Notes under the pieces: model-generated
The model's database searches: none
What the model was told of the DNA's origin: nothing
Seen by the model: the letters and a program-made list of their open reading frames with translations, nothing else
Translations under genes and position numbers: made by a program
DNA from: Chitinophagales bacterium
Lineage (GTDB): Bacteria > Bacteroidota > Bacteroidia > Chitinophagales > JADIYW01
Direction of reading: 5' to 3'
NCBI GenBank assembly: GCA_019694955.1
Contig: JAIBAX010000011.1
Location: 1-64,000, forward strand
DNA: 64,000 nucleotides
In this document: positions 1-64,000 of the stretch, piece after piece
How the letters are laid out: every line of letters begins with the position of its first letter
How positions within the stretch are numbered: position 1 is the first letter of the stretch

Positions 1-908
1 TGCAAGATGCCATCTGCATTGAAGATAGAGAGGTTATAGTTTTTTGTCAAGTTTTTGAGTTTGGCGACAAGAAAACTCCCGCGTGCAGGAGCAACAAAAG
101 AGTAGTAATCAAGGTCTTTGGTTTCACTCTTAGGGGCTTCAATCATGGCATCAATGCCGATGTTGTCAATAGACATTCTGGAGGCAGTAGCGATGGAATT
201 ATTGGCTTCATAAGCATTGGGTTGACAGTTGAGTTGTGTTCCTTCAGTGGTGAAGGTGATGGTAGTGCCTTGGTCATTTTGAGTAGGGACGCTGTCGAGG
301 TTGCAAATGGAATATATTTCTACGGTATATTCTGTATTGGGTGTTAAGAAAAGGAGCTCATAGCTGGTTCCTTCCAATGTTATTTGAGTGGGAACGGTTT
401 CTTTAGCATAGTATACTAGGTTATAACCTATGGCATTGGGGTCTGCAAACCAAGACACTATGGCAGAATTATCCGTAATCCTGTTGACGGCAGGTTTAGA
501 AGGCAGTCCACAGGAAGGCGTTGGTTCGGATTCTGTGGTGAAGGTGTATTGTACACTGATGATAGAACTGACAAGGTTTCCTTCCACAAGACACATGGCA
601 GTTATGGTAACCGTATAGGTAGTGTTAGGTAAGAGGTTTTCAAAAGTGTAGGTATTCCCTTCAATAATATTGATGATAGTTTCTTGTCCGTCGGCAGCAA
701 TTCTTACATTGTAAGCTACTGCGCCGGGAGCAGGTTCCCATTGGATAGTAGCGGTGTTGTAGCCTATGGTTGAAGCGGTTAAATTTTCCACCTGACCGCA
801 GTCGAATAATTGATAGACACCTGAAAAATGTGTACTCCTAGCGTTAGGAATGGCAATAAATAATAAGCAAATAGTGGCAATGATGCCAAATGAAATCCCC
901 CTTTTCAT
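1..908 (-). CDS. Secreted fibronectin type III protein, 5' part only (runs off left edge)
   Basis: An open frame of 302 codons starts with ATG at 908 and is still open at base 1, so only the N-terminal part is present. Residues 1-25 are a signal peptide (KR start, hydrophobic core LLFIAIP). Two fibronectin III-like domains follow at about 40-125 and 133-222, each ending in a TFTTE strand and carrying the W/Y core positions (TATIQWEP, AIVSWFAD). From about 229 the pattern NAYEANNSIATA, then DLDYYSFVAP, resembles a bacterial pre-peptidase C-terminal (PPC) domain. In Bacteroidota such proteins usually end in a T9SS sorting domain, which would lie outside the window. Function is unknown; an adhesin or the non-catalytic part of a secreted enzyme is an inference. 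Confidence 0.85.
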   Translation of the reverse strand, partial: MKRGISFGIIATICLLFIAIPNARSTHFSGVYQLFDCGQVENLTASTIGYNTATIQWEPAPGAVAYNVRIAADGQETIINIIEGNTYTFENLLPNTTYTVTITAMCLVEGNLVSSIISVQYTFTTESEPTPSCGLPSKPAVNRITDNSAIVSWFADPNAIGYNLVYYAKETVPTQITLEGTSYELLFLTPNTEYTVEIYSICNLDSVPTQNDQGTTITFTTEGTQLNCQPNAYEANNSIATASRMSIDNIGIDAMIEAPKSETKDLDYYSFVAPARGSFLVAKLKNLTKNYNLSIFNADGIL

Positions 909-929
909 ACAATTGATTTATAATTGTGA

Positions 930-960
930 TGAAAGTATGAAAAAAATGTTAATTAACAAA
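930..960 (-). promoter_or_regulatory. Possible Bacteroidota promoter of the FnIII gene
   Basis: On the minus strand TTTG (960-957) is followed after 19 bases by TACTTTCA (937-930), one mismatch from the -7 consensus TAnnTTTG at the proper -33/-7 spacing. It lies 21 bases upstream of the ATG at 908. Confidence 0.4.
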
Positions 961-1183
961 TTATTTAAAACGAATAATTTTATGAAATGTAAATCAATGT
1001 GTTATGATTCCTAACTGTATTTTTTTTCTCATAATTGATTTTTTTAGAAGTCATTGTTTTTCAAATATCTAATTATTTAGGAAGACTTGACAGTTTTTAT
1101 TGATGATACCTATATGTATAATATGTATAAAAATGTAATTTAATATCTGTGGTTTGGTTTTTTTATAATTGAAAAAAAATAAT

Positions 1184-1199
1184 TCGGATAAAATAGTCC
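1184..1199 (+). promoter_or_regulatory. Dyad operator copy 1, upstream of the Rrf2 gene
   Basis: TCGGATAAAATAGTCC, an imperfect dyad GGAY-N6-GTCC. Near-identical copies occur at 1690-1705 and 1741-1756, each followed within two bases by AATTT. It lies about 18 bases upstream of a -7-like box, where a bound repressor would overlap the -33 region. It is the likely autoregulatory site of the Rrf2-family protein encoded just downstream; that assignment is inference. Confidence 0.6.
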
Positions 1200-1216
1200 A
1201 ATTTATTTTTTTTTTA

Positions 1217-1224
1217 TAAATTTG
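1217..1224 (+). promoter_or_regulatory. Probable -7 box of the Rrf2 gene
   Basis: TAAATTTG matches the Bacteroidota -7 consensus TAnnTTTG and lies 17 bases before the ATG at 1242. No clear -33 TTG is present at the usual distance; the dyad 1184-1199 occupies that place. Confidence 0.4.
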
Positions 1225-1241
1225 CCTCGTAATACTTAGTT

Positions 1242-1673
1242 ATGTTATCAAAGACTTGTGAATACGGCATCCGGGCAACAATTTTTATCGCACTTCAATC
1301 TATCTTAGGAAAAAGAACAAGTCTAAAATATATTTCTAAGGAAATTGACTCCCCTGAAGCTTTTACTGCCAAGATATTGCAAAAACTCGTGAAAGAAAAA
1401 ATTATAGAATCTATAAAAGGTGCAAATGGAGGTTTTGAAATTTCTCAACCCAAATTAAAATCTACTAAATTATCTGAAATTGTGTATGCCATAGATGGTT
1501 ATGATATTAGAAATAGATGTATGCTAGGGTTGCCACATTGCTCGCCAGATAATCCATGTTCGGTACACAACAAGTATAAACCCGTGAGAGATGAATTAAT
1601 AACTTTGTTTACCGATACTACCATTGAAGAAATGGCATTGGGGATCAAAGATAAAAGTGCGATCTTAAAGTAA
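1242..1673 (+). CDS. Rrf2 family transcriptional regulator, NsrR-like, probably NO/Fe-S sensing
   Basis: 143 residues, normal for Rrf2. The N-terminal winged helix-turn-helix (about 1-70) has family features: MLSKTCEYGIRA at the start, LKYISKEI in the HTH, and the wing GANGGFEIS. Three cysteines, C93, C100 and C106 (CX6CX5C), fall where NsrR/IscR bind their Fe-S cluster (normally CX5CX5C). NsrR-type proteins repress NO-detoxification genes until NO destroys the cluster. Here it is followed after 110 bases by norCB-nirK and bracketed by three copies of a dyad, so it probably represses itself and the nor/nir operon. IscR or another Rrf2 subtype cannot be excluded, but nitrite/NO genes rather than Fe-S assembly genes follow. 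Confidence 0.88.
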   Translation: MLSKTCEYGIRATIFIALQSILGKRTSLKYISKEIDSPEAFTAKILQKLVKEKIIESIKGANGGFEISQPKLKSTKLSEIVYAIDGYDIRNRCMLGLPHCSPDNPCSVHNKYKPVRDELITLFTDTTIEEMALGIKDKSAILK

Positions 1674-1689
1674 TTTTTTTAACCTAAAA

Positions 1690-1705
1690 TCGGACAAAAT
1701 AGTCT
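1690..1705 (+). promoter_or_regulatory. Dyad operator copy 2, upstream of norC
   Basis: TCGGACAAAATAGTCT; 14 of 16 bases match copy 1. It lies 94 bases upstream of the norC ATG and is followed by a perfect AT palindrome TAATTTTAAAATTA (1706-1719). Confidence 0.6.
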
Positions 1706-1740
1706 TAATTTTAAAATTATCGCATACGCAGAAAAATAAA

Positions 1741-1756
1741 TCGGATAATGAAGTCC
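1741..1756 (+). promoter_or_regulatory. Dyad operator copy 3, at the norC promoter
   Basis: TCGGATAATGAAGTCC, abutting TAATTTG (1757-1763), a shortened -7-like box, 27 bases before the norC ATG. Copies 2 and 3 start 51 bases apart, about five helical turns, which would place two bound dimers on the same face. Confidence 0.6.
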
Positions 1757-1783
1757 TAATTTGATCATTAAAAAAAATAGAAT

Positions 1784-2227
1784 ATGTTGTCAAAAAGTCA
1801 GGCTCGAACGTTTTTTTTAGGAGGCACTGTTCTTTCCTTTGCTGTATTCATTGGCTTGTCCTGGAATACTTTGAGTAAAGAAGTTCCTAAAAACACCCAT
1901 GAAGAAAATTTATCACCGCAGGTGATAAGTGGAAAACATTTATGGGAAAAGAACAATTGTATGGGATGTCATACCATACTGGGCGAAGGTGCCTATTATG
2001 CACCGGAGTTAACAAAGGTATATGAACGTAGGGGAGAAGGTTATATCAAAGCAGCCTTAATGTCTAAAACACCGTGGTCACCAAGAGGAAGGAAAATGGT
2101 CGCCTACGGGTTCACTGAACAAGAAGCGAACGACCTTACAGCATTCCTAAAGTGGATTGGAGAAACGGATTTAAATGGGTTTCCTGCCAAACCCAAATAT
2201 CAAACAACCATTAATCAATCAAAATAA
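1784..2227 (+). CDS. norC: Nitric oxide reductase cytochrome c subunit (NorC)
   Basis: 147 residues, standard for NorC. One N-terminal membrane anchor (about 8-30), then a periplasmic class I cytochrome c: heme motif C59-M-G-C62-H63 with the NorC signature CHTILGEGAYYAPEL, and probable axial Met105 in GRKMVAYGF. NorC takes electrons from periplasmic donors and passes them to the heme b/non-heme iron site of NorB for 2NO + 2e- + 2H+ to N2O + H2O. It is six bases upstream of norB, the usual order, and is the first gene after operators 2 and 3. Confidence 0.95.
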   Translation: MLSKSQARTFFLGGTVLSFAVFIGLSWNTLSKEVPKNTHEENLSPQVISGKHLWEKNNCMGCHTILGEGAYYAPELTKVYERRGEGYIKAALMSKTPWSPRGRKMVAYGFTEQEANDLTAFLKWIGETDLNGFPAKPKYQTTINQSK

Positions 2228-2233
2228 CATCTT

Positions 2234-3568
2234 ATGAGATACAAATCACAAAAAGTAGCATATTGGTTTTTCGCCTTATCTATGCTTTTACTGTCGCTAC
2301 AAATAATTTATGGGTTTATCATGGGATTTGCTCATATGGGGTATGATGTATTACATACTTATATTCCTTTTAATACTGCAAGGGCGGTGCATACAAATCT
2401 GTTGGTGGTATGGCTATTATCCGGATTTATGGGTGCCGCCTATTATATTATCCCAGAGGAGGCAGAACATGAACTTGTGAATATAAAACTTGCCTATATA
2501 CAACTGATTTCATTGGCTCTCGTTGGGGTTGTAGCCATTGTTGGATATCATTTTAATTACTGGGAAGGAAGAAAATTCCTTGAAATCCCGCGACCGTTGG
2601 ATTGGCTGGTGGTTGTCAACGTTCTGACATTTTTAGGCTTGTTACTAACAACTTTATTTAAAGGTAAGAAAAAGACTACCACTTCGATGGTATTGACGAT
2701 GGGTTTAGTTTTCGCAGCATTGCTGTATTTGCCTGGCATGATTTGGTTTGACAACCAAACCATGGACTCCTTCTTTAGATGGTGGGTAGTACATCTTTGG
2801 GTAGAAGGCGTGTGGGAACTCATTATGGGCGGCATACTCGCCTATCTCCTTATAAAAATTACTGGCGTGGACAGAGAAGTGATAGAAAAATGGTTGTATG
2901 TTATCGTGGGGCTTACATTTATATCAGGGATTTTGGGTACAGGTCACCACTACTACTATATCGGAACACCTAAGTACTGGCTGATAATTGGTGGCATATT
3001 TTCTGCGTTAGAACCTCTTGCCTTTCTGGGGATGGCACTCTTTGCCCTTGCCATGTATCGCAAAGGAGAGAAAAATCATCCCAATAAACTTGCACTCAGT
3101 TGGACATTGGGTACGGCTATCGTATCCTTTGTAGGCGCAGGATTATTAGGATTAGCGCATACTGTCCCACAAGTGAACCTCTACACTCACGGAACATTGG
3201 TTACAGCTATGCATGGTCACCTCGCCTTTTGGGGTGCTTATGGAATGATTGTATTGGCAATAATAAGCTATACCATGCCCAATATGACTGGAAGGAATTT
3301 ATTTAATTCCGTTAATGGCTCAATGGCCTTTTGGCTCTCTAATATTGGGATGCTAGGTATGACCGTAGCATTTGGCGTAGCTGGTGTAGCACAAGTCTAT
3401 ATGGAAAGAATTATGGGTGTCGATTTTGGAGAAGTCCAAAAAGAAATCCAAGTGCATTTTGGCATATTGCTAATTTGCGCTACCATGTTTACAGTAGGAA
3501 TATCCTTGTTTATCTACGAATTTATCAGATACGGTCGTCCAAATGATGAGGCCATCATTATTCAATAA
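2234..3568 (+). CDS. norB: Nitric oxide reductase catalytic subunit (NorB)
   Basis: 444 residues with about 12 membrane helices, the size of cNOR NorB and lacking the N-terminal extension of quinol-type NOR. All metal ligands are recognisable: H53 and H329 for low-spin heme b, H327 for heme b3, H187, H238 and H239 for FeB, and the glutamates E191 and E195 in HLWVEGVWE. It reduces NO to N2O in the cytoplasmic membrane with electrons from NorC. It is transcribed with norC upstream and nirK 18 bases downstream; norQ and norD, needed for its iron insertion, lie further along the cluster. Confidence 0.96.
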   Translation: MRYKSQKVAYWFFALSMLLLSLQIIYGFIMGFAHMGYDVLHTYIPFNTARAVHTNLLVVWLLSGFMGAAYYIIPEEAEHELVNIKLAYIQLISLALVGVVAIVGYHFNYWEGRKFLEIPRPLDWLVVVNVLTFLGLLLTTLFKGKKKTTTSMVLTMGLVFAALLYLPGMIWFDNQTMDSFFRWWVVHLWVEGVWELIMGGILAYLLIKITGVDREVIEKWLYVIVGLTFISGILGTGHHYYYIGTPKYWLIIGGIFSALEPLAFLGMALFALAMYRKGEKNHPNKLALSWTLGTAIVSFVGAGLLGLAHTVPQVNLYTHGTLVTAMHGHLAFWGAYGMIVLAIISYTMPNMTGRNLFNSVNGSMAFWLSNIGMLGMTVAFGVAGVAQVYMERIMGVDFGEVQKEIQVHFGILLICATMFTVGISLFIYEFIRYGRPNDEAIIIQ

Positions 3569-3586
3569 AATTAATTAAAATTTGCT

Positions 3587-5029
3587 ATGAAATCAAAATT
3601 CTTTGACTATAAACTGCTGGCAGTAGTTTGTATGTCGTTTTTAATGACAACAATGGTATCCTGTTCCAAAGGGAAAAATACCGACAATAGTAAAATACCC
3701 GTCTCCGGACAGCAGGCAGCAGAGTTAACAGCACCACCTAAAGTACCAAAACCCGTCGGAAATAGAGGTGCAACAAAACTTATCGTCAACATGGAAATTA
3801 TTGAAAAGGAAGGCGAATTGGACAATGGTGTCAAATACGTGTTCTGGACGTACGGCGGTTCCGTACCGGGAAGTTTTATCCGAACAAGGGTAGGCGATGT
3901 GGTGGAGTTTCATCTTAAAAATCATCCCGATAATAAACTGCCACATAATATCGACTTACACGCAGTTACAGGACAAGGCGGCGGAGCATCTTCCTCTTTC
4001 GTTGCACCCGGACATGAAGTGGTCTTTTCCTTTAAAGTCATCAATCAAGGATTATATGTCTATCATTGCGCAACGGCACCAGTTGGGATGCATATCGCTA
4101 ATGGTATGTACGGACTGATACTGGTAGAACCAGAAGGTGGACTTCCTCCCGTAGATAAAGAATACTACATAATGCAAGGAGATTTTTATACCAAAGGAGA
4201 AAATGGACAAACCGGATTACAACCATTCGATATGAAAAAAGCCATTGATGAAGACGCAGATTATGTAGTCTTTAATGGTAAAGTGGGCGCATTAACAGGA
4301 GATAATTCTATAACTGCCAAAGTAGGTGAAACCGTCCGTTTGTTCGTCGGTAACGGTGGACCTAATTTAGTGTCTTCCTTTCATGTTATTGGAGAAATTT
4401 TTGATAAAGTACATATTGAAGGTGGCGACTTGATCAATAAAGATGTACAAACAACCTTGATCCCTGCCGGAGGCTCCGCCATCGTGGAGTTCAAAGTAGA
4501 AGTTCCCGGAACATTTATCATCGTTGACCATTCTATATTTCGCACCTTTAATAAGGGCTCCTTGGGAATGTTGAAGGTGACAGGAGACGAGAATAAGGAA
4601 ATATACTCCGGAAAGCAAACAGAAGGTATCTATCTGCCAGAAGGTGCTACCATTCAAGAAATACCCGCTTCCGGAACAACAGAAACAACAAGTAAAACAT
4701 ATAGCTTACAGGAAAAAATTACACTTGGAAAGCAAATTTATGATAAAACCTGTATGGCCTGCCATCAAACCAGTGGCGAAGGAATGCCGAACGCTTTTCC
4801 ACCACTAGCAAATTCAGATTATTTTAAAACCGATCCTAATAAAGCAATAAACGCTGTCATACATGGTTTGTCGGGAGAAGTGACCGTTAATGGTAAGAAG
4901 TATAATTCTGTTATGCCTAAACAAGCTTTAACGGATGAAGAAGTCGCTAATGTATTGACGTATGTAACAAATAGTTGGGGTAATGGTAAACAAGAAATTA
5001 CTCCTGCAATGGTTAAAAGTAAACGATAA
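3587..5029 (+). CDS. nirK: Copper nitrite reductase with C-terminal cytochrome c domain, lipoprotein
   Basis: Reduces nitrite to NO. It starts with a lipoprotein signal (lipobox MVSC26). Two cupredoxin domains (about 60-335) contain the type 1 copper ligands H120, C161, H169, M174, the type 2 ligands H125, H160, H315, and the catalytic pair D123 and H266. After a linker of about 35 residues rich in T/S/E comes a cytochrome c domain (about 375-470) with C389-M-A-C392-H393 and probable axial M443. Fusion to heme c is known in some NirK lineages and gives a built-in electron entry; the lipid anchor suggests a periplasm-facing membrane position. It lies between norB and a separate cytochrome resembling its own C-terminal domain. 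Confidence 0.95.
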
Positions 5030-5041
5030 AAAGTAATTATT

Positions 5042-5488
5042 ATGTTTAAATATCTTTTGTATCCTTTGACACTTTTTTTGGTTCTTTCCTGTGGAAAGAA
5101 AGAAGAAAATACTTCCGAAAATGAACAACCTACCAGCATGGTAGATGAAAATCCTTTGGCTGAAAAGAAGGAAAGAGGCAAACTGATTTACGATAAGGCA
5201 TGTGTAACATGCCACCAGAGTGAAGGTGCCGGTGTTGCAAATACTTTTCCGCCATTGGCAAAATCTGATTACCTCAATGCCGATGTTAACAAAGTAATCG
5301 ATGGCTTGTTGCATGGTAATTCCGGAGAGATGGTGGTAAATGGTGTAACATACAATGGTGTAATGCCTCCTCAAACACTCAATGATGACGAAATTGCTGA
5401 TGTATTAACCTATGTGTACAACAACTGGGAAAATAATGCATTAGAAGTTACACCTGAAATGGTGGCTCAAAGACGGACTGCTAACTAG
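5042..5488 (+). CDS. c-type cytochrome lipoprotein, paralog of the NirK heme domain
   Basis: 148 residues: lipobox VLSC17, an E/N-rich linker, then a single cytochrome c domain with C54-V-T-C57-H58 and probable axial M108 (GVMPPQ). From about residue 45 to the end it runs in parallel with the NirK C-terminal domain: CHQ..G.G..N.FPPLA.SDY, LHG.SGE...NG..YN.VMP, and VLTYV.N.W then EVTPEMV. This indicates duplication of a domain within the operon. It is probably the electron donor to NirK and/or NorC; the partner is inferred from position. The next gene starts two bases after its stop codon. Confidence 0.9.
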   Translation: MFKYLLYPLTLFLVLSCGKKEENTSENEQPTSMVDENPLAEKKERGKLIYDKACVTCHQSEGAGVANTFPPLAKSDYLNADVNKVIDGLLHGNSGEMVVNGVTYNGVMPPQTLNDDEIADVLTYVYNNWENNALEVTPEMVAQRRTAN

Positions 5489-5490
5489 CA

Positions 5491-6306
5491 ATGTATAGGA
5501 TACTCATCATAATAAGTTTATGCTGTTCTTGCAAAAAGCAACAGGGCATTGTTCCTGTAGCTGAAAATATAGAACAGAAAATTGTACTCGTCCCAACTGA
5601 AGTGGAGAATAAGACGAAACCAATAATTGGAGGTTCTTATACTCCACTTTATGGGCGAGACTCTAATCTATTAGTAGTGAAGGATTTTTATTTGGATAGA
5701 AACCCTGTCACGCAATCGGATTATTTGAAATTTGTTTCTGCAAATCCCATTTGGAGAAAGTCACAAGTGAAAGAAATTTTTGCAGACGATAATTATCTTC
5801 AAGAATGGACAAACGATACCACCCTTTCTTCTAATCCTAATGCACCCATTACAAATGTTAGTTGGTTTGCTGCAAAAGCATATTGTGCTTGTCAAGGAAA
5901 AAGACTACCCACCATTGATGAATGGGAGTATGTAGCCATGGCGGACGAAGGTCAAAAAGATGCCAGAACATCGCCTTCCTATAACCAGCGGATACTTGAT
6001 TGGTATGAGCAACCAAAATCATTCCGCAATGACATTGGGTTGACACCGGAAAACTTTTGGGGTATTCAAGATATGCATGGACTAGTATGGGAATGGACTT
6101 TAGATTTTAATTCCGTTATGATTTCTGGAGAATCTAGAAAAGATGGCTCTACAGATAATAGCCTTTTCTGTGGAAGTGGTTCGTTAGGTGCGAGTGATTT
6201 AATGAACTATGCTGCATTTATGCGATATGCCTTTAGAGGAAGCTTAAAAGCAAAGTATTGCGTTAGAAATCTCGGGTTTAGGTGCGCAAAAAATAAGGAA
6301 AAATAA
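5491..6306 (+). CDS. nirV: NirV-like lipoprotein with formylglycine-generating-enzyme (SUMF1) fold
   Basis: 271 residues with a Cys-rich signal end (SLCCSC, C11-C14), so probably a lipoprotein. The SUMF1/FGE-sulfatase fold is shown by the ordered motifs NPVTQSDYLKFV, PITNVSWFAAKAYC, KRLPTIDEWEYVA, DMHGLVWEWT and NLGFRCA. In several denitrifiers a gene of this fold, nirV, follows nirK; position here (separated only by the cytochrome) supports the name. The cysteine pair that FGE uses to oxidise its substrate is not evident in the aligned segment (about 225-245), so sulfatase activation is unlikely. The role in nitrite reduction is not established. Two bases separate it from the cytochrome gene upstream. 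Confidence 0.8.
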   Translation: MYRILIIISLCCSCKKQQGIVPVAENIEQKIVLVPTEVENKTKPIIGGSYTPLYGRDSNLLVVKDFYLDRNPVTQSDYLKFVSANPIWRKSQVKEIFADDNYLQEWTNDTTLSSNPNAPITNVSWFAAKAYCACQGKRLPTIDEWEYVAMADEGQKDARTSPSYNQRILDWYEQPKSFRNDIGLTPENFWGIQDMHGLVWEWTLDFNSVMISGESRKDGSTDNSLFCGSGSLGASDLMNYAAFMRYAFRGSLKAKYCVRNLGFRCAKNKEK

Positions 6307-6307
6307 T

Positions 6308-6892
6308 ATGAAGAGAATAATGATAGTGGGGCTGTTTTGGATGATATTCATTTCATGCCGACAGCAACATGCCAACGAACATATAACCGCACCCGCAGAG
6401 TCAATTTTTCAATTAAACTCAGTATGGAAAACAGAGGAGAATAAAGAAATCGTCCTCTCAGATTTAAAAGGGAGTGTTCTTGTAGTTGTTATGATTTATA
6501 CTTCCTGTAAAGCCGCCTGCCCACGCTTGGTGGCAGATATGAAAAATATTGAAAAACAACTCCCTAGAAATAAAATCCAACATGTGCAAATGGTACTCGT
6601 CAGCATCGATCCTGAAAATGATACACCAGAAAAACTCAAAGCCTTTGCTAAAGAAAATCAAATGGATGGTCGTCAATGGACGTTCCTGCAAGGAAACATA
6701 GAAACAGTACAGGAACTGGCAAATGTGCTTTCCGTAAAATACAAGCAGATTGCACCTATGGATTTCTCGCATTCAAACATCATTAGTGTATTTAGCCCAG
6801 ACGGTACTCTTGTGTCACAACAAGAAGGATTGGGTGTGAACAACAAGATAACGGTGGATGCAATTATTCAAACATTAAAAAAATACAAATGA
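6308..6892 (+). CDS. SCO1/SenC-family copper chaperone lipoprotein
   Basis: 194 residues: lipobox FISC17 and a thioredoxin-like SCO domain from about 33. Copper ligands C67 and C71 (TSCKAAC) and the distal H155 (DFSHSN) are all present, as is the SCO-typical VLVSIDPENDTPEKLKAF. SCO proteins deliver copper to, or act as thiol reductants for, CuA and other copper sites. With nirK two genes upstream and no cytochrome oxidase genes nearby, it probably serves NirK copper-site assembly; that link is inference. It begins two bases after nirV and its stop overlaps the next start by four bases (ATGA), which suggests translational coupling. Confidence 0.9.
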   Translation: MKRIMIVGLFWMIFISCRQQHANEHITAPAESIFQLNSVWKTEENKEIVLSDLKGSVLVVVMIYTSCKAACPRLVADMKNIEKQLPRNKIQHVQMVLVSIDPENDTPEKLKAFAKENQMDGRQWTFLQGNIETVQELANVLSVKYKQIAPMDFSHSNIISVFSPDGTLVSQQEGLGVNNKITVDAIIQTLKKYK

Positions 6893-8199
6893 AGAAAATA
6901 ATTATACTGATATTATTAAGCACAATCTATCTCTCAATACAGGCGCAGTTTTCCATAAATGGTCAGTTAGTACAAAGATTTGAGTATAGGAATGGATATA
7001 ATAAAGTTATTGCACAAGGATTAGATCCCGCCGTATTCATTGCTCAAAGATTACGTCTGGAAGGTGGATATAGTTTTGATAAAGTGCAACTTTACATAGC
7101 ACTACAAGATGTACGCACTTGGGGTAGTGCACCACAAACTAAAATAATTGATGGCTACTTCTCATTATATGAAGGATATGCACAAGTGAATATTGATAGT
7201 TTCTGGTCTATAAAAGTCGGCAGACAAGAACTGAACTATGACAATGCTAGATTTTTAGGTAACCTCGACTGGGCATTGCAAGGTCGCTCGCATGATTTTG
7301 CATTGGTGAAATTTGAGAAGAAAAACGTGAAACTGCATTTCGGCGGCGGATATAATCAGGATGGACAATCTTTGAGCGGAAATTTCTTCGCAACACAAAA
7401 CCAATATAAAACAGCACAATATGCACACTACGAACAAAAGTTAAAAGATATTACACTCTCCGCCTTAGTTTGGAACAATGGAAGACAATATGCCTTATAT
7501 GACTCCGTTGGAAACATAAAAGAGAAGGAAGTGCGGTTTTCACAAACCTTTGGATTGTCGAATATTACTTATAAGAAGAAAAATTCTACACTTTCTGGTT
7601 TTTTCTACTACCAAACCGGCAGAGATGTTAAAGACAATAAAATGAATGCCTTTGATGTTAATCTACAGATTTCTCAAAATATACCTTTTAATGACTCTCT
7701 AAAAAATAGCTTGCAGTTGACCGTAGGGACAGAAATACTCAGTGGTACAGACAATAATTATAAAAAAGCTATCAATAAATCCTTTCTTCCAATGTATGGG
7801 ACGAATCACGCACACAATGGCTACATGGATATGTACTATGTGGGTGGGAGGCATGAAAATTCTGTCGGTTTATATGATATCTTTTGGAGGATGAAATACA
7901 CCATCAATAAGAAAGCCTTTGTCGCCTTAAACACACACGCCTTCCTCGCATACGCAAAAGTCTTTGACAAAACGAATCAAGAAATGAAAAAAAGCCTAGG
8001 GCAGGAACTCGACTTTTCCGCAGGGTATGTATTTAATAAGTCGCTATCCCTGCAAGGCGGTTATAGTCATTACTTTACAACTGGTACATTAGAGTTGCTA
8101 CATGGCGTAACCACACCTAAACAGGTGCAAAATTGGGCTTATCTCATGCTCGTTGTTAGACCGAATAACCCAAAGAAATTTATAGGTTTATTGCAATAA
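6889..8199 (+). CDS. Outer-membrane porin, alginate-export-like beta barrel
   Basis: 436 residues: signal peptide with LSIQAQ cleavage region, then alternating amphipathic strands throughout, typical of the alginate-export porin family (for example SIKVGRQELNYDNARFLGNLDW and the C-terminal YSHYFTTG... WAYLMLVVRP strand). Members of this family often lie in Bacteroidota respiratory clusters, where they are thought to pass small anions; nitrite uptake would fit here but is inference. It overlaps the SCO gene by four bases and is one base from norQ, so it belongs to the same transcript. Confidence 0.8.
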   Translation: MKKIIILILLSTIYLSIQAQFSINGQLVQRFEYRNGYNKVIAQGLDPAVFIAQRLRLEGGYSFDKVQLYIALQDVRTWGSAPQTKIIDGYFSLYEGYAQVNIDSFWSIKVGRQELNYDNARFLGNLDWALQGRSHDFALVKFEKKNVKLHFGGGYNQDGQSLSGNFFATQNQYKTAQYAHYEQKLKDITLSALVWNNGRQYALYDSVGNIKEKEVRFSQTFGLSNITYKKKNSTLSGFFYYQTGRDVKDNKMNAFDVNLQISQNIPFNDSLKNSLQLTVGTEILSGTDNNYKKAINKSFLPMYGTNHAHNGYMDMYYVGGRHENSVGLYDIFWRMKYTINKKAFVALNTHAFLAYAKVFDKTNQEMKKSLGQELDFSAGYVFNKSLSLQGGYSHYFTTGTLELLHGVTTPKQVQNWAYLMLVVRPNNPKKFIGLLQ

Positions 8200-8200
8200 A

Positions 8201-8980
8201 ATGGTCACAGAAAGTATATTTTATAGAGAGGTAGGGAAGGAGTCCAGCGTTTTTGAACATGCTTTTAAAAATAAAATTCCACTCCTGCTAAAAGGTCCTA
8301 CCGGATCAGGGAAATCTAGGTTCGTAGAGTTTATGGCAGAAAGACTAAATCTTCGGCTGATTACCGTCAATTGCCATGAGGAAACTTCTGCCACAGATTT
8401 AATAGGAAGGTTCTTGATTAAAGGAACAGAAACAGTGTGGATGGACGGGCCTTTGACGATGGCTGTAAAAGAAGGATATCTACTTTATCTAGATGAAATA
8501 GCAGAAGCTAGACCAGATATCATTGTTGCCATACATTCCTTAACAGACCATCGACGCGAATTGTTTATTGACAAATTGGGGCAATCTTTTAAAGCAACAC
8601 CTAATTTTATGCTCATAGCTTCCTTTAATCCCGGATATCAAAGAGGATTTAAAGAACTCAAGCCTTCCACACGTCAAAGATTTGCTACCATTTCTTTCAA
8701 CTACCCAAAGCCGGAAGTAGAAGCGGAAATCATCACGAATGAAACTGGCATACATGCCAATGATGCCGAAAAATTAGTGAAAATCGCACAGAAAATCAGG
8801 AACCTCAAAGAATTAGGTCTTACAGAAACGGCATCAACACGCCTATTAGTAAATGCTGCAACCCTCATGCATAGTGGACTTCCAAAAAGATTATCCCTTC
8901 GAATAGCGATTGTAGAGCCACTTAGCGATGAACCAGATGTCGTTGAAGCCCTGTCTGACTTGTGCAACCTATACTTTTAG
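8201..8980 (+). CDS. norQ: CbbQ/NirQ/NorQ-family AAA+ ATPase
   Basis: 259 residues, a MoxR-type AAA+ ATPase of the usual CbbQ/NorQ length. Walker A is GPTGSGKS (32-39), Walker B LLYLDE with D98/E99, and TRQRF (about 150) is the arginine-finger region. NorQ forms a hexamer with the VWA protein NorD and is needed to activate NorB, through insertion of the non-heme iron. The gene for NorD follows after one base. The match of order and family with norCB in the same operon makes the NOR-activation role secure relative to CbbQ (Rubisco) function. Confidence 0.92.
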   Translation: MVTESIFYREVGKESSVFEHAFKNKIPLLLKGPTGSGKSRFVEFMAERLNLRLITVNCHEETSATDLIGRFLIKGTETVWMDGPLTMAVKEGYLLYLDEIAEARPDIIVAIHSLTDHRRELFIDKLGQSFKATPNFMLIASFNPGYQRGFKELKPSTRQRFATISFNYPKPEVEAEIITNETGIHANDAEKLVKIAQKIRNLKELGLTETASTRLLVNAATLMHSGLPKRLSLRIAIVEPLSDEPDVVEALSDLCNLYF

Positions 8981-8981
8981 C

Positions 8982-10751
8982 ATGGCACTTGATGAATATC
9001 TATACGGCAAGTTGACCAACTTCTTTAAACAGAAGAAACATAAACAAATTCATCAGCAAGAATCCATCGTACTATTAAGCGAGGTTAGACCAAAATTGAG
9101 CATTTTGGCTTCTGCATTTTCCGGAGAAATAATTGACATATTTCGTGCAGAAAATGAAGGCGGGTACAAAAATAGGGCTTTCTTCCTGCCAGAATATATC
9201 AACTTTTTTGAAACAAAAGAAAAAAACCTACAGTTTTACCTCTTTCGGACACTTTATATGTGTGAACAGAAGAAACTTGGCTTGAATTTTTCCGGTAAGG
9301 TGGATATCAATTACGAACAAAGCGTATGGAAAGCCATAGAGACTTCAGCAACAGTGATGAAAGCCTTAATGGCAGAATTCCCAGAAATTAAATACCTACA
9401 CGATATTTTTATAGAACAATTACAAACAACGGCGGCAAAAAATGATCCCTTTAGAAACCAGCATTGGTTATATGGTAAGTGGATGGTAGATGACATTGTT
9501 GAAGAGAATGACCATACCCTAACTCATTTAAATAATAAAACTTCACAAGACGAAAAAGCAGCTGCCGTAACGCATTTGAAAGCCAAGGCTATTGAACAAA
9601 TCATAAGAATAGAAGTTGACAAGAAAGCCCAAGAAGATTATGTGTTGACACATAATTTTGAAAAGGTTGAAACGGCAGAGGACTTTAGCGGGCAATGGCG
9701 CGACTTTGATGGGGAGGATGAGTTGGAAAAACATCAAAATGCCTTGGATGAATTAACGATGGGACTGACTGTTAGGGTCGATGATACTGCTCACTCCATT
9801 TATCAGTCTGAATACCTTGAAAACTTAAATATCTCCGAAAGTGGTCGACAAGAATATCATGAAAACTGTATATCATATGATGAATGGGATTATAAAAAGA
9901 AAAAATACAAACCAGCTTATTGTAAGCTATATCCCGAAAAAATAACTACAAAAGCGGAAGCATTTTACGAGCGAATCATGAAGGAAAACCATACGAAACT
10001 AATGGTTCTACGCAAGGTATTGGCAAATATTAACAACAGATTACATCAGAAAAGAAGTCAATACGAAGGAATGGAACTAGATTTGGATGCAGTAACAGAT
10101 TTTTATGCCACATTGCACGCAGGGACATCTCCTTCAGAAAATATTTATATCGACAAACGCAAACACAGTAAAGAACTGAGTATGCTTATACTTCTAGACC
10201 TGAGTTTGTCAAGTGATGGATATGTGCAAGGAAAGAGAATATTGGATCTTGAGAAAGAAGTCGCTATATTATTTGGAGAAATCCTACATCATGAAAGAGT
10301 TGATTTTGCTATTGCAGGATTTTTTTCTAATACCCGTAACCATACTACTTATCAAATAATAAAAGATTTTGATGACAACTGGAATGTTGAAAAGTATGTT
10401 GTTGGAGGAGTGGAAGCAGTAGGCTACACAAGAATTGGTGCAGCCATTCGCCATGCAACCGTACAATTGAAGAATAGAAGTACCAAGCATAAATGGCTAA
10501 TCATACTATCAGACGGAAAACCTAATGACTTCGATAAGTACGAAGGAAAATACGGCGTGGAGGATGTAAAGCAGGCATTAAAAGAATTGTATGCCGCAAA
10601 TATGCATGCATTTGCATACGCCATAGAAGCAAATGCTAAATATTATTTGCCTCAAATGTTTGGTAATAATCATTTTCACATTATTGCATCACCTAACGAT
10701 ATACTACCTGCCTGTACAAAATTGCTTTTAAAGCTTAAAAACAACATTTAG
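8982..10751 (+). CDS. norD: NorD, VWA-domain nitric oxide reductase activation protein
   Basis: 589 residues from ATG 8982. An in-frame ATG 54 bases upstream (8928) would overlap norQ and adds an unrelated 18-residue tail, so 8982, one base after the norQ stop, is preferred. The N-terminal two thirds are helical and charged. The C-terminal VWA domain (about 398-585) has the MIDAS motif DLSLS (406-410) and the later conserved segments GYTRIGAAIRHA and LSDGKPND. NorD binds the NorQ hexamer and docks it on NorB. It ends the main nor/nir gene string; ric follows after 81 bases. Confidence 0.92.
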   Translation: MALDEYLYGKLTNFFKQKKHKQIHQQESIVLLSEVRPKLSILASAFSGEIIDIFRAENEGGYKNRAFFLPEYINFFETKEKNLQFYLFRTLYMCEQKKLGLNFSGKVDINYEQSVWKAIETSATVMKALMAEFPEIKYLHDIFIEQLQTTAAKNDPFRNQHWLYGKWMVDDIVEENDHTLTHLNNKTSQDEKAAAVTHLKAKAIEQIIRIEVDKKAQEDYVLTHNFEKVETAEDFSGQWRDFDGEDELEKHQNALDELTMGLTVRVDDTAHSIYQSEYLENLNISESGRQEYHENCISYDEWDYKKKKYKPAYCKLYPEKITTKAEAFYERIMKENHTKLMVLRKVLANINNRLHQKRSQYEGMELDLDAVTDFYATLHAGTSPSENIYIDKRKHSKELSMLILLDLSLSSDGYVQGKRILDLEKEVAILFGEILHHERVDFAIAGFFSNTRNHTTYQIIKDFDDNWNVEKYVVGGVEAVGYTRIGAAIRHATVQLKNRSTKHKWLIILSDGKPNDFDKYEGKYGVEDVKQALKELYAANMHAFAYAIEANAKYYLPQMFGNNHFHIIASPNDILPACTKLLLKLKNNI

Positions 10752-10832
10752 TATGAGATGAATATCATCATGCAAACGGGAAATATGATAAATTGCAAAT
10801 ACTGATTTTAGGGTTAACTAAAAATAAAAGAT
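10752..10832 (+). promoter_or_regulatory. norD-ric spacer with two short dyads
   Basis: The 81-base gap contains GATGAATATCATC (10757-10769, 5-base arms) and TTTTAG-N6-CTAAAA (10806-10823, perfect 6-base arms) just before the ric start. Neither matches the GGAY-N6-GTCY operator, so ric may have its own regulation or simply be cotranscribed. No clear T-run terminator is present. Confidence 0.3.
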
Positions 10833-11564
10833 ATGAATATTGAAAAGGAAAGTAAAATAGGCGCAATAGTTGCGCAGGATTATAGAACCGCACAGGTTTT
10901 TAATACCTTCGGTATAGATTTTTGTTGTGGAGGGAAACGCACCATTTCTGAGGCATGTGCCTCCATTAAGGTCGATGCTGACCAGGTCGTAGAACAACTC
11001 AATGCATTAAGCGAAAGTGATGCCCAAGAGGAAGCCAATTTCGTAGAAATGCCTTTGGATGAACTGATACATTATATTGAAAACCAACACCATCAATATA
11101 TTCGTCTGAAAATTCCGTTTCTCTTACAAATCTTAGAGAAAATAAAACATGTTCATGGTCACGCACATCCTGAATTAGTGGAAGTATATGATTTGTTTAA
11201 GGCTTCTTCGGAGGATTTGCTATTACATCTACACAAAGAAGAAGCTGTTTTGTTTCCATATGTTTTACATCTTGTTGAAGCAAACAAAAATAACGTTAAA
11301 ATAGACACTCCGCCATTTTTATCGATACAAAATCCAGTTCTTATGATGGAAGAAGACCATGAATTAGAAGGAGATCGGTTTAAAAAAATAGCACTTTTGA
11401 CAAATGATTTTCACTTGCCAGAAGGTGCTTGTCATTCATATGCTATTGCCTATCAGGAGTTACATGCTTATGTAAAGGATTTGCACAAACACATACATTT
11501 GGAAAACAATATCTTGTTCCCTAAGGCAGTGGTATTGGAGCAGACATGCATGCAGAAAGCTTAA
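10833..11564 (+). CDS. ric: Iron-sulfur cluster repair di-iron protein Ric (YtfE/ScdA family)
   Basis: 243 residues, usual for ScdA/YtfE. The N-terminal ScdA_N domain contains [14 protein letters not shown] (C31, C32). The rest is a hemerythrin-like four-helix bundle with many His/Glu ligands ([54 protein letters not shown]). Ric restores Fe-S clusters damaged by NO or oxidants. Its place at the end of the NO-producing and NO-reducing cluster fits protection from intermediate NO. Its 3' end overlaps the convergent thiolase gene by four bases. Confidence 0.94.
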
Positions 11565-12769
11565 ACCAATTCTACAATAGTGGCAATACCCATGCCACCA
11601 CCAACACAAAGGGTGGCTAGTCCTGTGCTTTTTCCGGTTCTTTCCAATTCATCTATTAGTGTTCCTAAAATCATAGAACCCGTAGCCCCTAGCGGATGAC
11701 CTAAGGCAATGGCACCACCGTTGACATTTAATTTCTCGTCAGGAACATTTAAGTCTCTTTGCAACCTCAATACGGCGGATGCAAAAGCCTCATTCATCTC
11801 CACCAAATCAATGTCATTTATCGTCATGCCGGCTTTCTTTAAGGCTAATTTTGATGCTGGACCGGGACCCGTGAGCATAATAGTGGGTTCAGTGGAAGTT
11901 ACTGCCGCAGCAACAATTCTTGCTCTTGGTTTTAAACTTAATTCTTGCCCTTTTTCTTTAGAGCCAATCAATATCAATGAAGCACCGTCAACAATACCAC
12001 TTGAATTACCTGGCGTATGAACGTGAATAATATTTTCTAAATGTGTATATTTTTGTAAGGCTACAGCGTCAAAGCCCATTTCTCCCATCATCGAAAAAGA
12101 AGGTGATAATGCCAACAATCCTTCTAATGTCGTATCTTCTCTGTTGTATTCATCTTCATCCAAAATCACTAATCCATTGATGTCCAACACAGGAACGACG
12201 GATTTTTTGAATCTTCCTTCTTTTTTGGCAATGGCTGCCAGTTTTTGTGAACGTAAAGCATATTTATCACAATCTTCACGGCTAAAGCCTTCCAAAGTGG
12301 CAATTAGGTCGGCACTGATACCTTGCGGAATAAAATTAGTATGGCTGTTAACGCGCATATCCAACACCCATGCACCTCCATCATATCCCATTGGCACTCT
12401 CGACATGGATTCCACACCTCCGGCAACCACTAAATCCTGCCACCCTGAACGCACCTTCATAGCTGCCAAATTGATGGCTTCAAGCCCTGATGCACAAAAT
12501 CTATTTAGCTGAAATCCCGGAACATTGGTAGCCCAATCGGCAAATAAAGCGGCAGTTTTGGCAATATTTCCCCCTTGATCGCCAATGGGTGTCACACAAC
12601 CAATTACGATGTCTTCAACCTGCGAAGTGTCTAAATGATTCCTTTGTTGTAGCGCTTTTAGTTGCTGTGCCAATAAATCTACCGGTGTGACTTCATGTAA
12701 AGAACCGTTCTTTTTACCACGACCTCTAGGTGTTCTTATTGCATCATATATGTATGCTTCTGTTGCCAT
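11561..12769 (-). CDS. Thiolase (acetyl-CoA C-acyltransferase)
   Basis: 402 residues, full length. Active-site residues are the nucleophile C92 ([12 protein letters not shown]), H358 ([15 protein letters not shown]) and C388 (CVGGGMG). Thiolases cleave 3-ketoacyl-CoA in beta-oxidation or condense acetyl-CoA. The sequence alone does not separate FadA-type from biosynthetic thiolase; no fadB-like partner is next to it. It is 12 bases downstream of a small membrane protein gene and may be the last gene of a penicillin acylase transcript. Confidence 0.92.
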
Positions 12770-12781
12770 TTCTTTTATTTT

Positions 12782-13180
12782 TTATAGTTTTATTTTATAA
12801 CGTTGTTGTTGATGAGTGGATTTTTTTGATAAAAATAATAAACTTGCCGATAATGAAGACAATCCGCCTAAAATTCCGCCTAATAATATTGTTATAATAA
12901 ATAAAACGGAAGTATTAATGCCCAAACCGGTACTTTCTTTTAAAATTGTTGCCACTTTTGCCGGCAATCCTGCTTTTGAGTTAGCCAAATAAAACAACAT
13001 CATGAATCCCCAAAAGAAAACCATGCTAGTGAATCCAATGAGAAATTCCTTTCCCGATGTTTGAATAAATAATGCCCCGGAAATAAAACAAACCATAAAT
13101 ACATAATACCACGGCAAAAATGGCACGAAGCTTAGCGCCAATAGAACCACAATCAGTGCAATTATTTTTTTCAACATCAT
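12782..13180 (-). CDS. Small membrane protein, unknown function
   Basis: 132 residues with four hydrophobic stretches (about 5-22, 27-44, 50-70, 92-118) and a basic C-terminus. The start ATG directly abuts the stop codon of the penicillin acylase gene (TAA then ATG), so the two are very likely cotranslated. I do not recognise a family beyond a generic multi-pass membrane protein. Confidence 0.75.
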   Translation of the reverse strand: MMLKKIIALIVVLLALSFVPFLPWYYVFMVCFISGALFIQTSGKEFLIGFTSMVFFWGFMMLFYLANSKAGLPAKVATILKESTGLGINTSVLFIITILLGGILGGLSSLSASLLFLSKKSTHQQQRYKIKL

Positions 13181-15583
13181 TTATTTTTTTAAATATGCAA
13201 TGGCCTCCGCTTTGTCAGACCAAAACAATAAATTGTAATATTTACCTTTTGCCCAATCCGCTATCATATTGGAATAATAGGGACTTCCCGGATTGCCACT
13301 TTGTCCGCCCGGAAAGATACCATATCCTTTAGGACGACCGTCTTTAAAATCCACTACCATACGCCACGATGGTCCCCAAGTTTCGGTACATGCATTGACT
13401 ATTGTAGCATATCCGCCTACCGGTACCTGATGTTCACTGAACGCAGGAATTTGCGCCAAGTGAGCGATCGTGGTGTTCTTGTAATACTGCCATTTAATCG
13501 TATCAGACGTATAATTGTTCCCAAAAAAATCTACCATTTCCTTGAATGATTGTTGGATGATTTGCTGTGCATGTTCTACCGTAGGCGTTGTTGCATTGTC
13601 AAATAATGGAAATGTTGGTTTGTTGCGCATCAGCCAAGTAGTTTGATACTCATCCGGAAGCCGCATCGTTAAGGGATTTGCAGACAATACCTCATCCCAA
13701 GTATCCCGCATCAGAAAAGCCATCCATTTATAGAAATAACTGGGTTGTTTCAAGTTATGGTCTGCCATGAAATTCCATGTTTTTAGCGCAGTAAGTATTT
13801 CTTTCCCACTTTTATCTAAAGCACTATCATTCAATTGAGCCATCATATAGGGAAGATTTTCTGCCGCTACTAAACTATAATTGTCATTTTGTAGTAATTG
13901 CATGTCATTAACAGTAGCTTTATTTAAACCACTCAACACATTATTTATTCTTCTATTTCTATATTTTTCATAATCACCCGTATAGTAATATGGGTACGAC
14001 TGATCAGTAGGGTGTTGGTTAGCAGAACTACAAAAACCTCGCTCGGGATTTAATACGTATGGATTTTTCTCCATGGGAATATAACTCGTTAAATCCGCAG
14101 GATTTAATTGTGCCAATGGGGTTACAAACTTTCCGCCTTCATTTGCATTGCGAAGGGGAAATCTTCCTTGTTCCTTGATGGCAATATTGTTATAACGGTC
14201 GGCATAAACAAAGTTTTGCCCCGGACACGCAAAAAATGTCAACGCTTTCAGATAATCCTCATGTTGCTTCGCATGATTGAGCAAATAAAAACACTTTAAT
14301 TCATTAGAAACATTAAATGCTTCCCAATGTAAGGCAAGGTGTTGTTGATCTTTGACACCGGTAAGCTTTTCATCATAAATAATCGGGCCGGCTTTAGTAT
14401 ACTTAACTGTATCAATAACATCCGGCTTACCTTTGACTTTAAACACTTGCACTTTGTTTTCGAAAGGGAGAATGGTGTCTCCAAATTTATAGGCTGATTC
14501 ATCCGCCGTATATTCTACTTGATACCAATCTCTTACATCCATTGATCCATTGGTTACGCCCCATGCAATATATTCATTAAACCCAATCACTATTCCCGGA
14601 GATCCCGGTAAAGTAACACCATATACATTGATGCCCGGAGCATTTAGTTGCATTTCAAACCAAATGGAGGGCAGGCTAAGCGCAAGGTGTGGGTCATTGC
14701 ATAATAAAGGTTTCCCTGAAGCGGTTTTTGCGCCACCTACCGTCCAGTTATTGCTACCAATACCTTTGGCAGGTCTGAAGGATTCATAGGGATTTTCATA
14801 AGCACCGGAGGCAACCAAAGAATCTGCCTGATTGAGTGTATATTTGAACGACCATGTATTCCCTTTAGGAATAATAGGATCCAAGTCTTGTGGGAAATCG
14901 GGATACATTAAATCGAAATTTTCTCTTCCAAACAACCTTAACGCATTGGAGTTTTGGAGGTCATAGTCGCTTCCTGTTAAGTCATTGGCCATATATTTGA
15001 GCAGTAAAGCGCAGTTTAGTGGGGAAAATTTTTCCGGTGCAAACCCCATTAATTTATATTCTATCGGCAAATCTTTTGAAGAAAGTGAGGCAATCCAATG
15101 ATTTACGCCGGCACAATAGCTTTCAACTAACATGCGTGTCTCAGGGTCTTTCGATAACGCTGCTACGGCTTTCTCCGCCGCGTCTTTCATGCCAATTCTG
15201 CGATTATATCTGTCTAATTGCAAGGTTTTATCTCCAACAACTTCAGAAAGCCTACCTGATGCTGCCAAGGTGACGAAATGCATCTGCCAAAGCCGCTCTT
15301 TTGCAATCATATACCCCTGGGCAAAGTATAAATCTTCTTCATTCTCTGCAAAAATATGTGGCACACGACGATCATCTATGATGATAGATACGTTTCTGCC
15401 AGTAGGACCTTTTATCTTAATCTCTTTATCTTGTTGTGGTCGAATTTCAATATTATTCCAAAATCCGTGCGTCGGGCTCAATAAATATCCAATGGCAGGA
15501 GTGGAAGAAGGTTTATTTAAAAAGAATATCATAATAGCAGTAAGAAATGCTATAATAACTCCCAAAAATCTTTTAATCATCAT
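13181..15583 (-). CDS. Penicillin acylase family protein (Ntn hydrolase)
   Basis: 800 residues. An N-terminal signal or anchor (about 5-23) is followed by the alpha-subunit region (FAQGYMIAKERLWQMHFV is typical), and the autocatalytic processing site is at G276-S277 in GIGSNNWTV, Ser277 becoming the N-terminal nucleophile of the beta subunit. Family-typical CNDPHL and PGSPGIVIGFN follow. These periplasmic enzymes hydrolyse amide bonds of acylated compounds, for example beta-lactams or acyl-homoserine lactones; the substrate is not predictable here. The second in-frame ATG (MIKRF) is an equally possible start. Confidence 0.93.
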   Translation of the reverse strand: MMIKRFLGVIIAFLTAIMIFFLNKPSSTPAIGYLLSPTHGFWNNIEIRPQQDKEIKIKGPTGRNVSIIIDDRRVPHIFAENEEDLYFAQGYMIAKERLWQMHFVTLAASGRLSEVVGDKTLQLDRYNRRIGMKDAAEKAVAALSKDPETRMLVESYCAGVNHWIASLSSKDLPIEYKLMGFAPEKFSPLNCALLLKYMANDLTGSDYDLQNSNALRLFGRENFDLMYPDFPQDLDPIIPKGNTWSFKYTLNQADSLVASGAYENPYESFRPAKGIGSNNWTVGGAKTASGKPLLCNDPHLALSLPSIWFEMQLNAPGINVYGVTLPGSPGIVIGFNEYIAWGVTNGSMDVRDWYQVEYTADESAYKFGDTILPFENKVQVFKVKGKPDVIDTVKYTKAGPIIYDEKLTGVKDQQHLALHWEAFNVSNELKCFYLLNHAKQHEDYLKALTFFACPGQNFVYADRYNNIAIKEQGRFPLRNANEGGKFVTPLAQLNPADLTSYIPMEKNPYVLNPERGFCSSANQHPTDQSYPYYYTGDYEKYRNRRINNVLSGLNKATVNDMQLLQNDNYSLVAAENLPYMMAQLNDSALDKSGKEILTALKTWNFMADHNLKQPSYFYKWMAFLMRDTWDEVLSANPLTMRLPDEYQTTWLMRNKPTFPLFDNATTPTVEHAQQIIQQSFKEMVDFFGNNYTSDTIKWQYYKNTTIAHLAQIPAFSEHQVPVGGYATIVNACTETWGPSWRMVVDFKDGRPKGYGIFPGGQSGNPGSPYYSNMIADWAKGKYYNLLFWSDKAEAIAYLKK

Positions 15584-15724
15584 TCCCTAATCTATATCGT
15601 GCTAATTTACTTTTTTTTCGACAATATATATAATCAAAAGTAGCTTTTTCTAAAAAACGGTTAATTTTAGGAAAAATGGAAGGATATTTGTATTATTTGG
15701 TATAACTTTGAGAAAATAATTTTT

Positions 15725-16357
15725 GTGCGCTTAAATAAACTTATTTCATTACTCGCTCTGTTAATATCCGTCAATGTATCCTTTGCCACTAGTGGTGTAG
15801 TGCAGTTTTCAGGATTAGTGGTGGAGACGGGTACGATGGAGCCGGCTTCTTACACAAGTGTCTATCTCGCCGATGGCAGCAGGGGAGTGATTGCCAATAG
15901 CGAAGGTTTCTTTTCTATGGCTGTGGAAAAGGGTGATACGATTGTATTCCAATGCATAGGCTACAAAACAAAAAAAGTTGTCATACCCGAAACAATTGAT
16001 GGGGATAGTTATATTACAACAGTTATCTTGGATAAGGATGTTATCAACCTCAAAGAAGTGGTGGTGCGCCCCCTTCCTGAGCCTGCACTTTTGCGACAAG
16101 CCATCGTTAACTTAGACGTTCCGGACGACTTATTGGTGCTGGCAGATGAAACATTTGCACAATCGCAACTAGAGGATTGGACATTGGGACTGAAATATGA
16201 TGGTTCGGAATCTTTTAAAGCGTTTGTTGATAAAACTGTACAGCAAAATTATTCTGAAGGACAGGCACAACCAATGAAAATTGCCGACATTGCCGCTTGG
16301 GCGCAATTCATCAATTCAATTAAGAAAGGGAAGTTTAAAAAGAAAGACGACGATTAA
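15725..16357 (+). CDS. Secreted protein with carboxypeptidase-like regulatory (CarboxypepD_reg) domain
   Basis: 210 residues with a GTG start, the only start that keeps the signal peptide (LLALLISVNVSFA). Residues about 25-115 form a single CarboxypepD_reg/CNA-B-like beta sandwich (VQFSGLVVETGTMEPASYTSVYLADGSRGVIANSEGFFS read in pieces, then GYKTKKVVIP). The C-terminal 95 residues are charged and end in KKGKFKKKDDD. Such proteins are common Bacteroidota envelope proteins of unknown role. A TAACTTTG -7-like box lies at 15703-15710. Its stop overlaps the convergent cytochrome gene by four bases. Confidence 0.82.
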   Translation: MRLNKLISLLALLISVNVSFATSGVVQFSGLVVETGTMEPASYTSVYLADGSRGVIANSEGFFSMAVEKGDTIVFQCIGYKTKKVVIPETIDGDSYITTVILDKDVINLKEVVVRPLPEPALLRQAIVNLDVPDDLLVLADETFAQSQLEDWTLGLKYDGSESFKAFVDKTVQQNYSEGQAQPMKIADIAAWAQFINSIKKGKFKKKDDD

Positions 16358-17052
16358 TTTCTCGGCGCACCTGCATCTATCCATTCTTTTATTTGTGCTA
16401 TCTCACAATCCGGCATTGCCGCAAGTTGTGGCATTCTCGCAACACCATTTTGACCTAGCAATGCGTTATATAACTTGCCGTTTAGCGCAAGTTCTGCTAC
16501 CTGACCATGCGTTTCTAAAAGTATATCATCAGAAGGATATAATCCATAATGGCAACCAGTACAATATTTATCTATCAAGGGCCTGATTGTTCCGAAATAA
16601 GTGATTTCCCCTTCGTCACAGATGTATTCACATTCATTGTTCAATGCACCTTGCGCAATCCATTTGGCTATCATATTCTTGTCCTTATCGGTTATTTGGA
16701 AATTGAATGGTGTTGGCATCGCTACCAATATATCCAATCCGCGAGTAGCCCTGTATAACTTGCTTTGCAAAGGTTTTCCGGGAACAAGAATAGGCTCTCC
16801 GCCTACTTTCGAAGCAAGAATGCTTTCATAAGACGTAAGGTTGATATTGGCAGCGGGTGTAGCTGCATCATGACAACCCGGAATGGCACAAGATGACCTT
16901 AAAATGGGCAACAAGTCATTGACAAAATATACCTTTGAAGTGTCTCTAGGTTCTAAGACTTTTGGAATTATCGGCTCACCGGCGATTGGGTCGTGTACAC
17001 AACTACTAAACAAAAGGCCTATTATGCAAACAAGAAATATTTTTTTCATCAT
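16354..17052 (-). CDS. Cytochrome c-like lipoprotein with CX4CH and CXXCH motifs
   Basis: 232 residues: lipobox FSSC18, then two related segments. The first has SSCAIPGCHDAA, a CX4CH in place of CXXCH; the second has the canonical YCTGCHYG. Each half ends in a segment like MIAKWIAQGA or IKEWIDAGAPRN, typical of the planctomycete-type/DUF1588-associated cytochrome c domains widespread in Bacteroidota envelope proteins. It is probably a periplasm-facing electron carrier or heme-binding lipoprotein; whether the CX4CH site binds heme is not known. It stands alone between convergent and same-strand genes. Confidence 0.8.
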   Translation of the reverse strand: MMKKIFLVCIIGLLFSSCVHDPIAGEPIIPKVLEPRDTSKVYFVNDLLPILRSSCAIPGCHDAATPAANINLTSYESILASKVGGEPILVPGKPLQSKLYRATRGLDILVAMPTPFNFQITDKDKNMIAKWIAQGALNNECEYICDEGEITYFGTIRPLIDKYCTGCHYGLYPSDDILLETHGQVAELALNGKLYNALLGQNGVARMPQLAAMPDCEIAQIKEWIDAGAPRN

Positions 17053-17081
17053 TTATATATTTAACTGTTACAATTTTTTGG

Positions 17082-18056
17082 TCAATAATCACGATAAACC
17101 AATACATTAACCAAAGATTGCAATATTTGTTTTTTTTCTACAGATAAATCTAAATGATTTAATGAGGAGTGTGATAATTGTACATAATGATCTATTTGGC
17201 TTATGGTATATTTGGCGATATCATATTGCTTATAGATATCCATCACTTTTTTGATTTTATCAGTAGGGTTATCGTGTTTTTCAGATAAAATGGTTTTTAA
17301 TGTGGCATCGTTATTTTGTTGACTTAGTTCTAATGCACGAATCAGCAGAATTGTTTTTTTGTTTTCCAAGATATCCCCACCCGTTGTTTTTCCAACTTTT
17401 TCAGGATTTCCGAATACATCCAAATAATCGTCTTGAATCTGAAACGCAATACCCAAATTTAAGGCATATTGATATAAGAATTCACTTTGTTCGAAACTAG
17501 CACCACCATGGATGGCACCCATTTGCAATGAAGCTGCCAATAAAACAGAAGTTTTTAGTCTAATCATTTCAATATACTCTGCAATGCTGATGACTTCTTT
17601 TTGTGCATAATTGATATCCCATTGCTGTCCTTCACAGACCTCTATGGCAGTTTTGTTCAAGATGGCAAATAATGAAGGTAGGTATGCTGCTTTACAGCGA
17701 CCGAGGTAATTATATGCCAAGATAAGTAGCACATCTCCAGATAAAATAGCTGTATTTAAATTGTATTTCTCATGTACCGTTTGGAATCCTCTTCTCAATG
17801 CTGCATTGTCCATAACATCATCATGAATAAGGGTAAAATTGTGGAACAACTCTACAGCCATCGCAATAGGTAGCGCATCTGCAACATCATCTGTATATAA
17901 ATTGGCGCCTAAAAGTGCCATGGCAGGGCGAATTCTTTTGCCGCCAATCCCCAAGAAATAAGTATTGGGTTCATACAACTCAGCAGGTTCGGCAGGGAAT
18001 TTCTCCTCAGATAAATATTTGGTAAAAAGTAATTGTAATTGTGCTAAATCATGCAT
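17082..18056 (-). CDS. Polyprenyl (farnesyl/geranylgeranyl-type) diphosphate synthase
   Basis: 324 residues, normal for trans-prenyltransferases. First aspartate-rich motif D79-D-V-M-D83 (LIHDDVMDNA), with RRG after it, and second motif DDYLD (209-213); GGKRIRP (38-44) binds the allylic or isopentenyl diphosphate. It elongates isoprenoid chains for menaquinone, carotenoid or other lipids. Product length is not certain: large residues (FHNF, 71-74) lie just before the first motif. It is monocistronic between a cytochrome gene and a divergent TetR-C-like gene. Confidence 0.92.
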   Translation of the reverse strand: MHDLAQLQLLFTKYLSEEKFPAEPAELYEPNTYFLGIGGKRIRPAMALLGANLYTDDVADALPIAMAVELFHNFTLIHDDVMDNAALRRGFQTVHEKYNLNTAILSGDVLLILAYNYLGRCKAAYLPSLFAILNKTAIEVCEGQQWDINYAQKEVISIAEYIEMIRLKTSVLLAASLQMGAIHGGASFEQSEFLYQYALNLGIAFQIQDDYLDVFGNPEKVGKTTGGDILENKKTILLIRALELSQQNNDATLKTILSEKHDNPTDKIKKVMDIYKQYDIAKYTISQIDHYVQLSHSSLNHLDLSVEKKQILQSLVNVLVYRDY

Positions 18057-18195
18057 ATTATTAAGATTGAAGCAAAAGTAATAATAACGACAGATTTTAA
18101 TATAGAATATTTTTGCCGCAATGGTTTGCCGCTCAGGTTTTCCACCAATTCACCTCATTTAACATTTTATATACCCATATTCGTACAATTGGTTT

Positions 18196-18203
18196 TATTT
18201 TTG
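18196..18203 (+). promoter_or_regulatory. Possible -7 box of the TetR-C-like/ABC1 operon
   Basis: TATTTTTG fits TAnnTTTG and is 16 bases upstream of the ATG at 18220. No -33 TTG is seen at the normal distance, so support is limited. Confidence 0.3.
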
Positions 18204-18219
18204 AAGAAATTTTGTCACA

Positions 18220-18819
18220 ATGACTGAAATGATCATACCGGAGGTTGTAGAGAAGTTTGAGAATACTGGATATTTACCTGCCGATAAGGATGTCGCTGGC
18301 AACCTCGAACAGCAAATAAATGAGGTATGGTTGACCTATTTTGATAGTACCATACAGGCTATTGAAGCTGATCCTACTTATTGGGAATACCCCGCTCGTG
18401 AGAAGGCTTTGTCTTTTTTTTATACCTATTTATTAGAATTGCAACCTAGATATGCATTCAATGTGGCATGTTTGAAACAAAAAAACTGGTATGAACCATT
18501 AAAATTTAAGTGTCTTCTGCAAAGCGAGCCTAAGATAAAGGCATACTTTTCTAAACTTATTGAACAGGGTTTAGATACAGGAGAATTGGCCAGTAGGGCA
18601 TTCTTGTCTAATAAATATAGTCAAATATTGTTCTCTGCATTTGTATTTTGTTTGGATTTTTGGAAAAATGACACCAGCGAACATTTTGAACGGAGCGATA
18701 TTGCGGTGGAGCGTGCCGTTCACCTTGCATTTGATGCGATGTCACCAAATTTTTTAGATTCTAGCCTTGAAATGGCACAGTTTCTTTGGAAAAATAAGGA
18801 TAATAACAATAAAAAATAA
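18220..18819 (+). CDS. Helical protein resembling a TetR C-terminal domain, no evident DNA-binding domain
   Basis: 199 residues, almost all helical, with aromatic-rich segments (YWEYPAREKALSFFYTYLLELQPRYAF, split over about 47-75) that recall the ligand-binding half of TetR proteins in Bacteroidota. The first 45 residues do not show the TetR helix-turn-helix pattern. It lies six bases upstream of an ABC1-family kinase gene, a pairing that suggests a joint role in lipid or quinone physiology. Whether it still binds DNA or acts as a partner or sensor of the kinase is open. Confidence 0.7.
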   Translation: MTEMIIPEVVEKFENTGYLPADKDVAGNLEQQINEVWLTYFDSTIQAIEADPTYWEYPAREKALSFFYTYLLELQPRYAFNVACLKQKNWYEPLKFKCLLQSEPKIKAYFSKLIEQGLDTGELASRAFLSNKYSQILFSAFVFCLDFWKNDTSEHFERSDIAVERAVHLAFDAMSPNFLDSSLEMAQFLWKNKDNNNKK

Positions 18820-18825
18820 AAGAAC

Positions 18826-20139
18826 ATGGGACAGGATAAAATACCAACCTCAAAAGTACAACGTGCCAGCCGCTTTTTAAAAACAGGCCTGAAAGTAGGC
18901 GGGAACTACATGTCGCACTACGCCAAAAGTGCATTTTCTGATGTAGATAAAGACCAATTGGATAGGAAAAATGCTATGGAAATCCTCAATGTCTTGCGAC
19001 AACTGAAAGGCAGCGGATTGAAAATTGCCCAAATGTTGAGTATGGACAACGGCGGATTGATTCCAAAGTCGTATGCTGAAGTTTTTGCAGGAGCACAAAA
19101 TAATGCGGTTTCATTAAGTGGTCCATTGGTGATGAATACCTTTAAAAAGTATATCGGTAAAAGTCCCTATGAGCTTTTTGATGCGTTCAATCCTGTATCC
19201 ATGCATGCCGCCTCTATTGGACAGGTGCATGTTGCCAGAAAAAACGGACAGCAGTTGGCAGTGAAGATACAATATCCCGGTGTGGCGGAAAGTATACACT
19301 CCGATATCAATATGGTGAAGCCTGTGATTTTACGTGTTATGGGTTTGTCACCGGAGGTGGTTGCCAATTATGTTGAGGAAATAGAAGAAAGATTGGTAGA
19401 AGAAACGAACTATATCCAAGAGTTGGAGAATGCTGTTTTTTCGAAGGAGAATACAGCCGTACTTAAAGATATTGCCATTCCCAAGTATTACAGAGAATAT
19501 TCTTCCTCCAAAATATTGGTGATGGATTGGTTAGAGGGAATCATGTTGCAAGATTTTATAAAGAACGAACCGGATCAGGAAAAGAGAAATAGGATTGGGC
19601 AGTTATTATTGGATTTTGTACATTTTCAAATACATGAGCTGAAGCGTTTTCATGCAGATATTCATCCCGGTAATTTTATGATTACACCGGATATGAAATT
19701 AGGTGTGCTGGATTTCGGTTGTATGAAAGTTCTTCCTGAAGAATTTTATCATCCCTATTTCGCATTAGGATTGCCGGAAGTTATCAACGATAAGGAAATG
19801 TTGAAACGCCAACTGAAAAAAATCGACTTAGTGCGCGATAAAGATACACCGGAGGAGGAGGCGCTTTTTATTGAAACTACATTGAAAGCTGCCAGTTTGA
19901 TTTCTAAACCTGTTTTGGAAGGGACTTTTGATTTCGGTAACGATGCTTTTTATGAAGAATTGTTAGGCATGGGTGAATCTGTATTTGAAAACAAAGCCTT
20001 CAGAAAACCCAATGCCATCCGTGGAAGCAAGCACGGCATTTATCTACATCGCGCTTTTTACGGCTTATATGGTATCTTACATCAACTAAAGGCAAAAGTG
20101 AATGTGGATCAAACTTTCTTGGGAAGATTGAAGTTGTAA
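18826..20139 (+). CDS. ABC1/UbiB (AarF) family atypical kinase
   Basis: 437 residues. Family features: the KxGQ-like segment GSGLKIAQMLSMD (reads KIAQ), the Ala-rich nucleotide loop AASIGQVHVA, the lysine in LAVKIQYPG, the acidic segment EERLVEETNY, and the catalytic-loop/metal pair HADIHPGNF and LDFGCMK. UbiB/COQ8-type proteins are ATPases that support quinone and other lipid metabolism at membranes; they are not classical protein kinases. The replacement of Gly by Ala in KxGQ is notable. It is coupled to the TetR-C-like gene upstream. Confidence 0.9.
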   Translation: MGQDKIPTSKVQRASRFLKTGLKVGGNYMSHYAKSAFSDVDKDQLDRKNAMEILNVLRQLKGSGLKIAQMLSMDNGGLIPKSYAEVFAGAQNNAVSLSGPLVMNTFKKYIGKSPYELFDAFNPVSMHAASIGQVHVARKNGQQLAVKIQYPGVAESIHSDINMVKPVILRVMGLSPEVVANYVEEIEERLVEETNYIQELENAVFSKENTAVLKDIAIPKYYREYSSSKILVMDWLEGIMLQDFIKNEPDQEKRNRIGQLLLDFVHFQIHELKRFHADIHPGNFMITPDMKLGVLDFGCMKVLPEEFYHPYFALGLPEVINDKEMLKRQLKKIDLVRDKDTPEEEALFIETTLKAASLISKPVLEGTFDFGNDAFYEELLGMGESVFENKAFRKPNAIRGSKHGIYLHRAFYGLYGILHQLKAKVNVDQTFLGRLKL

Positions 20140-20158
20140 ATGTATATTTTATTTAGTC

Positions 20159-21790
20159 TTATTCTCCCACTTTTTTTCGCAACCTTACAAAGAGTTCTTT
20201 TTCTAGAATACTGCCATTCATGCCTGTTTTAATGTTTGTTTGGGTAATTTCCCAATTTTCATTTAAGCAGTTTAGTTGATAATAAGTGTCAGTATAGAGT
20301 CTAAGGGAAATTTTTCCAGCGAGATCCGTGGAAGCTGCAATAGAAGGCTTCCCGCTTGTCGGAATGAAATTTATGCGTACAAAAGGTACGATGGTAGAGT
20401 CTGCCTCATTTTTGATTTGTATGTTGGTCAGGCAATTATCAAAGAAAAAATGGTATATATCATCGCCACCTTTGCCGCCTTCTCTATTGGAGGCGAAATA
20501 ACCTTCGGTATAGGTCCTATTAGCTATGAAGCTAAAATCATCTCTAGAAGTGTTGAAGTTCTTGCCCATATTTTCAATGCGTTCAAATTGGGTGCCGGTG
20601 GTATCGCCCTGAACGGGATATGCCCTATAAATATCTAAACCGCCCAGTCCGGGAAGTCCATCACTGGAAAAGTATAGGCAGCCATCCGCATGAATGTATG
20701 GAAAGCGTTCATTTCCGGCGGTATTGATGCTCACATTTACTGGCTTTTGCCATTTTCCTTTTCTATATTCACTCATGAAGATGTCTTTACCACCTTTGCC
20801 ACCTGCCCTGTCTGAGGTGAAGTAAATCCTTTTTCCATTAGGTGTGATGGTTGGGTAAGCATTTGAAAACTCTTCGCCATTGAATTCCAGCGCTTTAACA
20901 TCTTTAAAAACACCGTTGTCGCTAATGGCCTCGTATATTTTAAGTTTAATTTCACCCTTTTTTGAGGTGCCAGCCTCACCTTGTAATACATTGTTTCTAG
21001 TAAAATATATTTTATTCTGCGCACTATCAAAACAAACGGGGCCGCTGTTGTATAAGAGTGTGTTTACATTTCCTTTAATGCGTTCAATCTCATTCTTGGA
21101 AGTGTCATTGTTGATAAAAACATTTAGATATGCATCACCTGTTACCTGATCTTTTTTTCTTATGAATTGTATTCCTTCAGAGCGTGAAGAGGAAAATACT
21201 ACGCCATCCTTATAAAATACGGCACCAAAATCATCCGCATCTGAATTGTAATTAATGTTGGCAATAATGGGTTTTTCCTTTGGAAAATAATAAGTATTAG
21301 GATTGACTTTAATGGGTGCATTAGAAATACCGATGCTGTTAATGGTGGTATCTTTGAGGCTTTTTTCTAGCGCCATGGACTTATCACAAGCCAATGCCAT
21401 TTCTTTCCCCCGTTTATCATCCGGGTTGAGTTGATCAAACTTTAAAAATTCTGCTTTTGCAAGTTCATATTTCTTATTCTGCATCAATGCCCATCCATAA
21501 TGTAAATAATACATTACAGGAGGATTCTTTTCTTCCATGATTTTAGCATAATAAGGCTCCGCATCAACAGCATTGTTCAGCATCCTGTAGGAATCAGCAA
21601 CTTTCCTTAAAGCCGTTTTTTGTCCCGAATCTGCCAATGGCTTTAGTACTTCTATTACCTTTGAATATTTTCCTTCCGTATATAATTGCTTTCCTTTTTC
21701 AAGTAGCTTCTCTTCATTCTTGTCTGTGCTTTGCGCAGAAATAGTAAGTGCCAAGAATAAATTGAAAAATAATAGTATGTAAATACGCAT
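20159..21790 (-). CDS. TPR and PD40 beta-propeller secreted protein, PorE-like without OmpA domain
   Basis: 543 residues from ATG 21790, which lies two bases after the stop of the MBL gene and directly gives a signal peptide (MRIYILLFFNLFLALTISAQ). An in-frame ATG 30 bases upstream would overlap the MBL gene and push the signal inward. Order: TPR repeats (about 25-140), a PD40/WD40-like propeller (about 165-430) with YFTSDRAGGKGGKDIFMSE and YFSSDGLPGLGGLDIYRA blades, then a C-terminal carboxypeptidase-regulatory-like domain. The T9SS component PorE has this arrangement plus an OmpA peptidoglycan-binding end, absent here. A role at the cell envelope, possibly T9SS-linked, is likely. Confidence 0.82.
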   Translation of the reverse strand: MRIYILLFFNLFLALTISAQSTDKNEEKLLEKGKQLYTEGKYSKVIEVLKPLADSGQKTALRKVADSYRMLNNAVDAEPYYAKIMEEKNPPVMYYLHYGWALMQNKKYELAKAEFLKFDQLNPDDKRGKEMALACDKSMALEKSLKDTTINSIGISNAPIKVNPNTYYFPKEKPIIANINYNSDADDFGAVFYKDGVVFSSSRSEGIQFIRKKDQVTGDAYLNVFINNDTSKNEIERIKGNVNTLLYNSGPVCFDSAQNKIYFTRNNVLQGEAGTSKKGEIKLKIYEAISDNGVFKDVKALEFNGEEFSNAYPTITPNGKRIYFTSDRAGGKGGKDIFMSEYRKGKWQKPVNVSINTAGNERFPYIHADGCLYFSSDGLPGLGGLDIYRAYPVQGDTTGTQFERIENMGKNFNTSRDDFSFIANRTYTEGYFASNREGGKGGDDIYHFFFDNCLTNIQIKNEADSTIVPFVRINFIPTSGKPSIAASTDLAGKISLRLYTDTYYQLNCLNENWEITQTNIKTGMNGSILEKELFVRLRKKVGE

Positions 21791-21792
21791 CT

Positions 21793-22629
21793 CTATAATA
21801 TTTCGTTTAATGGAAAACATAAATCAAAAACAATACCATTCTCGGTTTCTTTCAATGTTGCACATTCAACTGTGGGGTCATGTTCAAACATTAACACAGC
21901 CTTTTCCTTGAGTGCTCTTTCGAGGAAATGCCGTTTTTCTTTCAGTGTTTCTAATGGGCGAACATCATAAGCCATCACATAGGGCATGCGTATATGATGG
22001 TGGCTGGGGATTAAATCGGCGGCATAAGAAAGCAAGTGCTCCTCCGTTTGTATGTGTACTAAAGTCATGGATTCTGTATGTCCAAAAACCTGTTCAAAAC
22101 GAATATTGGGGTGATTGAAATCAGCTTCCTCAAAAAACTTTAGTTGTCCCGATGTTTGAATGGGCAAAATATTCTCTTGCAAAAATGAGGCTTTCTCTCT
22201 TGGGTTCGGGTGGTTCGCCCAATCCCAATGTGCCTTTGATGACCAGTAAGCAGCATTTTTGAAAGCAGGAATGAGTTTGTCTTGCACCCTATCAATCGCA
22301 CCACCGCAGTGGTCGAAATGTAAATGTGTTAGTACTACATCCGTGATATCATCACAAGAATAACCTTTCTTTTGGATAGAATCTTTTAGCGTCTCACTTC
22401 CATGAGGGTAAAAATGGCTCCTGAATTTCTCGTCTTGCTTTGTACCCAATCCCGTGTCAATCAATATCAGTCGATTCCCGTCTTCAATCAGTAAACAGCG
22501 CATCGCCCAAGTACACATATTGTTGTCATCAGGAGGATTGAGTTTTTTCCACATCGATTTAGGTACCACGCCGAACATAGCGCCGCCGTCCAATTTAAAA
22601 AGCCCAGTATCTATGGTATGTAACTTCAC
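21793..22629 (-). CDS. MBL-fold metallohydrolase
   Basis: 278 residues of the metallo-beta-lactamase fold. The zinc motif HxHxDH is H102-L-H-F-D106-H107, with later metal ligands in FGHTES and MLFEHDPT. The overall pattern (MRCLLIEDGNRLILIDTGLG, then THLHFDHCGG) is that of the lactonase-like branch, which includes acyl-homoserine lactonases, but substrate cannot be assigned. No signal peptide, so cytoplasmic. The downstream PorE-like gene starts two bases after it. Confidence 0.88.
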   Translation of the reverse strand: MKLHTIDTGLFKLDGGAMFGVVPKSMWKKLNPPDDNNMCTWAMRCLLIEDGNRLILIDTGLGTKQDEKFRSHFYPHGSETLKDSIQKKGYSCDDITDVVLTHLHFDHCGGAIDRVQDKLIPAFKNAAYWSSKAHWDWANHPNPREKASFLQENILPIQTSGQLKFFEEADFNHPNIRFEQVFGHTESMTLVHIQTEEHLLSYAADLIPSHHHIRMPYVMAYDVRPLETLKEKRHFLERALKEKAVLMFEHDPTVECATLKETENGIVFDLCFPLNEIL

Positions 22630-22716
22630 TGTAATGTATTTATATGAAACATTACAAAGATAAGGTATGAAGGTGCTTGAAGTTGTATTAAAATATTAAT
22701 ACAATGTGTATTTGTT

Positions 22717-23187
22717 TTATAGTTTAAGCATTTTTAGGGCAGTGATGGCTGCTTCTATGCCTTTGTTGCCATGTTTGCCTCCAGCTCTGTCAATGGCTTG
22801 CTGTTCATTATTAGGAGTGAGTACGCCAAAAATAACAGGCTTGTTGTGTTTAAGGTTGAGTTTCATGATGCCTTCGGCTACGGCGTGATTGATGTATTCG
22901 TCATGTTTTGTTTCTCCTTTGATAACACATCCAATGCAAATAACGGCATCCACCTCTTCAATGATTTTTTGTGCACCCAATGGTAATTCAAAAGAGCCGG
23001 GGACAAATATCGTTGGGATATTTTTTTCTTTTACGCCATGCTGAAGTAAGGTTTCTACAGCACCTTTTAGTAGGGGGTAAGTAATATGGTTATTCCACTC
23101 TGAAACGACTATCCCAATTTTTTTTCCTTTCCCACTAGGAACTGATGTTGTATCATAGTCGGATAAGTTTTTTAATTCGGTAGCCAT
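22717..23187 (-). CDS. ribH: 6,7-dimethyl-8-ribityllumazine synthase
   Basis: 156 residues. The riboflavin-pathway lumazine synthase pattern is clear: VSEWNNHITYPLLKGA, VPGSFELPLGA, GCVIKGETKHDEYINHAVAEGI (H89-region catalytic histidine in KHDEY) and FGVLTPNNEQQAIDRAGG. It condenses 5-amino-6-ribitylaminouracil with 3,4-dihydroxy-2-butanone 4-phosphate. Its ATG overlaps the stop of the TPR gene (TAATG), so it is the second gene of a two-gene unit. Confidence 0.97.
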   Translation of the reverse strand: MATELKNLSDYDTTSVPSGKGKKIGIVVSEWNNHITYPLLKGAVETLLQHGVKEKNIPTIFVPGSFELPLGAQKIIEEVDAVICIGCVIKGETKHDEYINHAVAEGIMKLNLKHNKPVIFGVLTPNNEQQAIDRAGGKHGNKGIEAAITALKMLKL

Positions 23188-23879
23188 TAATTGCTTTCTA
23201 AAATAATTAAATATTTCAAAGCATCCTTGCCTTCACGGGTTTTGCCGTAGTTGTCTTTTAATTGTTGGAAGGCTTCTTTGGCAATGTCATTTTTCTTGTT
23301 AACATAAGCAGCAACACCTAGTTTAGACAATACCATCGGTTCTAATAACTCATTGCCTTTGACACTCTCAGCAGCTTTTTTATAGTTGTCAATGCCAGCA
23401 TCTATTTTGTTTAACTCCATGTTTGCATCGGCAATAACTTCAAATTTTCTTCCATTTAATAAGGGATCTGCGCACTTGAAATCTTCCATTGCAGAAATCG
23501 CTTCCTGATATTTGCCTAATTTGAATTGGCAAATACCTGCATAGAATTGCGCCAAATTACCCGCTTTAGTAGAGCCAAATTCATCAATGACGTTTTGAAA
23601 GCCGATGCTTCCGCCATCGCCAATAAGCGCTTGTTTAAAAGAATCTTGTTCAAAATAGTACTGCGCTTTATACATAGAAGTGATGGCTTCATTTTCTTTT
23701 GGTTCTTTAATAAGTTTCTTGTAACCTATAAAACCGCCAATTACTACAAAAAGTGCAATTAAACCAGGGATTAATTTGCTTTTATGATCTTCATAGAAGT
23801 CTTCAATATTATGGAGACTATTGCCTAATTGTTTGCCAGTTTCTTCAAGAATGTCTTCTTGTTGTTTATTCTTTGTCAT
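23187..23879 (-). CDS. Membrane-anchored tetratricopeptide protein
   Basis: 230 residues with one membrane segment (about 35-54, IPGLIALFVVIGGFIGYKKL) and TPR-like helices after it (AGNLAQFYAGICQFKLGKYQEAISAM). The layout resembles the YfgM/TPR_21 group, whose members act as periplasmic chaperone-like proteins near the Sec machinery. It is translationally coupled to ribH, a combination seen in other Bacteroidota. The exact function is unknown. Confidence 0.85.
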   Translation of the reverse strand: MTKNKQQEDILEETGKQLGNSLHNIEDFYEDHKSKLIPGLIALFVVIGGFIGYKKLIKEPKENEAITSMYKAQYYFEQDSFKQALIGDGGSIGFQNVIDEFGSTKAGNLAQFYAGICQFKLGKYQEAISAMEDFKCADPLLNGRKFEVIADANMELNKIDAGIDNYKKAAESVKGNELLEPMVLSKLGVAAYVNKKNDIAKEAFQQLKDNYGKTREGKDALKYLIILESN

Positions 23880-23986
23880 TATATCTACAATAAAATTTCG
23901 AAATAGTGTGCAAAGGTAATATATTCTTTGGGTTATTTTGCAATTAAATTGTTTAAAAATATATTAGGAATTGTGGGTTTTCAACG

Positions 23987-23994
23987 TAATTTTG
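23987..23994 (+). promoter_or_regulatory. Probable -7 box of recF
   Basis: TAATTTTG fits TAnnTTTG and ends seven bases before the GTG at 24002, so a transcript from this box would be nearly leaderless. No clear -33 TTG at 19-20 bases. Confidence 0.35.
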
Positions 23995-24001
23995 AGCCAT
24001 T

Positions 24002-25129
24002 GTGGATAACATTAAGACAAGGTTGCAGCATCTCAAGGTCATTAATTTTAGAAGTTATGATCACTTTGATTTGAGCTTTTCAGAAAATTTGAATTGTTTT
24101 ACAGGATTCAACGGTGCCGGGAAAACAAATGTCTTGGATGCAATTTACTTTTGTTCGCTGACAAAAAGCTATTTCTCATCCTCCGATCAGTATGTATTGA
24201 AGCAGCATGCGGATTTCTTCCGTCTGGATGCTACCTATTTTGATGGCTCAACATCGGTAAGTTGGGTATGTAAAGCCGTTAAAGGCAGAAAAAAGGAAAT
24301 TTTAGTGAATGATGTACCCATGCAACGCTATCATGAGTGGATTGGAAAGTTTCCTTGTGTGATGATAGCGCCTAATGATAATCAGTTGATATTGGATGGG
24401 AGTGAAGAGCGACGCAAATTTGTCGATGCAACATTATCTCAAACTGATACGGCATATCTTAATGCGCTATTACTTTACAATAAAATTCTTCAACAAAGAA
24501 ATGCCTATTTAAAATCCGTTGCACTTGGAGAACGTTTAGATCATTTATTGATGGAAGCATTTGATGAGCAATTGTCAAACAAAGGAGATTTTATTTACGA
24601 ATGCCGATTAAAGTTTATGGAGACATTTTTACCAATATTTAAGCGATACTATGCCCTATTGGAAGAATTGGAAGAAGTGGATGTGCAATATGAAACACAG
24701 CTGAATGAACAATGTATGCAGGACGGCTTGAAAGCGTGCTTTAAAAAAGATTGTTTAGCACAGCGTACTTCATTTGGCATACATCAGGATGATTTGCAAT
24801 TTCATTTATTTGGGTTGCCAGTTAAGAAAACCGGGTCGCAGGGGCAACAAAAGACATTTTTATTCGCCCTGAAAATGGCTCAATTTGAATATATAACATC
24901 CATCAATAACGCTAAGCCAATTTTATTATTAGATGATGTCTTTGATAAATTTGATCAAAAAAGGTCAGAAAAGCTCTTTAATATGATTCAACATAACATA
25001 TTCGGACAGGTTTTTCTCACGGATGCGAATGAAACAAGGCTAAAAGAAAACTTATCCTTTTATCATAAAGAATACCGTATATTTAAAGTTGAAAATAGAA
25101 CAGTAACACATGTCGGAGCGAAAAAATAA
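24002..25129 (+). CDS. recF: DNA replication and repair protein RecF
   Basis: 375 residues, GTG start (no nearer ATG keeps the N-terminal strand). SMC-like ATPase: Walker A GFNGAGKTN (35-43) after the family's INFRSYDHFDL, signature-like segment KKTGSQGQQKTFLFALKMAQ and Walker B PILLLDDVFDKFD. RecF loads RecA at single-strand gaps with RecO and RecR. The gene overlaps the following DUF721 gene by 20 bases, a frequent recF-DUF721 coupling. Confidence 0.96.
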   Translation: MDNIKTRLQHLKVINFRSYDHFDLSFSENLNCFTGFNGAGKTNVLDAIYFCSLTKSYFSSSDQYVLKQHADFFRLDATYFDGSTSVSWVCKAVKGRKKEILVNDVPMQRYHEWIGKFPCVMIAPNDNQLILDGSEERRKFVDATLSQTDTAYLNALLLYNKILQQRNAYLKSVALGERLDHLLMEAFDEQLSNKGDFIYECRLKFMETFLPIFKRYYALLEELEEVDVQYETQLNEQCMQDGLKACFKKDCLAQRTSFGIHQDDLQFHLFGLPVKKTGSQGQQKTFLFALKMAQFEYITSINNAKPILLLDDVFDKFDQKRSEKLFNMIQHNIFGQVFLTDANETRLKENLSFYHKEYRIFKVENRTVTHVGAKK

Positions 25130-25406
25130 AGAATCTAATATAAAGGCGCTGCTTCAAATTGCCTTGGGCGAGATGGGACTTGCAACGGGCTTCGAAGAAC
25201 AGCAGGTTATAAATGCTTTCAAGCGCGTAATGCCCCCATCATTTTTAAAGTATATCATCAAAATGGGTTATAATAATGGAATTTTTTCTGTTAAAACGAA
25301 TTCAGCCTCACTAAAGCATGAATTAGTTTCCGGAAGAGAATTGATTATCAGAAAAATTAATGAGGATTTGAAAGAGCAAAAAGTTAAGGAGTTAAGGGTG
25401 TTTTAG
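25110..25406 (+). CDS. DUF721 (DciA-like) protein
   Basis: 98 residues, basic, with the compact KH-like DUF721 pattern (VINAFKRVMPPSFLKYI ... NGIFSVKTNSASLKHELVSGRELIIRKINEDL). DciA, the family's characterised member, helps load the replicative helicase in bacteria lacking DnaC/DnaI. It overlaps recF by 20 bases in another frame and is followed by a 555-base repeat-rich spacer. Confidence 0.88.
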   Translation: MSERKNKESNIKALLQIALGEMGLATGFEEQQVINAFKRVMPPSFLKYIIKMGYNNGIFSVKTNSASLKHELVSGRELIIRKINEDLKEQKVKELRVF

Positions 25407-25961
25407 AGATGTTGAAGGTTTATGGTAATTTGGAGATGTGAAGATATGGAAATTTGAAAATGTGAAGATTTGGAAATCTCGATAAATTGGGACAGGTTTT
25501 GGAGATGTGGGAATCTCTATAAATTGGGATAAGTTGTGAAGATTCGAAAATTTGGAAATGTGAAGAGTTCACGGATTGCAGACCACAACTGACGTCGCAG
25601 TACATTATAAGAACATCATTGTACTTTGTCACCAACAACAAAAAACTTATTCGTGTATTCGTGGCAAAAAAGTTCACGGTTCAAGGAGTATTAGGGACTT
25701 TGAAGATGAGGGAATCCCGATAAATCGGTGCAGGTTTTGGAGATATGAATATGTCGAAATAGGCAAACGAAAATCGCTATACTAATAACTAATCACCAAC
25801 TACTAAAGCCTTAATTGTCGCAATACGCAAATCGAATATCGCTATACTAATAACTTAATCACACTATTGTTAATAAAAATTACTATTTATTTGTTGTTTA
25901 GGGAACTCTTTTCGGTTATTTTTGTTATCTTATTTAGAATCATTATAAAAAAGGAAATATT
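25407..25961. repeat. Repeat-rich, non-coding spacer between DUF721 and trxA
   Basis: Composed of degenerate repeats rather than a gene. A unit of about 37 bases, GGAATC(T/C)CGATAAAT(T/C)GG followed by GACAGGTTTTGGAGATGTG, recurs at about 25471-25509, 25510-25546 and 25711-25747; between the first copies are many GATGTGAAGATTTGGAAAT-like words. A second motif, GTTCACGG, occurs at 25567 and 25672. The last 70 bases hold the trxA promoter. Short open frames here have repeat-derived compositions and are not believed. Confidence 0.7.
25891..25924 (+). promoter_or_regulatory. trxA promoter
   Basis: TTG at 25894-25896, then 20 bases, then TATTTTTG (25917-25924), a good fit to the Bacteroidota -33/-7 pattern. 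The start codon is 37 bases further and is preceded by AAAAAAGGAAA. Confidence 0.5.
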
Positions 25962-26279
25962 ATGGCATTAGAATTAACAACGGATAACTTCCGTACAGAA
26001 GTGTTGGATAGCGACCAAGTGTCTATGGTGGATTTTTGGGCAGTATGGTGTGGGCCGTGTAGAATGGTCGGGCCTATTGTAGAGGAATTGGCAAAAGAAT
26101 ACGATGGTAAGGCGAAGATAGGAAAGGTAAATGTGGATGACCATCGTGAGGTTGCCGGAGATTATAACATCAGCAGCATACCCACCATTCTGTTCTTCAA
26201 AGGGGGACAGGTAGTAGATAAGCAAGTGGGTGCTGTTCCTAAAAGTGTGCTTAAACAAAAATTAGACGCACTCATCTAA
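25962..26279 (+). CDS. trxA: Thioredoxin
   Basis: 105 residues, classic single-domain thioredoxin. Active site W29-C30-G-P-C33 in VDFWAVWCGPCRM; cis-proline loop SSIPTILFFKGG. A general cytoplasmic disulfide reductant, kept reduced by thioredoxin reductase, whose likely gene (trxB) is at 43931. Monocistronic: own promoter upstream and a strong terminator 21 bases after the stop. Confidence 0.97.
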   Translation: MALELTTDNFRTEVLDSDQVSMVDFWAVWCGPCRMVGPIVEELAKEYDGKAKIGKVNVDDHREVAGDYNISSIPTILFFKGGQVVDKQVGAVPKSVLKQKLDALI

Positions 26280-26300
26280 TAAAATTTAACATTTTAAAGT

Positions 26301-26338
26301 AAAGCCTTCTTTCTTTATTAAGAAGGCTTTTTTTATTT
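26301..26338 (+). terminator. Rho-independent terminator of trxA
   Basis: Perfect 11-base stem AAAGCCTTCTT (26301-26311) / AAGAAGGCTTT (26320-26330) with an 8-base loop, followed by a T-rich tail. Its tail ends only seven bases before the next start codon. Confidence 0.88.
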
Positions 26339-26345
26339 TGCACCT

Positions 26346-27266
26346 ATGAACTTACACAACGAGACTTTTCATCAGTTCGACAATATCGAAATATTGGCAA
26401 AACAAGTGGTTGAAGGATTTATTATCGGTCTCCACAAAAGTCCGTTTCATGGGTTTTCTGTGGAGTTTGCGGAACATCGGCTACATAATACAGGGGATTC
26501 CGTAAAAGATATCGACTGGAAAGTCTTTGCCCGAACGGATAAAATGTACGTCAAGAAGTTTGAAGAAGAAACTAACCTTCGTTGCCAAATTGTGGTGGAT
26601 GCTTCATCATCAATGTACTTTCCTCAGGAAAAAGGAACATTAGCCTATAATAAAATTGAATTTTCTGCCTTGGCCGCAGCAGCCATGATGCATATGTTAA
26701 AAAAGCAAAGAGATGCCGTTGGGTTGACTATCTTCGGAGAAGACATACAGGTGAGTACCAAGGCCAGCTCCACGACTTTACACCATAAATTACTGCTTTC
26801 ACACCTACATCAGTTAATGCAATCAAAGCCTGCAAAAGTAAGAACAAATGTCGCAAAGGCGTTACATCAAATTGCAGATAGCATTCATAAGCGATCATTG
26901 GTGGTGATATTTAGTGATATGATGGATAATTTTGAGCAAAAAGAGGAATTATTCCATGCACTTCAGCACTTGAAACATGCGAAACATGAGGTGATATTAT
27001 TTCATGTTGTAGATAAATCCAAGGAGTTAGATTTTGAGTTTGAGAACAGACCCTATCATTTTATCGATATGGAAACGGGCGTGGAAATTAAATTGCAGGC
27101 AAATCAGGTGAAAGCACATTATGTTGCAGAAATGGCGAAAGTAAAAGCGGCCCTTAAATTGCAATGTGCACAGTATAAAATAGATTTCGTTGAAGCAGAC
27201 ATACAGCAGGGATTTAATGAAGTATTGCTGCCATATCTCGTTAAAAGGGCAAAAATGCGTGTTTAA
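26346..27266 (+). CDS. DUF58 (MoxR-associated VWA-like) protein
   Basis: 306 residues. DUF58 signature near residues 50-80, SVKDIDWKVFARTDKMYVKKFEEET, broken by no gap, then VVDASSSMYF (a VWA-type DxSxS, MIDAS-like) and SLVVIFSDMMD. DUF58 proteins normally act with a MoxR AAA+ ATPase in metal-center or envelope maturation; no moxR gene is adjacent here, and norQ is 17 kb away. The next gene's ATG overlaps its stop (TAATG). Confidence 0.9.
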   Translation: MNLHNETFHQFDNIEILAKQVVEGFIIGLHKSPFHGFSVEFAEHRLHNTGDSVKDIDWKVFARTDKMYVKKFEEETNLRCQIVVDASSSMYFPQEKGTLAYNKIEFSALAAAAMMHMLKKQRDAVGLTIFGEDIQVSTKASSTTLHHKLLLSHLHQLMQSKPAKVRTNVAKALHQIADSIHKRSLVVIFSDMMDNFEQKEELFHALQHLKHAKHEVILFHVVDKSKELDFEFENRPYHFIDMETGVEIKLQANQVKAHYVAEMAKVKAALKLQCAQYKIDFVEADIQQGFNEVLLPYLVKRAKMRV

Positions 27267-28033
27267 TGCAATTGAATTACAGAAAGTTTGGCGACAATGG
27301 GTCTGTTATAGTAATCCTTCATGGCTTCTTGGGTTCTTTAGATAATTGGCTATCCATAGCAAAAATACTTTCCGAGAACCATCAGGTGTATATTGTGGAT
27401 CAAAGGAATCACGGTCGCTCTCCACATGAACCTGAAATGGATTATTGGCATTTGGCAGACGACTTACTCGATTTTTTATTACAACACCAAATCTCGCGAG
27501 TAACCTTGTTAGGTCATAGCATGGGCGGAAAAACGGCTATGCTTTTTGCGTTGCACCACCCCGATATGGTTCAGCAATTAATAGTTGTTGATATCGCTCC
27601 CGTTAATTATCAGGGCGGTCACGAATATATTCTTGATGCTATGATGTCACTTAAAATCAATAGCTTTCAACATAGACATGAAGTAGAAGCAGCCTTGCGG
27701 AAAAGCATTCATTCAGAGGCAATCTTACAGTTTATCCTTAAAAACCTAGGTAGAAATGAGGAAGGCGAGTTTTATTGGAAGCCCAATTTATCTGTCTTAT
27801 CGCAGAAATATAGAAACCTCATGATTTTTCCAGATACCAGTAGCCAATATATAGGTTCTACCCTTTTTATTAAAGGAGGAATTTCTGACTATGTGAATGT
27901 TTTGCACCAACCGGCATATCGCAAGTATTTCCCAAGACTTATCCTGATTGAAGTGGAAGGTGCCGGGCATTGGGTGCAAGCGGAAAAGCCAGCTGAATTT
28001 CTATCTATCTTACTGTCCAACCTCGAGGGTTGA
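27266..28033 (+). CDS. Alpha/beta hydrolase, YbfF-like esterase
   Basis: 255 residues. Nucleophile elbow GHS85MGG, oxyanion-region HGFLGS, VDQRNHGRSPH typical of YbfF-like carboxylesterases, and catalytic H235 in EGAGHWVQAEKP. Start overlaps the DUF58 stop by one base. The C-terminal residues LSNLEG are encoded by a CAACCTCGAGG palindromic repeat, and the last about 60 coding bases are duplicated downstream (28116-28186), so the natural end of the protein may have been altered. Confidence 0.9.
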   Translation: MQLNYRKFGDNGSVIVILHGFLGSLDNWLSIAKILSENHQVYIVDQRNHGRSPHEPEMDYWHLADDLLDFLLQHQISRVTLLGHSMGGKTAMLFALHHPDMVQQLIVVDIAPVNYQGGHEYILDAMMSLKINSFQHRHEVEAALRKSIHSEAILQFILKNLGRNEEGEFYWKPNLSVLSQKYRNLMIFPDTSSQYIGSTLFIKGGISDYVNVLHQPAYRKYFPRLILIEVEGAGHWVQAEKPAEFLSILLSNLEG

Positions 28034-28055
28034 TAATACCCAACCTCCGAGGTTG
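27982..28055 (+). repeat. Hydrolase-end repeat, copy 1
   Basis: Begins GGAAAAGCC inside the hydrolase gene, continues through AATTTCTATCTAT and CTGTCCAACCTCGAGGG, and ends with the palindromic CAACCTCCGAGGTTG. The same order is repeated 134 bases later. Confidence 0.75.
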
Positions 28056-28115
28056 AATTTTGTCCTAAACATCTATTGAATGTAGTGGAAATGGTAGTGA
28101 ATACTGAGGAAAAGA

Positions 28116-28186
28116 GGAAAAGCCTACCGAATTTCTATCTGTAATACTGTCCAACCTCGAGGTTGATTATACCCAACCTCCGAGGT
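28116..28186 (+). repeat. Hydrolase-end repeat, copy 2
   Basis: Non-coding copy of 27982-28055 with a few substitutions and small indels: GGAAAAGCC, AATTTCTATCTGTA, CTGTCCAACCTCGAGGTTG, ACCCAACCTCCGAGGT. Lies wholly in the spacer before the convergent membrane protein gene. Confidence 0.75.
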
Positions 28187-28200
28187 GATTGAGGTGGTAA

Positions 28201-28866
28201 TCAGATGAAGGTGTCATCAACCTCCGAGGTTGGATTTTGCTTACCGAGTTTAATGGTTACTATGTCTCCAATGGTTTTAATTATAATAAACAAGGTTAGA
28301 AATCCTGCGGTACCCATATAGGTTTTGTTATCAGGAAAATGCTTCTCTGCCATGATAAAAACAAATGTTCCAAGCACTACTACCACGTGAATAATGAGGG
28401 TTCTGGCATCGATAAATGAGAAAAAATAGGAAGGGGGTTTTGACATTCGCATATTATTGAACCAATAGTTGAAAATAAAATCCATCATACAAGAAATTAA
28501 AAACCCTGCTATGGCAGTATTAAATACAGGGTCTTCAAAGCAAACCGAGTGGATGATTTTGGGCAGTTCTTCTTTTGGTGCGTGCATAACACCTAAAAAT
28601 ACTACAATAAAAATTAGATAAAAACTTAAAATGGCTATCCTTAGTATCATGAATTTAATGCCTTTCAAGATATGGGGTGCTATTTGACCTTCGCCGGAAG
28701 CAAAGGTAATTTTCAAGGAGGTAAAAAATGAGATAATCAAGGTCTCTAACCAAAAACCATATATTACTAAAAATGCCGGCCATTGATTTCGCCAAACGCC
28801 GATAATCATCATGAGGTTAATCATGACAGCCATAAAGATCGGATGATGTTGTTTAAATGACTTCAC
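28201..28866 (-). CDS. Multi-pass membrane protein, DUF6498-like
   Basis: 221 residues with about six hydrophobic segments (around 10-30, 33-50, 75-95, 113-132, 145-168, 185-205). The N-terminal WPAFLVIYGFWLETLIISFF recalls the DUF6498 family, an assignment made from memory and not firm. The C-terminal QNPTSEVDDTFI is encoded by a dispersed palindromic repeat. Nine bases after the lipoprotein gene, so probably cotranscribed with it. Confidence 0.7.
   Translation of the reverse strand: MKSFKQHHPIFMAVMINLMMIIGVWRNQWPAFLVIYGFWLETLIISFFTSLKITFASGEGQIAPHILKGIKFMILRIAILSFYLIFIVVFLGVMHAPKEELPKIIHSVCFEDPVFNTAIAGFLISCMMDFIFNYWFNNMRMSKPPSYFFSFIDARTLIIHVVVVLGTFVFIMAEKHFPDNKTYMGTAGFLTLFIIIKTIGDIVTIKLGKQNPTSEVDDTFI
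28217..28233. repeat. CAACCTCCGAGGTTG palindrome, third site
   Basis: The 15-base palindrome CAACCTCCGAGGTTG (with flanks) lies inside the 3' end of the minus-strand membrane protein gene and encodes its NPTSEVDD tail. It is the same core as in the two hydrolase-end repeats. Confidence 0.65.
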
Positions 28867-28875
28867 TCTAAAAAA

Positions 28876-29352
28876 TTATCCTGATGCACCCACTAACCCA
28901 AAAGTGATACGCTCGTTGTCTTTTGTTATCACTATCCGGCAGTCGTTGTTTAAAACTTCTCCTTTGTACTTTATTGTATAATTTAACTCATATCCTTGGA
29001 TACCAATGGAAATGCTTTCAAAACTTAACGTTTCAATCAAATGAAAATCTGGTGTTACATATTGCCCGTCTGTGGTTCGCTTGCCGGAGAAAAATTCATT
29101 CATAAACTGTGTGGTATTTCCGCCCAGAAATTTTTTATGTTGTTCCTTATTATATTCATCATCCATTAGTTTTAATAGTCCGTTTGTGTTATGTGCCTCA
29201 ACAGCGGTTTTAAAATTGTTGAGAAAATCGCATAACTCAGCAGAAATATTATTGCTTAAGCAAAAGGAATCACTTACTTCCACAATTTTTCGTGAAGAAT
29301 GGCAGGATAATAACGCCAAAAAAAGGATGCATATATGTATGTGTTTTTTCAC
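28876..29352 (-). CDS. Lipoprotein with NTF2-like fold
   Basis: 158 residues from GTG 29352, which gives a short clean signal peptide ending in the lipobox ALLSC. An upstream in-frame GTG at 29376 is possible but would touch the palindromic element at 29378 and add eight residues before the signal. The mature part has the helix-then-sheet pattern of NTF2-like/DUF4440-type proteins (FLNNFKTAVEAHNTNGLLKLMDDEYN, FHLIETLSFESISIGIQGYELNYTIKYKGE in order). No catalytic residues are evident. Function unknown. Confidence 0.72.
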   Translation of the reverse strand: MKKHIHICILFLALLSCHSSRKIVEVSDSFCLSNNISAELCDFLNNFKTAVEAHNTNGLLKLMDDEYNKEQHKKFLGGNTTQFMNEFFSGKRTTDGQYVTPDFHLIETLSFESISIGIQGYELNYTIKYKGEVLNNDCRIVITKDNERITFGLVGASG

Positions 29353-29377
29353 ATTACAAAATAAAGCATTTTTCACT

Positions 29378-29554
29378 AACCCAGCATCCGCATTAGAAAT
29401 TTACTGCAAGGAAATTCTACTTCATATCTATTTCTGTACTCATTTTTCTGTCCTCAACGTAGTTTTTACTACGTCTGCGGGAGAAAAATTCCGTGCCTCA
29501 TAGCTATTTGGTATAATTTCCTTTCGTCACAAAGTCTAACGCAGATGCTGGGTT
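29378..29554. repeat. 177-bp imperfect palindrome, MITE-like
   Basis: The ends are inverted: AACCCAGCATCCGCATTAGA at 29378 pairs with TCTAACGCAGATGCTGGGTT ending at 29554, with GCAAGGAAATT pairing imperfectly with AATTTCCTTTCGT further in. Partial symmetry continues to the centre, where ACGTAG-N6-CTACGT (near 29457-29474) is perfect. No ORF inside. A miniature element or palindromic unit mobilised in trans is the likely nature. It fills the gap between the lipoprotein gene and xerD. Confidence 0.7.
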
Positions 29555-29611
29555 TAAGTTTATCTTGGTATATTATTCGTTTATCGTACAGGATTTGTAA
29601 ATAAATAGTCA

Positions 29612-30514
29612 TTACTTAAACCTTGGATGGAATTGTATCATGGCATCCCGCAGGTAGCCTTGGTCAACATGGGTATATATCTCCGTTGTGGTAATAGAGG
29701 CGTGACCCAACATTTGTTGCACCGCGCGTAAATCAGCGCCTCCCATGATTAAATGAGAAGCAAAGGAATGTCGGAAGGTATGTGGACTTATGCTTTTATG
29801 TATTCCTGCTAGTGCGGTAAGGTTTTTTATTATCGTAAATACCATTACTCGCGACAAGGGCGCACCTCTTCGGTTGAGAAAAAGAATATCGCTGTACTGT
29901 GGTACAATTCTTAAATGCCTTCTAATGGTATCTTTATAGATGGCAATATGCTTCAAAGCCTCAGAACCTATTGGTACAAGTCGTTCTTTATTGCCTTTTC
30001 CAATAACTCGGAGAAAGCCAATATCTTCATATACGCCGGAAATTCTCAGAGAAATGAGTTCACTGACCCGCAAGCCGGAAGAATAAAGCGTTTCCAACAT
30101 GGCTTTATTGCGGACATTTTCATTTTTGGATAAGTCTAAAGCACCGATGATTTGCTCAATCTCCTCAAAACTAAGGGTGTCTGGGAGCTTTTTCTTTAGC
30201 TTGGGACCTTCAATTAATGTTGTTGGGTCATTCTCTAATTGGTATTCTAATTTCATGAACCCAAAAAATGAGCGTAGCCCGGAAAGAATCCTTGCCTGCG
30301 AGCGTTCATTAAGCCCCAAATCATAAATATATGCCAGAAATTCTTCAATATGTAGCCTTTCTACTTGCATAGGGTTGATATGGTATTGGCGAATGTCTAA
30401 AAATTGGTTCAGCAAATGGACATCATGTAAATAGGCTTCTACTGAATTGGCGGCCAACGATTTTTCTATCTTAAGATAGCCTGAATATTCCTTTATTATT
30501 GTTGACCAGTTCAT
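29612..30514 (-). CDS. xerD: Tyrosine recombinase XerD
   Basis: 300 residues, the standard XerC/XerD size. N-terminal SAM-like core-binding domain (1-105) and catalytic domain with the full set R149, K173, H245, R248, H271 and Y280 (SSGLRVSELI, HTFRHSFASHL, LGHASITTTEIYTHV). With XerC or alone it resolves chromosome dimers at dif. Location next to aroQ (separated by a DUF1016 gene) and length fit the housekeeping enzyme rather than a mobile-element integrase. Confidence 0.94.
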   Translation of the reverse strand: MNWSTIIKEYSGYLKIEKSLAANSVEAYLHDVHLLNQFLDIRQYHINPMQVERLHIEEFLAYIYDLGLNERSQARILSGLRSFFGFMKLEYQLENDPTTLIEGPKLKKKLPDTLSFEEIEQIIGALDLSKNENVRNKAMLETLYSSGLRVSELISLRISGVYEDIGFLRVIGKGNKERLVPIGSEALKHIAIYKDTIRRHLRIVPQYSDILFLNRRGAPLSRVMVFTIIKNLTALAGIHKSISPHTFRHSFASHLIMGGADLRAVQQMLGHASITTTEIYTHVDQGYLRDAMIQFHPRFK

Positions 30515-30516
30515 GA

Positions 30517-31638
30517 TTAGTCAGAAGTATTTTCAGTGTCTTCTTCTTTGTTTAATTCGGATGTGAGTTGTTCAATAGTTGGAAGTGCATTTTTAATGTT
30601 ATCCGGCAGTTCTTTATACGTAAATTCGGTTACGCCTAAAGGTTTATTGATGTCTTGTAGTGCAAAGTCAACTACTACATTGTTCTTGCTTTTGCATAAA
30701 AAGATGCCTATGGTAGGCTTGTCTTCCGGACTTTTTACTAGCTTGTCGATTGCCGAGACGTAAAAATTTAATTTGCCTAAATATTCAGGTTCAAATTCCG
30801 TTACCTTTAATTCAATGATGATATAGCATTTTAGCTTGGTGTGAAAAAATAACAAGTCCGTTCTAAATTCCTTTCCACCTACGTTTATCAGAAACTGCCT
30901 GCCCAGATAAGCAAAACCCTTGCCCAATTCCATCAAAAAAACGGAAATGTTCTCAATTAGCTTTAGCTCTAAATCTCTTTCTTTTATCTTTTTCTGTAGA
31001 TTTAAAAAACCAAAATTATAAGGATCCTTTAAAATTGATTGCGCTAAATCACCCTCTATTTCAGGTAGCGTTTGTTTGAAATTGGTAATAGCCTTTCCCT
31101 GTCTGGAGAATAAATTAGTTTCTATCTGCATTTCCAAAACTGCCCTGCTCCAGTTGTTTTCAATCGTTTCCTGAATATAAAATATGGCTTCATCTGGAGC
31201 ATTGGATTTTTGCATGACCAAAACGATATGCCTCCATGGTACTTGCATACAAAGCTGTATGATTTCAGGAATTTTGTTTTCTTCGTCTAATTCTCCACCA
31301 AGCTGGTGGAGAATTAGACGGGTTTTTCCACCAAGCTGGTGGGATTTTACTTTAATGGAATTAAAATATCTATAGAATCTTGTGATTTCATAAAGATTGG
31401 AGACGGAAAATCCACCCATTTCAGGGAATTCTTCTTTTAGGTCTTTGCTTAATTGGTCTATAAAGCCGGAACCCCACTTAGCATTTTCTTGTTTTTCTGT
31501 GATTTGCTTTCCAAGTTGCCAATACAACAAAATTAATTGGTTGTTTACAGCCAGTGCCGCCTTGATCTGACTTGTTTTGATGGATTTTTTTAAATCCTTG
31601 AGCCAATTGTGATATGTGTCGTCCGCCTGAAGAAACAT
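30517..31638 (-). CDS. DUF1016 / YhcG-family PD-(D/E)XK nuclease-like protein
   Basis: 373 residues. N-terminal DUF1016_N (about 8-95: LLYWQLGKQITEKQ, WGSGFIDQLSKDL, GFSVSNLYEITRFYRYF) and C-terminal nuclease-like domain (about 215-345) with D261 and E276-L-K278 (FRTDLLFFH, YIIIELKVTEF). Members accompany restriction systems and other accessory loci; defence is possible, not shown. Residues SHQLGGK (99-105) and LHQLGGE (110-116) are encoded by palindromic CCACCA-AGC-TGGTGG repeats. The gene sits one base after aroQ and two bases before xerD, as if inserted in a housekeeping operon. Confidence 0.88.
   Translation of the reverse strand: MFLQADDTYHNWLKDLKKSIKTSQIKAALAVNNQLILLYWQLGKQITEKQENAKWGSGFIDQLSKDLKEEFPEMGGFSVSNLYEITRFYRYFNSIKVKSHQLGGKTRLILHQLGGELDEENKIPEIIQLCMQVPWRHIVLVMQKSNAPDEAIFYIQETIENNWSRAVLEMQIETNLFSRQGKAITNFKQTLPEIEGDLAQSILKDPYNFGFLNLQKKIKERDLELKLIENISVFLMELGKGFAYLGRQFLINVGGKEFRTDLLFFHTKLKCYIIIELKVTEFEPEYLGKLNFYVSAIDKLVKSPEDKPTIGIFLCKSKNNVVVDFALQDINKPLGVTEFTYKELPDNIKNALPTIEQLTSELNKEEDTENTSD
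31284..31320. repeat. Perfect 17-base-arm palindrome inside the DUF1016 gene
   Basis: CGTCTAATTCTCCACCA (31284-31300), spacer AGC, then TGGTGGAGAATTAGACG (31304-31320): all 17 arm bases pair. It lies in the linker between the conserved N-terminal block and the rest of DUF1016 and keeps the frame open. Confidence 0.9.
31328..31342. repeat. Second CCACCA-AGC-TGGTGG palindrome in the DUF1016 gene
   Basis: Same 15-base core as the larger palindrome, seven bases further, encoding the SHQLGG segment. The two cores are 36 bases apart, so the frame is kept. Confidence 0.88.
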
Positions 31639-31639
31639 A

Positions 31640-32056
31640 TTATCTAAAGCTTAGCAAAGCCAATTCATACGATTGCAAACCGAAACCCATGATAAGCCCT
31701 TTGGCAAAGGGTGTAATATAAGAAACGTGCCTAAAGTCTTCCCGGGCGAGTGTATTACTGATATGAACCTCAATTACGGGTGCCTTAATGGCTTTAATAG
31801 CATCTCCAATAGCGATGGAGGTATGTGTATAAGCGCCGGCATTGAGGATAATTCCGTCAAAATCAAACCCGTAACGGTGCAGGTGGTCAATGATTTCTCC
31901 TTCGATATTGCTTTGAAAATAATGCAACTCCCAATCTGGAAATACGGCTTTCAAGGTTTCAAAATATGCTTCAAAGGTTTGACTTCCATAAATGCCCGGT
32001 TCTCTCTTTCCCAATAAGTTCAAGTTTGGACCGTTGATGATTGCAATTTTCTTCAT
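31640..32056 (-). CDS. aroQ: 3-dehydroquinate dehydratase, type II
   Basis: 138 residues, usual type II size. Motifs: INGPNLNLLGKREPGIYG with the catalytic Tyr, QSNIEGEIIDHLH, ILNAGAYTHTSIAIGDA and VEVHISNTLAREDFRHVS with the catalytic His region. Third step of the shikimate pathway. One base separates it from the DUF1016 gene. Confidence 0.97.
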   Translation of the reverse strand: MKKIAIINGPNLNLLGKREPGIYGSQTFEAYFETLKAVFPDWELHYFQSNIEGEIIDHLHRYGFDFDGIILNAGAYTHTSIAIGDAIKAIKAPVIEVHISNTLAREDFRHVSYITPFAKGLIMGFGLQSYELALLSFR

Positions 32057-32106
32057 GTCGTATTCTGCTAATTTTATGCTAAACTACAATTAATTCTACA
32101 GCTAAA

Positions 32107-33324
32107 CTATGTGTGGTTTTTTTTTGCTTTCCATTTTTTGAAAATAAAAGGTGTGATATAAGCAAATAGTAAACAACAGGAAAGGATATGAAATGGTAAC
32201 GCCCACCCAGAAGACAAACTTGCAGGAGCATTGAATGATGCATTTGCCCAAGCGATGAAAATGTCGGCCATGATCCAAGTGCCAAAAAGGTATCTTTTTT
32301 TATCATGGATCGTTAAGGCAGCGCCAAAACCTTCAACACAGTTCCTGATTTTCAAGGCATCTTCTGTTTTTCCATTGATAACCAAACTCTTTATTCCGAC
32401 AATACTGGCAGAACCACCAATCTGTAAAATGACGGGTCCTGAGTCTACATCACCCTTTCCATTGATGCCAAGTGGATATTCTCTTATGCCCGGCAAGAAA
32501 AGACGCTTATCTAAAAAGTATTTATAGTATAAATTAAACTGCTGCTTTGCAAATTCTTTGTCTATGTCCGGTAAGAAGGTGAGCATTAAACTCATAGAAC
32601 ATCCACGTCCATTGGAAAGAGTTTGGTTTGTCTGGTAGTCAACTCTATGCGGGAGCAAGCCAAGACTATCGGTACTTGCTTTCGCCTTTTTTACCCAATC
32701 CTTGATAAAAGAATGGTATCTGTTATCTATTATTTTCTCGAATAATCCAATCGATGCTACTGCCACGGTATTGTCGGCAGGCCATGAAAGTGCTGTATAC
32801 GACTCCAGAAAGGGAATTTGCTTTTTTGTATATGCATCGACCAATTGTTTTGTTTGAAATAAATATGTGTTTACATCATCCTCTTTTGGTGTAATTTTTT
32901 TGGAGTTCAATAATATTAGCTTTTTTGCAAGGAGGTAATTTTTCCACCCCAAATAAAAAACGCCTCTTTCCGGAGTAATGTCTTTATGAAAGTTGTATTT
33001 GCATAGATTACTTTCTAATTTGTATTGGCTTTTATTTATTTGTTGTAACCCATGTATGAACAGTGAATCGCTTTTGTCAATACTCTGTAAGAACTCACAC
33101 CACGTTATACCATAAAGAACATTTGAAAAATAGTACCCTTCCGGATAAAAAGACTGCATTTTCTTGTCCACACCTTTATTAAGTTGCCCTTCAATATAGG
33201 CGAGTTGTTTCCTAATATCAAGGTTATAGCTTGACTTTATTTCTATATTGTTATATAAACTAATGTTTACATACAGCAAGTATAGAAAAAATAAGCTTGC
33301 AAAAAAGTGGATTATTTTCATCAC
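32107..33324 (-). CDS. Membrane-anchored protein of unknown function
   Basis: 405 residues: N-terminal membrane segment (about 3-24) and C-terminal hydrophobic segment (about 377-396, HILSCCLLFAYITPFIF) with a KKWKAKKNH tail. The middle is helical with W/Y/G-rich signatures (LYGITWCEFLQSI, YTALSWPADNTVAVASIGLF, SNGRGCSMSLMLTFLPD, GPVILQIGGSASIVG), suggesting an alpha/alpha-toroid-like enzyme or scaffold. I do not recognise the family. It is probably alone on its transcript. Confidence 0.8.
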   Translation of the reverse strand: MMKIIHFFASLFFLYLLYVNISLYNNIEIKSSYNLDIRKQLAYIEGQLNKGVDKKMQSFYPEGYYFSNVLYGITWCEFLQSIDKSDSLFIHGLQQINKSQYKLESNLCKYNFHKDITPERGVFYLGWKNYLLAKKLILLNSKKITPKEDDVNTYLFQTKQLVDAYTKKQIPFLESYTALSWPADNTVAVASIGLFEKIIDNRYHSFIKDWVKKAKASTDSLGLLPHRVDYQTNQTLSNGRGCSMSLMLTFLPDIDKEFAKQQFNLYYKYFLDKRLFLPGIREYPLGINGKGDVDSGPVILQIGGSASIVGIKSLVINGKTEDALKIRNCVEGFGAALTIHDKKRYLFGTWIMADIFIAWANASFNAPASLSSGWALPFHILSCCLLFAYITPFIFKKWKAKKNHT

Positions 33325-33332
33325 TCAAATAT

Positions 33333-33369
33333 AAAAAAAATGGCTACCAAAATTAATTGATAGCCATTT
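33333..33369 (-). terminator. Terminator of the TonB receptor/lipoprotein operon
   Basis: On the minus strand AAATGGCTA and TAGCCATTT (33369-33361 and 33346-33338) form a 9-base stem with a 14-base loop, followed by a run of T. It lies 24 bases beyond the lipoprotein stop. Confidence 0.8.
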
Positions 33370-33393
33370 CTTTAGATTTGTTAGGATATTTTA

Positions 33394-33966
33394 TTATTCA
33401 ATTACAACTGGAAAAGTTACCTCAATGTCTGTTTCTCCACCGGCGTTGGTAATGTCTCCAGTAGCAACGTTGGCACCAGATTTATTTGGTTGATGTCTCA
33501 ATGTTATGGTGAGGTTGCCAGAACTTGCTCCATTAGTGGTTACATCTGTAGTAATACCTATCGGCTTACCGTTTCCATCTACTTCTAATGGTATATAATT
33601 GAAACTGGCATTAATACCCGTTTTTTGATAGAAAAATTGATGATCTTCTTTTTCTTCAAGAATTTCTGTTGTCACATTTTCAACAGGGGAAGCAGACTCA
33701 TTTAAAAGTACAACAGCTCCAACGTACTTTCTGTTTTTTAGTAGTGTGTCTTTAATGATTACCGGCGGATTGGCACCATCTCCATCAATATCACGGAATA
33801 CAAACAAGGCATTGTGTTCAGGCTTACCTCCGGTAGTATCTGCTACTAAAACGTACGATAGGGTTGTGATGAGTTCTTCTTCATTGACATCACCCGGATC
33901 ATCTTCTTTTTTACATGAAATGAGCGTGAATATGAATGCGCATAAAAGGAAAAGTTTTGTTTTCAT
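33394..33966 (-). CDS. Lipoprotein partner of a TonB-dependent receptor
   Basis: 190 residues: lipobox LISC18 then KKEDD. The mature part is beta-rich: ELITTLSYVLV, ALFVFRDIDGDGANPP, EEKEDHQFFYQ, NLTITLRHQPNKSGA and a final DIEVTFPVVIE strand. Proteins with this pattern recur beside TonB receptors in Bacteroidota and are often labelled as type 1 periplasmic-binding-fold superfamily; ligand unknown. It is four bases downstream of the receptor gene and ends the operon before a terminator, so it probably captures or passes the same substrate. Confidence 0.8.
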   Translation of the reverse strand: MKTKLFLLCAFIFTLISCKKEDDPGDVNEEELITTLSYVLVADTTGGKPEHNALFVFRDIDGDGANPPVIIKDTLLKNRKYVGAVVLLNESASPVENVTTEILEEKEDHQFFYQKTGINASFNYIPLEVDGNGKPIGITTDVTTNGASSGNLTITLRHQPNKSGANVATGDITNAGGETDIEVTFPVVIE

Positions 33967-33970
33967 AAAA

Positions 33971-36292
33971 TTATGATTTATGGTTTAAAAAATAAGATAC
34001 TTTAAAGAGACAGTTAAATCCCGGCAAATCTGAGAAATACCTAAGCTTGTCTGTGTAACTGCGATAACTTGTATTGGTCATATTCTCAAACGCGATGCCA
34101 TATTGTATCGTGTGGTTAGCAAGTTTCTGTGTTAGGTAAGCATTCAGTTGTAATAACGAATATCCGGCAGGCGGAGGAAGAAAATCAAAACCAGTGGGGA
34201 AATGCTTTTGTCGGAAGTAGTAGGAGTATGATGTTGTTGATTCAAAATCAATGTGCTTATTAATGCTATGTTGTATATTTACCTCAAACATCAAAGAATT
34301 TTGTGGCATAGCATACAGCCAGTCATCGTTTGTGCGGTCTTTTCCCCATAATACTTCTCCTTTAGCAGTGAAATTTATCCACTTCTTTGGTGCATATTTA
34401 ATGGCGCCATTGGTTCCATAAATGGCGGCATTTGTCTGCTCATAAAAATACTGTGGAAAAGCACCTCTTATCGTTAGTACCAAATCGGGTTGTGGTTCAA
34501 GAAAAATATAATCGCGAATAAGGTTATAAAAGCCACCAACACTCAAGGTTAAGGTGCTTAAAGGAAAGTAGTCCAATGAGTAGGTTAATTTTAATCCTTT
34601 TTCCGGTTTTAGAGAAGTGTTTCCTTGCTCTAAAGAGGCGGTTCCATGGTGTAAACCCTCGCTGAATAATTCTGCAGCATTTGGATTCCTGGAGGCATAT
34701 CCAATATTCAACTTGGCATCCATGAAATCTTTTTTAGCATACTGCCAACCCAGTGCGCCACTGAAATTGTGGAAATAAAATGACGAGTCAATAATATTAT
34801 TGTTTCTATCTCTTTTCTTGGCATTGAAATGATTGTATTCATATCTGAAACCAGCATCGACCTCCATGTGGTTATTTGACCATTTTTCAAAAATATATGC
34901 ACCGGAATTTTGATTGAAATAATCAGGAATTAAAGGTCGCACACCTGTTCCGGGCAAGTTGGTATTTATGGTGTAATTGTAAACGATACCTGCCTTTCCA
35001 GTGATAACATCCGATAATGGATGCTCTATGTTTATGTCTATGCTGTGTTGATTTAAGTTCAAGTCTAAAGAAGGTCTATTGTCATTAGAAATTCTTCTGA
35101 TATCATACTCTTGCCTAAGGTTAATTTGCGCCGCATACTGAAGGTTCAGTTTTAATTGCTCATTTATGCGAAAATATGTATTCGTTTTTACGATGTGGTG
35201 TGTTGACGTTTGACGGGGCGATGATAAAGAATATGTAAAGGGCAAAACAATCAGTGGCGTATCGGCACCAATCGCATTTTGTAAATCGGTGAGGTTGCCT
35301 ATATGCGCAGCTTTAAGAATGCCATTCTCTTTGTCGAAAAGCGAATAATAACCTTGCAATCCCCATTTAAACTTGTTATAACCAATTGAAAAACTGGCAT
35401 TCCCTTGTTGAAAACCTGTGTTGGAAAGGTTGTAGTCTGGTGCATGTTGATCGCCGGATTTTTTAAAACGTCCTTTTATGCTCCATCCAAGGTTGTTGAT
35501 TTTTTTGAATCCTCCTTCCATGCTCAAACCTGCACCCCAAAGCCCCCCATTGGTAGCGCCCATGACTTGCGTTTTTAACTGGATTCCCGCTTCTTTTGGA
35601 AGAGGGGCAGGGCTGACAATAATCACCCCACCAATAGCATCCACACCGTATTGAACGGTGCCGGCACCTCTGATGACTGCAATTTCATTGCCTTCAGAAG
35701 GGTCGATTTCAGGAGCATGTTCGGTTCCCCAATCTTGCCCAACAAAACGAACATTGTTTTGGATCAGTAAAACCCTGTTGCTGTGTACACCATCGATTAT
35801 CGGTTTTGAAGTATTGTTGCCGGTTTGCAATACCGAAACACCATCCATATGGTTTAAAATGCTCCCCAAATCTTTTTCACTATTTTGTTCTATCGTTTTT
35901 TTATTGAGCAACTGTGTGTTTTGAGAAGGGTTCTCTAACGCACGTTCATACGAAATGATGATTTCTTGAAGTGCTTCCGAATGATGCTCTAAATAAAAAT
36001 TCTTTATCTTAGTTTCGCCTAAGTTTAAAAGCGTTACTTGCGTATCGCAGTCTATGTGAATGATTCTAATATTGTAGTTGCCCGGACATATTTTTTCAAA
36101 ATGAAAATACCCATTCGTGTCTGTAATGATTCCCATGTTTAACTCCATGATTTCAATAGAGGCAAATTCTAAAGGTGTACCATCATGTTCATCATATATG
36201 TTTCCTGAAAATTCAATATTACAGGAATTTTGCCCCATAATGGTCAATGTTACGAAAAAAAAGATCCAACTGATTTGCCATTTATGCAACAT
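33971..36292 (-). CDS. TonB-dependent outer-membrane receptor
   Basis: 773 residues: signal peptide, N-terminal CarboxypepD_reg domain (about 24-105), plug (about 120-235, with LLNKKTIEQNSEKDLGSILNHMDGVSV and AVIRGAGTVQYGVDAIGGVI read separately) and a 22-strand barrel ending in YFLNHKS. The dense TBDT features and the barrel segment GILKAAHIGNLTDL resemble ZnuD-like metal or heme receptors. Its substrate is not proven; metal uptake with the following lipoprotein is a reasonable guess. A possible promoter was not recognised upstream. Confidence 0.93.
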   Translation of the reverse strand: MLHKWQISWIFFFVTLTIMGQNSCNIEFSGNIYDEHDGTPLEFASIEIMELNMGIITDTNGYFHFEKICPGNYNIRIIHIDCDTQVTLLNLGETKIKNFYLEHHSEALQEIIISYERALENPSQNTQLLNKKTIEQNSEKDLGSILNHMDGVSVLQTGNNTSKPIIDGVHSNRVLLIQNNVRFVGQDWGTEHAPEIDPSEGNEIAVIRGAGTVQYGVDAIGGVIIVSPAPLPKEAGIQLKTQVMGATNGGLWGAGLSMEGGFKKINNLGWSIKGRFKKSGDQHAPDYNLSNTGFQQGNASFSIGYNKFKWGLQGYYSLFDKENGILKAAHIGNLTDLQNAIGADTPLIVLPFTYSLSSPRQTSTHHIVKTNTYFRINEQLKLNLQYAAQINLRQEYDIRRISNDNRPSLDLNLNQHSIDINIEHPLSDVITGKAGIVYNYTINTNLPGTGVRPLIPDYFNQNSGAYIFEKWSNNHMEVDAGFRYEYNHFNAKKRDRNNNIIDSSFYFHNFSGALGWQYAKKDFMDAKLNIGYASRNPNAAELFSEGLHHGTASLEQGNTSLKPEKGLKLTYSLDYFPLSTLTLSVGGFYNLIRDYIFLEPQPDLVLTIRGAFPQYFYEQTNAAIYGTNGAIKYAPKKWINFTAKGEVLWGKDRTNDDWLYAMPQNSLMFEVNIQHSINKHIDFESTTSYSYYFRQKHFPTGFDFLPPPAGYSLLQLNAYLTQKLANHTIQYGIAFENMTNTSYRSYTDKLRYFSDLPGFNCLFKVSYFLNHKS

Positions 36293-36422
36293 AGGTGCAA
36301 ATATAGCAAAAGCATTTGTTTCTGCAACTTAATTGCATGATAAATAAACATGAATATTTTTGATTTCACTTTTTTTCACATATCAAGTGTAATTTTTTCT
36401 TTTCACAGAACGTTATTGGTGG

Positions 36423-37034
36423 ATGGGATGGCTTAAAGGGTTGCTAATAGTGGGAATTTTATGTTCTTGTGTTAAAGGACATAAGTATACAGATTTAAAG
36501 GTAGGTCAAATTGATTCACCAACAAATAAGCATTATAACCCAGAACTATCCATGTCTGCTTTACGTAAATATTGCACTGAAAACCACTATAATACAAAAT
36601 GGGGCATTATCATAAATTATGCGCTTCCATCTGGAACTAAGCGTTTCTTTTTATGTGATTTAGCAGCAGATGCTATATTGGTGGAAGGATTGGTTTGTCA
36701 TGGTTCTTGTAATGAGCGGTTTATTTCAGAAGCTAGATTCGGTAATGAAGTTGGTTGCGGTTGTTCTTCATTGGGGCATTACAAAATAGGGGAGAAGTAT
36801 GTAGGTGATTTTGGTACAGCCTATAAATTATATGGATTAGATGAAACAAATTCAAACGCTTACGAGCGTTTTGTGGTACTACATGGCCACTCATGTGTAC
36901 CTGAAAATGAGTATGATGCAGAAATATGTAATAGCTTGGGATGTCCAACATTAAACCCCAACATATTAAAAAAGATAGAACCTTTTCTTGACCAAGCAGA
37001 GGCTCCAGTAATTATTTGGGCTATCAATGATTAG
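36423..37034 (+). CDS. Murein L,D-transpeptidase catalytic-domain (YkuD_2) lipoprotein
   Basis: 203 residues: Cys-rich signal end (GILCSC16). The domain shows HGSCNERF, VVLHGHSC (H154, H156) and SLGCPTLNP (nucleophile C174), the pattern of the YkuD_2 family. It probably forms or edits 3-3 peptide crosslinks or attaches proteins to peptidoglycan; activity inferred from family. Its 3' end overlaps the convergent SGNH gene by 11 bases. Confidence 0.82.
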   Translation: MGWLKGLLIVGILCSCVKGHKYTDLKVGQIDSPTNKHYNPELSMSALRKYCTENHYNTKWGIIINYALPSGTKRFFLCDLAADAILVEGLVCHGSCNERFISEARFGNEVGCGCSSLGHYKIGEKYVGDFGTAYKLYGLDETNSNAYERFVVLHGHSCVPENEYDAEICNSLGCPTLNPNILKKIEPFLDQAEAPVIIWAIND

Positions 37035-38247
37035 TAGCGTTTTCTATTGCTTTGATTTTCGCCAGTAAACTATCTGCTACCATTTTATGTATTTCCTCAC
37101 TTGGATGTCCATCGAAGATGTTTACCTTTGTTTTAATACCTTTTGTTTTAAATATTTCCGTCGTATTTAGGAAGTATAATTTTTGATTAGGGCGAAGTGA
37201 AGCTTCAATTTTTTTGTTGATGTAAATATTAGAAGAGTCAAAATCATAACTATCCGGATAGGTTACGAAGATGAGTGAAGTCTTCATAGAATCTGTGACG
37301 TAGTCTGCGGTTTCTTGTAAGTCTGCTAGATGCTGCGTGAATATGCTGTCTTCTTGATACCAGTTATACAGATTGGTTTTAAATGTTGGATGTTCTTTTG
37401 CATATTGTTTTTGAAGCTTTGCAAACGAACTTCCTTTGACAAAATAATATACCATATCGCCGATGACGGAATTTCTTGAATGCTTAAATAAAAATTTGGC
37501 AAAAGGAGCATCTTCTTTTTTATAAAGGGATGTTATATTGTCATCTGGCGGTATTCTATCTTCAATATCATTTGGAACATGGTTGAGGATAACATAAGAT
37601 GGTTGTAAAGGGAAACTACGAATAAAGTTCGACTCAGTGAGCGTTCCCGCACCACTTCTTCCACCATTAATAATAAAATATTCCTCCTTTAATAACTTTT
37701 CTAGTAAATCGGGCGATCTGTCAGCCGGGTTTTTTATGCCATGTCCCGCAACATAGGAATCTCCAATATAAAGAATGATTTTTTTGTCTTGAATATCTTT
37801 AAAGCTAAAATCCCGATCTCTGAAATCAAACTTATTGAGTTTCCAGTATTTTTTGAACCATATTTTGGCTACATAAGCCTCACCATTTCCTTGACTGGGC
37901 GGATATGTGCTGCAATAAACCTCACCTATATAAAAGAATATAAGTAACCACAAGGTGGTAGTTATCGCTATTTGATAACTTTTTTTTGAAAATACCTTAA
38001 AGGTTAGCGCAATAGCAATGAGTGCAATCAATGCCAAACCAATGATTTTATAGGAACGCATCTTGAGGGCAGAAAGGAAGTCGGCGGCATCGGGAATCTG
38101 GAGCAGCTTGCTGAAATTGCTAAAGACCATTATATGAAACAGTACTAGTGCTACAATGCATACCATTAGGGCTACAGGAAAGAAATCTATTTTTCTTGTT
38201 TCCTTTGAAGCGATTTTCTTTTGAAGGCTGCCCTTTTTTGGTTTCAT
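37024..38247 (-). CDS. Membrane-bound SGNH/GDSL-type hydrolase
   Basis: 407 residues: three N-terminal membrane helices (about 23-43, 66-85, 92-110) and an extracytoplasmic SGNH-like domain from about 150: GDS164YVAGHG (block I), GGRSGAGTL (block II), VILNHVPNDIEDR (block III-like) and FDGHPSEEIH (D379, H381). Such proteins act as esterases or O-acetyltransferase-like enzymes on cell-surface glycans in other bacteria; the substrate here is unknown. Basic start MKPKKGSLQKKI is cytoplasmic. Confidence 0.8.
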   Translation of the reverse strand: MKPKKGSLQKKIASKETRKIDFFPVALMVCIVALVLFHIMVFSNFSKLLQIPDAADFLSALKMRSYKIIGLALIALIAIALTFKVFSKKSYQIAITTTLWLLIFFYIGEVYCSTYPPSQGNGEAYVAKIWFKKYWKLNKFDFRDRDFSFKDIQDKKIILYIGDSYVAGHGIKNPADRSPDLLEKLLKEEYFIINGGRSGAGTLTESNFIRSFPLQPSYVILNHVPNDIEDRIPPDDNITSLYKKEDAPFAKFLFKHSRNSVIGDMVYYFVKGSSFAKLQKQYAKEHPTFKTNLYNWYQEDSIFTQHLADLQETADYVTDSMKTSLIFVTYPDSYDFDSSNIYINKKIEASLRPNQKLYFLNTTEIFKTKGIKTKVNIFDGHPSEEIHKMVADSLLAKIKAIENATNH

Positions 38248-38331
38248 ACTTTTTAAAAGTTATGGTAATTAGCCACAATATAAGCATTTAGGTTGTTTGA
38301 ATAAGAAACTGGAATAAGTGTTTTTCAAAAT

Positions 38332-38363
38332 AAAAAAGGGTTATCGCACGTGGATAACCCTTT
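38332..38363 (-). terminator. Terminator downstream of ychF
   Basis: Perfect 11-base stem AAAGGGTTATC (38335-38345) / GATAACCCTTT (38353-38363), 7-base loop. On the minus strand the stem is followed by TTT and a T-rich stretch, 40 bases beyond the ychF stop. Confidence 0.85.
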
Positions 38364-38402
38364 AGCTACAAATTCTAACACTGAATTTGCGTAAAGAATA
38401 TA

Positions 38403-39500
38403 TTATACATTGAACAAGAAATGCATGATGTCACCATCTTCTACCACATATGTTTTTCCTTCAATTCCCAATTTCCCGGCATCACGGCAAGCTGATTCTG
38501 ACCTATATTTCATATAGTCGTTGAATTTAATCACCTCAGCTCTAATGAAGCCTTTCTCGAAATCGGTATGTATTACGCCTGCTGCCTGCGGTGCCGTATC
38601 TCCTCTATGAATCGTCCATGCCCTGACTTCCTTTACGCCAGCTGTGAAATATGTAATCAGGTTCAAGAGTCTGTATGCAGATTGTATCAATAAGTTGACG
38701 CCGGGTTCTTCTAAACCCATATCTTCTAAAAACATCTGCCTGTCTTCATAACTGTCTAATTGGGCAATGTCGGCTTCTATAGCTGCAGAAATAAAGAGTA
38801 CTTCTGCTTTTTCGTCTTTAACGGCTTCCATCAGTGCAGCAGTGTGTTTATTGCCTGTTTTTACTGATTTTTCATCCACATTACAAGCATACAATACTGG
38901 CTTTGCGGTGAGTAAATTCAAGTCTTTGAGGTCGTCGTGGAGGTCGCCGCCCAAATCGATAGCTCTAGCTGATTTGCCAGATTCTAACCCGTTTTTTAAT
39001 AAGGTAAGCTGCTCATAAATCGTTTTGGCTTCTTTGTCGCCACTTCCGGCGGCGCGTTGATATTTAGCCATTCTTTTCTCTACGGATTCCAAATCTTTTA
39101 ATTGCAACTCGATGTCTATGATTTCCTTATCCCTTACTGGGTTGACAGAACCGTCAACATGCACAATATTGTCGTCTTCAAAGCAGCGAATAACGTGAAT
39201 GATGGCATCTGTATTGCGAATATTGCCTAAAAATTGATTTCCTAATCCTTCTCCTTTGCTGGCACCTTTTACCAATCCGGCAATATCTACAATCTCAACG
39301 GTAGTAGGAACTACCTTCTGAGGTTGGATGATTTCTGCCAACTGGTTAATTCTGCTGTCCGGCACTGTTATTACGCCAACATTTGGCTCGATCGTACAGA
39401 ATGGATAGTTTGCTGATTGTGCTTTCGCATTTGAAAGTGCATTGAAAAGTGTTGACTTGCCCACATTTGGCAATCCCACAATCCCACATTGAAGTCCCAT
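38403..39500 (-). CDS. ychF: Redox-regulated ATPase YchF (Obg family)
   Basis: 365 residues, normal length. G1 motif GLPNVGKST (8-16), then FCTIEPNVGVITVPD, G3 VDIAGLVKGASKGEGLGNQFL, and the C-terminal TGS-like domain ending in EGKTYVVEDGDIMHFLFNV. YchF binds ATP in preference to GTP and associates with ribosomes. A TATTTTTG -7-like box (39536-39529) is 28 bases upstream. Confidence 0.97.
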   Translation of the reverse strand: MGLQCGIVGLPNVGKSTLFNALSNAKAQSANYPFCTIEPNVGVITVPDSRINQLAEIIQPQKVVPTTVEIVDIAGLVKGASKGEGLGNQFLGNIRNTDAIIHVIRCFEDDNIVHVDGSVNPVRDKEIIDIELQLKDLESVEKRMAKYQRAAGSGDKEAKTIYEQLTLLKNGLESGKSARAIDLGGDLHDDLKDLNLLTAKPVLYACNVDEKSVKTGNKHTAALMEAVKDEKAEVLFISAAIEADIAQLDSYEDRQMFLEDMGLEEPGVNLLIQSAYRLLNLITYFTAGVKEVRAWTIHRGDTAPQAAGVIHTDFEKGFIRAEVIKFNDYMKYRSESACRDAGKLGIEGKTYVVEDGDIMHFLFNV

Positions 39501-39528
39501 AGTATGTTTTTAATGAATTATCCTTCCG

Positions 39529-39536
39529 CAAAAATA
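39529..39536 (-). promoter_or_regulatory. Possible -7 box of ychF
   Basis: TATTTTTG on the minus strand, fits TAnnTTTG; no TTG at the -33 position. Confidence 0.3.
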
Positions 39537-39564
39537 GGGAAGTGTGTGTTAAGATATAAGGGCT

Positions 39565-39960
39565 TTAGTCCCATTTTTCTACATGATCGATGGTATCGTT
39601 TTGGTCAGGTTTTTGTTCAACTGGCGTTGTATCTTCGGTGTCAGCGTCAGCTGTATCTTCATCATGTCCTCTTTCTCGGTGCGCAAACTGATTGAAATCG
39701 TATTCAGGAAGTAATTCAGCCTTGATATAATCAACCGTTTCTTGTAACGCCTCAACAAATTTGTTGAAATCCTCTTTATAGATGAAAATCTTGTGCCTGT
39801 CGTAACTTTCGTCGTTAAAATGTTTCTTGCTTTCTGTTATTGTAAGGAAGAAATCGCTGGACTTTGTTGACCTTACATCGAAGAAATATGTTCTTCTTTT
39901 ACCAGCCCTAATCTTTTTTGAAAAGATGTCGTTTTTAATGTTATTGTGCTCGTTCTCCAC
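39565..39960 (-). CDS. DUF3276 PUR-alpha-like protein
   Basis: 131 residues. The PUR-like core (about 10-90: FSKKIRAGKRRTYFFDVRST, SDFFLTITESKK and KIFIYKEDFNKFVEAL) is followed by an acidic tail (DEDTADADTEDTT). The Bacteroidota/spirochaete family binds single-stranded or curved nucleic acid. It lies between ychF and an ABC transporter but with 64-66-base gaps, so probably its own unit. Confidence 0.85.
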   Translation of the reverse strand: MENEHNNIKNDIFSKKIRAGKRRTYFFDVRSTKSSDFFLTITESKKHFNDESYDRHKIFIYKEDFNKFVEALQETVDYIKAELLPEYDFNQFAHRERGHDEDTADADTEDTTPVEQKPDQNDTIDHVEKWD

Positions 39961-40026
39961 TTTTTTCCGTTTTACGATACAATATTAAAACAAAAAACGA
40001 TAAACTCTAAGGATTTTCCCAAAAAA

Positions 40027-41811
40027 TTATTCCACAGCCTCCGCTTCCTGTTGTTGAATAAGGTATAGGTCGTAATAAGTGCCTTTCCGTTCCAGCAGTT
40101 GTTGGTGCGTACCACTTTCTGACAACCTGCCATCTTCTAAAACAAGAATTTGGTCGAAGTTGAATAGCGAAAATATACGATGTGTAATAAATAAGACAGT
40201 TTTGTCTTTTAAGATGGTGTTGAAGTTGTTGAGAATGATATGTTCCGTCTTTGCATCTACAGCAGAAAGACAGTCGTCAAAGATTAATAATTCAGGATCT
40301 TTTATCAATGCCCTTGCGATAGAAATTCGTTGCTTTTGTCCACCACTAAGCGTTACACCTCGCTCTCCAACGATGGTTTCATATGTTTTTGGAAGTCCTA
40401 ATATGTCGTTGTGGACGGCGGCTATTTTGGCATATTCTTTAACGGTTGTTTCTTCCGCATCTATTTTTCCAAATCTGATATTGTTCTGTACTGTCTCAGA
40501 GAATAGGAATACGTCTTGCGGTACATATCCCGTGTTTTTTCTTAAGTCTGAAAGATTAATTTCTTTAAGGTTCTGATGGTCAATGGTGATTGCTCCTTTT
40601 TCAATATCATAGTTCCTTAGCAGTAATTCGGCAACAGTAGATTTTCCTGAACCGGTGCGCCCAACGATTGCGACTTTTTCACCTTTTTTTATGTTAAAGG
40701 AAATATTCTTTAAAGCTTCAATGCCTGTATCCGGATAAACGAAACTAACTTCGTTAAAATGAATATCTCCAATGCGCGCTAATTTCTTTTGGGTAGGATT
40801 AATGATATCAGGTTGTTGATCCATGAATTCATTAATGCGTTTTTGACTGGCTTCTGCACGTTGTATTAAGCTGATTACCCATCCCAATGAAGCCACAGGC
40901 CAAGTGAGCATGTTTATATAGTAAACAAATTCAGCGATATTGCCGGCGGAAAATCTACCTTTCAATACTTCAATTCCACCAATATATACTGCCAATATGG
41001 TGCTTAAACCGATGAGTAATAGCATCAAGGGTGCGAAAAATGCTTCTATACGTGCCAATGCCAGCGTTTTTACCCGGTAGTTTTCTGAAGCTTTTTCAAA
41101 TTCTTCGCCTGCGAAATTTTCCCTTGCAAAGGCTTTTAATACCCTTATTCCGGAAAAATATTCCTGCGCCATGGATGTAATGCCCGATAATTGTCGTTGA
41201 ATGGCTTCACTTTTTTTATTGATAGAATCACTGATTTTATATATGGAATAGGAGAGTATCGGCAAGGGCAATAGCACCCAAAAAGAAAGATAGGCATTGG
41301 TATAAAACATTGAATATATCACCATGATAAACATTGCCAATGTATTCACAGCATACATTATGGCAGGTCCTACGTACATACGCACTTTGGAAACATCCTC
41401 GGAAATTCGTGACATGAGGTCTCCGGTATTATTCCTTTTGTAGAAGGCTGACCCCAGACGTTGATACTGCTGATAGAGCTCATCTTTCTGATCGTATTCA
41501 ATTAATCGAGACATTACGATGAGGGTTTGCCGCATGAAAAACATAAAAATGCCTCTCAATAACGATGAAACGATGATTAAGATTCCAAATAGAAAAATTA
41601 AATGTATAATGGATTGATATAATAAACTTTTGGATGAAAACCCTTGTAGAAGTTGATACGTTTCTATATTTTCAGTGATGAGGTCTAAGGCATAGCGTAT
41701 CATGATTGGCGGCACTAAGCCAAAGATATTTGACACAATGACGAAAAACATTCCCCCAATCAAGTAGGATTTGTATCTAATAAAGTATCTGTTGATAGAC
41801 TTTAATTGCAT
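40027..41811 (-). CDS. ABC transporter, fused permease and ATPase (MsbA/MDR-like)
   Basis: 594 residues. Six membrane helices in residues 1-310 (type I exporter fold), then an ATPase with Walker A GRTGSGKST (about 380), Q-loop YVPQD, signature LSGGQKQR, Walker B LLIFDDCLSAVD and H-loop FITHR. Half-transporter that works as a dimer; lipid or drug export likely, substrate unknown. No partner half-transporter next to it, so it is probably a homodimer. Confidence 0.94.
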   Translation of the reverse strand: MQLKSINRYFIRYKSYLIGGMFFVIVSNIFGLVPPIMIRYALDLITENIETYQLLQGFSSKSLLYQSIIHLIFLFGILIIVSSLLRGIFMFFMRQTLIVMSRLIEYDQKDELYQQYQRLGSAFYKRNNTGDLMSRISEDVSKVRMYVGPAIMYAVNTLAMFIMVIYSMFYTNAYLSFWVLLPLPILSYSIYKISDSINKKSEAIQRQLSGITSMAQEYFSGIRVLKAFARENFAGEEFEKASENYRVKTLALARIEAFFAPLMLLLIGLSTILAVYIGGIEVLKGRFSAGNIAEFVYYINMLTWPVASLGWVISLIQRAEASQKRINEFMDQQPDIINPTQKKLARIGDIHFNEVSFVYPDTGIEALKNISFNIKKGEKVAIVGRTGSGKSTVAELLLRNYDIEKGAITIDHQNLKEINLSDLRKNTGYVPQDVFLFSETVQNNIRFGKIDAEETTVKEYAKIAAVHNDILGLPKTYETIVGERGVTLSGGQKQRISIARALIKDPELLIFDDCLSAVDAKTEHIILNNFNTILKDKTVLFITHRIFSLFNFDQILVLEDGRLSESGTHQQLLERKGTYYDLYLIQQQEAEAVE

Positions 41812-41912
41812 ATTGGCGAAGGTACATAAATATTATTATTCTAAAAATGAGCTTCAACTTTAACAGTTGGTTATTTGTGAATAAAAAAATACTTTAATCA
41901 TTTCTGAAAACT

Positions 41913-41920
41913 TATTTTTG
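41913..41920 (+). promoter_or_regulatory. Possible -7 box of nusB
   Basis: TATTTTTG, 16 bases before the nusB ATG. -33 element not clear. Confidence 0.35.
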
Positions 41921-41936
41921 CAGTCAAGTAAGTTCT

Positions 41937-42890
41937 ATGATTAGCAGGAGAAGTGTTCGAATAAAAACCATGCAAGCGATTTATGCCTTTGAGCGATCAG
42001 AGGGTACGCCCGTCTTGCATTTTGAAACCTTATTGAAAAAAAGTATCAACTCTGTCAAAGAGCAATATATCTTTCATCTATTTCTAATTAGAGAAGTAGC
42101 CAATTTTGTTGACAAAATGGCTAAAATTAAGGCATCAAAATATATTCGCTCCGAGGCCGACAAACATTTCAGCACCAAGTTGCTCAGCAATATCTTTATC
42201 AATTATTTGAATCACGATAAGGAGTTTCTAGACCTAACAGAAATGTATCATTTTCAAAGACATGTAAATGATGATTTGATTAGAAAGTTGTATATGCAAC
42301 TCTCTGAAACTGAATTGTATCAAAGATATGTTCAAAATCCTGCTGAATTTGAGTTTGAAGCAGATAAGAAAATCATTAAAATGCTCTATGAAGAAGTGAT
42401 TCTGAATAGTGAAATGGTGAAAAGCCTGTTTGAAGAAATTTGGCCTACATGGGAAGATGATATCGCTTTCGTACATAGTACCGTTACAGAAGCCATTAAG
42501 AAAAGTAAAGAAGAATTGAAACTACATCTCGAAAGAGCCAATATTATGGATAAGTTTCAAGAGTTGATGACTTTTGCTTTGGAGTTGTTTAAAAAAACCA
42601 TCGATGAAAAGGAAAAGCAAATCGCGCTGTATGTGCCGAAACTTAAAAACTGGGAAGCTGATCGTTTAGCGATACTCGACCAAATCATTCTAAGAATGGC
42701 ACTGACAGAGTTTACTTGTTTTCCTTCTATACCACTAAAGGTTTCTATCAATGAATATTTAGACATTTCAAAGGAATTCAGCACACCTAAAAGCAAAGAC
42801 TTTATCAACGGTGTATTGGATAGACTGATGAAAGAACTTAAGGAGTCGGGAGCCATTAAGAAAATAGGTAGAGGGTTGATTAACAATTAA
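41937..42890 (+). CDS. nusB: Transcription antitermination factor NusB, long Bacteroidota form
   Basis: 317 residues, about twice the length of E. coli NusB. The N-terminus has the RNA-binding start SRRSVRIKTMQAIYAFE, and the C-terminal third shows the NusB core (WEADRLAILDQIILRMALTEF, KVSINEYLDISKEFSTPKSKDFINGVLD). The extra middle segment is helical and is typical of Bacteroidota homologs. Acts with NusE/S10 at boxA in rRNA transcription. Followed by a heptamer repeat and yajC. Confidence 0.93.
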   Translation: MISRRSVRIKTMQAIYAFERSEGTPVLHFETLLKKSINSVKEQYIFHLFLIREVANFVDKMAKIKASKYIRSEADKHFSTKLLSNIFINYLNHDKEFLDLTEMYHFQRHVNDDLIRKLYMQLSETELYQRYVQNPAEFEFEADKKIIKMLYEEVILNSEMVKSLFEEIWPTWEDDIAFVHSTVTEAIKKSKEELKLHLERANIMDKFQELMTFALELFKKTIDEKEKQIALYVPKLKNWEADRLAILDQIILRMALTEFTCFPSIPLKVSINEYLDISKEFSTPKSKDFINGVLDRLMKELKESGAIKKIGRGLINN

Positions 42891-42891
42891 T

Positions 42892-42937
42892 AATTATAAA
42901 TTATAAATTATAAATTATAAATTATAAATTATAAATT
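42892..42937 (+). repeat. AATTATA heptamer tandem repeat
   Basis: Six perfect AATTATA units (42892-42933) plus AATT, between nusB and yajC. AT-only heptamers of this kind can vary in copy number by slippage. Confidence 0.95.
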
Positions 42938-42986
42938 TTGAATGGTCATTTTTTGTTGTTATAAATAAATTGTTTAAAATAGTTGT

Positions 42987-43319
42987 ATGATATTGGATAT
43001 TTTATTGCAGGCAAAGCCTGCTGCTCCAGGTGGAGGGTTTAATATGATTTTTATGATGGTGGCGATGTTTGCCATTATGTATTTCTTTATGATTCGTCCT
43101 CAAAAGAAAAAAGCTGATGATCAAAAGAAATTCCAAGAATCAATAGAGAAAGGAAGAAGAGTAGTGACACATGCAGGCATGCATGGAAAGGTGGCTTCTT
43201 TAGATGAGAGCAATCAAACGATGTTACTAGAAATTGGCGATAATGTACGCGTAAAAATGGATATTGCAGCCATTTCTATGGAAGCAACCCTATTGGCATA
43301 TCCAGATCAAGCAAAATAG
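42987..43319 (+). CDS. yajC: Sec translocase accessory subunit YajC
   Basis: 110 residues: one membrane helix (about 18-37, IFMMVAMFAIMYFFMI), then RPQKKK, the family signature, and a cytoplasmic domain with GRRVVTHAGMHGKVASLDE. Works with SecDF-YidC in protein export. Followed by coaE after two bases. Confidence 0.94.
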   Translation: MILDILLQAKPAAPGGGFNMIFMMVAMFAIMYFFMIRPQKKKADDQKKFQESIEKGRRVVTHAGMHGKVASLDESNQTMLLEIGDNVRVKMDIAAISMEATLLAYPDQAK

Positions 43320-43321
43320 CC

Positions 43322-43921
43322 TTGTTACGAGTAGGCGTCACCGGTGGAATAGGTAGTGGAAAGACGATGGTTTGTGCCATTTTTTCTACTTTAGGAATAC
43401 CCGTTTATAATACCGATCTACGTGCGAAACAGCTCATGATAGAAAAGGACACTGTGAGAAAGCAATTGATAACAGCTTTCGGCGAGTTGGTTTATTTGGA
43501 GGATGGTTCTTTGAATAGAAAGTACTTGTCAGATGCTGTTTTTCATGATAAGAATAAGCTAAACGCATTAAATGCTATTGTCCATCCCGCCGTATATGAA
43601 GATTTAGTACATTGGTACAGCCAACATTTGGATAAATTATATGTTGTACAAGAATCAGCATTGGTGTTTGAAACAGGGTCTTATAAAATGTTGGATAAAA
43701 CCATTTTGGTAACGGCAGCAGAGGATCTAAGAATAACCAGGGTGATGAAGCGTGACAATATTTCTAAAGAGGAAGTCGTGGCACGCATTGCCAATCAAAT
43801 GCCGGAGCATGAAAAAATTAAGCTTGCTGATTATATTATTTACAATAACGAGCAGGATAGCCTGATAGAGCAGGTGATGAACATAGATACCGAATTAAAG
43901 ATGATTGCTTCAAGAAATTAA
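43322..43921 (+). CDS. coaE: Dephospho-CoA kinase
   Basis: 199 residues with a TTG start two bases after the yajC stop; no ATG or GTG is available before the P-loop. P-loop GGIGSGKT (8-15), then YNTDLRAKQLM, HPAVYEDL, and VTAAEDLRITRVMKRDNIS (lid). Last step of CoA synthesis. The weak start suggests dependence on coupling with yajC. Confidence 0.93.
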   Translation: MLRVGVTGGIGSGKTMVCAIFSTLGIPVYNTDLRAKQLMIEKDTVRKQLITAFGELVYLEDGSLNRKYLSDAVFHDKNKLNALNAIVHPAVYEDLVHWYSQHLDKLYVVQESALVFETGSYKMLDKTILVTAAEDLRITRVMKRDNISKEEVVARIANQMPEHEKIKLADYIIYNNEQDSLIEQVMNIDTELKMIASRN

Positions 43922-43930
43922 AACAAAACA

Positions 43931-44872
43931 ATGAGCCAAGAAACACCAATTAAATGTTTAATAATCGGTTCCGGTCCCGCCGGATATACCGCTGCCATTT
44001 ATGCATCTAGAGCAGGACTAAAGCCTGTAATGATTACAGGATTGGAAATGGGCGGGCAGTTGATGCAAACTACTGACGTTGAAAATTATCCCGGTTACCC
44101 TGAAGGCATCATGGGACCGGAGATGATGGAGGATTTTCGCAAACAAGCGGAGCGAATGGGTACAGATATCCGTTTTGGCATCGTTACAAAAGTTGATTTT
44201 ACAGGGCCTGTTCACAAAGTATGGACAGATGAAGGTACTGAATTACAGGCGCATACAGTTATCATCGCAACAGGCGCCGCCGCAAAATGGCTCGGTTTGG
44301 AATCTGAACAACGCCTGAATGGCAGAGGCGTAAGTGCCTGTGCTGTTTGTGATGGATTTTTCTATAAAGATAAAGAAGTAGCCATTGTGGGTGCCGGAGA
44401 TACGGCTTGTGAGGAAGCCTTGTATTTGGCCAACCTATGCCCTAAAGTACATATGATTGTGAGAAAGGCAGAAATGCGTGCTTCCAAAATCATGCAAGAA
44501 CGTGTCCTGAAAACTGCTAATATTCAAGTGTATTGGAACAGCGAAACGGAAGAAGTGCTCGGTGAGGAAAAGGTTGTCGGTGTGCGTTTGGTCAATAATA
44601 AAACTGGCGAAAAAACGGTGATCGATACCATCTCAGGATTTTTTGTCGCCATTGGACATCAACCCAACTCGACAATATTTAAGGATTGGTTGCAAATGGA
44701 TGAAACAGGTTATATTCAAACGGTGCCGGGTACTGCCAAGACAAATATTGCGGGCGTTTTTGCCGCAGGAGATGTGCAGGATAAGGTATATCGCCAAGCC
44801 GTAACCAGTGCTGGTTCGGGTTGTATGGCGGCCTTAGATGCTGAACGGTATTTGGGAGAATTGCAACATTAA
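43931..44872 (+). CDS. trxB: Thioredoxin reductase
   Basis: 313 residues. FAD-binding GSGPAGYTAAIYASRAG (13-29), redox motif C137-A-V-C140, NADPH-binding VGAGDTACEEALYLA and the C-terminal FAAGDVQDKVYRQAVTSAGSGCMAALDAERYL. Reduces thioredoxin (trxA at 25962) with NADPH. Nine bases from coaE. Confidence 0.97.
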   Translation: MSQETPIKCLIIGSGPAGYTAAIYASRAGLKPVMITGLEMGGQLMQTTDVENYPGYPEGIMGPEMMEDFRKQAERMGTDIRFGIVTKVDFTGPVHKVWTDEGTELQAHTVIIATGAAAKWLGLESEQRLNGRGVSACAVCDGFFYKDKEVAIVGAGDTACEEALYLANLCPKVHMIVRKAEMRASKIMQERVLKTANIQVYWNSETEEVLGEEKVVGVRLVNNKTGEKTVIDTISGFFVAIGHQPNSTIFKDWLQMDETGYIQTVPGTAKTNIAGVFAAGDVQDKVYRQAVTSAGSGCMAALDAERYLGELQH

Positions 44873-44971
44873 AGGATGTTAAAATAACTTATTTCTTGTG
44901 GCATTCCGAGAAATGAGATTTATTGGTATAATATTTTCTGTATTTTTAATCCAGAATAAGCGTTAGACTTT

Positions 44972-45634
44972 GTGCAAAAACTGTTTTTAGTCATATTTTT
45001 TTCTTGGTTAGGCGTTCATGCTTATGGACAAGATACCATTCATAAACCCATCTACCTACCACCCGTTATCATTAATGGCGATACCACCTTGCCTGCTGAG
45101 ATATTGTATCCGGTGGAAATTATAGGTAAGAAAATGGCGCCAATACCTAAGAGAGATAAAGAGTATTTGAAAAAGATATATCCATATGCCATCAGGTGCT
45201 CACGTATCATACAGCAAATTGACGAAGACTTAGCAAAATGTAAAACAAAGAAACAAAAGAAGGAATACACGCAGGCAACCTATAAATTGCTGAAAGATGA
45301 ATTTGAAGACGATATTAGAAATATGACCCGGATTCAAGGGCAGTATCTTGTAAGACTAATAAATAGAGAAACGGGCGTTTCCGTTTATGAGATTATTAAA
45401 GAGTATAAAAACGGAATGAGCGCAGGATGGTGGAACTTTACAGGTAAATTTTTCGACCAAGATTTAAAAGATACTTACCAACCCGAAGGAAGAGATAAAT
45501 GGATGGAAGAATATTTATTATATTTGGACGAAGTTTATCAAAGAGATGGTACATTAATAAAATTAGATTATGAGCGACTCAATACACAAATTCCAAGTAA
45601 AAAAGGCAAGCGGAAAGGAAATAAGCCTGAGTGA
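44972..45634 (+). CDS. DUF4294 protein, secreted
   Basis: 220 residues with a GTG start (signal peptide QKLFLVIFFSWLGVHAYGQ). The DUF4294 region is KKIYPYAIRCSRIIQQIDEDLAKCKTKKQKKEYT, through GQYLVRLINRETG and SAGWWNFTGKFFDQDLKDTYQPEGRD, all in one order. Function unknown. Its end overlaps the glutathione peroxidase gene by 65 bases in a different frame. Confidence 0.85.
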   Translation: MQKLFLVIFFSWLGVHAYGQDTIHKPIYLPPVIINGDTTLPAEILYPVEIIGKKMAPIPKRDKEYLKKIYPYAIRCSRIIQQIDEDLAKCKTKKQKKEYTQATYKLLKDEFEDDIRNMTRIQGQYLVRLINRETGVSVYEIIKEYKNGMSAGWWNFTGKFFDQDLKDTYQPEGRDKWMEEYLLYLDEVYQRDGTLIKLDYERLNTQIPSKKGKRKGNKPE

Positions 45635-46064
45635 ATACAAAGGTAAGGTACTTTTAGTAGTCAATACAGCATCGAAATGTGGACTGACACCACAGTACGG
45701 CAAATTAGAAGCTTTGTATCAAGAATACAAAGACAAAGGATTGGAAATTTTAGGATTCCCATCCAATGATTTCGCCGATCAAGAGCCCTTAGACAGTGCG
45801 GGCGCTGAGCAGTTTTGCCAGTTGAATTACGGCGTGTCATTTCCTATTATGGAGAAAATGCATGTCAAAGGAAAAGAGCAAAGTGAATTGTTTCATTTTC
45901 TTTCCAATAAATCCGAAAATGGCAAGGTGAATATTGCGCCTAAATGGAATTTCCAAAAATACCTTGTCGATAAAGAAGGGAATGTCGTGGATTATTTCCT
46001 ACCAATCACGGATCCTGATTCCGGAAAAGTGAAAAAAGCTATTGAGAAACTTCTCGATAAATAG
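45570..46064 (+). CDS. Glutathione peroxidase-family thiol peroxidase
   Basis: 164 residues. Peroxidatic C37 in NTASKCGLT, the Gln in GFPSNDFADQEP region and Trp in APKWNFQKYLV, the usual catalytic triad; no selenocysteine. Most bacterial members use thioredoxin rather than glutathione, and trxB is two genes upstream. Start at 45570 is needed to give the first strand, so the 65-base overlap with the DUF4294 gene is real. Confidence 0.93.
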   Translation: MSDSIHKFQVKKASGKEISLSEYKGKVLLVVNTASKCGLTPQYGKLEALYQEYKDKGLEILGFPSNDFADQEPLDSAGAEQFCQLNYGVSFPIMEKMHVKGKEQSELFHFLSNKSENGKVNIAPKWNFQKYLVDKEGNVVDYFLPITDPDSGKVKKAIEKLLDK

Positions 46065-46148
46065 TTTAAATTTAATATAGTTTAATGTTTTAAGAATCAA
46101 TAAATTGTAATTTTACCTTACAACATGAAGCTATTCTAAAACTGTTCA

Positions 46149-46871
46149 ATGGTGAAATTAGATATTCTTGCTTTTGCGGCACATCCTGATGATGTGGAAT
46201 TAGCGTGTTCTGCTACTGTGATTAAACATATCCAAATAGGTAAAAAAGTGGGTATCGTTGACTTAACACGAGGAGAATTGGGTACGCGCGGATCCGGTCA
46301 GCTAAGATTAGAGGAAGCCGCCCAATCCGCCAAAGTAATGGGTTTGTCAGTTAGGGAGAATGCTGGTTTAGCAGACGGTTTCTTCGACCTGTCCAAAGAG
46401 AATAAACTCACTATCATCCGATATATTAGGAAGTATCAACCGGAAATTATCCTTTGTAATGCTACAAAAGATAGACACCCTGACCATGAAAGAGCCGGAA
46501 AATTGGTGAATGAGTCCAGTTTTTTGTCTGGATTGATAAAGGTAGAAACAATGCTGGATGGAGTAGAGCAAGCACCTTGGCGACCAAATGCCATTTATCA
46601 CTATATTCAAGACAGGTACATAAAGCCTGATATGGTCGTAGAAGTGAGCGAGGAATTGATGAAAAAGAAAATGGAAGCGATTTTTTGCTTTAAGTCACAG
46701 TTTTTTAACCCACACTCCGATGAGCCTGAAACACCTATTTCTTCGAAGGCATTTATTGAATTTATAGAGGCAAGATGCCGCGAAATGGGTCGTGAAATAC
46801 ATGCTGAGTTCGCTGAAGGCTTCACCATTGACAGAGCCATCGGTATAGATAGCTTTTTTGATATTAAATAG
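46149..46871 (+). CDS. bshB1: Bacillithiol biosynthesis deacetylase BshB1
   Basis: 240 residues of the PIG-L/LmbE zinc deacetylase family. Zinc motif AHPDDVEL (H12-P-D-D15), LTRGELGTRG, and HPDHERAG with the second histidine pair. BshB1 removes acetyl from GlcNAc-malate in bacillithiol synthesis. Same neighbourhood as a peroxidase and thioredoxin reductase. Confidence 0.92.
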   Translation: MVKLDILAFAAHPDDVELACSATVIKHIQIGKKVGIVDLTRGELGTRGSGQLRLEEAAQSAKVMGLSVRENAGLADGFFDLSKENKLTIIRYIRKYQPEIILCNATKDRHPDHERAGKLVNESSFLSGLIKVETMLDGVEQAPWRPNAIYHYIQDRYIKPDMVVEVSEELMKKKMEAIFCFKSQFFNPHSDEPETPISSKAFIEFIEARCREMGREIHAEFAEGFTIDRAIGIDSFFDIK

Positions 46872-46877
46872 AAAGGC

Positions 46878-47567
46878 ATGAAATACAGTTTAGTTTTGAG
46901 GTGTTTCCTTTTTTATTGCTTTTTATTTTCTTTTTGTCATGGTGTTGTTGCACAGCAGAACGGTGTCTACTTTTATACTTCATTCAACCTCGACAAAATG
47001 AACGTCGTTTATCCTTTTGTTGATAACCCCATATCTGTCTATGTGCCTGGGCATAGGGCAGATTCGATATCAGTAGTGCCTTCCTTTGGAGAAATAAAAG
47101 ATAATGGTTGGGGGAAATTTATGTACTCTTGCGATAACTATACTACTACAGGCTCAGTGATTTTTAAAATTTATTTTGGTGAGAAGGAGATAGGTTCATA
47201 TTCAGTGAGGCTCAAGCCATTTCCATCTCCAATATTTCTTTTTAATGGATATGAAAATCCTGTTGTTACTATTACAGGCTCAAAAGACAGTACGATGACT
47301 TTAGGTTCTGTTGTTCGAGGTATGGACTTCGATGTTAAAACCTCTATCAAATCTTTCGAATTTGATATTATCAGAAATGGTGATGTACATCAGACGGGAG
47401 CATATCAAAGGAATGATAGCATGGCTTTTAATCAGATTAAAATCAACTTGTCTACCTGCGAAAAAGGTGATATCCTTTATATTAAAAATCTACTGTATAA
47501 TTATGTAACAAGTGGATTCGTTCACACTGATTCTTTTAAAAAGGACTTAGTTCTACTTATTAACTAA
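46878..47567 (+). CDS. Stand-alone GldM C-terminal-domain-like protein
   Basis: 229 residues: signal peptide (to about 25, FCHGVVAQQ), then two Ig-like beta domains. The start of the first, FNLDKMNVVYPFVDNPISVYVPG, is the pattern at the start of the C-terminal region of the T9SS motor protein GldM, and GSVVRGMDFDVKTSIKSFEFDI matches its last domain. It lacks the GldM N-terminal membrane helix and coiled helices. It may interact with T9SS parts such as GldK/GldN, or be a domain recruited for another envelope role. Six bases after bshB1. Confidence 0.8.
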   Translation: MKYSLVLRCFLFYCFLFSFCHGVVAQQNGVYFYTSFNLDKMNVVYPFVDNPISVYVPGHRADSISVVPSFGEIKDNGWGKFMYSCDNYTTTGSVIFKIYFGEKEIGSYSVRLKPFPSPIFLFNGYENPVVTITGSKDSTMTLGSVVRGMDFDVKTSIKSFEFDIIRNGDVHQTGAYQRNDSMAFNQIKINLSTCEKGDILYIKNLLYNYVTSGFVHTDSFKKDLVLLIN

Positions 47568-47785
47568 AAGAGTTCAGTTCATTGTCTATTGACCATGCGA
47601 CCCTTTGCGGTTAAAAAGTCCACGGTCGACAGTTGACCAGACCACCGTTTTTATTTGCACCCATTGCACCAATTAATATAACTCCTTAGCGCCCTCTGCG
47701 TAACCCTTAGCGCCCTTTGCGGTTAAAAAAGTTCACAGTAAAGTTATTAGCTATTCATTAATGACTATTCCACCTTACTAATCCT
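47568..47785. repeat. Intergenic repeat cluster (CTTTGCGGTTAAAAA family)
   Basis: 218 bases between convergent genes. CCTTTGCGGTTAAAAAGTCCACGG occurs near 47602-47625 in degenerate form (read CCTTTGCGGTTAAAAAGTCC then ACGGTC) and CCTTAGCGCCCTTTGCGG then TTAAAAAAGTTCACAG near 47706-47740; CTTAGCGCCCTCTGCGTAA is another relative. No gene seen. Related AAAAAAGTTCACGGT words occur at about 25667. Confidence 0.65.
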
Positions 47786-48799
47786 CTATATCTTCCAATT
47801 CTTCTCCAAATCGCTCACCCATGCCTTTACCAATGCCATTTCTTCCATGCCTACCCAACCGTTAGAGGTAAGTGATTCATAGCATTTGACTAAGTTGTCA
47901 GGAATGTTTGATACGCCTGAACTTAATGAAAGTCCTTCCAAGGCTTTACAAATCTTACTATTGTTTAAATAACCCGGAATTTCGTCTTCGAAATCTTTTA
48001 ATAGGTTGTGTTCATTTCTTTCTTGCCATACCGTTGGTTCGTGGTAGAGAATGCTCCAGCCATTCTCCCAAGAAACCCGCTGTGCTACATAGCTTCTCCA
48101 AATATCCGTCATTCTAAAGCTGCAATATGCCGGTAAATACAGCAACGGAAATGCTTCTTTGTACCAATACGTATTTTGTGAATTAAATGGACTCCAAGCA
48201 TTATTTCCTAAAGCCACTCTGGTGCTTATTTCAAAGTCTAAAGGCAATGGGTATGCCAACCTAAATACGGCATCCACATCCGGATTCTCGTCCGCAAGTC
48301 CTTGCTGAATAGGGCAGAGGATTTCCCTTTCGGTAAAAGAACTCAGTTCTGGGGTAGGTTTTTGCAATTCTTCCAAAGGAAGACCACGTGGCCAAATGAA
48401 TTTTTCTGTAAAATATTTATATACGTTTACCCAACCTTGCTCTTTAATATCATATGCTTTTACCATTCTTGTATGTTCATTCCAAAACGGCTCACGAGGC
48501 AAATTGTCATCGTCGGTTTCAACAATTTCATCTGTACCATTTTTCATTGCGATGAGGTATCCGATGTTCTTTCTTGCATAGTGGCGTGTTGGGCATATCT
48601 TGGCAAATTCAAGGTCTAATTGCAATTGCCGATCCACACTGTAGAAATCGCAACCTTCGATGTGGAATTGAGCGGGTGACTTGGTGTCGCCAATCATAAC
48701 GAAGTCGAGTCCTCTTGCGCTACATTCTTTTGCAAATGTGTGTAAAACCGGCATGGTATCCGGACCAATAGATGTGATAACCAATGTTTTTTTTGACAT
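47786..48799 (-). CDS. STELLO-type (DUF288) glycosyltransferase
   Basis: 337 residues from ATG 48799; an upstream in-frame ATG at 48880 would overlap the GT2 gene by 65 bases and adds a tail not seen in the domain. The start MSKKTLVITSIGPDTMPVL opens a Rossmann-like fold; VETDDDNLPRE is the DxD metal site and TRHYARKNIGYLIAM is family-typical. It shares an operon with the GT2 gene upstream; both probably build a surface glycan or glycolipid. Acceptor and donor unknown. Confidence 0.82.
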   Translation of the reverse strand: MSKKTLVITSIGPDTMPVLHTFAKECSARGLDFVMIGDTKSPAQFHIEGCDFYSVDRQLQLDLEFAKICPTRHYARKNIGYLIAMKNGTDEIVETDDDNLPREPFWNEHTRMVKAYDIKEQGWVNVYKYFTEKFIWPRGLPLEELQKPTPELSSFTEREILCPIQQGLADENPDVDAVFRLAYPLPLDFEISTRVALGNNAWSPFNSQNTYWYKEAFPLLYLPAYCSFRMTDIWRSYVAQRVSWENGWSILYHEPTVWQERNEHNLLKDFEDEIPGYLNNSKICKALEGLSLSSGVSNIPDNLVKCYESLTSNGWVGMEEMALVKAWVSDLEKNWKI

Positions 48800-48815
48800 A
48801 TTTCTTAGCTTATTC

Positions 48816-49550
48816 TTAAATTGTATAATGATTTCCTTTGATGCGCTCTTTAAAATACCATAAAAGTGTTTCATTGGCATTTTTGATGGCCTTGCTGCTT
48901 ACGCGGGGTGAGGGCGCCTGATAGTGGATAGGTACTTCAAAAATCCTCCTTTTGCGTAAGAGATACCTGAGTTCAGTTTGATAGAAATGAGCGGTTGATT
49001 TTAACTTATAGTCCAATATGGCCTTAATTACATTTCTATGAAATCCTTGAAACCCGGAAGTCATGTCGTGTAGCTTTGTGCCTAACAATATATTAGCGAG
49101 GGTCGTACCTGTTTTAGATAAAGTTCTTCTTTTGAAGGGAGAATCACCCATGCTGCCGCCATTGATAAACCTGCTGCCAAAGGCACATTCGTTGCCTTCA
49201 TTGAGTACCCTTAAAAACATAGGGATCGCCCTAGGGTCATGAGAAAGACCTGCATCCATTTCAATGATGAGTTCATGACCTCTATCATAAGCAACACGAA
49301 ATCCTTTCAGATACGCATCTACTACAGAGCGGTTTTCTGGGGCAAATACCGCCTCAAATCGAGGATCTTTCTTGGAAAGTTCTTGCGCCATTTCCAAAGT
49401 TCTGTCCTTACTCACATTGTCAATGATAAAATATATTTTCCCTGTTCCTTCAGCATCCAATACTTTTGTCAATAGTTCAACAAAAGGATTGAAGTCTTCT
49501 TCTTCATTTGCCATTGGGATAATTGCTGCCCAGTCTTGATAAACATACAT
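48816..49550 (-). CDS. Glycosyltransferase family 2
   Basis: 244 residues, GT-A fold: AAIIPMANEEEDF, IDNVSKDRT (nucleotide-sugar site), EMDAGLSHDPRAIP (DxD) and GSRFINGGSMGD are like dolichol-phosphate-mannose synthase-type GT2 enzymes. No membrane helices, so it works at the cytoplasmic face. Its stop is 17 bases from the STELLO-type gene's start. Confidence 0.9.
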   Translation of the reverse strand: MYVYQDWAAIIPMANEEEDFNPFVELLTKVLDAEGTGKIYFIIDNVSKDRTLEMAQELSKKDPRFEAVFAPENRSVVDAYLKGFRVAYDRGHELIIEMDAGLSHDPRAIPMFLRVLNEGNECAFGSRFINGGSMGDSPFKRRTLSKTGTTLANILLGTKLHDMTSGFQGFHRNVIKAILDYKLKSTAHFYQTELRYLLRKRRIFEVPIHYQAPSPRVSSKAIKNANETLLWYFKERIKGNHYTI

Positions 49551-49640
49551 ATTAGATGCCTGATTTTTTGATAATTGGCAAAAATACGGGATTTTTAGAT
49601 ATTTTTGAACTTTGTTTACCTTAGTTTAAAGTTTGTTAAA

Positions 49641-50627
49641 ATGGAGTATAGAAGATTAGGAAAATCAGGATTAAAAGTCAGCACACTTTCCTTTGGATCT
49701 TGGGTGACTTTTGGTTATCAGATAAATGAAGATGTATCAGAAAAACTCATGATTACAGCGTATGAGCATGGTGTTAACTTCTTTGATAATGCAGAGATTT
49801 ATGCGGATGGTCGTTCAGAAGTGGTGATGGGGAAGATATTTAAAAAGCTGGGTTGGGATAGAACTTCTTTTGTCGTTTCCAGCAAAGCATTTTTTGGAGA
49901 TGGAAGAAAAGGTCCTAATCAAACTGGATTGAGTAGGAAGCATTTGTTTGAAGCATGTAACGACGCTTTGAAAAGACTGCAAGTTGATTATTTGGATTTG
50001 TTTTTCTGCCATAGACCAGACAGAAATACACCCATCGAAGAAACCGTGTGGACGATGCATAACCTTATTCAGCAAGGGAAAATCCTGTATTGGGGAACCT
50101 CTGAATGGTCGGCACAAGAAATTACACAGGCGCATTATGTGGCAGCAAAAAATAACCTCATCGGTCCGCTTATGGAGCAACCACAATACAATATGTTTCA
50201 CCGCCAGAAAGTTGAAGTAGATTTCCTCCAATTGTATAGAGATTTTGGCTTAGGAACAACGACATGGTCGCCATTGTCGAGTGGTTTATTGACAGGTAAA
50301 TATAATGCTGGCAATATCCAAGAAAATACTAGACTTCAATTAACGGATATGGCTTGGCTAAAGGATAAAACGCTTACAGAAGGTAAACTAGGTAAGGTCG
50401 CAGCATTAGGTAAAATCGCCAACGACTTGGGTATATCTCTTGCCAGATTGGGCGTTGCTTGGTGTGCTAAAAACCCCAATGTTTCTACGGTGATACTGGG
50501 CGCTTCAAAAGTGGAACAATTGACAGAAACACTCATGGCAATCGATGATGTAAAATTACTTACAAATGAAGTGTTGGAGAAAATAGAAGGTGTCTTACAG
50601 AATAAACCGGAGTTATCTATTTGGTAA
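49641..50627 (+). CDS. Aldo/keto reductase, K+-channel beta-subunit-like
   Basis: 328 residues from ATG 49641 (MEYRRLGKSGLKVSTL is the normal AKR start; an ATG 36 bases earlier adds a non-family tail). Catalytic tetrad D49, Y54, K82 and H124; NADP-binding TVILGASKVEQLTE near the C-terminus. The close match to the Kv-beta/AKR6-7 group (EIYADGRSEVVMG, FCHRPD, TTWSPLSSGLLTGKYN) suggests NADPH-dependent aldehyde reduction. Converges with a small gene with 11 bases of overlap. Confidence 0.93.
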   Translation: MEYRRLGKSGLKVSTLSFGSWVTFGYQINEDVSEKLMITAYEHGVNFFDNAEIYADGRSEVVMGKIFKKLGWDRTSFVVSSKAFFGDGRKGPNQTGLSRKHLFEACNDALKRLQVDYLDLFFCHRPDRNTPIEETVWTMHNLIQQGKILYWGTSEWSAQEITQAHYVAAKNNLIGPLMEQPQYNMFHRQKVEVDFLQLYRDFGLGTTTWSPLSSGLLTGKYNAGNIQENTRLQLTDMAWLKDKTLTEGKLGKVAALGKIANDLGISLARLGVAWCAKNPNVSTVILGASKVEQLTETLMAIDDVKLLTNEVLEKIEGVLQNKPELSIW

Positions 50628-50868
50628 TATTTCTTTCAAAAATACCGATTAAATCTTCATTCATTTCCTTGAAACGACGCATGCAATTGCCTAAAAAGGT
50701 ATCGTCAACGATTTTATAAATGTCCTCAAAACTATTGATATAATCCGATTCCCTTAATTTATATGTTTGTTCTAAAGTGCCCATCTCCAATTTTATGGAA
50801 TAGCGCATATTCATTGCAAACACCGTAATCTTCATCACAGGATGCGGTATTTCTCCAATTATTCTCAT
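50617..50868 (-). CDS. Small conserved-type protein, unknown function
   Basis: 83 residues with balanced composition, two likely strands (VMKITVFAMNMRYSIKLEMG) and two helices (EDIYKIVDDTFLGNCMRRFKEMNEDLIGIFERN). Starts 57 bases before the giant gene's stop; same strand. I recognise no family, but length, codon use and lack of a better frame support a real gene. Confidence 0.65.
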   Translation of the reverse strand: MRIIGEIPHPVMKITVFAMNMRYSIKLEMGTLEQTYKLRESDYINSFEDIYKIVDDTFLGNCMRRFKEMNEDLIGIFERNITK

Positions 50869-50925
50869 TCGTCAAATTATTATTTTGCCCAACAACGCAA
50901 TGTTATTGGGCAAAAATGATATTGA

Positions 50926-53900
50926 TTATTGCATTAGCACAACCATTCCTTTTGTTTCAAACTTACTTCCGTAAATAGTTGTACCGCTAACGTTATAAAT
51001 ATAGGTGTCCACATTTTGTAGTTTCCCTTTAAAAGTTCCATCCCAACCAATGGTTTGCTCTGTGCTGGAAAATACTTTTTCTCCCCATCTATTAAATATT
51101 TCAAGATTTATCGTAGCAATTTCTTCACCTAAAACCATAAATACATCATTATTGCCATCGCCATTAGGAGAGAAGGCTGTAGGGACGAATACTACGGGTT
51201 TGTCATCCACCTGAATAACTGTACAAACTGTGTTAATACATCCTGAACTTGTCTCCGTTTCCGTTAAACAAATATTATAGTTGCCTGCAACGGTATAAGT
51301 ATGTGTTTCATCAAAATTGGTAGAAGTAGTGCCATCGCCAAAATTCCACACAAAAGTATTGGTTGGTTTAGATAAATTGTCTAAAACGACCTCATTCGCG
51401 CGAAGTACCGGATTTGGACTCGCCGTAAAATTCGGTGCGGGGCTTGTGCCAATAACAATATTTAGGATAGTGTCATCTTGTACATTACAGGTATTCGGAT
51501 TAGATGCCACCAATTTTACCTGAAAGACTCCTCCATTATCAAAATATTCACTAAAGCTCGATTCCGAATGTGTGATACCTCCCGGTAAAGTCCATAGTAA
51601 TGTGCTTGCATGTTGGCTTTGGCTATTGAACTGTATCTCAACAGGAGCGCAACCAGAGCCTGTATAGCTGGCAATAGCTTTGACTTCATTTAGCACGGTG
51701 ATAGATTTGACAATAGAGTCTTTCTTATTGCAACTATTTGCGACGATTAATTTAATGCTATAAGTTCCTTCCGTAGCATAGCTATGCGTTGGATTCTGGT
51801 CAGAAGAAGTGGTGCCATCGCCAAAATCCCAATTATATGTTTGACCGTTTGTAGATAAATCGGTAAAGTTTACCAATTGACCAATGCAAATTTTCCCTGC
51901 CGTATAATTGAAGTTGGCAGTAATCGCTCCCGATAAATCTTTTATCTCCAACGGTAGTGTTATGCTTTTTGTTACTGGGCAAGTATTGAAATTATTGGCG
52001 GTCAATTTTACATTAACTGTTCCAAAACTAGCATATGAATGACTGGGGCTTACCGCATCAATGGTGGAACCGTCACCAAACTCCCATACAAAAGTAGTAC
52101 CCAAAGAAGAAGTTGGTTGCGTTAAATTTGTGAATTGCCAAGACCTGCCATCACAAGGGCTGATATTGACAAATTCAAAATTAGGGATTAGTACATCTCT
52201 TTCTGTAATGGTAATTGCATTGGATGTCGCAGGGCAGCCATTTAAATCCACATTAACAACATAATCTCCACCACCATTGCCAACATATGTGCCACTATTC
52301 GCACCGGAAATATCAACGCCGTCTTTAACCCACTGGTAATGCGTCATTCCTGCGGTAGCACTTATATTTACTTGTTCCGTCGGACATATATTTGTGTTAA
52401 CTGCTACTATATTAACAGTAGGAATTGGCTTAATAGTAACATTGATGGTATTGGAAGTGCCTGGGCAATTATTCTTTCCAACGGCAACGGTATAAGCTCC
52501 TGTTGCAGATGCAGTATAGGTTGATGTGATTGCTCCAGAAATAATATTTCCATTTAAATACCATTGGTAATTATCCATTCCGGCAGTAGCAGATAAACCA
52601 ACAGAACTTCCCTGACAAACATATGTCGGTCCGGAAGGGGTTATAACGGAAGAAGGAATAGGATTTACGGTCATAGTAACGGTTGGCGCAGTGGCAGGAT
52701 TACCGGTAGCGCAACCTAAATCTGAGGTGAGTACGCATGAAACTTGATCTCCATTTTGAAAACTTGCATTGGTGTATGTTGCATTATTACTGCCAACATT
52801 TGCACCATTGAGTTTCCATTGATAGATTGGCACTGTTCCACCATTTACAGTATTTGCCGTAAAGGTAACTGAAGTGCCTGCGCAAATGGGATTGGCAGAT
52901 GGAGAAACATTTATTGATACCGGAAGTGCAGAATTGACCACCATATTGATAGCATTGGATGTGGCAGGACTTCCCGAAGGGCATTTGACATTGGAAGTCA
53001 AAGTACAGGTAATAATATCACCATTAGCAAGCGCATTATTAGCATAAGTTGCAGCATTACTGCCCACATTTACACCATTGAGTTTCCATTGATAAACAGG
53101 GGCTGTTCCACCATTTGTAGGCGTAGCCGTAAAAACGACATTGGTGCCTATACATATTGGATTAGATGAAGCCACTATTGACACATCCACAGGAAGAATA
53201 GGGTCTACCGTCATGATAATTGTATTGCTGGTGGCAGGGTTGCCCGTAGGGCAAGTAGCGTTTGAAGTAAGCGTACACTTAATCCTGTCGCCATTGTTCA
53301 ACGTATTGTTAGAATACGTTGCAGCGTTTGTTCCAACCGGATTATTGTTTAAATACCATTGATAAGTTGGAGCAGATCCTTGGTTCACCGGACTCGCAGT
53401 AAAAGTGATATTAGTGCCTTGACATAATACATTTTGCGAGGCTACGATAGAAACAGACACCGGTAGATTTGGATTTACAGCCATTGTAATTTCATTAGAA
53501 ATAGCCGGATTACCAGTAGGACATGTCGCATTCGAAGTTAAGGTACAGGTTATCTTGTCATTATTGGCTAAGGTATTATTGCTATAGCTTGCGCTGTTAG
53601 TGCCTACATTTACGCCATTGAGTTTCCATTGGTAAGAAGGATTTAAACCACCATTGACGGGAGAGGCTGTAAAGGTAACATTGGTATTTTGACAAATAGG
53701 GTTAGCGTTGGCTGCAATACCCACAGAAACAGGTAAGTTTGGATTGACCGTCATTGTAATAGCATTAGAAGTTGCCGGGCTACCTGATTTACATGTTTCA
53801 CTGGATGTAAGCACGCATGTGATAACATCATTATTCGCTAAAGCAGCACTACTATAGGTGTTGGAATTTGTTCCAACATTCACGCCATTTATTTTCCATT

Positions 53901-56900
53901 GAAAAGTTGGAGTAATACCTCCATTAACAGGTGTGGCAGTGAAGGTGACATTGGTTCCGGCACATATGGTGCTTGTATTTGCTGCAATACTGACAGAAAC
54001 AGGTTTAATAGGATTGACGGTCATAACGACCTGATTGGATGTTGCAGGGTTCCCGCTTGGGCAAATAGCATCCGAAGTAAGCACACAGGTGATTTTGTCA
54101 CCATTTGTTAATGTGTTATTGGAATAAGTTGTAGCATTTGTACCAACGTTTGCGCCATTGAGTTTCCATTGGTAAGCAGGAGTGGTGCCACCATTGGTAG
54201 GTGTTGCTGTAAAGGTTACGTTTGTTCCCGCACATATGGGGTTTGAACTGCTGTTAATGCTAACAGATACTGGCAAAACAGGATTTACCGTCATAGTAAT
54301 CTGATTGGAATTCGCAGGATTTCCGGTGGGGCAAACTGCATTTGAGGTAAGTGTACAAGTTATTTTATCACCATTTACTAATGTATTATTAGCATAAGTG
54401 GTGGCATTACTGCCCACATTAACGCCATTGAGCTTCCATTGATAAACAGGCACAGTACCTCCATTAGTTGGTGTTGCCGTAAATGTTACGTTCGTTCCGG
54501 CACAAATAGGATTTGCACTACTGTTTATACTGATGGATACTGGTAAATTCGGATTTACCGTCATAATAATTTGATTAGAAGTTGCTGGGCTTCCTGTCTT
54601 GCAATTTTCGCTGGAGGTAAGCACACAAGTAACCCGATCTCCATTTGTCAAAGTATTATTTGAATAAGTGGCCGAATTTGTGCCAACATTTACGCCATTG
54701 AGTTTCCATTGATAGGTAGGTGTTGCTCCTCCATTTGTTGGCGTGGCTGTAAACGTTACATTCGTTCCTGAGCAAATAATATTTGAGGAAGCAACTATAG
54801 ATACAGATACAGGTAAATTTGGATTTACAGTCATGGGGATAACATTGGAACTAGCCGGATTTCCGGTTGGACAAGTAGCATTAGAAGTAACCCTGCAAAA
54901 TATTACATCCCCATTATTTAAGGTATTATTGCTGTAAGAATTGCTGTTGACACCTACATTAGCCCCATTTAATTTCCATTGGTAGGTAGGTGAAGCGCCT
55001 CCATTAATTGCATTAGCGGTGAAAGTTACATTTGTACCCGCACAAATGGTATTATTGTCAGCGGCAATGGTAATGGATACAGGTAAGTTTGGATTTACCA
55101 CCATCGTTACTTGATTTGAAGTGGCAGGATTTCCGGATTTGCATATTAAGTTAGAAGTAAGTACACAGGTAATTTTATCGCCATTATTGAGGCCAGTGCT
55201 ACTAAAAGTTGGCGAATTTGCCCCAATATTGACTCCATTTAATTTCCATTGATAAGTAGGTGAACTACCTCCGTTTACTGGCGTTGCCGTAAAAAGAACA
55301 TTTGCACCAACACAAATAGGGTTGTTTGCTGTAGAGATAGAAACTGAAACAGGCTGGTTCGCAAAAACATCCATCGTAATTTGATTAGAACCAATGGATG
55401 GGCTTGCTACACAGGTTAAACTGGTTGTCATCGTACAGGTAATGACGTCATTGTCATTTAAAGTAGAGGATGAATAGGTGTTGCTATTGGTGCCTACGGG
55501 ATTGCCATTAATAAACCATTGATAGGAAGGTGTAGCTCCACCATTGGAAGGTGTTGCCGTAAATGTAACAGGATCGCCTTGACAAATAACGGGTGTTGCA
55601 GTACTAATACTGTTACCTAACGGTAATTTTGGATTGACAGTCATGGTAATAGTATTAGATGTAGCCGGGTTTCCTGTGGTACAACCTAAACTACTCGTCA
55701 ATTCTACCTTTATTTGGTCATTATTTGCTAATGATGAAGCGTTAAATGTGGCACTATTTGTACCCACTGGATTATTGTTTAAGTACCATTGGTAAACTGG
55801 TGTAGCACCTCCATTTGTTGGGTTAGCTGTAAAAGCTACATTACTGCCTTGACAAATTGGATTGGAAGAAGCATTAATACTTACTGACACGGTTTGCGGG
55901 CTACTTACCGACATCGTAATAGTATTGGAAGTAGCCGGACTTCCCGTAGCGCAGGTGGCATTAGAGGTGAGTACGCAAGTGATTTGGTCACCATTTGCTA
56001 ATGTTGAACTACTATACGTTGAAGCATTAGCGCCCACATTTACGCCATTCTTTTTCCATTGATAAACGGGTGTTGAACCCCCATTCGTAGGTGTAGCAGT
56101 AAAGGTGACGTTTGTACCGGAGCAAATTGAATTTGTTGAAGCAGCAATGCTAACACTAACAGGTAATGCCGGATTCACTGTCATGACAACATTTGAAGAA
56201 GTAGCAGGATTATTGGTAAGGCATGAGCCAGTTAATGTTAAAACACATGAAACGATATCGCCATTAGCAAAAGCAGTATTTGTATAGGTATTGGCATTGG
56301 TACCCACATTTGCACCGTTTAACTTCCATTGATAGACGGGAGAAAATGCAGCGTTGGCAGGTGTAGCTGAGAAAGTTACACTTGTGCCTGCACAAATGGG
56401 GTTAGCAGATGGTGCGATGTTTAAAACAACAGCATTTACGGTGTTTACCGTCATAGTAATAACATTCGAAGTTGCCGGATTTCCACTTGGACAGCCAATA
56501 TCGCTGGTTAAAGTAACTTTTACCTGATCATTATTATTCAAGGCAGCTGCCGGAATATAGGTTTGTGTATTGGTTCCGACGGGGTTATTGTTGAGATACC
56601 ATTGATATACAGGGTTAGTACCTTCGTTTGTAGGTATTGCAGAAAAGCTCACCGGATCTCCTGCACATATTTTATTGCTACTTACATTTGCTGTAACAGA
56701 AACAGGATTTATTGGGTTAACGGTCATGGTTAGTATGTTTGAACTGGCCGGACTGCCACTAACACAGGCGGCGTTGCTCGTCATCTCACAATATACCTGA
56801 TCATTATTTGCCAATGTAGTGGTAGTATAGGTCGTTGTAGTAGCTACTTGAACGCCATTTTTAAACCATTTATAACTAGGTGTTGATCCGCCGTTGATAG

Positions 56901-59589
56901 GCGTAGGAGTAAAGGTGACACTGGTGCCTGAACAGATATTATTGGCACTGGCATTAATGAGTACTGATGCCGTTACACTTGGTGTTACAGTCATGGTCAC
57001 GGTGTTGGAGGTTGCCGGATTTCCTGTTGGGCAAGTCGCATTGGAAGTCAGATCACATTTCACTTGATCACCATTCGCCAAAGAAGCATTCGAATAGGTG
57101 GCTGAGTTACTGCCAACAGGATTGCCATTTAAATACCACTGATATTGTGGTGTAGCGCCTCCATTGGTTGGTGTCGCTGTAAAAGTAACATTTGTTCCCG
57201 AACAAATCGGGTTGTTGTTGGCTGCAACAGAAACTGAAACGGCATTGTTAGCGTTTACAGTCATTGTTATTATATTCGACATGGCTGGATTTCCTGTTGC
57301 ACAACCACTAGAAGAAGTTAATTGACACTTTATTTTATCTCCATTTGCAGGAGTAATGGAATAAGTCGTACTATTTGTTCCTACCGGATTATTGTTCAAA
57401 TACCATTGGAAAGTGGGAGAAGCTCCGCCATTTCCGGGCGTTGCGGTAAAGGTGACATTTGTTCCGGCACAGATAGGGTTGCTGTTGACAGCTATGCTAT
57501 TAGAGACAGCTACGCTGGCCGTAACCGTCATCGTTATGGTATTGGAAGTGGCAGGACTGCCAGTAACACAGGCGGAATTGGATGTCATGACTACTTGAAT
57601 CTGATCGCCATTGTTGATGGTGGCTGGTGAATAAGTAGCACTGTTGCTACCTACATTCACACCATTCTTTTTCCATTGATAGGTAGGGGCGCTTCCACCG
57701 TTTACAGGGGTGGCCGTGAAGGTTACAGGGTTGCCGGGGCAAATGGGGTTTGCACTTGCCGCTATTGTTACGGAAGCAGCACCTGTAGGATTAACGGTCA
57801 TGGTAACTACATTGCTGGTTGCCGGATTGCCCGTAGGACAGGTAGCATTCGACGTTAGTGTTACTTTTATTTTGTCGCCATTTGTTAAGCTATTATTAGA
57901 ATAGGTAGCAGCATTAGAACCCACAGGATTATTGTTGAGGTACCACTGATAAGCAGGTGTTGTGCCGCCATTGGTAGGCGTGGCTGTAAAAGTAACGTTT
58001 GCTCCGGCACAAATAGGGTTGGAAGAAGCTGCGATGCTAACGGAAACCGGAAGATTTGGATTAACTGTTAGTACAATGCTATTCGAGTTTCCCGTACAAG
58101 TGCCATTGGAGACTTCTACATAATAAGTGCCTGCCAAGGTAGCCGTATAAGTATTTGTAGCAGCACCACCAATTAGAGTGCCATTTCTATACCATTTATA
58201 GGAGGTAAATCCTGTAGGTGCTGTTAAAACAGCATTGTCACCAGTGCAAAAATTGGTTTTATTGGCAGAAATGGAGACAGAAATATTATTATTAGGGACG
58301 GTTATTGTGTAAGCGATAAAATCAGCACAAGCACCATTGCCAATGTTTAGGATAGCGGGGTATGTGCCGGGCGTGTTGTAAGTAACGGTATGTGGGCCCA
58401 CGCCTGATGCAGTAGAAGGGGTGGCATTGGGACCAAAGTTCCAGCTATAATTGCCACCATTGGTAGAAGCATCCGTGAATTGGAAAACATTGCTACAACT
58501 GCCACCCACTTGCGCATAAGTGAAATCCGCCTTTAAAGCATCGATTTCTGCCATGCCGGCACCGGGAGGATTGAAGGAAATGGAGAAGCCATTGCCGGAA
58601 GAAGTGAAATTATTTACAAGAATGCCGTAAGTTTTACCCGCAACTAAATCTACATATTTTAACCATCCATTCTTTTTAGAAGCATTTGGTGTCGAATATA
58701 CGCAGTCGTTCCCAACCGAAGGGTCTTCATTTGTATCAGTGGAAGTTAAGTCAAGCCCTAATAGACCTCCTCTATTAAGGCAAGCAGAAGCATTGCATCT
58801 TAATAATGTCTTAGGAGTACAGCTATTTGGTCCGTTTGGTAATTCAAACATGGCAAAGTCTAAGTCGTCACCAAGTGCAGTAGGTGTAATTGTGAAAGTG
58901 AATTTCCCAGATTTAGAACAAGTGAATTTCATCCAACTCGAAGCGGTTTCTGAGTTTTGAGGGCCGTTATTATCATCGAGACAAGATAAATTGGCTTCAT
59001 CAGGAACGCTTCCTGAACCTGCTTTGAATTGGAATGTGGCCGTACTGTTCGTGCAAAGAAAAGGCCCAGTGATACAGTCTGATTGTGCAGCTGGGGTCGG
59101 GAGGTAGTTGTTTATACAAAGTTGAAATGTACCGCCATTGGCTACTGTTCTTGAGTTTACGCGTATGTAATAAGTGGTAAACGGAATTAGACCTCCTTTA
59201 TAGAGACTTACAAAATGCTGGTTAGGCTGAGAGGTAGCACAAGCTAACTCATTGATTGTTCCAGAGCAATTACCGGAGTATAATGCAATTTCCGGTGTTT
59301 TCATTGTTCCGTTGCCAAAGATGTCGCCATTGATTTGAATGGTAACATCAGATGCAATGGCTGTGAATTTAAACCATACGTCATTATTATTTATAGCCCA
59401 ACATCCTGGCTTGCCAAAACCACTTGTAGTAGCTCCCGTATTTGTAAATTGACCCGGGGCGGAACAATAATCATTTACATCAGTTAGATTATATCCTAAC
59501 TGACACTCATCACCTTGTGCAGCAACATAGTTCTGAATTCCAATAAAAAACATTAGCCATAAACATAGCTTCTTTAAGCTTCTTCCCAT
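50926..59589 (-). CDS. Giant T9SS-secreted repeat protein (Ig-like and PKD repeats, type B sorting domain)
   Basis: 2887 residues. Order: signal peptide (1-24, NYVAAQ); two beta-rich N-terminal modules with W and Cys pairs; a PKD-like domain (about 360-435); one short Ig-like domain; 20 tandem Ig-like repeats of about 90 residues (52657-58053), consensus pieces ICAGTNVTFTATPTNGG, YQWKLNGVNVGTNS, LTSNATCPTGNPATSN and MTVNP; two shorter Ig-like domains; four PKD-like domains (FVWEFGDGSTI, YNWDFGDGTTS, FVWNFGDGTTS); and a T9SS type B/gliding-associated C-terminal domain (VPTAFSPNGDGNNDVF, NRWGEKVFSS, GWDGTFKG). Each repeat has two Cys. It is likely a surface adhesin or filament exported by T9SS. 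Confidence 0.93.
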   Translation of the reverse strand: MGRSLKKLCLWLMFFIGIQNYVAAQGDECQLGYNLTDVNDYCSAPGQFTNTGATTSGFGKPGCWAINNNDVWFKFTAIASDVTIQINGDIFGNGTMKTPEIALYSGNCSGTINELACATSQPNQHFVSLYKGGLIPFTTYYIRVNSRTVANGGTFQLCINNYLPTPAAQSDCITGPFLCTNSTATFQFKAGSGSVPDEANLSCLDDNNGPQNSETASSWMKFTCSKSGKFTFTITPTALGDDLDFAMFELPNGPNSCTPKTLLRCNASACLNRGGLLGLDLTSTDTNEDPSVGNDCVYSTPNASKKNGWLKYVDLVAGKTYGILVNNFTSSGNGFSISFNPPGAGMAEIDALKADFTYAQVGGSCSNVFQFTDASTNGGNYSWNFGPNATPSTASGVGPHTVTYNTPGTYPAILNIGNGACADFIAYTITVPNNNISVSISANKTNFCTGDNAVLTAPTGFTSYKWYRNGTLIGGAATNTYTATLAGTYYVEVSNGTCTGNSNSIVLTVNPNLPVSVSIAASSNPICAGANVTFTATPTNGGTTPAYQWYLNNNPVGSNAATYSNNSLTNGDKIKVTLTSNATCPTGNPATSNVVTMTVNPTGAASVTIAASANPICPGNPVTFTATPVNGGSAPTYQWKKNGVNVGSNSATYSPATINNGDQIQVVMTSNSACVTGSPATSNTITMTVTASVAVSNSIAVNSNPICAGTNVTFTATPGNGGASPTFQWYLNNNPVGTNSTTYSITPANGDKIKCQLTSSSGCATGNPAMSNIITMTVNANNAVSVSVAANNNPICSGTNVTFTATPTNGGATPQYQWYLNGNPVGSNSATYSNASLANGDQVKCDLTSNATCPTGNPATSNTVTMTVTPSVTASVLINASANNICSGTSVTFTPTPINGGSTPSYKWFKNGVQVATTTTYTTTTLANNDQVYCEMTSNAACVSGSPASSNILTMTVNPINPVSVTANVSSNKICAGDPVSFSAIPTNEGTNPVYQWYLNNNPVGTNTQTYIPAAALNNNDQVKVTLTSDIGCPSGNPATSNVITMTVNTVNAVVLNIAPSANPICAGTSVTFSATPANAAFSPVYQWKLNGANVGTNANTYTNTAFANGDIVSCVLTLTGSCLTNNPATSSNVVMTVNPALPVSVSIAASTNSICSGTNVTFTATPTNGGSTPVYQWKKNGVNVGANASTYSSSTLANGDQITCVLTSNATCATGSPATSNTITMSVSSPQTVSVSINASSNPICQGSNVAFTANPTNGGATPVYQWYLNNNPVGTNSATFNASSLANNDQIKVELTSSLGCTTGNPATSNTITMTVNPKLPLGNSISTATPVICQGDPVTFTATPSNGGATPSYQWFINGNPVGTNSNTYSSSTLNDNDVITCTMTTSLTCVASPSIGSNQITMDVFANQPVSVSISTANNPICVGANVLFTATPVNGGSSPTYQWKLNGVNIGANSPTFSSTGLNNGDKITCVLTSNLICKSGNPATSNQVTMVVNPNLPVSITIAADNNTICAGTNVTFTANAINGGASPTYQWKLNGANVGVNSNSYSNNTLNNGDVIFCRVTSNATCPTGNPASSNVIPMTVNPNLPVSVSIVASSNIICSGTNVTFTATPTNGGATPTYQWKLNGVNVGTNSATYSNNTLTNGDRVTCVLTSSENCKTGSPATSNQIIMTVNPNLPVSISINSSANPICAGTNVTFTATPTNGGTVPVYQWKLNGVNVGSNATTYANNTLVNGDKITCTLTSNAVCPTGNPANSNQITMTVNPVLPVSVSINSSSNPICAGTNVTFTATPTNGGTTPAYQWKLNGANVGTNATTYSNNTLTNGDKITCVLTSDAICPSGNPATSNQVVMTVNPIKPVSVSIAANTSTICAGTNVTFTATPVNGGITPTFQWKINGVNVGTNSNTYSSAALANNDVITCVLTSSETCKSGSPATSNAITMTVNPNLPVSVGIAANANPICQNTNVTFTASPVNGGLNPSYQWKLNGVNVGTNSASYSNNTLANNDKITCTLTSNATCPTGNPAISNEITMAVNPNLPVSVSIVASQNVLCQGTNITFTASPVNQGSAPTYQWYLNNNPVGTNAATYSNNTLNNGDRIKCTLTSNATCPTGNPATSNTIIMTVDPILPVDVSIVASSNPICIGTNVVFTATPTNGGTAPVYQWKLNGVNVGSNAATYANNALANGDIITCTLTSNVKCPSGSPATSNAINMVVNSALPVSINVSPSANPICAGTSVTFTANTVNGGTVPIYQWKLNGANVGSNNATYTNASFQNGDQVSCVLTSDLGCATGNPATAPTVTMTVNPIPSSVITPSGPTYVCQGSSVGLSATAGMDNYQWYLNGNIISGAITSTYTASATGAYTVAVGKNNCPGTSNTINVTIKPIPTVNIVAVNTNICPTEQVNISATAGMTHYQWVKDGVDISGANSGTYVGNGGGDYVVNVDLNGCPATSNAITITERDVLIPNFEFVNISPCDGRSWQFTNLTQPTSSLGTTFVWEFGDGSTIDAVSPSHSYASFGTVNVKLTANNFNTCPVTKSITLPLEIKDLSGAITANFNYTAGKICIGQLVNFTDLSTNGQTYNWDFGDGTTSSDQNPTHSYATEGTYSIKLIVANSCNKKDSIVKSITVLNEVKAIASYTGSGCAPVEIQFNSQSQHASTLLWTLPGGITHSESSFSEYFDNGGVFQVKLVASNPNTCNVQDDTILNIVIGTSPAPNFTASPNPVLRANEVVLDNLSKPTNTFVWNFGDGTTSTNFDETHTYTVAGNYNICLTETETSSGCINTVCTVIQVDDKPVVFVPTAFSPNGDGNNDVFMVLGEEIATINLEIFNRWGEKVFSSTEQTIGWDGTFKGKLQNVDTYIYNVSGTTIYGSKFETKGMVVLMQ
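52657..58053 (-). repeat. Twenty tandem about 270-bp repeats in the giant protein gene
   Basis: Counted by translation: 20 units of 88-91 codons, average just under 90. Neighbouring units such as 13-15 (about 54000-54850) are especially alike, pointing to recent unequal recombination, while units 5, 7 and 10 are more diverged. Confidence 0.9.
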
Positions 59590-59680
59590 TACTTTGACTT
59601 TTATGTGTTAAAAATCGTGAATTTATTTTGAAATTCAAAGAGATAGTTGTTGATAACAAGCGATTATGTCTGAACAATTG

Positions 59681-59710
59681 TTGAAATATCTGTAATTTTT
59701 AATAGTTTTG
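59681..59710 (+). promoter_or_regulatory. Promoter of the thioesterase gene
   Basis: TTG (59681-59683), 19-base spacer, TAGTTTTG (59703-59710): a good Bacteroidota -33/-7 pair. The ATG is only four bases after the -7 box, implying a leaderless mRNA. Confidence 0.5.
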
Positions 59711-59714
59711 CTAC

Positions 59715-60227
59715 ATGAAGAAAAGCAAATCACCATCAGAATCCTTAAATATTCAAACTGAATTGATTATGCCGGGACATACCAATCCTTTGGGTAATTT
59801 GATGGGCGGTAATTTATTGAGTTGGATGGACGTTGCTTCGGGAATTAGTGCCTTGAAGCACTCCGGACATATCTCTGTAACGGCTTCTGTGGATAATGTG
59901 TCTTTCAAAATGCCGATAAAAGTTGGTGATGTAGTGATTATTAAATCGTTTGTCTCACGCGCTTTTAATACCTCGATGGAAGTTGTTTGTGAAGTATTTA
60001 TTCAAAATATGGACACAGGTACGGAAACGCTATCGCATCAGGCATTCCTTACTTTTGTTGCTTTAGATAAATTGGGCAATAGGGTTACTGTACCAGAGAT
60101 TGTTCCTGTAACAGACGCTGAAAAGCATTTATTCGACGGTGCCTTAAGAAGAAGGGAACTTAGGCTAGTACTTGCAGGAAAAATGAAACCTGTAGATGCT
60201 ATTTCACTCAAAGGTATTTTTAGTTAG
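59715..60227 (+). CDS. Acyl-CoA thioesterase, hotdog fold (YciA/BACH-like)
   Basis: 170 residues. Signature PGHTNPLGNLMGGNLLSWMD, with the hotdog helix GGNLLSWMDVASGISALKH, then VTASVDNVSFKMPIKVGDVV and TALSHQAFLTFVALD-like strand. Hydrolyses acyl-CoA in the cytoplasm; chain length not predictable. Monocistronic, divergent from the giant gene. Confidence 0.92.
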   Translation: MKKSKSPSESLNIQTELIMPGHTNPLGNLMGGNLLSWMDVASGISALKHSGHISVTASVDNVSFKMPIKVGDVVIIKSFVSRAFNTSMEVVCEVFIQNMDTGTETLSHQAFLTFVALDKLGNRVTVPEIVPVTDAEKHLFDGALRRRELRLVLAGKMKPVDAISLKGIFS

Positions 60228-60328
60228 TGAACTGTTAAATTTTGTTAAATGGTCAGTGGTCAGTGAACCGTGAACATTTCCACATCCTTAAATCCCCAAA
60301 TCTTCACATCTGCTCACTGTGAACAAAC
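60228..60328. repeat. Intergenic repeat spacer related to 25.4-25.7 kb
   Basis: Contains GGTCAGTGGTCAGTGAACCGTGAAC and CCAAATCTTCACATCT (60298-60313). The latter is the reverse complement of AGATGTGAAGATTTGG words in the 25.4-kb spacer. No gene. Confidence 0.6.
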
Positions 60329-61135
60329 TCAATACCACACCCTGAAATGCTCTTTTGCCAAACTTTCTTTTCGTAAAAATGCCAGCCCCATTTCAAAAAT
60401 ATCGATAGTGAGTGTTATTCTTTCATGGTTTTTGATGAATGCCCATGCTTCTTCCATCTCTTCTGACCAATAGATGTCATCAAAAATTAAAACCGTATCA
60501 TTATGACAATAGGGGAGTACCTGCTCAAAATAATTTACAGTCGGAATATGTTTGTGGTTGCCATCGAAAAAAACCATATCAACACTACCCATTTCGTTCA
60601 ACACCTCACCAAGAATATCATCGAAATTGCCGTTTTTTTGAATAATGTTATGCAACTCCAGTTGCTCGAAATGCTGCTTAGCTTTAGCTGCAATTTCCGG
60701 ACATCCTTCAATGGTATATATTTGACCCTCATTGCTGGCCTTGCTTAGATAAGCCGTGGTAATCCCTAAAGAAGTGCCAAGTTCAAGGATTTTTTTGCTT
60801 TGGAAGTAACGGACGATTCTAAACTGTAATTGTGAATATTTAGGTTTCTTTGTACTGGTTTCTAATATTTCCGCAACAGTTCTTTTGGAAGATTCCAATG
60901 ATTTGGATCCTGCACCTAAATCCGTAACATTTAATACGGTTTGATTTTTTGCCAAACCCTTCCTGAACTTCTCTATACTTTTGTATTCAGGATAAATGAA
61001 GTCATTTTCTAAAACTTTTGTATCGAAATTAAATACAAAAGGCGAATGTATCTTATATTTCGTTTTTGAATCCCACACATAGTGTAACCACGATAAGCCT
61101 TTTTCCAATAAATCTCCTAGTTGCATAGTCGGCAA
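60329..61135 (-). CDS. Class I SAM-dependent methyltransferase
   Basis: 268 residues. Motif I ILELGTSLGITTAYL (E..G.S.G), an acidic residue in IYTIEGCPE, and VDMVFFDGNHKH, like the O-methyltransferase/DUF-type family of FkbM-unrelated cytoplasmic enzymes. N-terminal helical extension (1-110) carries no clear domain. Substrate unknown. Last of a minus-strand run after the small membrane protein (81-base gap). Confidence 0.85.
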   Translation of the reverse strand: MPTMQLGDLLEKGLSWLHYVWDSKTKYKIHSPFVFNFDTKVLENDFIYPEYKSIEKFRKGLAKNQTVLNVTDLGAGSKSLESSKRTVAEILETSTKKPKYSQLQFRIVRYFQSKKILELGTSLGITTAYLSKASNEGQIYTIEGCPEIAAKAKQHFEQLELHNIIQKNGNFDDILGEVLNEMGSVDMVFFDGNHKHIPTVNYFEQVLPYCHNDTVLIFDDIYWSEEMEEAWAFIKNHERITLTIDIFEMGLAFLRKESLAKEHFRVWY

Positions 61136-61216
61136 AGGTAAGAAATAAGTTAAAAATCCCGAATGTTAATATTGAATAACGGTAGATTTTGAAGTCGAAG
61201 ACATAGAAATCAGTAA

Positions 61217-61693
61217 TTAGGTAAGAAAATCTTTAAAGAAATTCCTAATATCCATTTGATGGGCTTTGCTAAAATCATCCATGCATAATCGAAACTTCTC
61301 CTTTCCATCGGTGGCAATTATTAAGTAGCTAAGGTTTTGTCGGCTTTTAAATCTAAAAATTTGACTAAAAATATACCCTAATAGATCCTCAAAATCCTCA
61401 TCAAGGTCTTCTTCTAAAAATTCTATAGAATTGCTTTTATTTCTAATGAAAGTATAGTTCCTATATGATATATTGATAAAATTAATATCTATAATAAGCT
61501 TCTTTTCATCATAATAAAACGCATAAGTTTTCTTTGAAAAAGCAAAATAAACAAACAGAAGAATAGGCTCAACCAATAAAAAAACGGTCTCAAAATCTTG
61601 CGATTTACACCAGAGAAATAATAGCAAATTGATTGTAGCGAACAAGGAAAAATGGAATACACTCCATGTTCGCTTCAATACCAATGAATTCAT
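61217..61693 (-). CDS. Small membrane protein, unknown
   Basis: 158 residues: two membrane helices (about 13-30 and 38-54) and a cytoplasmic tail with an acidic stretch (EEDLDEDFEDLL). No recognised family; the helix-pair-plus-tail layout is like YcxB-type or PH-like membrane proteins. It starts one base after the ALDH stop, so it is in that operon. Confidence 0.72.
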   Translation of the reverse strand: MNSLVLKRTWSVFHFSLFATINLLLFLWCKSQDFETVFLLVEPILLFVYFAFSKKTYAFYYDEKKLIIDINFINISYRNYTFIRNKSNSIEFLEEDLDEDFEDLLGYIFSQIFRFKSRQNLSYLIIATDGKEKFRLCMDDFSKAHQMDIRNFFKDFLT

Positions 61694-61694
61694 A

Positions 61695-63107
61695 TTAATT
61701 CAACCACTTCATTAATTTCTTTAATATTGGCAGATTGTTTTTATAAGGTGCATAACGTATCTTCAAATCTGAGATAGTAGATTTCTTATGTACTGACTTT
61801 TTATGAGAGAAGGTGTCAAATGAACTTCCTCCATGATAAGCGCCTATGCCACTTTCCCCTACACCACCAAAAGGCAAGTTCACATTCCCTAAATGCATCA
61901 ATGTGTCATTCACGCAACCGCCACCACCGGAAGTTTCTGCAAGCACCTTATCTGCATAGTTTGAGCTTTCGGTAAAGACATAGAATGCCAACGGCTTTTC
62001 TCTATCGTTTACAAACTTAATGGCTTCGTCAAGATGTTTGTATGCAATAACAGGCAGTACGGGCCCAAATATTTCCTGATTCATAATTGGATCCGAAGGA
62101 AGTATCTTATCCAGGATGGTGGGACTTATATACAAATCACTCTTGTCCGTTTTTCCACCAACGACAACCTTATCCGGTTCGATGAGCCCGGAAATTCTAT
62201 CGAAATGTCTTTCGTTGATAATTCGCCCATAATCAACACTTAGCTGAGGGTTTTCGCCAAAAAACTCCTTAAGATGCGTCTGCATTTTATCCAATAGTTT
62301 ATCTTTTATTTTCTCATCTACTAAGAGATAATCCGGTGCTACGCATGTTTGTCCGGCATTGGTGAATTTTCCCCATAAGATTCTTCTTGAAGCCACTTCA
62401 AGGTTAATGTTTTCATCTACAAAGCAAGGACTTTTACCACCTAGCTCTAACGTAACGGGAGTAAGATGTCTGGCAGCGCATTGATAAACATATCTGCCAA
62501 TTTCAACGCCACCGGTAAAGAAAATATAATCAAATCTTTGTTCCAAGAGTGCTTTGCTTTCTTCCACGGCGCCCATTACTACGCTAATATACTTTTTGTC
62601 AAAAGTTTTGCCAATCATTTCGTTCACTAATTGGGCGGTATGTGGTGCTAATTCACTCGGTTTTAAAACGGCTGTATTTCCGGCCGCCATGGCACCAATA
62701 AGTGGTCCAACCAGCAATTGAAAAGGATAATTCCATGGAGCAATAATTAAAGTTACACCATAAGGATCTGAGTATATTTTGGAACTACCGATAGCATGAA
62801 AGAGTGGCGTACCTACTCGCTTTGGTTTCATCCATTTTTTTAAGTGTTTAATAGTATGGTCTATCTCTCCTAAGATGAACCCTACTTCTGTTCCATAGGC
62901 TTCAAAACTACTTTTTCGCAAGTCGGCATGTAAAGCATCCATGATATTTTGCTCATTTTCAGCGACTAAATTGCGCAACTTTTTTAACTGTTCGATTCTA
63001 AAGGAATACGATAAGGTGATTTTGCTATCAAAGTAGCTACGCTGTTCATTTACGAGTTTTACAGCATCGAAAGTTTCTTTAATAGGTGGCATCAAAACTT
63101 CTGTCAT
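61695..63107 (-). CDS. Aldehyde dehydrogenase, ALDH3-like
   Basis: 470 residues. Catalytic C255 (NAGQTCVAPDYLL), general base E221 (LELGGKSP), oxyanion N125 (IAPWNYPF), and the NAD-binding GAMAAGNTAVLKPSE. Length and the C-terminal tail resemble the class 3/fatty aldehyde dehydrogenase branch, which also often has a C-terminal membrane-binding tail. It oxidises aldehydes to acids. ATG 63107 or 63092 (MPPIK) are both possible. Follows the DUF962 gene by 23 bases. Confidence 0.94.
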   Translation of the reverse strand: MTEVLMPPIKETFDAVKLVNEQRSYFDSKITLSYSFRIEQLKKLRNLVAENEQNIMDALHADLRKSSFEAYGTEVGFILGEIDHTIKHLKKWMKPKRVGTPLFHAIGSSKIYSDPYGVTLIIAPWNYPFQLLVGPLIGAMAAGNTAVLKPSELAPHTAQLVNEMIGKTFDKKYISVVMGAVEESKALLEQRFDYIFFTGGVEIGRYVYQCAARHLTPVTLELGGKSPCFVDENINLEVASRRILWGKFTNAGQTCVAPDYLLVDEKIKDKLLDKMQTHLKEFFGENPQLSVDYGRIINERHFDRISGLIEPDKVVVGGKTDKSDLYISPTILDKILPSDPIMNQEIFGPVLPVIAYKHLDEAIKFVNDREKPLAFYVFTESSNYADKVLAETSGGGGCVNDTLMHLGNVNLPFGGVGESGIGAYHGGSSFDTFSHKKSVHKKSTISDLKIRYAPYKNNLPILKKLMKWLN

Positions 63108-63130
63108 ATATTATAATTTTTATATTCAAT

Positions 63131-63601
63131 TTATTTATAAGAAATACCCATTTTTTTCATGATAAAATGTAACAACCAAGCCGGACCTATCAACAAAAAC
63201 TGAAGGTCTTTAAAAAATGAAGGCTTTTTACCTTCTATTTTATGACCGATAAATTGTCCTATCCATGCGATAACGAAAAGTGCAACGGAAACTTTCCATA
63301 ACATGCCAGAAGGGAGGCTGGTAGCTAAAACATAGTTTCCATATAAACATGCGCCGCCAATAAAAACAAAGCCTAAAGCAATAGGTAACGATAGGCGCAT
63401 ATAGAAAATCAATGCTAACAAAACGACTATACTCGCTAAATTTATCCAAACACTCGGAACATTTATGGGCAACGGAATGGACCAGAGCATGCCAAGAAGG
63501 CTAAAAACGATAATAGGTATACAAATCCAATGAATCAATTTATTGGTTGCATTTTGATGGCTAATGCCATATTCGTCAAGTAGCGATTGAATATCTTTCA
63601 T
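63131..63601 (-). CDS. DUF962/Mpo1-like membrane protein
   Basis: 156 residues with four helices. Family pattern: SLLDEYGISHQNATNKLIHWICIPIIVFSLLGMLWS (Mpo1-type His/Asn start, over about 6-41), and WIGQFIGHKIEGKKPSFFKDLQFLLIGPAWLL. The yeast homolog Mpo1 is an iron-dependent dioxygenase of 2-hydroxy fatty acids. With ALDH downstream (product of alpha-oxidation is an aldehyde-type acyl intermediate), a shared fatty-acid role is an attractive inference. Confidence 0.9.
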   Translation of the reverse strand: MKDIQSLLDEYGISHQNATNKLIHWICIPIIVFSLLGMLWSIPLPINVPSVWINLASIVVLLALIFYMRLSLPIALGFVFIGGACLYGNYVLATSLPSGMLWKVSVALFVIAWIGQFIGHKIEGKKPSFFKDLQFLLIGPAWLLHFIMKKMGISYK

Positions 63602-63714
63602 TATATCTGGTTTTGGTTCAGATTTAAAATTAAAGATAAAACATTTTTTTATTCTTATTCCTTTCTTTATTTATTTTAACTACATTTATCCCAAAAAATA
63701 GCTACTATTTTATC

Positions 63715-64000
63715 ATGAAAGAGAACATTATTTATATTGGGTTTGTGCTCATATTATTGTGCAGTTGCAAAGATGAGGAATCCGACTTACCGGAATCATC
63801 TTTTGTGGGAACTTATGCCGGTAAACATATCATTGAGAGTTTTAATTTTAAAGACACACTGATTATTAGTAGTGGTAGCAACGAGCTTGATGGTATGGTG
63901 ACAGTTACAAGTAAATTATTAAACACCGAATTTGATGGTGTCATCAGTGTGTCACAGGTTGTTTCAAGCATAGAATGGCACGACATTGCAATTGATGAAG
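63715..64000 (+). CDS. Lipoprotein, truncated by the right edge
   Basis: 95 complete codons from ATG 63715, open to the end of the window. Residues 1-18 are a lipoprotein signal (IGFVLILLCSC) followed by KDEE. The rest (SFVGTYAGKHIIESFNFKDTLIISSGS ... LDGMVTVTSKLL) looks like a beta-rich small lipoprotein of the lipocalin-like type seen in Bacteroidota; family not certain. Confidence 0.7.
   Translation, partial: MKENIIYIGFVLILLCSCKDEESDLPESSFVGTYAGKHIIESFNFKDTLIISSGSNELDGMVTVTSKLLNTEFDGVISVSQVVSSIEWHDIAIDE

Follow-up and report, generated by a model that had tools for sequence, protein, structure and literature searches.

The 64,000-nucleotide window analyzed here, the whole stretch of Chitinophagales DNA under study, encodes a giant protein that is probably a surface-anchored adhesin of the type B class of T9SS substrates, with an orphan shuttle arrangement and an unusually long stalk of Ig-like domains. 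Though well built, it is fairly ordinary in kind and falls within an established class of bacterial surface adhesins. Greater interest attaches to the family of its head, in which the stalk is exchangeable and a neighboring shuttle gene is consistently lacking, and to the presence of both an old and a young array of the same unit in one genome. We propose that the protein would be exported by Sec and taken across the outer membrane by the T9SS, and that its type B C-terminal domain would then hold it at the surface through a shuttle of the PorP/SprF family whose gene lies in another part of the genome. Its nearly 30 Ig and PKD beads would form a stalk that keeps an N-terminal head of two β-sandwich domains at a distance from the cell, and this head may bind a carbohydrate or protein surface there. 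Crudely, the stalk would reach 80 nm if it is extended like the related GhlA filament, whose 6,596 aa span 180 nm (PMC13319060).

Gene and domain order

The gene occupies positions 50926..59589 of the minus strand as one intact open reading frame of 2,887 codons, with its start at 59589 and its stop at 50926, and specifies a protein of 2,887 aa, about 298 kDa, and a pI of 4.8. An earlier note on this DNA had given the coordinates exactly for one open frame, leaving the strand unstated. The N-terminus has the typical look of a Sec signal peptide when read by eye, with a basic n-region, a hydrophobic core, and an AAQ end (putative, aa 1-25, MGRSLKKLCLWLMFFIGIQNYVAAQ; 59515..59589, minus strand). 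The head follows (aa 26-345; 58555..59514, minus strand) and comprises two predicted β-sandwich domains, the first of which resembles GBD_T9SS_assoc at 24.4 bits, below the cut-off of 27. At the end of the head lies a PKD domain (about aa 346-436; 58282..58554, minus strand), which at 20.6 bits is under the profile cut-off when taken alone and which Foldseek matches to the solved PKD domain 4l9d with a TM of 0.79 by target. A single degenerate Ig_7-like unit (aa 437-510; 58060..58281, minus strand) precedes the stalk of 20 tandem Ig-like units, U1-U20, each of 89-91 aa (aa 511-2308; 52666..58059, minus strand). Beyond the stalk are two divergent Ig_7/PKD_3-like domains (aa 2309-2462; 52204..52665, minus strand), four PKD domains (aa 2463-2792; 51214..52203, minus strand), and, in the last 95 aa, the type B T9SS sorting domain (CHU_C/TIGR04131; 50929..51213, minus strand). 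The 20 tandem Ig-like units of about 90 aa that the earlier note had counted are confirmed, and the core motifs quoted for them are present as given. They do not stand alone: the 20 regular units are flanked by the degenerate unit before them and the two Ig-like and four PKD domains after them.

The genes flanking the giant gene are housekeeping or unrelated. Upstream lies a thioesterase on the opposite strand; downstream, an 83-aa ORF lacking a Pfam match is followed by an aldo/keto reductase on the opposite strand. Also downstream, at 47786-49550 of the window, a family 2 glycosyltransferase gene and a STELLO-like glycosyltransferase gene overlap on the minus strand. Elsewhere in the window, about 6.6 error-free copies of AATTATA occupy 42885-42937, immediately after an ORF ending at 42890, and short tandem repeats of 24 and 37 bp lie between ORFs at 25421-25543.

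Fold and age of the Ig-like units

Structure prediction of the repeat had been put forward in the earlier note as a check: AlphaFold2, given an alignment of the other three-unit stretches of the window array, folded U13-U15 confidently as Ig domains (pLDDT 96.4, pTM 0.72). When this model was searched with Foldseek, GhpA stalk fragments made up six of the seven best matches (E 8e-10 and above). VIA-align ranked second the stalk of an ice-binding adhesin (5irb, a 1.5-MDa adhesin; Z 11.0, 261 residues aligned, rmsd 6.8), and also matched Fc receptor Ig domains at a Z of about 10 (81 residues aligned, rmsd 2.4-2.5 Å). The whole protein passes Pfam Ig_7 with 110.4 bits; the single units tested, U1 (20.6 bits) and U15 (16.8 bits), do not reach the gathering score of 27.3 bits. 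The units are predicted, with high confidence, to have an Ig β-sandwich fold. A sign of the correct fold that is independent of the AlphaFold2 model comes from columns 40 and 66, neighbors in the Ig sheet, which covary. Tyr40 (strand C) pairs with Lys66 (strand F) in 6 of 6 window units and in 0 of the 14 others (p 2.6e-5), and Lys40 and Lys66 never occur together in 87 units from ten proteins (p 1e-4, or 0.025 without the window protein), these p-values ignoring the shared ancestry of the units and referring to a column pair chosen after the alignment had been viewed.

Cysteines stand at unit columns 17 and 75 in all 20 units, and this pair would probably cross-brace U1-U20 in their role as spacers. 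The earlier note had assigned two cysteines to each repeat, which is accurate for this invariant pair and overlooks a third cysteine at column 67 (strand F) in 16 of the 20 units, replaced by Val in units 1, 2, 6, and 9. The column-67 residue gives those 16 units an odd number of cysteines. This counts against a simple spacer model, under which the unpaired-looking third cysteine has no explanation.

An odd cysteine in each unit could permit links between chains, as would suit a protein that oligomerizes into a multi-stranded filament and captures other cells as a grappling hook, as GhpA does in Aureispira. Among solved proteins, GhpA is the nearest relative in both structure and sequence (E 2.4e-36 over aa 2130-2462), and a weak alignment also links its C-terminus to the type B tail of the window protein (E 0.056). 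However, the Ig_7 domains that the two proteins share are common in the phylum, and the window protein is half the length of GhpA. The hook is the less likely reading, and in our judgment a very improbable one, because a search with the head at E up to 1 returned no GhpA match and no T6SS sheath (VipB/TssC, PF05943) was found in the genome by a search that could miss divergent sheaths.

Whatever the stalk of the proposed adhesin does, its units are old. The residues Cys17, Phe24, Asn30, Pro35, Trp39, Asn42, Asp63, Thr70, Cys75, Met88, and Val90 are common to all 20, and pairwise amino-acid identity averages about 60% with a maximum of 82% (U14/U15); in DNA, no two units exceed 75% identity. 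Synonymous sites have reached saturation (mean pS 0.74; 0.57 in the lowest pair), non-synonymous differences are far fewer (mean pN 0.29), and where two units share a residue, its codon is the same 41-42% of the time, codon usage predicting 39% by chance. Since synonymous sites are saturated, codon identity is near chance, and pN is low, the array must be ancient and has been kept by selection at the protein level. The combination of regular motifs with saturated codons under a conserved protein also excludes chance as the source of the 20 units. Adjacent units agree in codon slightly more often than the units do overall (0.447 versus 0.414; permutation p 0.008), a slight remnant of their tandem origin.

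These results do not favor the proposal in the earlier note that the length of the array may change by recombination, which had been based on units 13-15 being nearly alike. The three U13-U15 pairs share 73, 78, and 82% of their amino acids and 71, 69, and 75% of their DNA, which is merely the upper end of a continuum across the array, and codon saturation rules out their recent expansion. With almost no residual codon identity and only a small excess between adjacent units, recombinational length change is unsupported for the present. Recent exchange of units with other arrays of the same genome was rejected as well, the best DNA identity between genes being 69% and codon identity near chance. 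Exact repeats within the giant gene are 26 bp at the longest, which makes assembly collapse an unlikely source of the count of 20. Over long times stalk length has changed widely, head-family relatives in other genera having 1-3 units or none.

A second protein of the same genome (G000:C81:64925-69695; L121) contains ten full copies of the window Ig unit in 1,592 aa, with as much as 62% identity to those of the giant gene, and differs from the window protein in its type A sorting domain and its N-terminal part. Its units 1-3 and 7-9 hardly differ from one another (pS 0.09-0.32 between neighbors, DNA identity as high as 97%), marking it as a recently amplified, active sister array, a pattern that the window gene does not show. 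The frame of this gene reaches the contig end, and an exact repeat of 122 bp in it brings a risk of assembly collapse. A single genome thus holds both an old array, with codon identity near chance, and a recently amplified array of the same Ig unit, and tandem repeats in such giant surface proteins need not imply ongoing length variation.

Further arrays and duplicates were seen. Two contig-edge fragments of the same genome, G000:C28:37021-39638 and G000:C39:1-329 (L123, L125), have nearly identical type B tails; the C28 gene begins within an Ig array at a contig end, where assembly is at risk, and points to another Ig-array type B protein that was broken by assembly and may be duplicated. At G000:C63:57000-63518 (L136), two adjacent type B genes of 1,030 and 1,041 aa have almost identical starts and tails, apparently through recent duplication. 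In another family of the order, a 4,840-aa frame (L127; G038:C11:45000-63000) carries 21 units of the window Ig repeat and a type A-like tail, so that type A and type B proteins alike contain the unit.

Sorting tail, shuttle genes, and head family

The C-terminus of the giant protein exceeds the cut-offs of both TIGR04131 for type B domains (51.9 bits versus 35) and PF13585, CHU_C (54.3 bits versus 27). The genome encodes PorP, PorK, PorL, PorM, and PorN in a single cluster (contig C35), together with SprA, GldJ, GldB, and seven PorP/SprF proteins; its T9SS and gliding-type gene set is complete, and the tails scoring above cut-off number about 21 of type B and more than 110 of type A. The assignment to type B T9SS proteins made in the earlier note is thereby upheld, in agreement with published work in which PorP/SprF shuttles carry type B tails and type B tails retain adhesins at the surface (PMC12618676, PMC10202324).

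That note had further envisaged a surface filament or matrix. The surface location is consistent with the tail, but the matrix is less well supported, as tested type B tails anchored cargo to cells. A matrix or S-layer-like scaffold released from the cell would agree with the very large size of the protein and with its Thr/Asn/Ser-rich, near-neutral array. Against it, the SprB type B tail in swap experiments anchored to the cell cargo that is otherwise handled differently (PMC12618676), and the gene is single-copy with a distinct conserved head, unlike that of a lattice subunit, which together make the scaffold improbable.

No PorP/SprF gene was found in the window, the seven being elsewhere in the genome, and no sprF-type gene lies directly downstream of the giant gene. 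The missing neighbor does not exclude type B membership, because known orphan type B substrates also lack an adjacent shuttle gene (PMC12618676). In Flavobacterium johnsoniae, a single distant shuttle is used by three orphan type B tails that are >44% identical (PMC12618676). The window tail shares 57-59% of its residues with tails encoded in its own genome at C86:15909, C28/C39, and C13, and no PorP was found near these genes in the stretches searched, where contig ends truncate the genes on C13, C28, and C39. By elimination only, a candidate for a shared shuttle of the orphan type B tails is the PorP/SprF-family gene next to mnmG (G000:C67:40439-41407; L131), which has no type B gene in its vicinity.

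The gliding-type gene set invites comparison with motility adhesins of the SprB type; on this reading the type B tail would link the protein to a gliding track in motion, and the cell would be dragged along by the stalk. The genes for GldJ, GldB, SprA, and PorK-N are all present, and some type B tails do move on a helical track, including part of the population bearing the orphan tail of Fjoh_1123 (PMC12618676). Molecules with this published orphan tail were, however, mostly static (PMC12618676); moreover, the giant gene, unlike sprB, has no adjacent sprF-like gene, and its stalk is built of Ig units and not of SprB repeats. We therefore regard a role in motility as unlikely, and as less likely than that of a stalked adhesin.

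What the proposed adhesin might bind depends on its head, for which a search of GTDB genomes returned >400 related loci, the best about 40% identical. The best 80 of these are mostly from Saprospiraceae and mostly from MAGs. The 77 complete frames have a median of 947 aa, the longest reaching 2,040 aa; a simple motif test recognizes a type B-like tail in most complete members, and those scanned for CHU_C pass. The middle part varies: L038 and L100 have SprB repeats, L082 has Ig units, and the window protein has its 20 Ig units. Among 12 genomes of the window's own GTDB family, three others carry the full head: the genes of G002 and G004 are intact frames with three matching Ig units each, and that of G010 runs off its contig. 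No full-length head paralogue was found in the own genome, and no tested neighbor is shared with the head-family loci, except for a weak aldehyde dehydrogenase match near L120. The best fold match of the head, the collagen-binding tandem of ColG, is weak (E 6e-7, TM 0.24), and such β-sandwiches are common, which counts against the adhesin reading.

With a profile built from the seven own PorP copies, PorP was detected beside only one head-family locus (L112), many contigs of the family being short, with part of the neighbors outside view; the same profile readily detects PorP beside eight other type B genes of relatives. Taken together, these observations allow a broader proposal, which we advance tentatively. 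A Saprospiraceae family may keep the head and the type B tail and swap the stalk (SprB repeats versus 1 to 20 Ig units), almost never beside a shuttle gene, and all the orphans may rely on a single PorP/SprF shuttle in common; the length of the stalk would then be selected and stable and not driven by recombination. The family-wide absence of a neighboring shuttle gene makes a good test case for the matching of orphan type B tails to shuttles.

Comparison with known giant surface proteins

SprB of Flavobacterium johnsoniae is, like the window protein, a very large, repetitive protein of the surface adhesin class with a type B sorting domain, and its repeats (PF13573) are carried by the window head family in other species. 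SprB has 6,497 aa and sprF downstream, whereas the window protein has an Ig-like stalk and no adjoining shuttle gene. GhpA of Aureispira sp. CCB-QB1 (PDB 9flp, 9fls, 9flu, 9flw, 9flx, 9g8b) is likewise giant, of the T9SS class, and built on long Ig-like arrays. It has 5,898 aa, is heptameric, and is part of a predation system with a T6SS, whereas the head of the window protein does not match it and no T6SS sheath was found in the genome. The head-family proteins, such as L038, L082, and L100, share with the window protein the two β-sandwich domains and the PKD domain (about 40% identity) as well as the type B tail. At about 950 aa, these relatives have a middle part of SprB repeats or 1-3 Ig units, compared with 20 in the window protein, and the giant repeat protein is now placed with them in a definable family of head, stalk, and tail.
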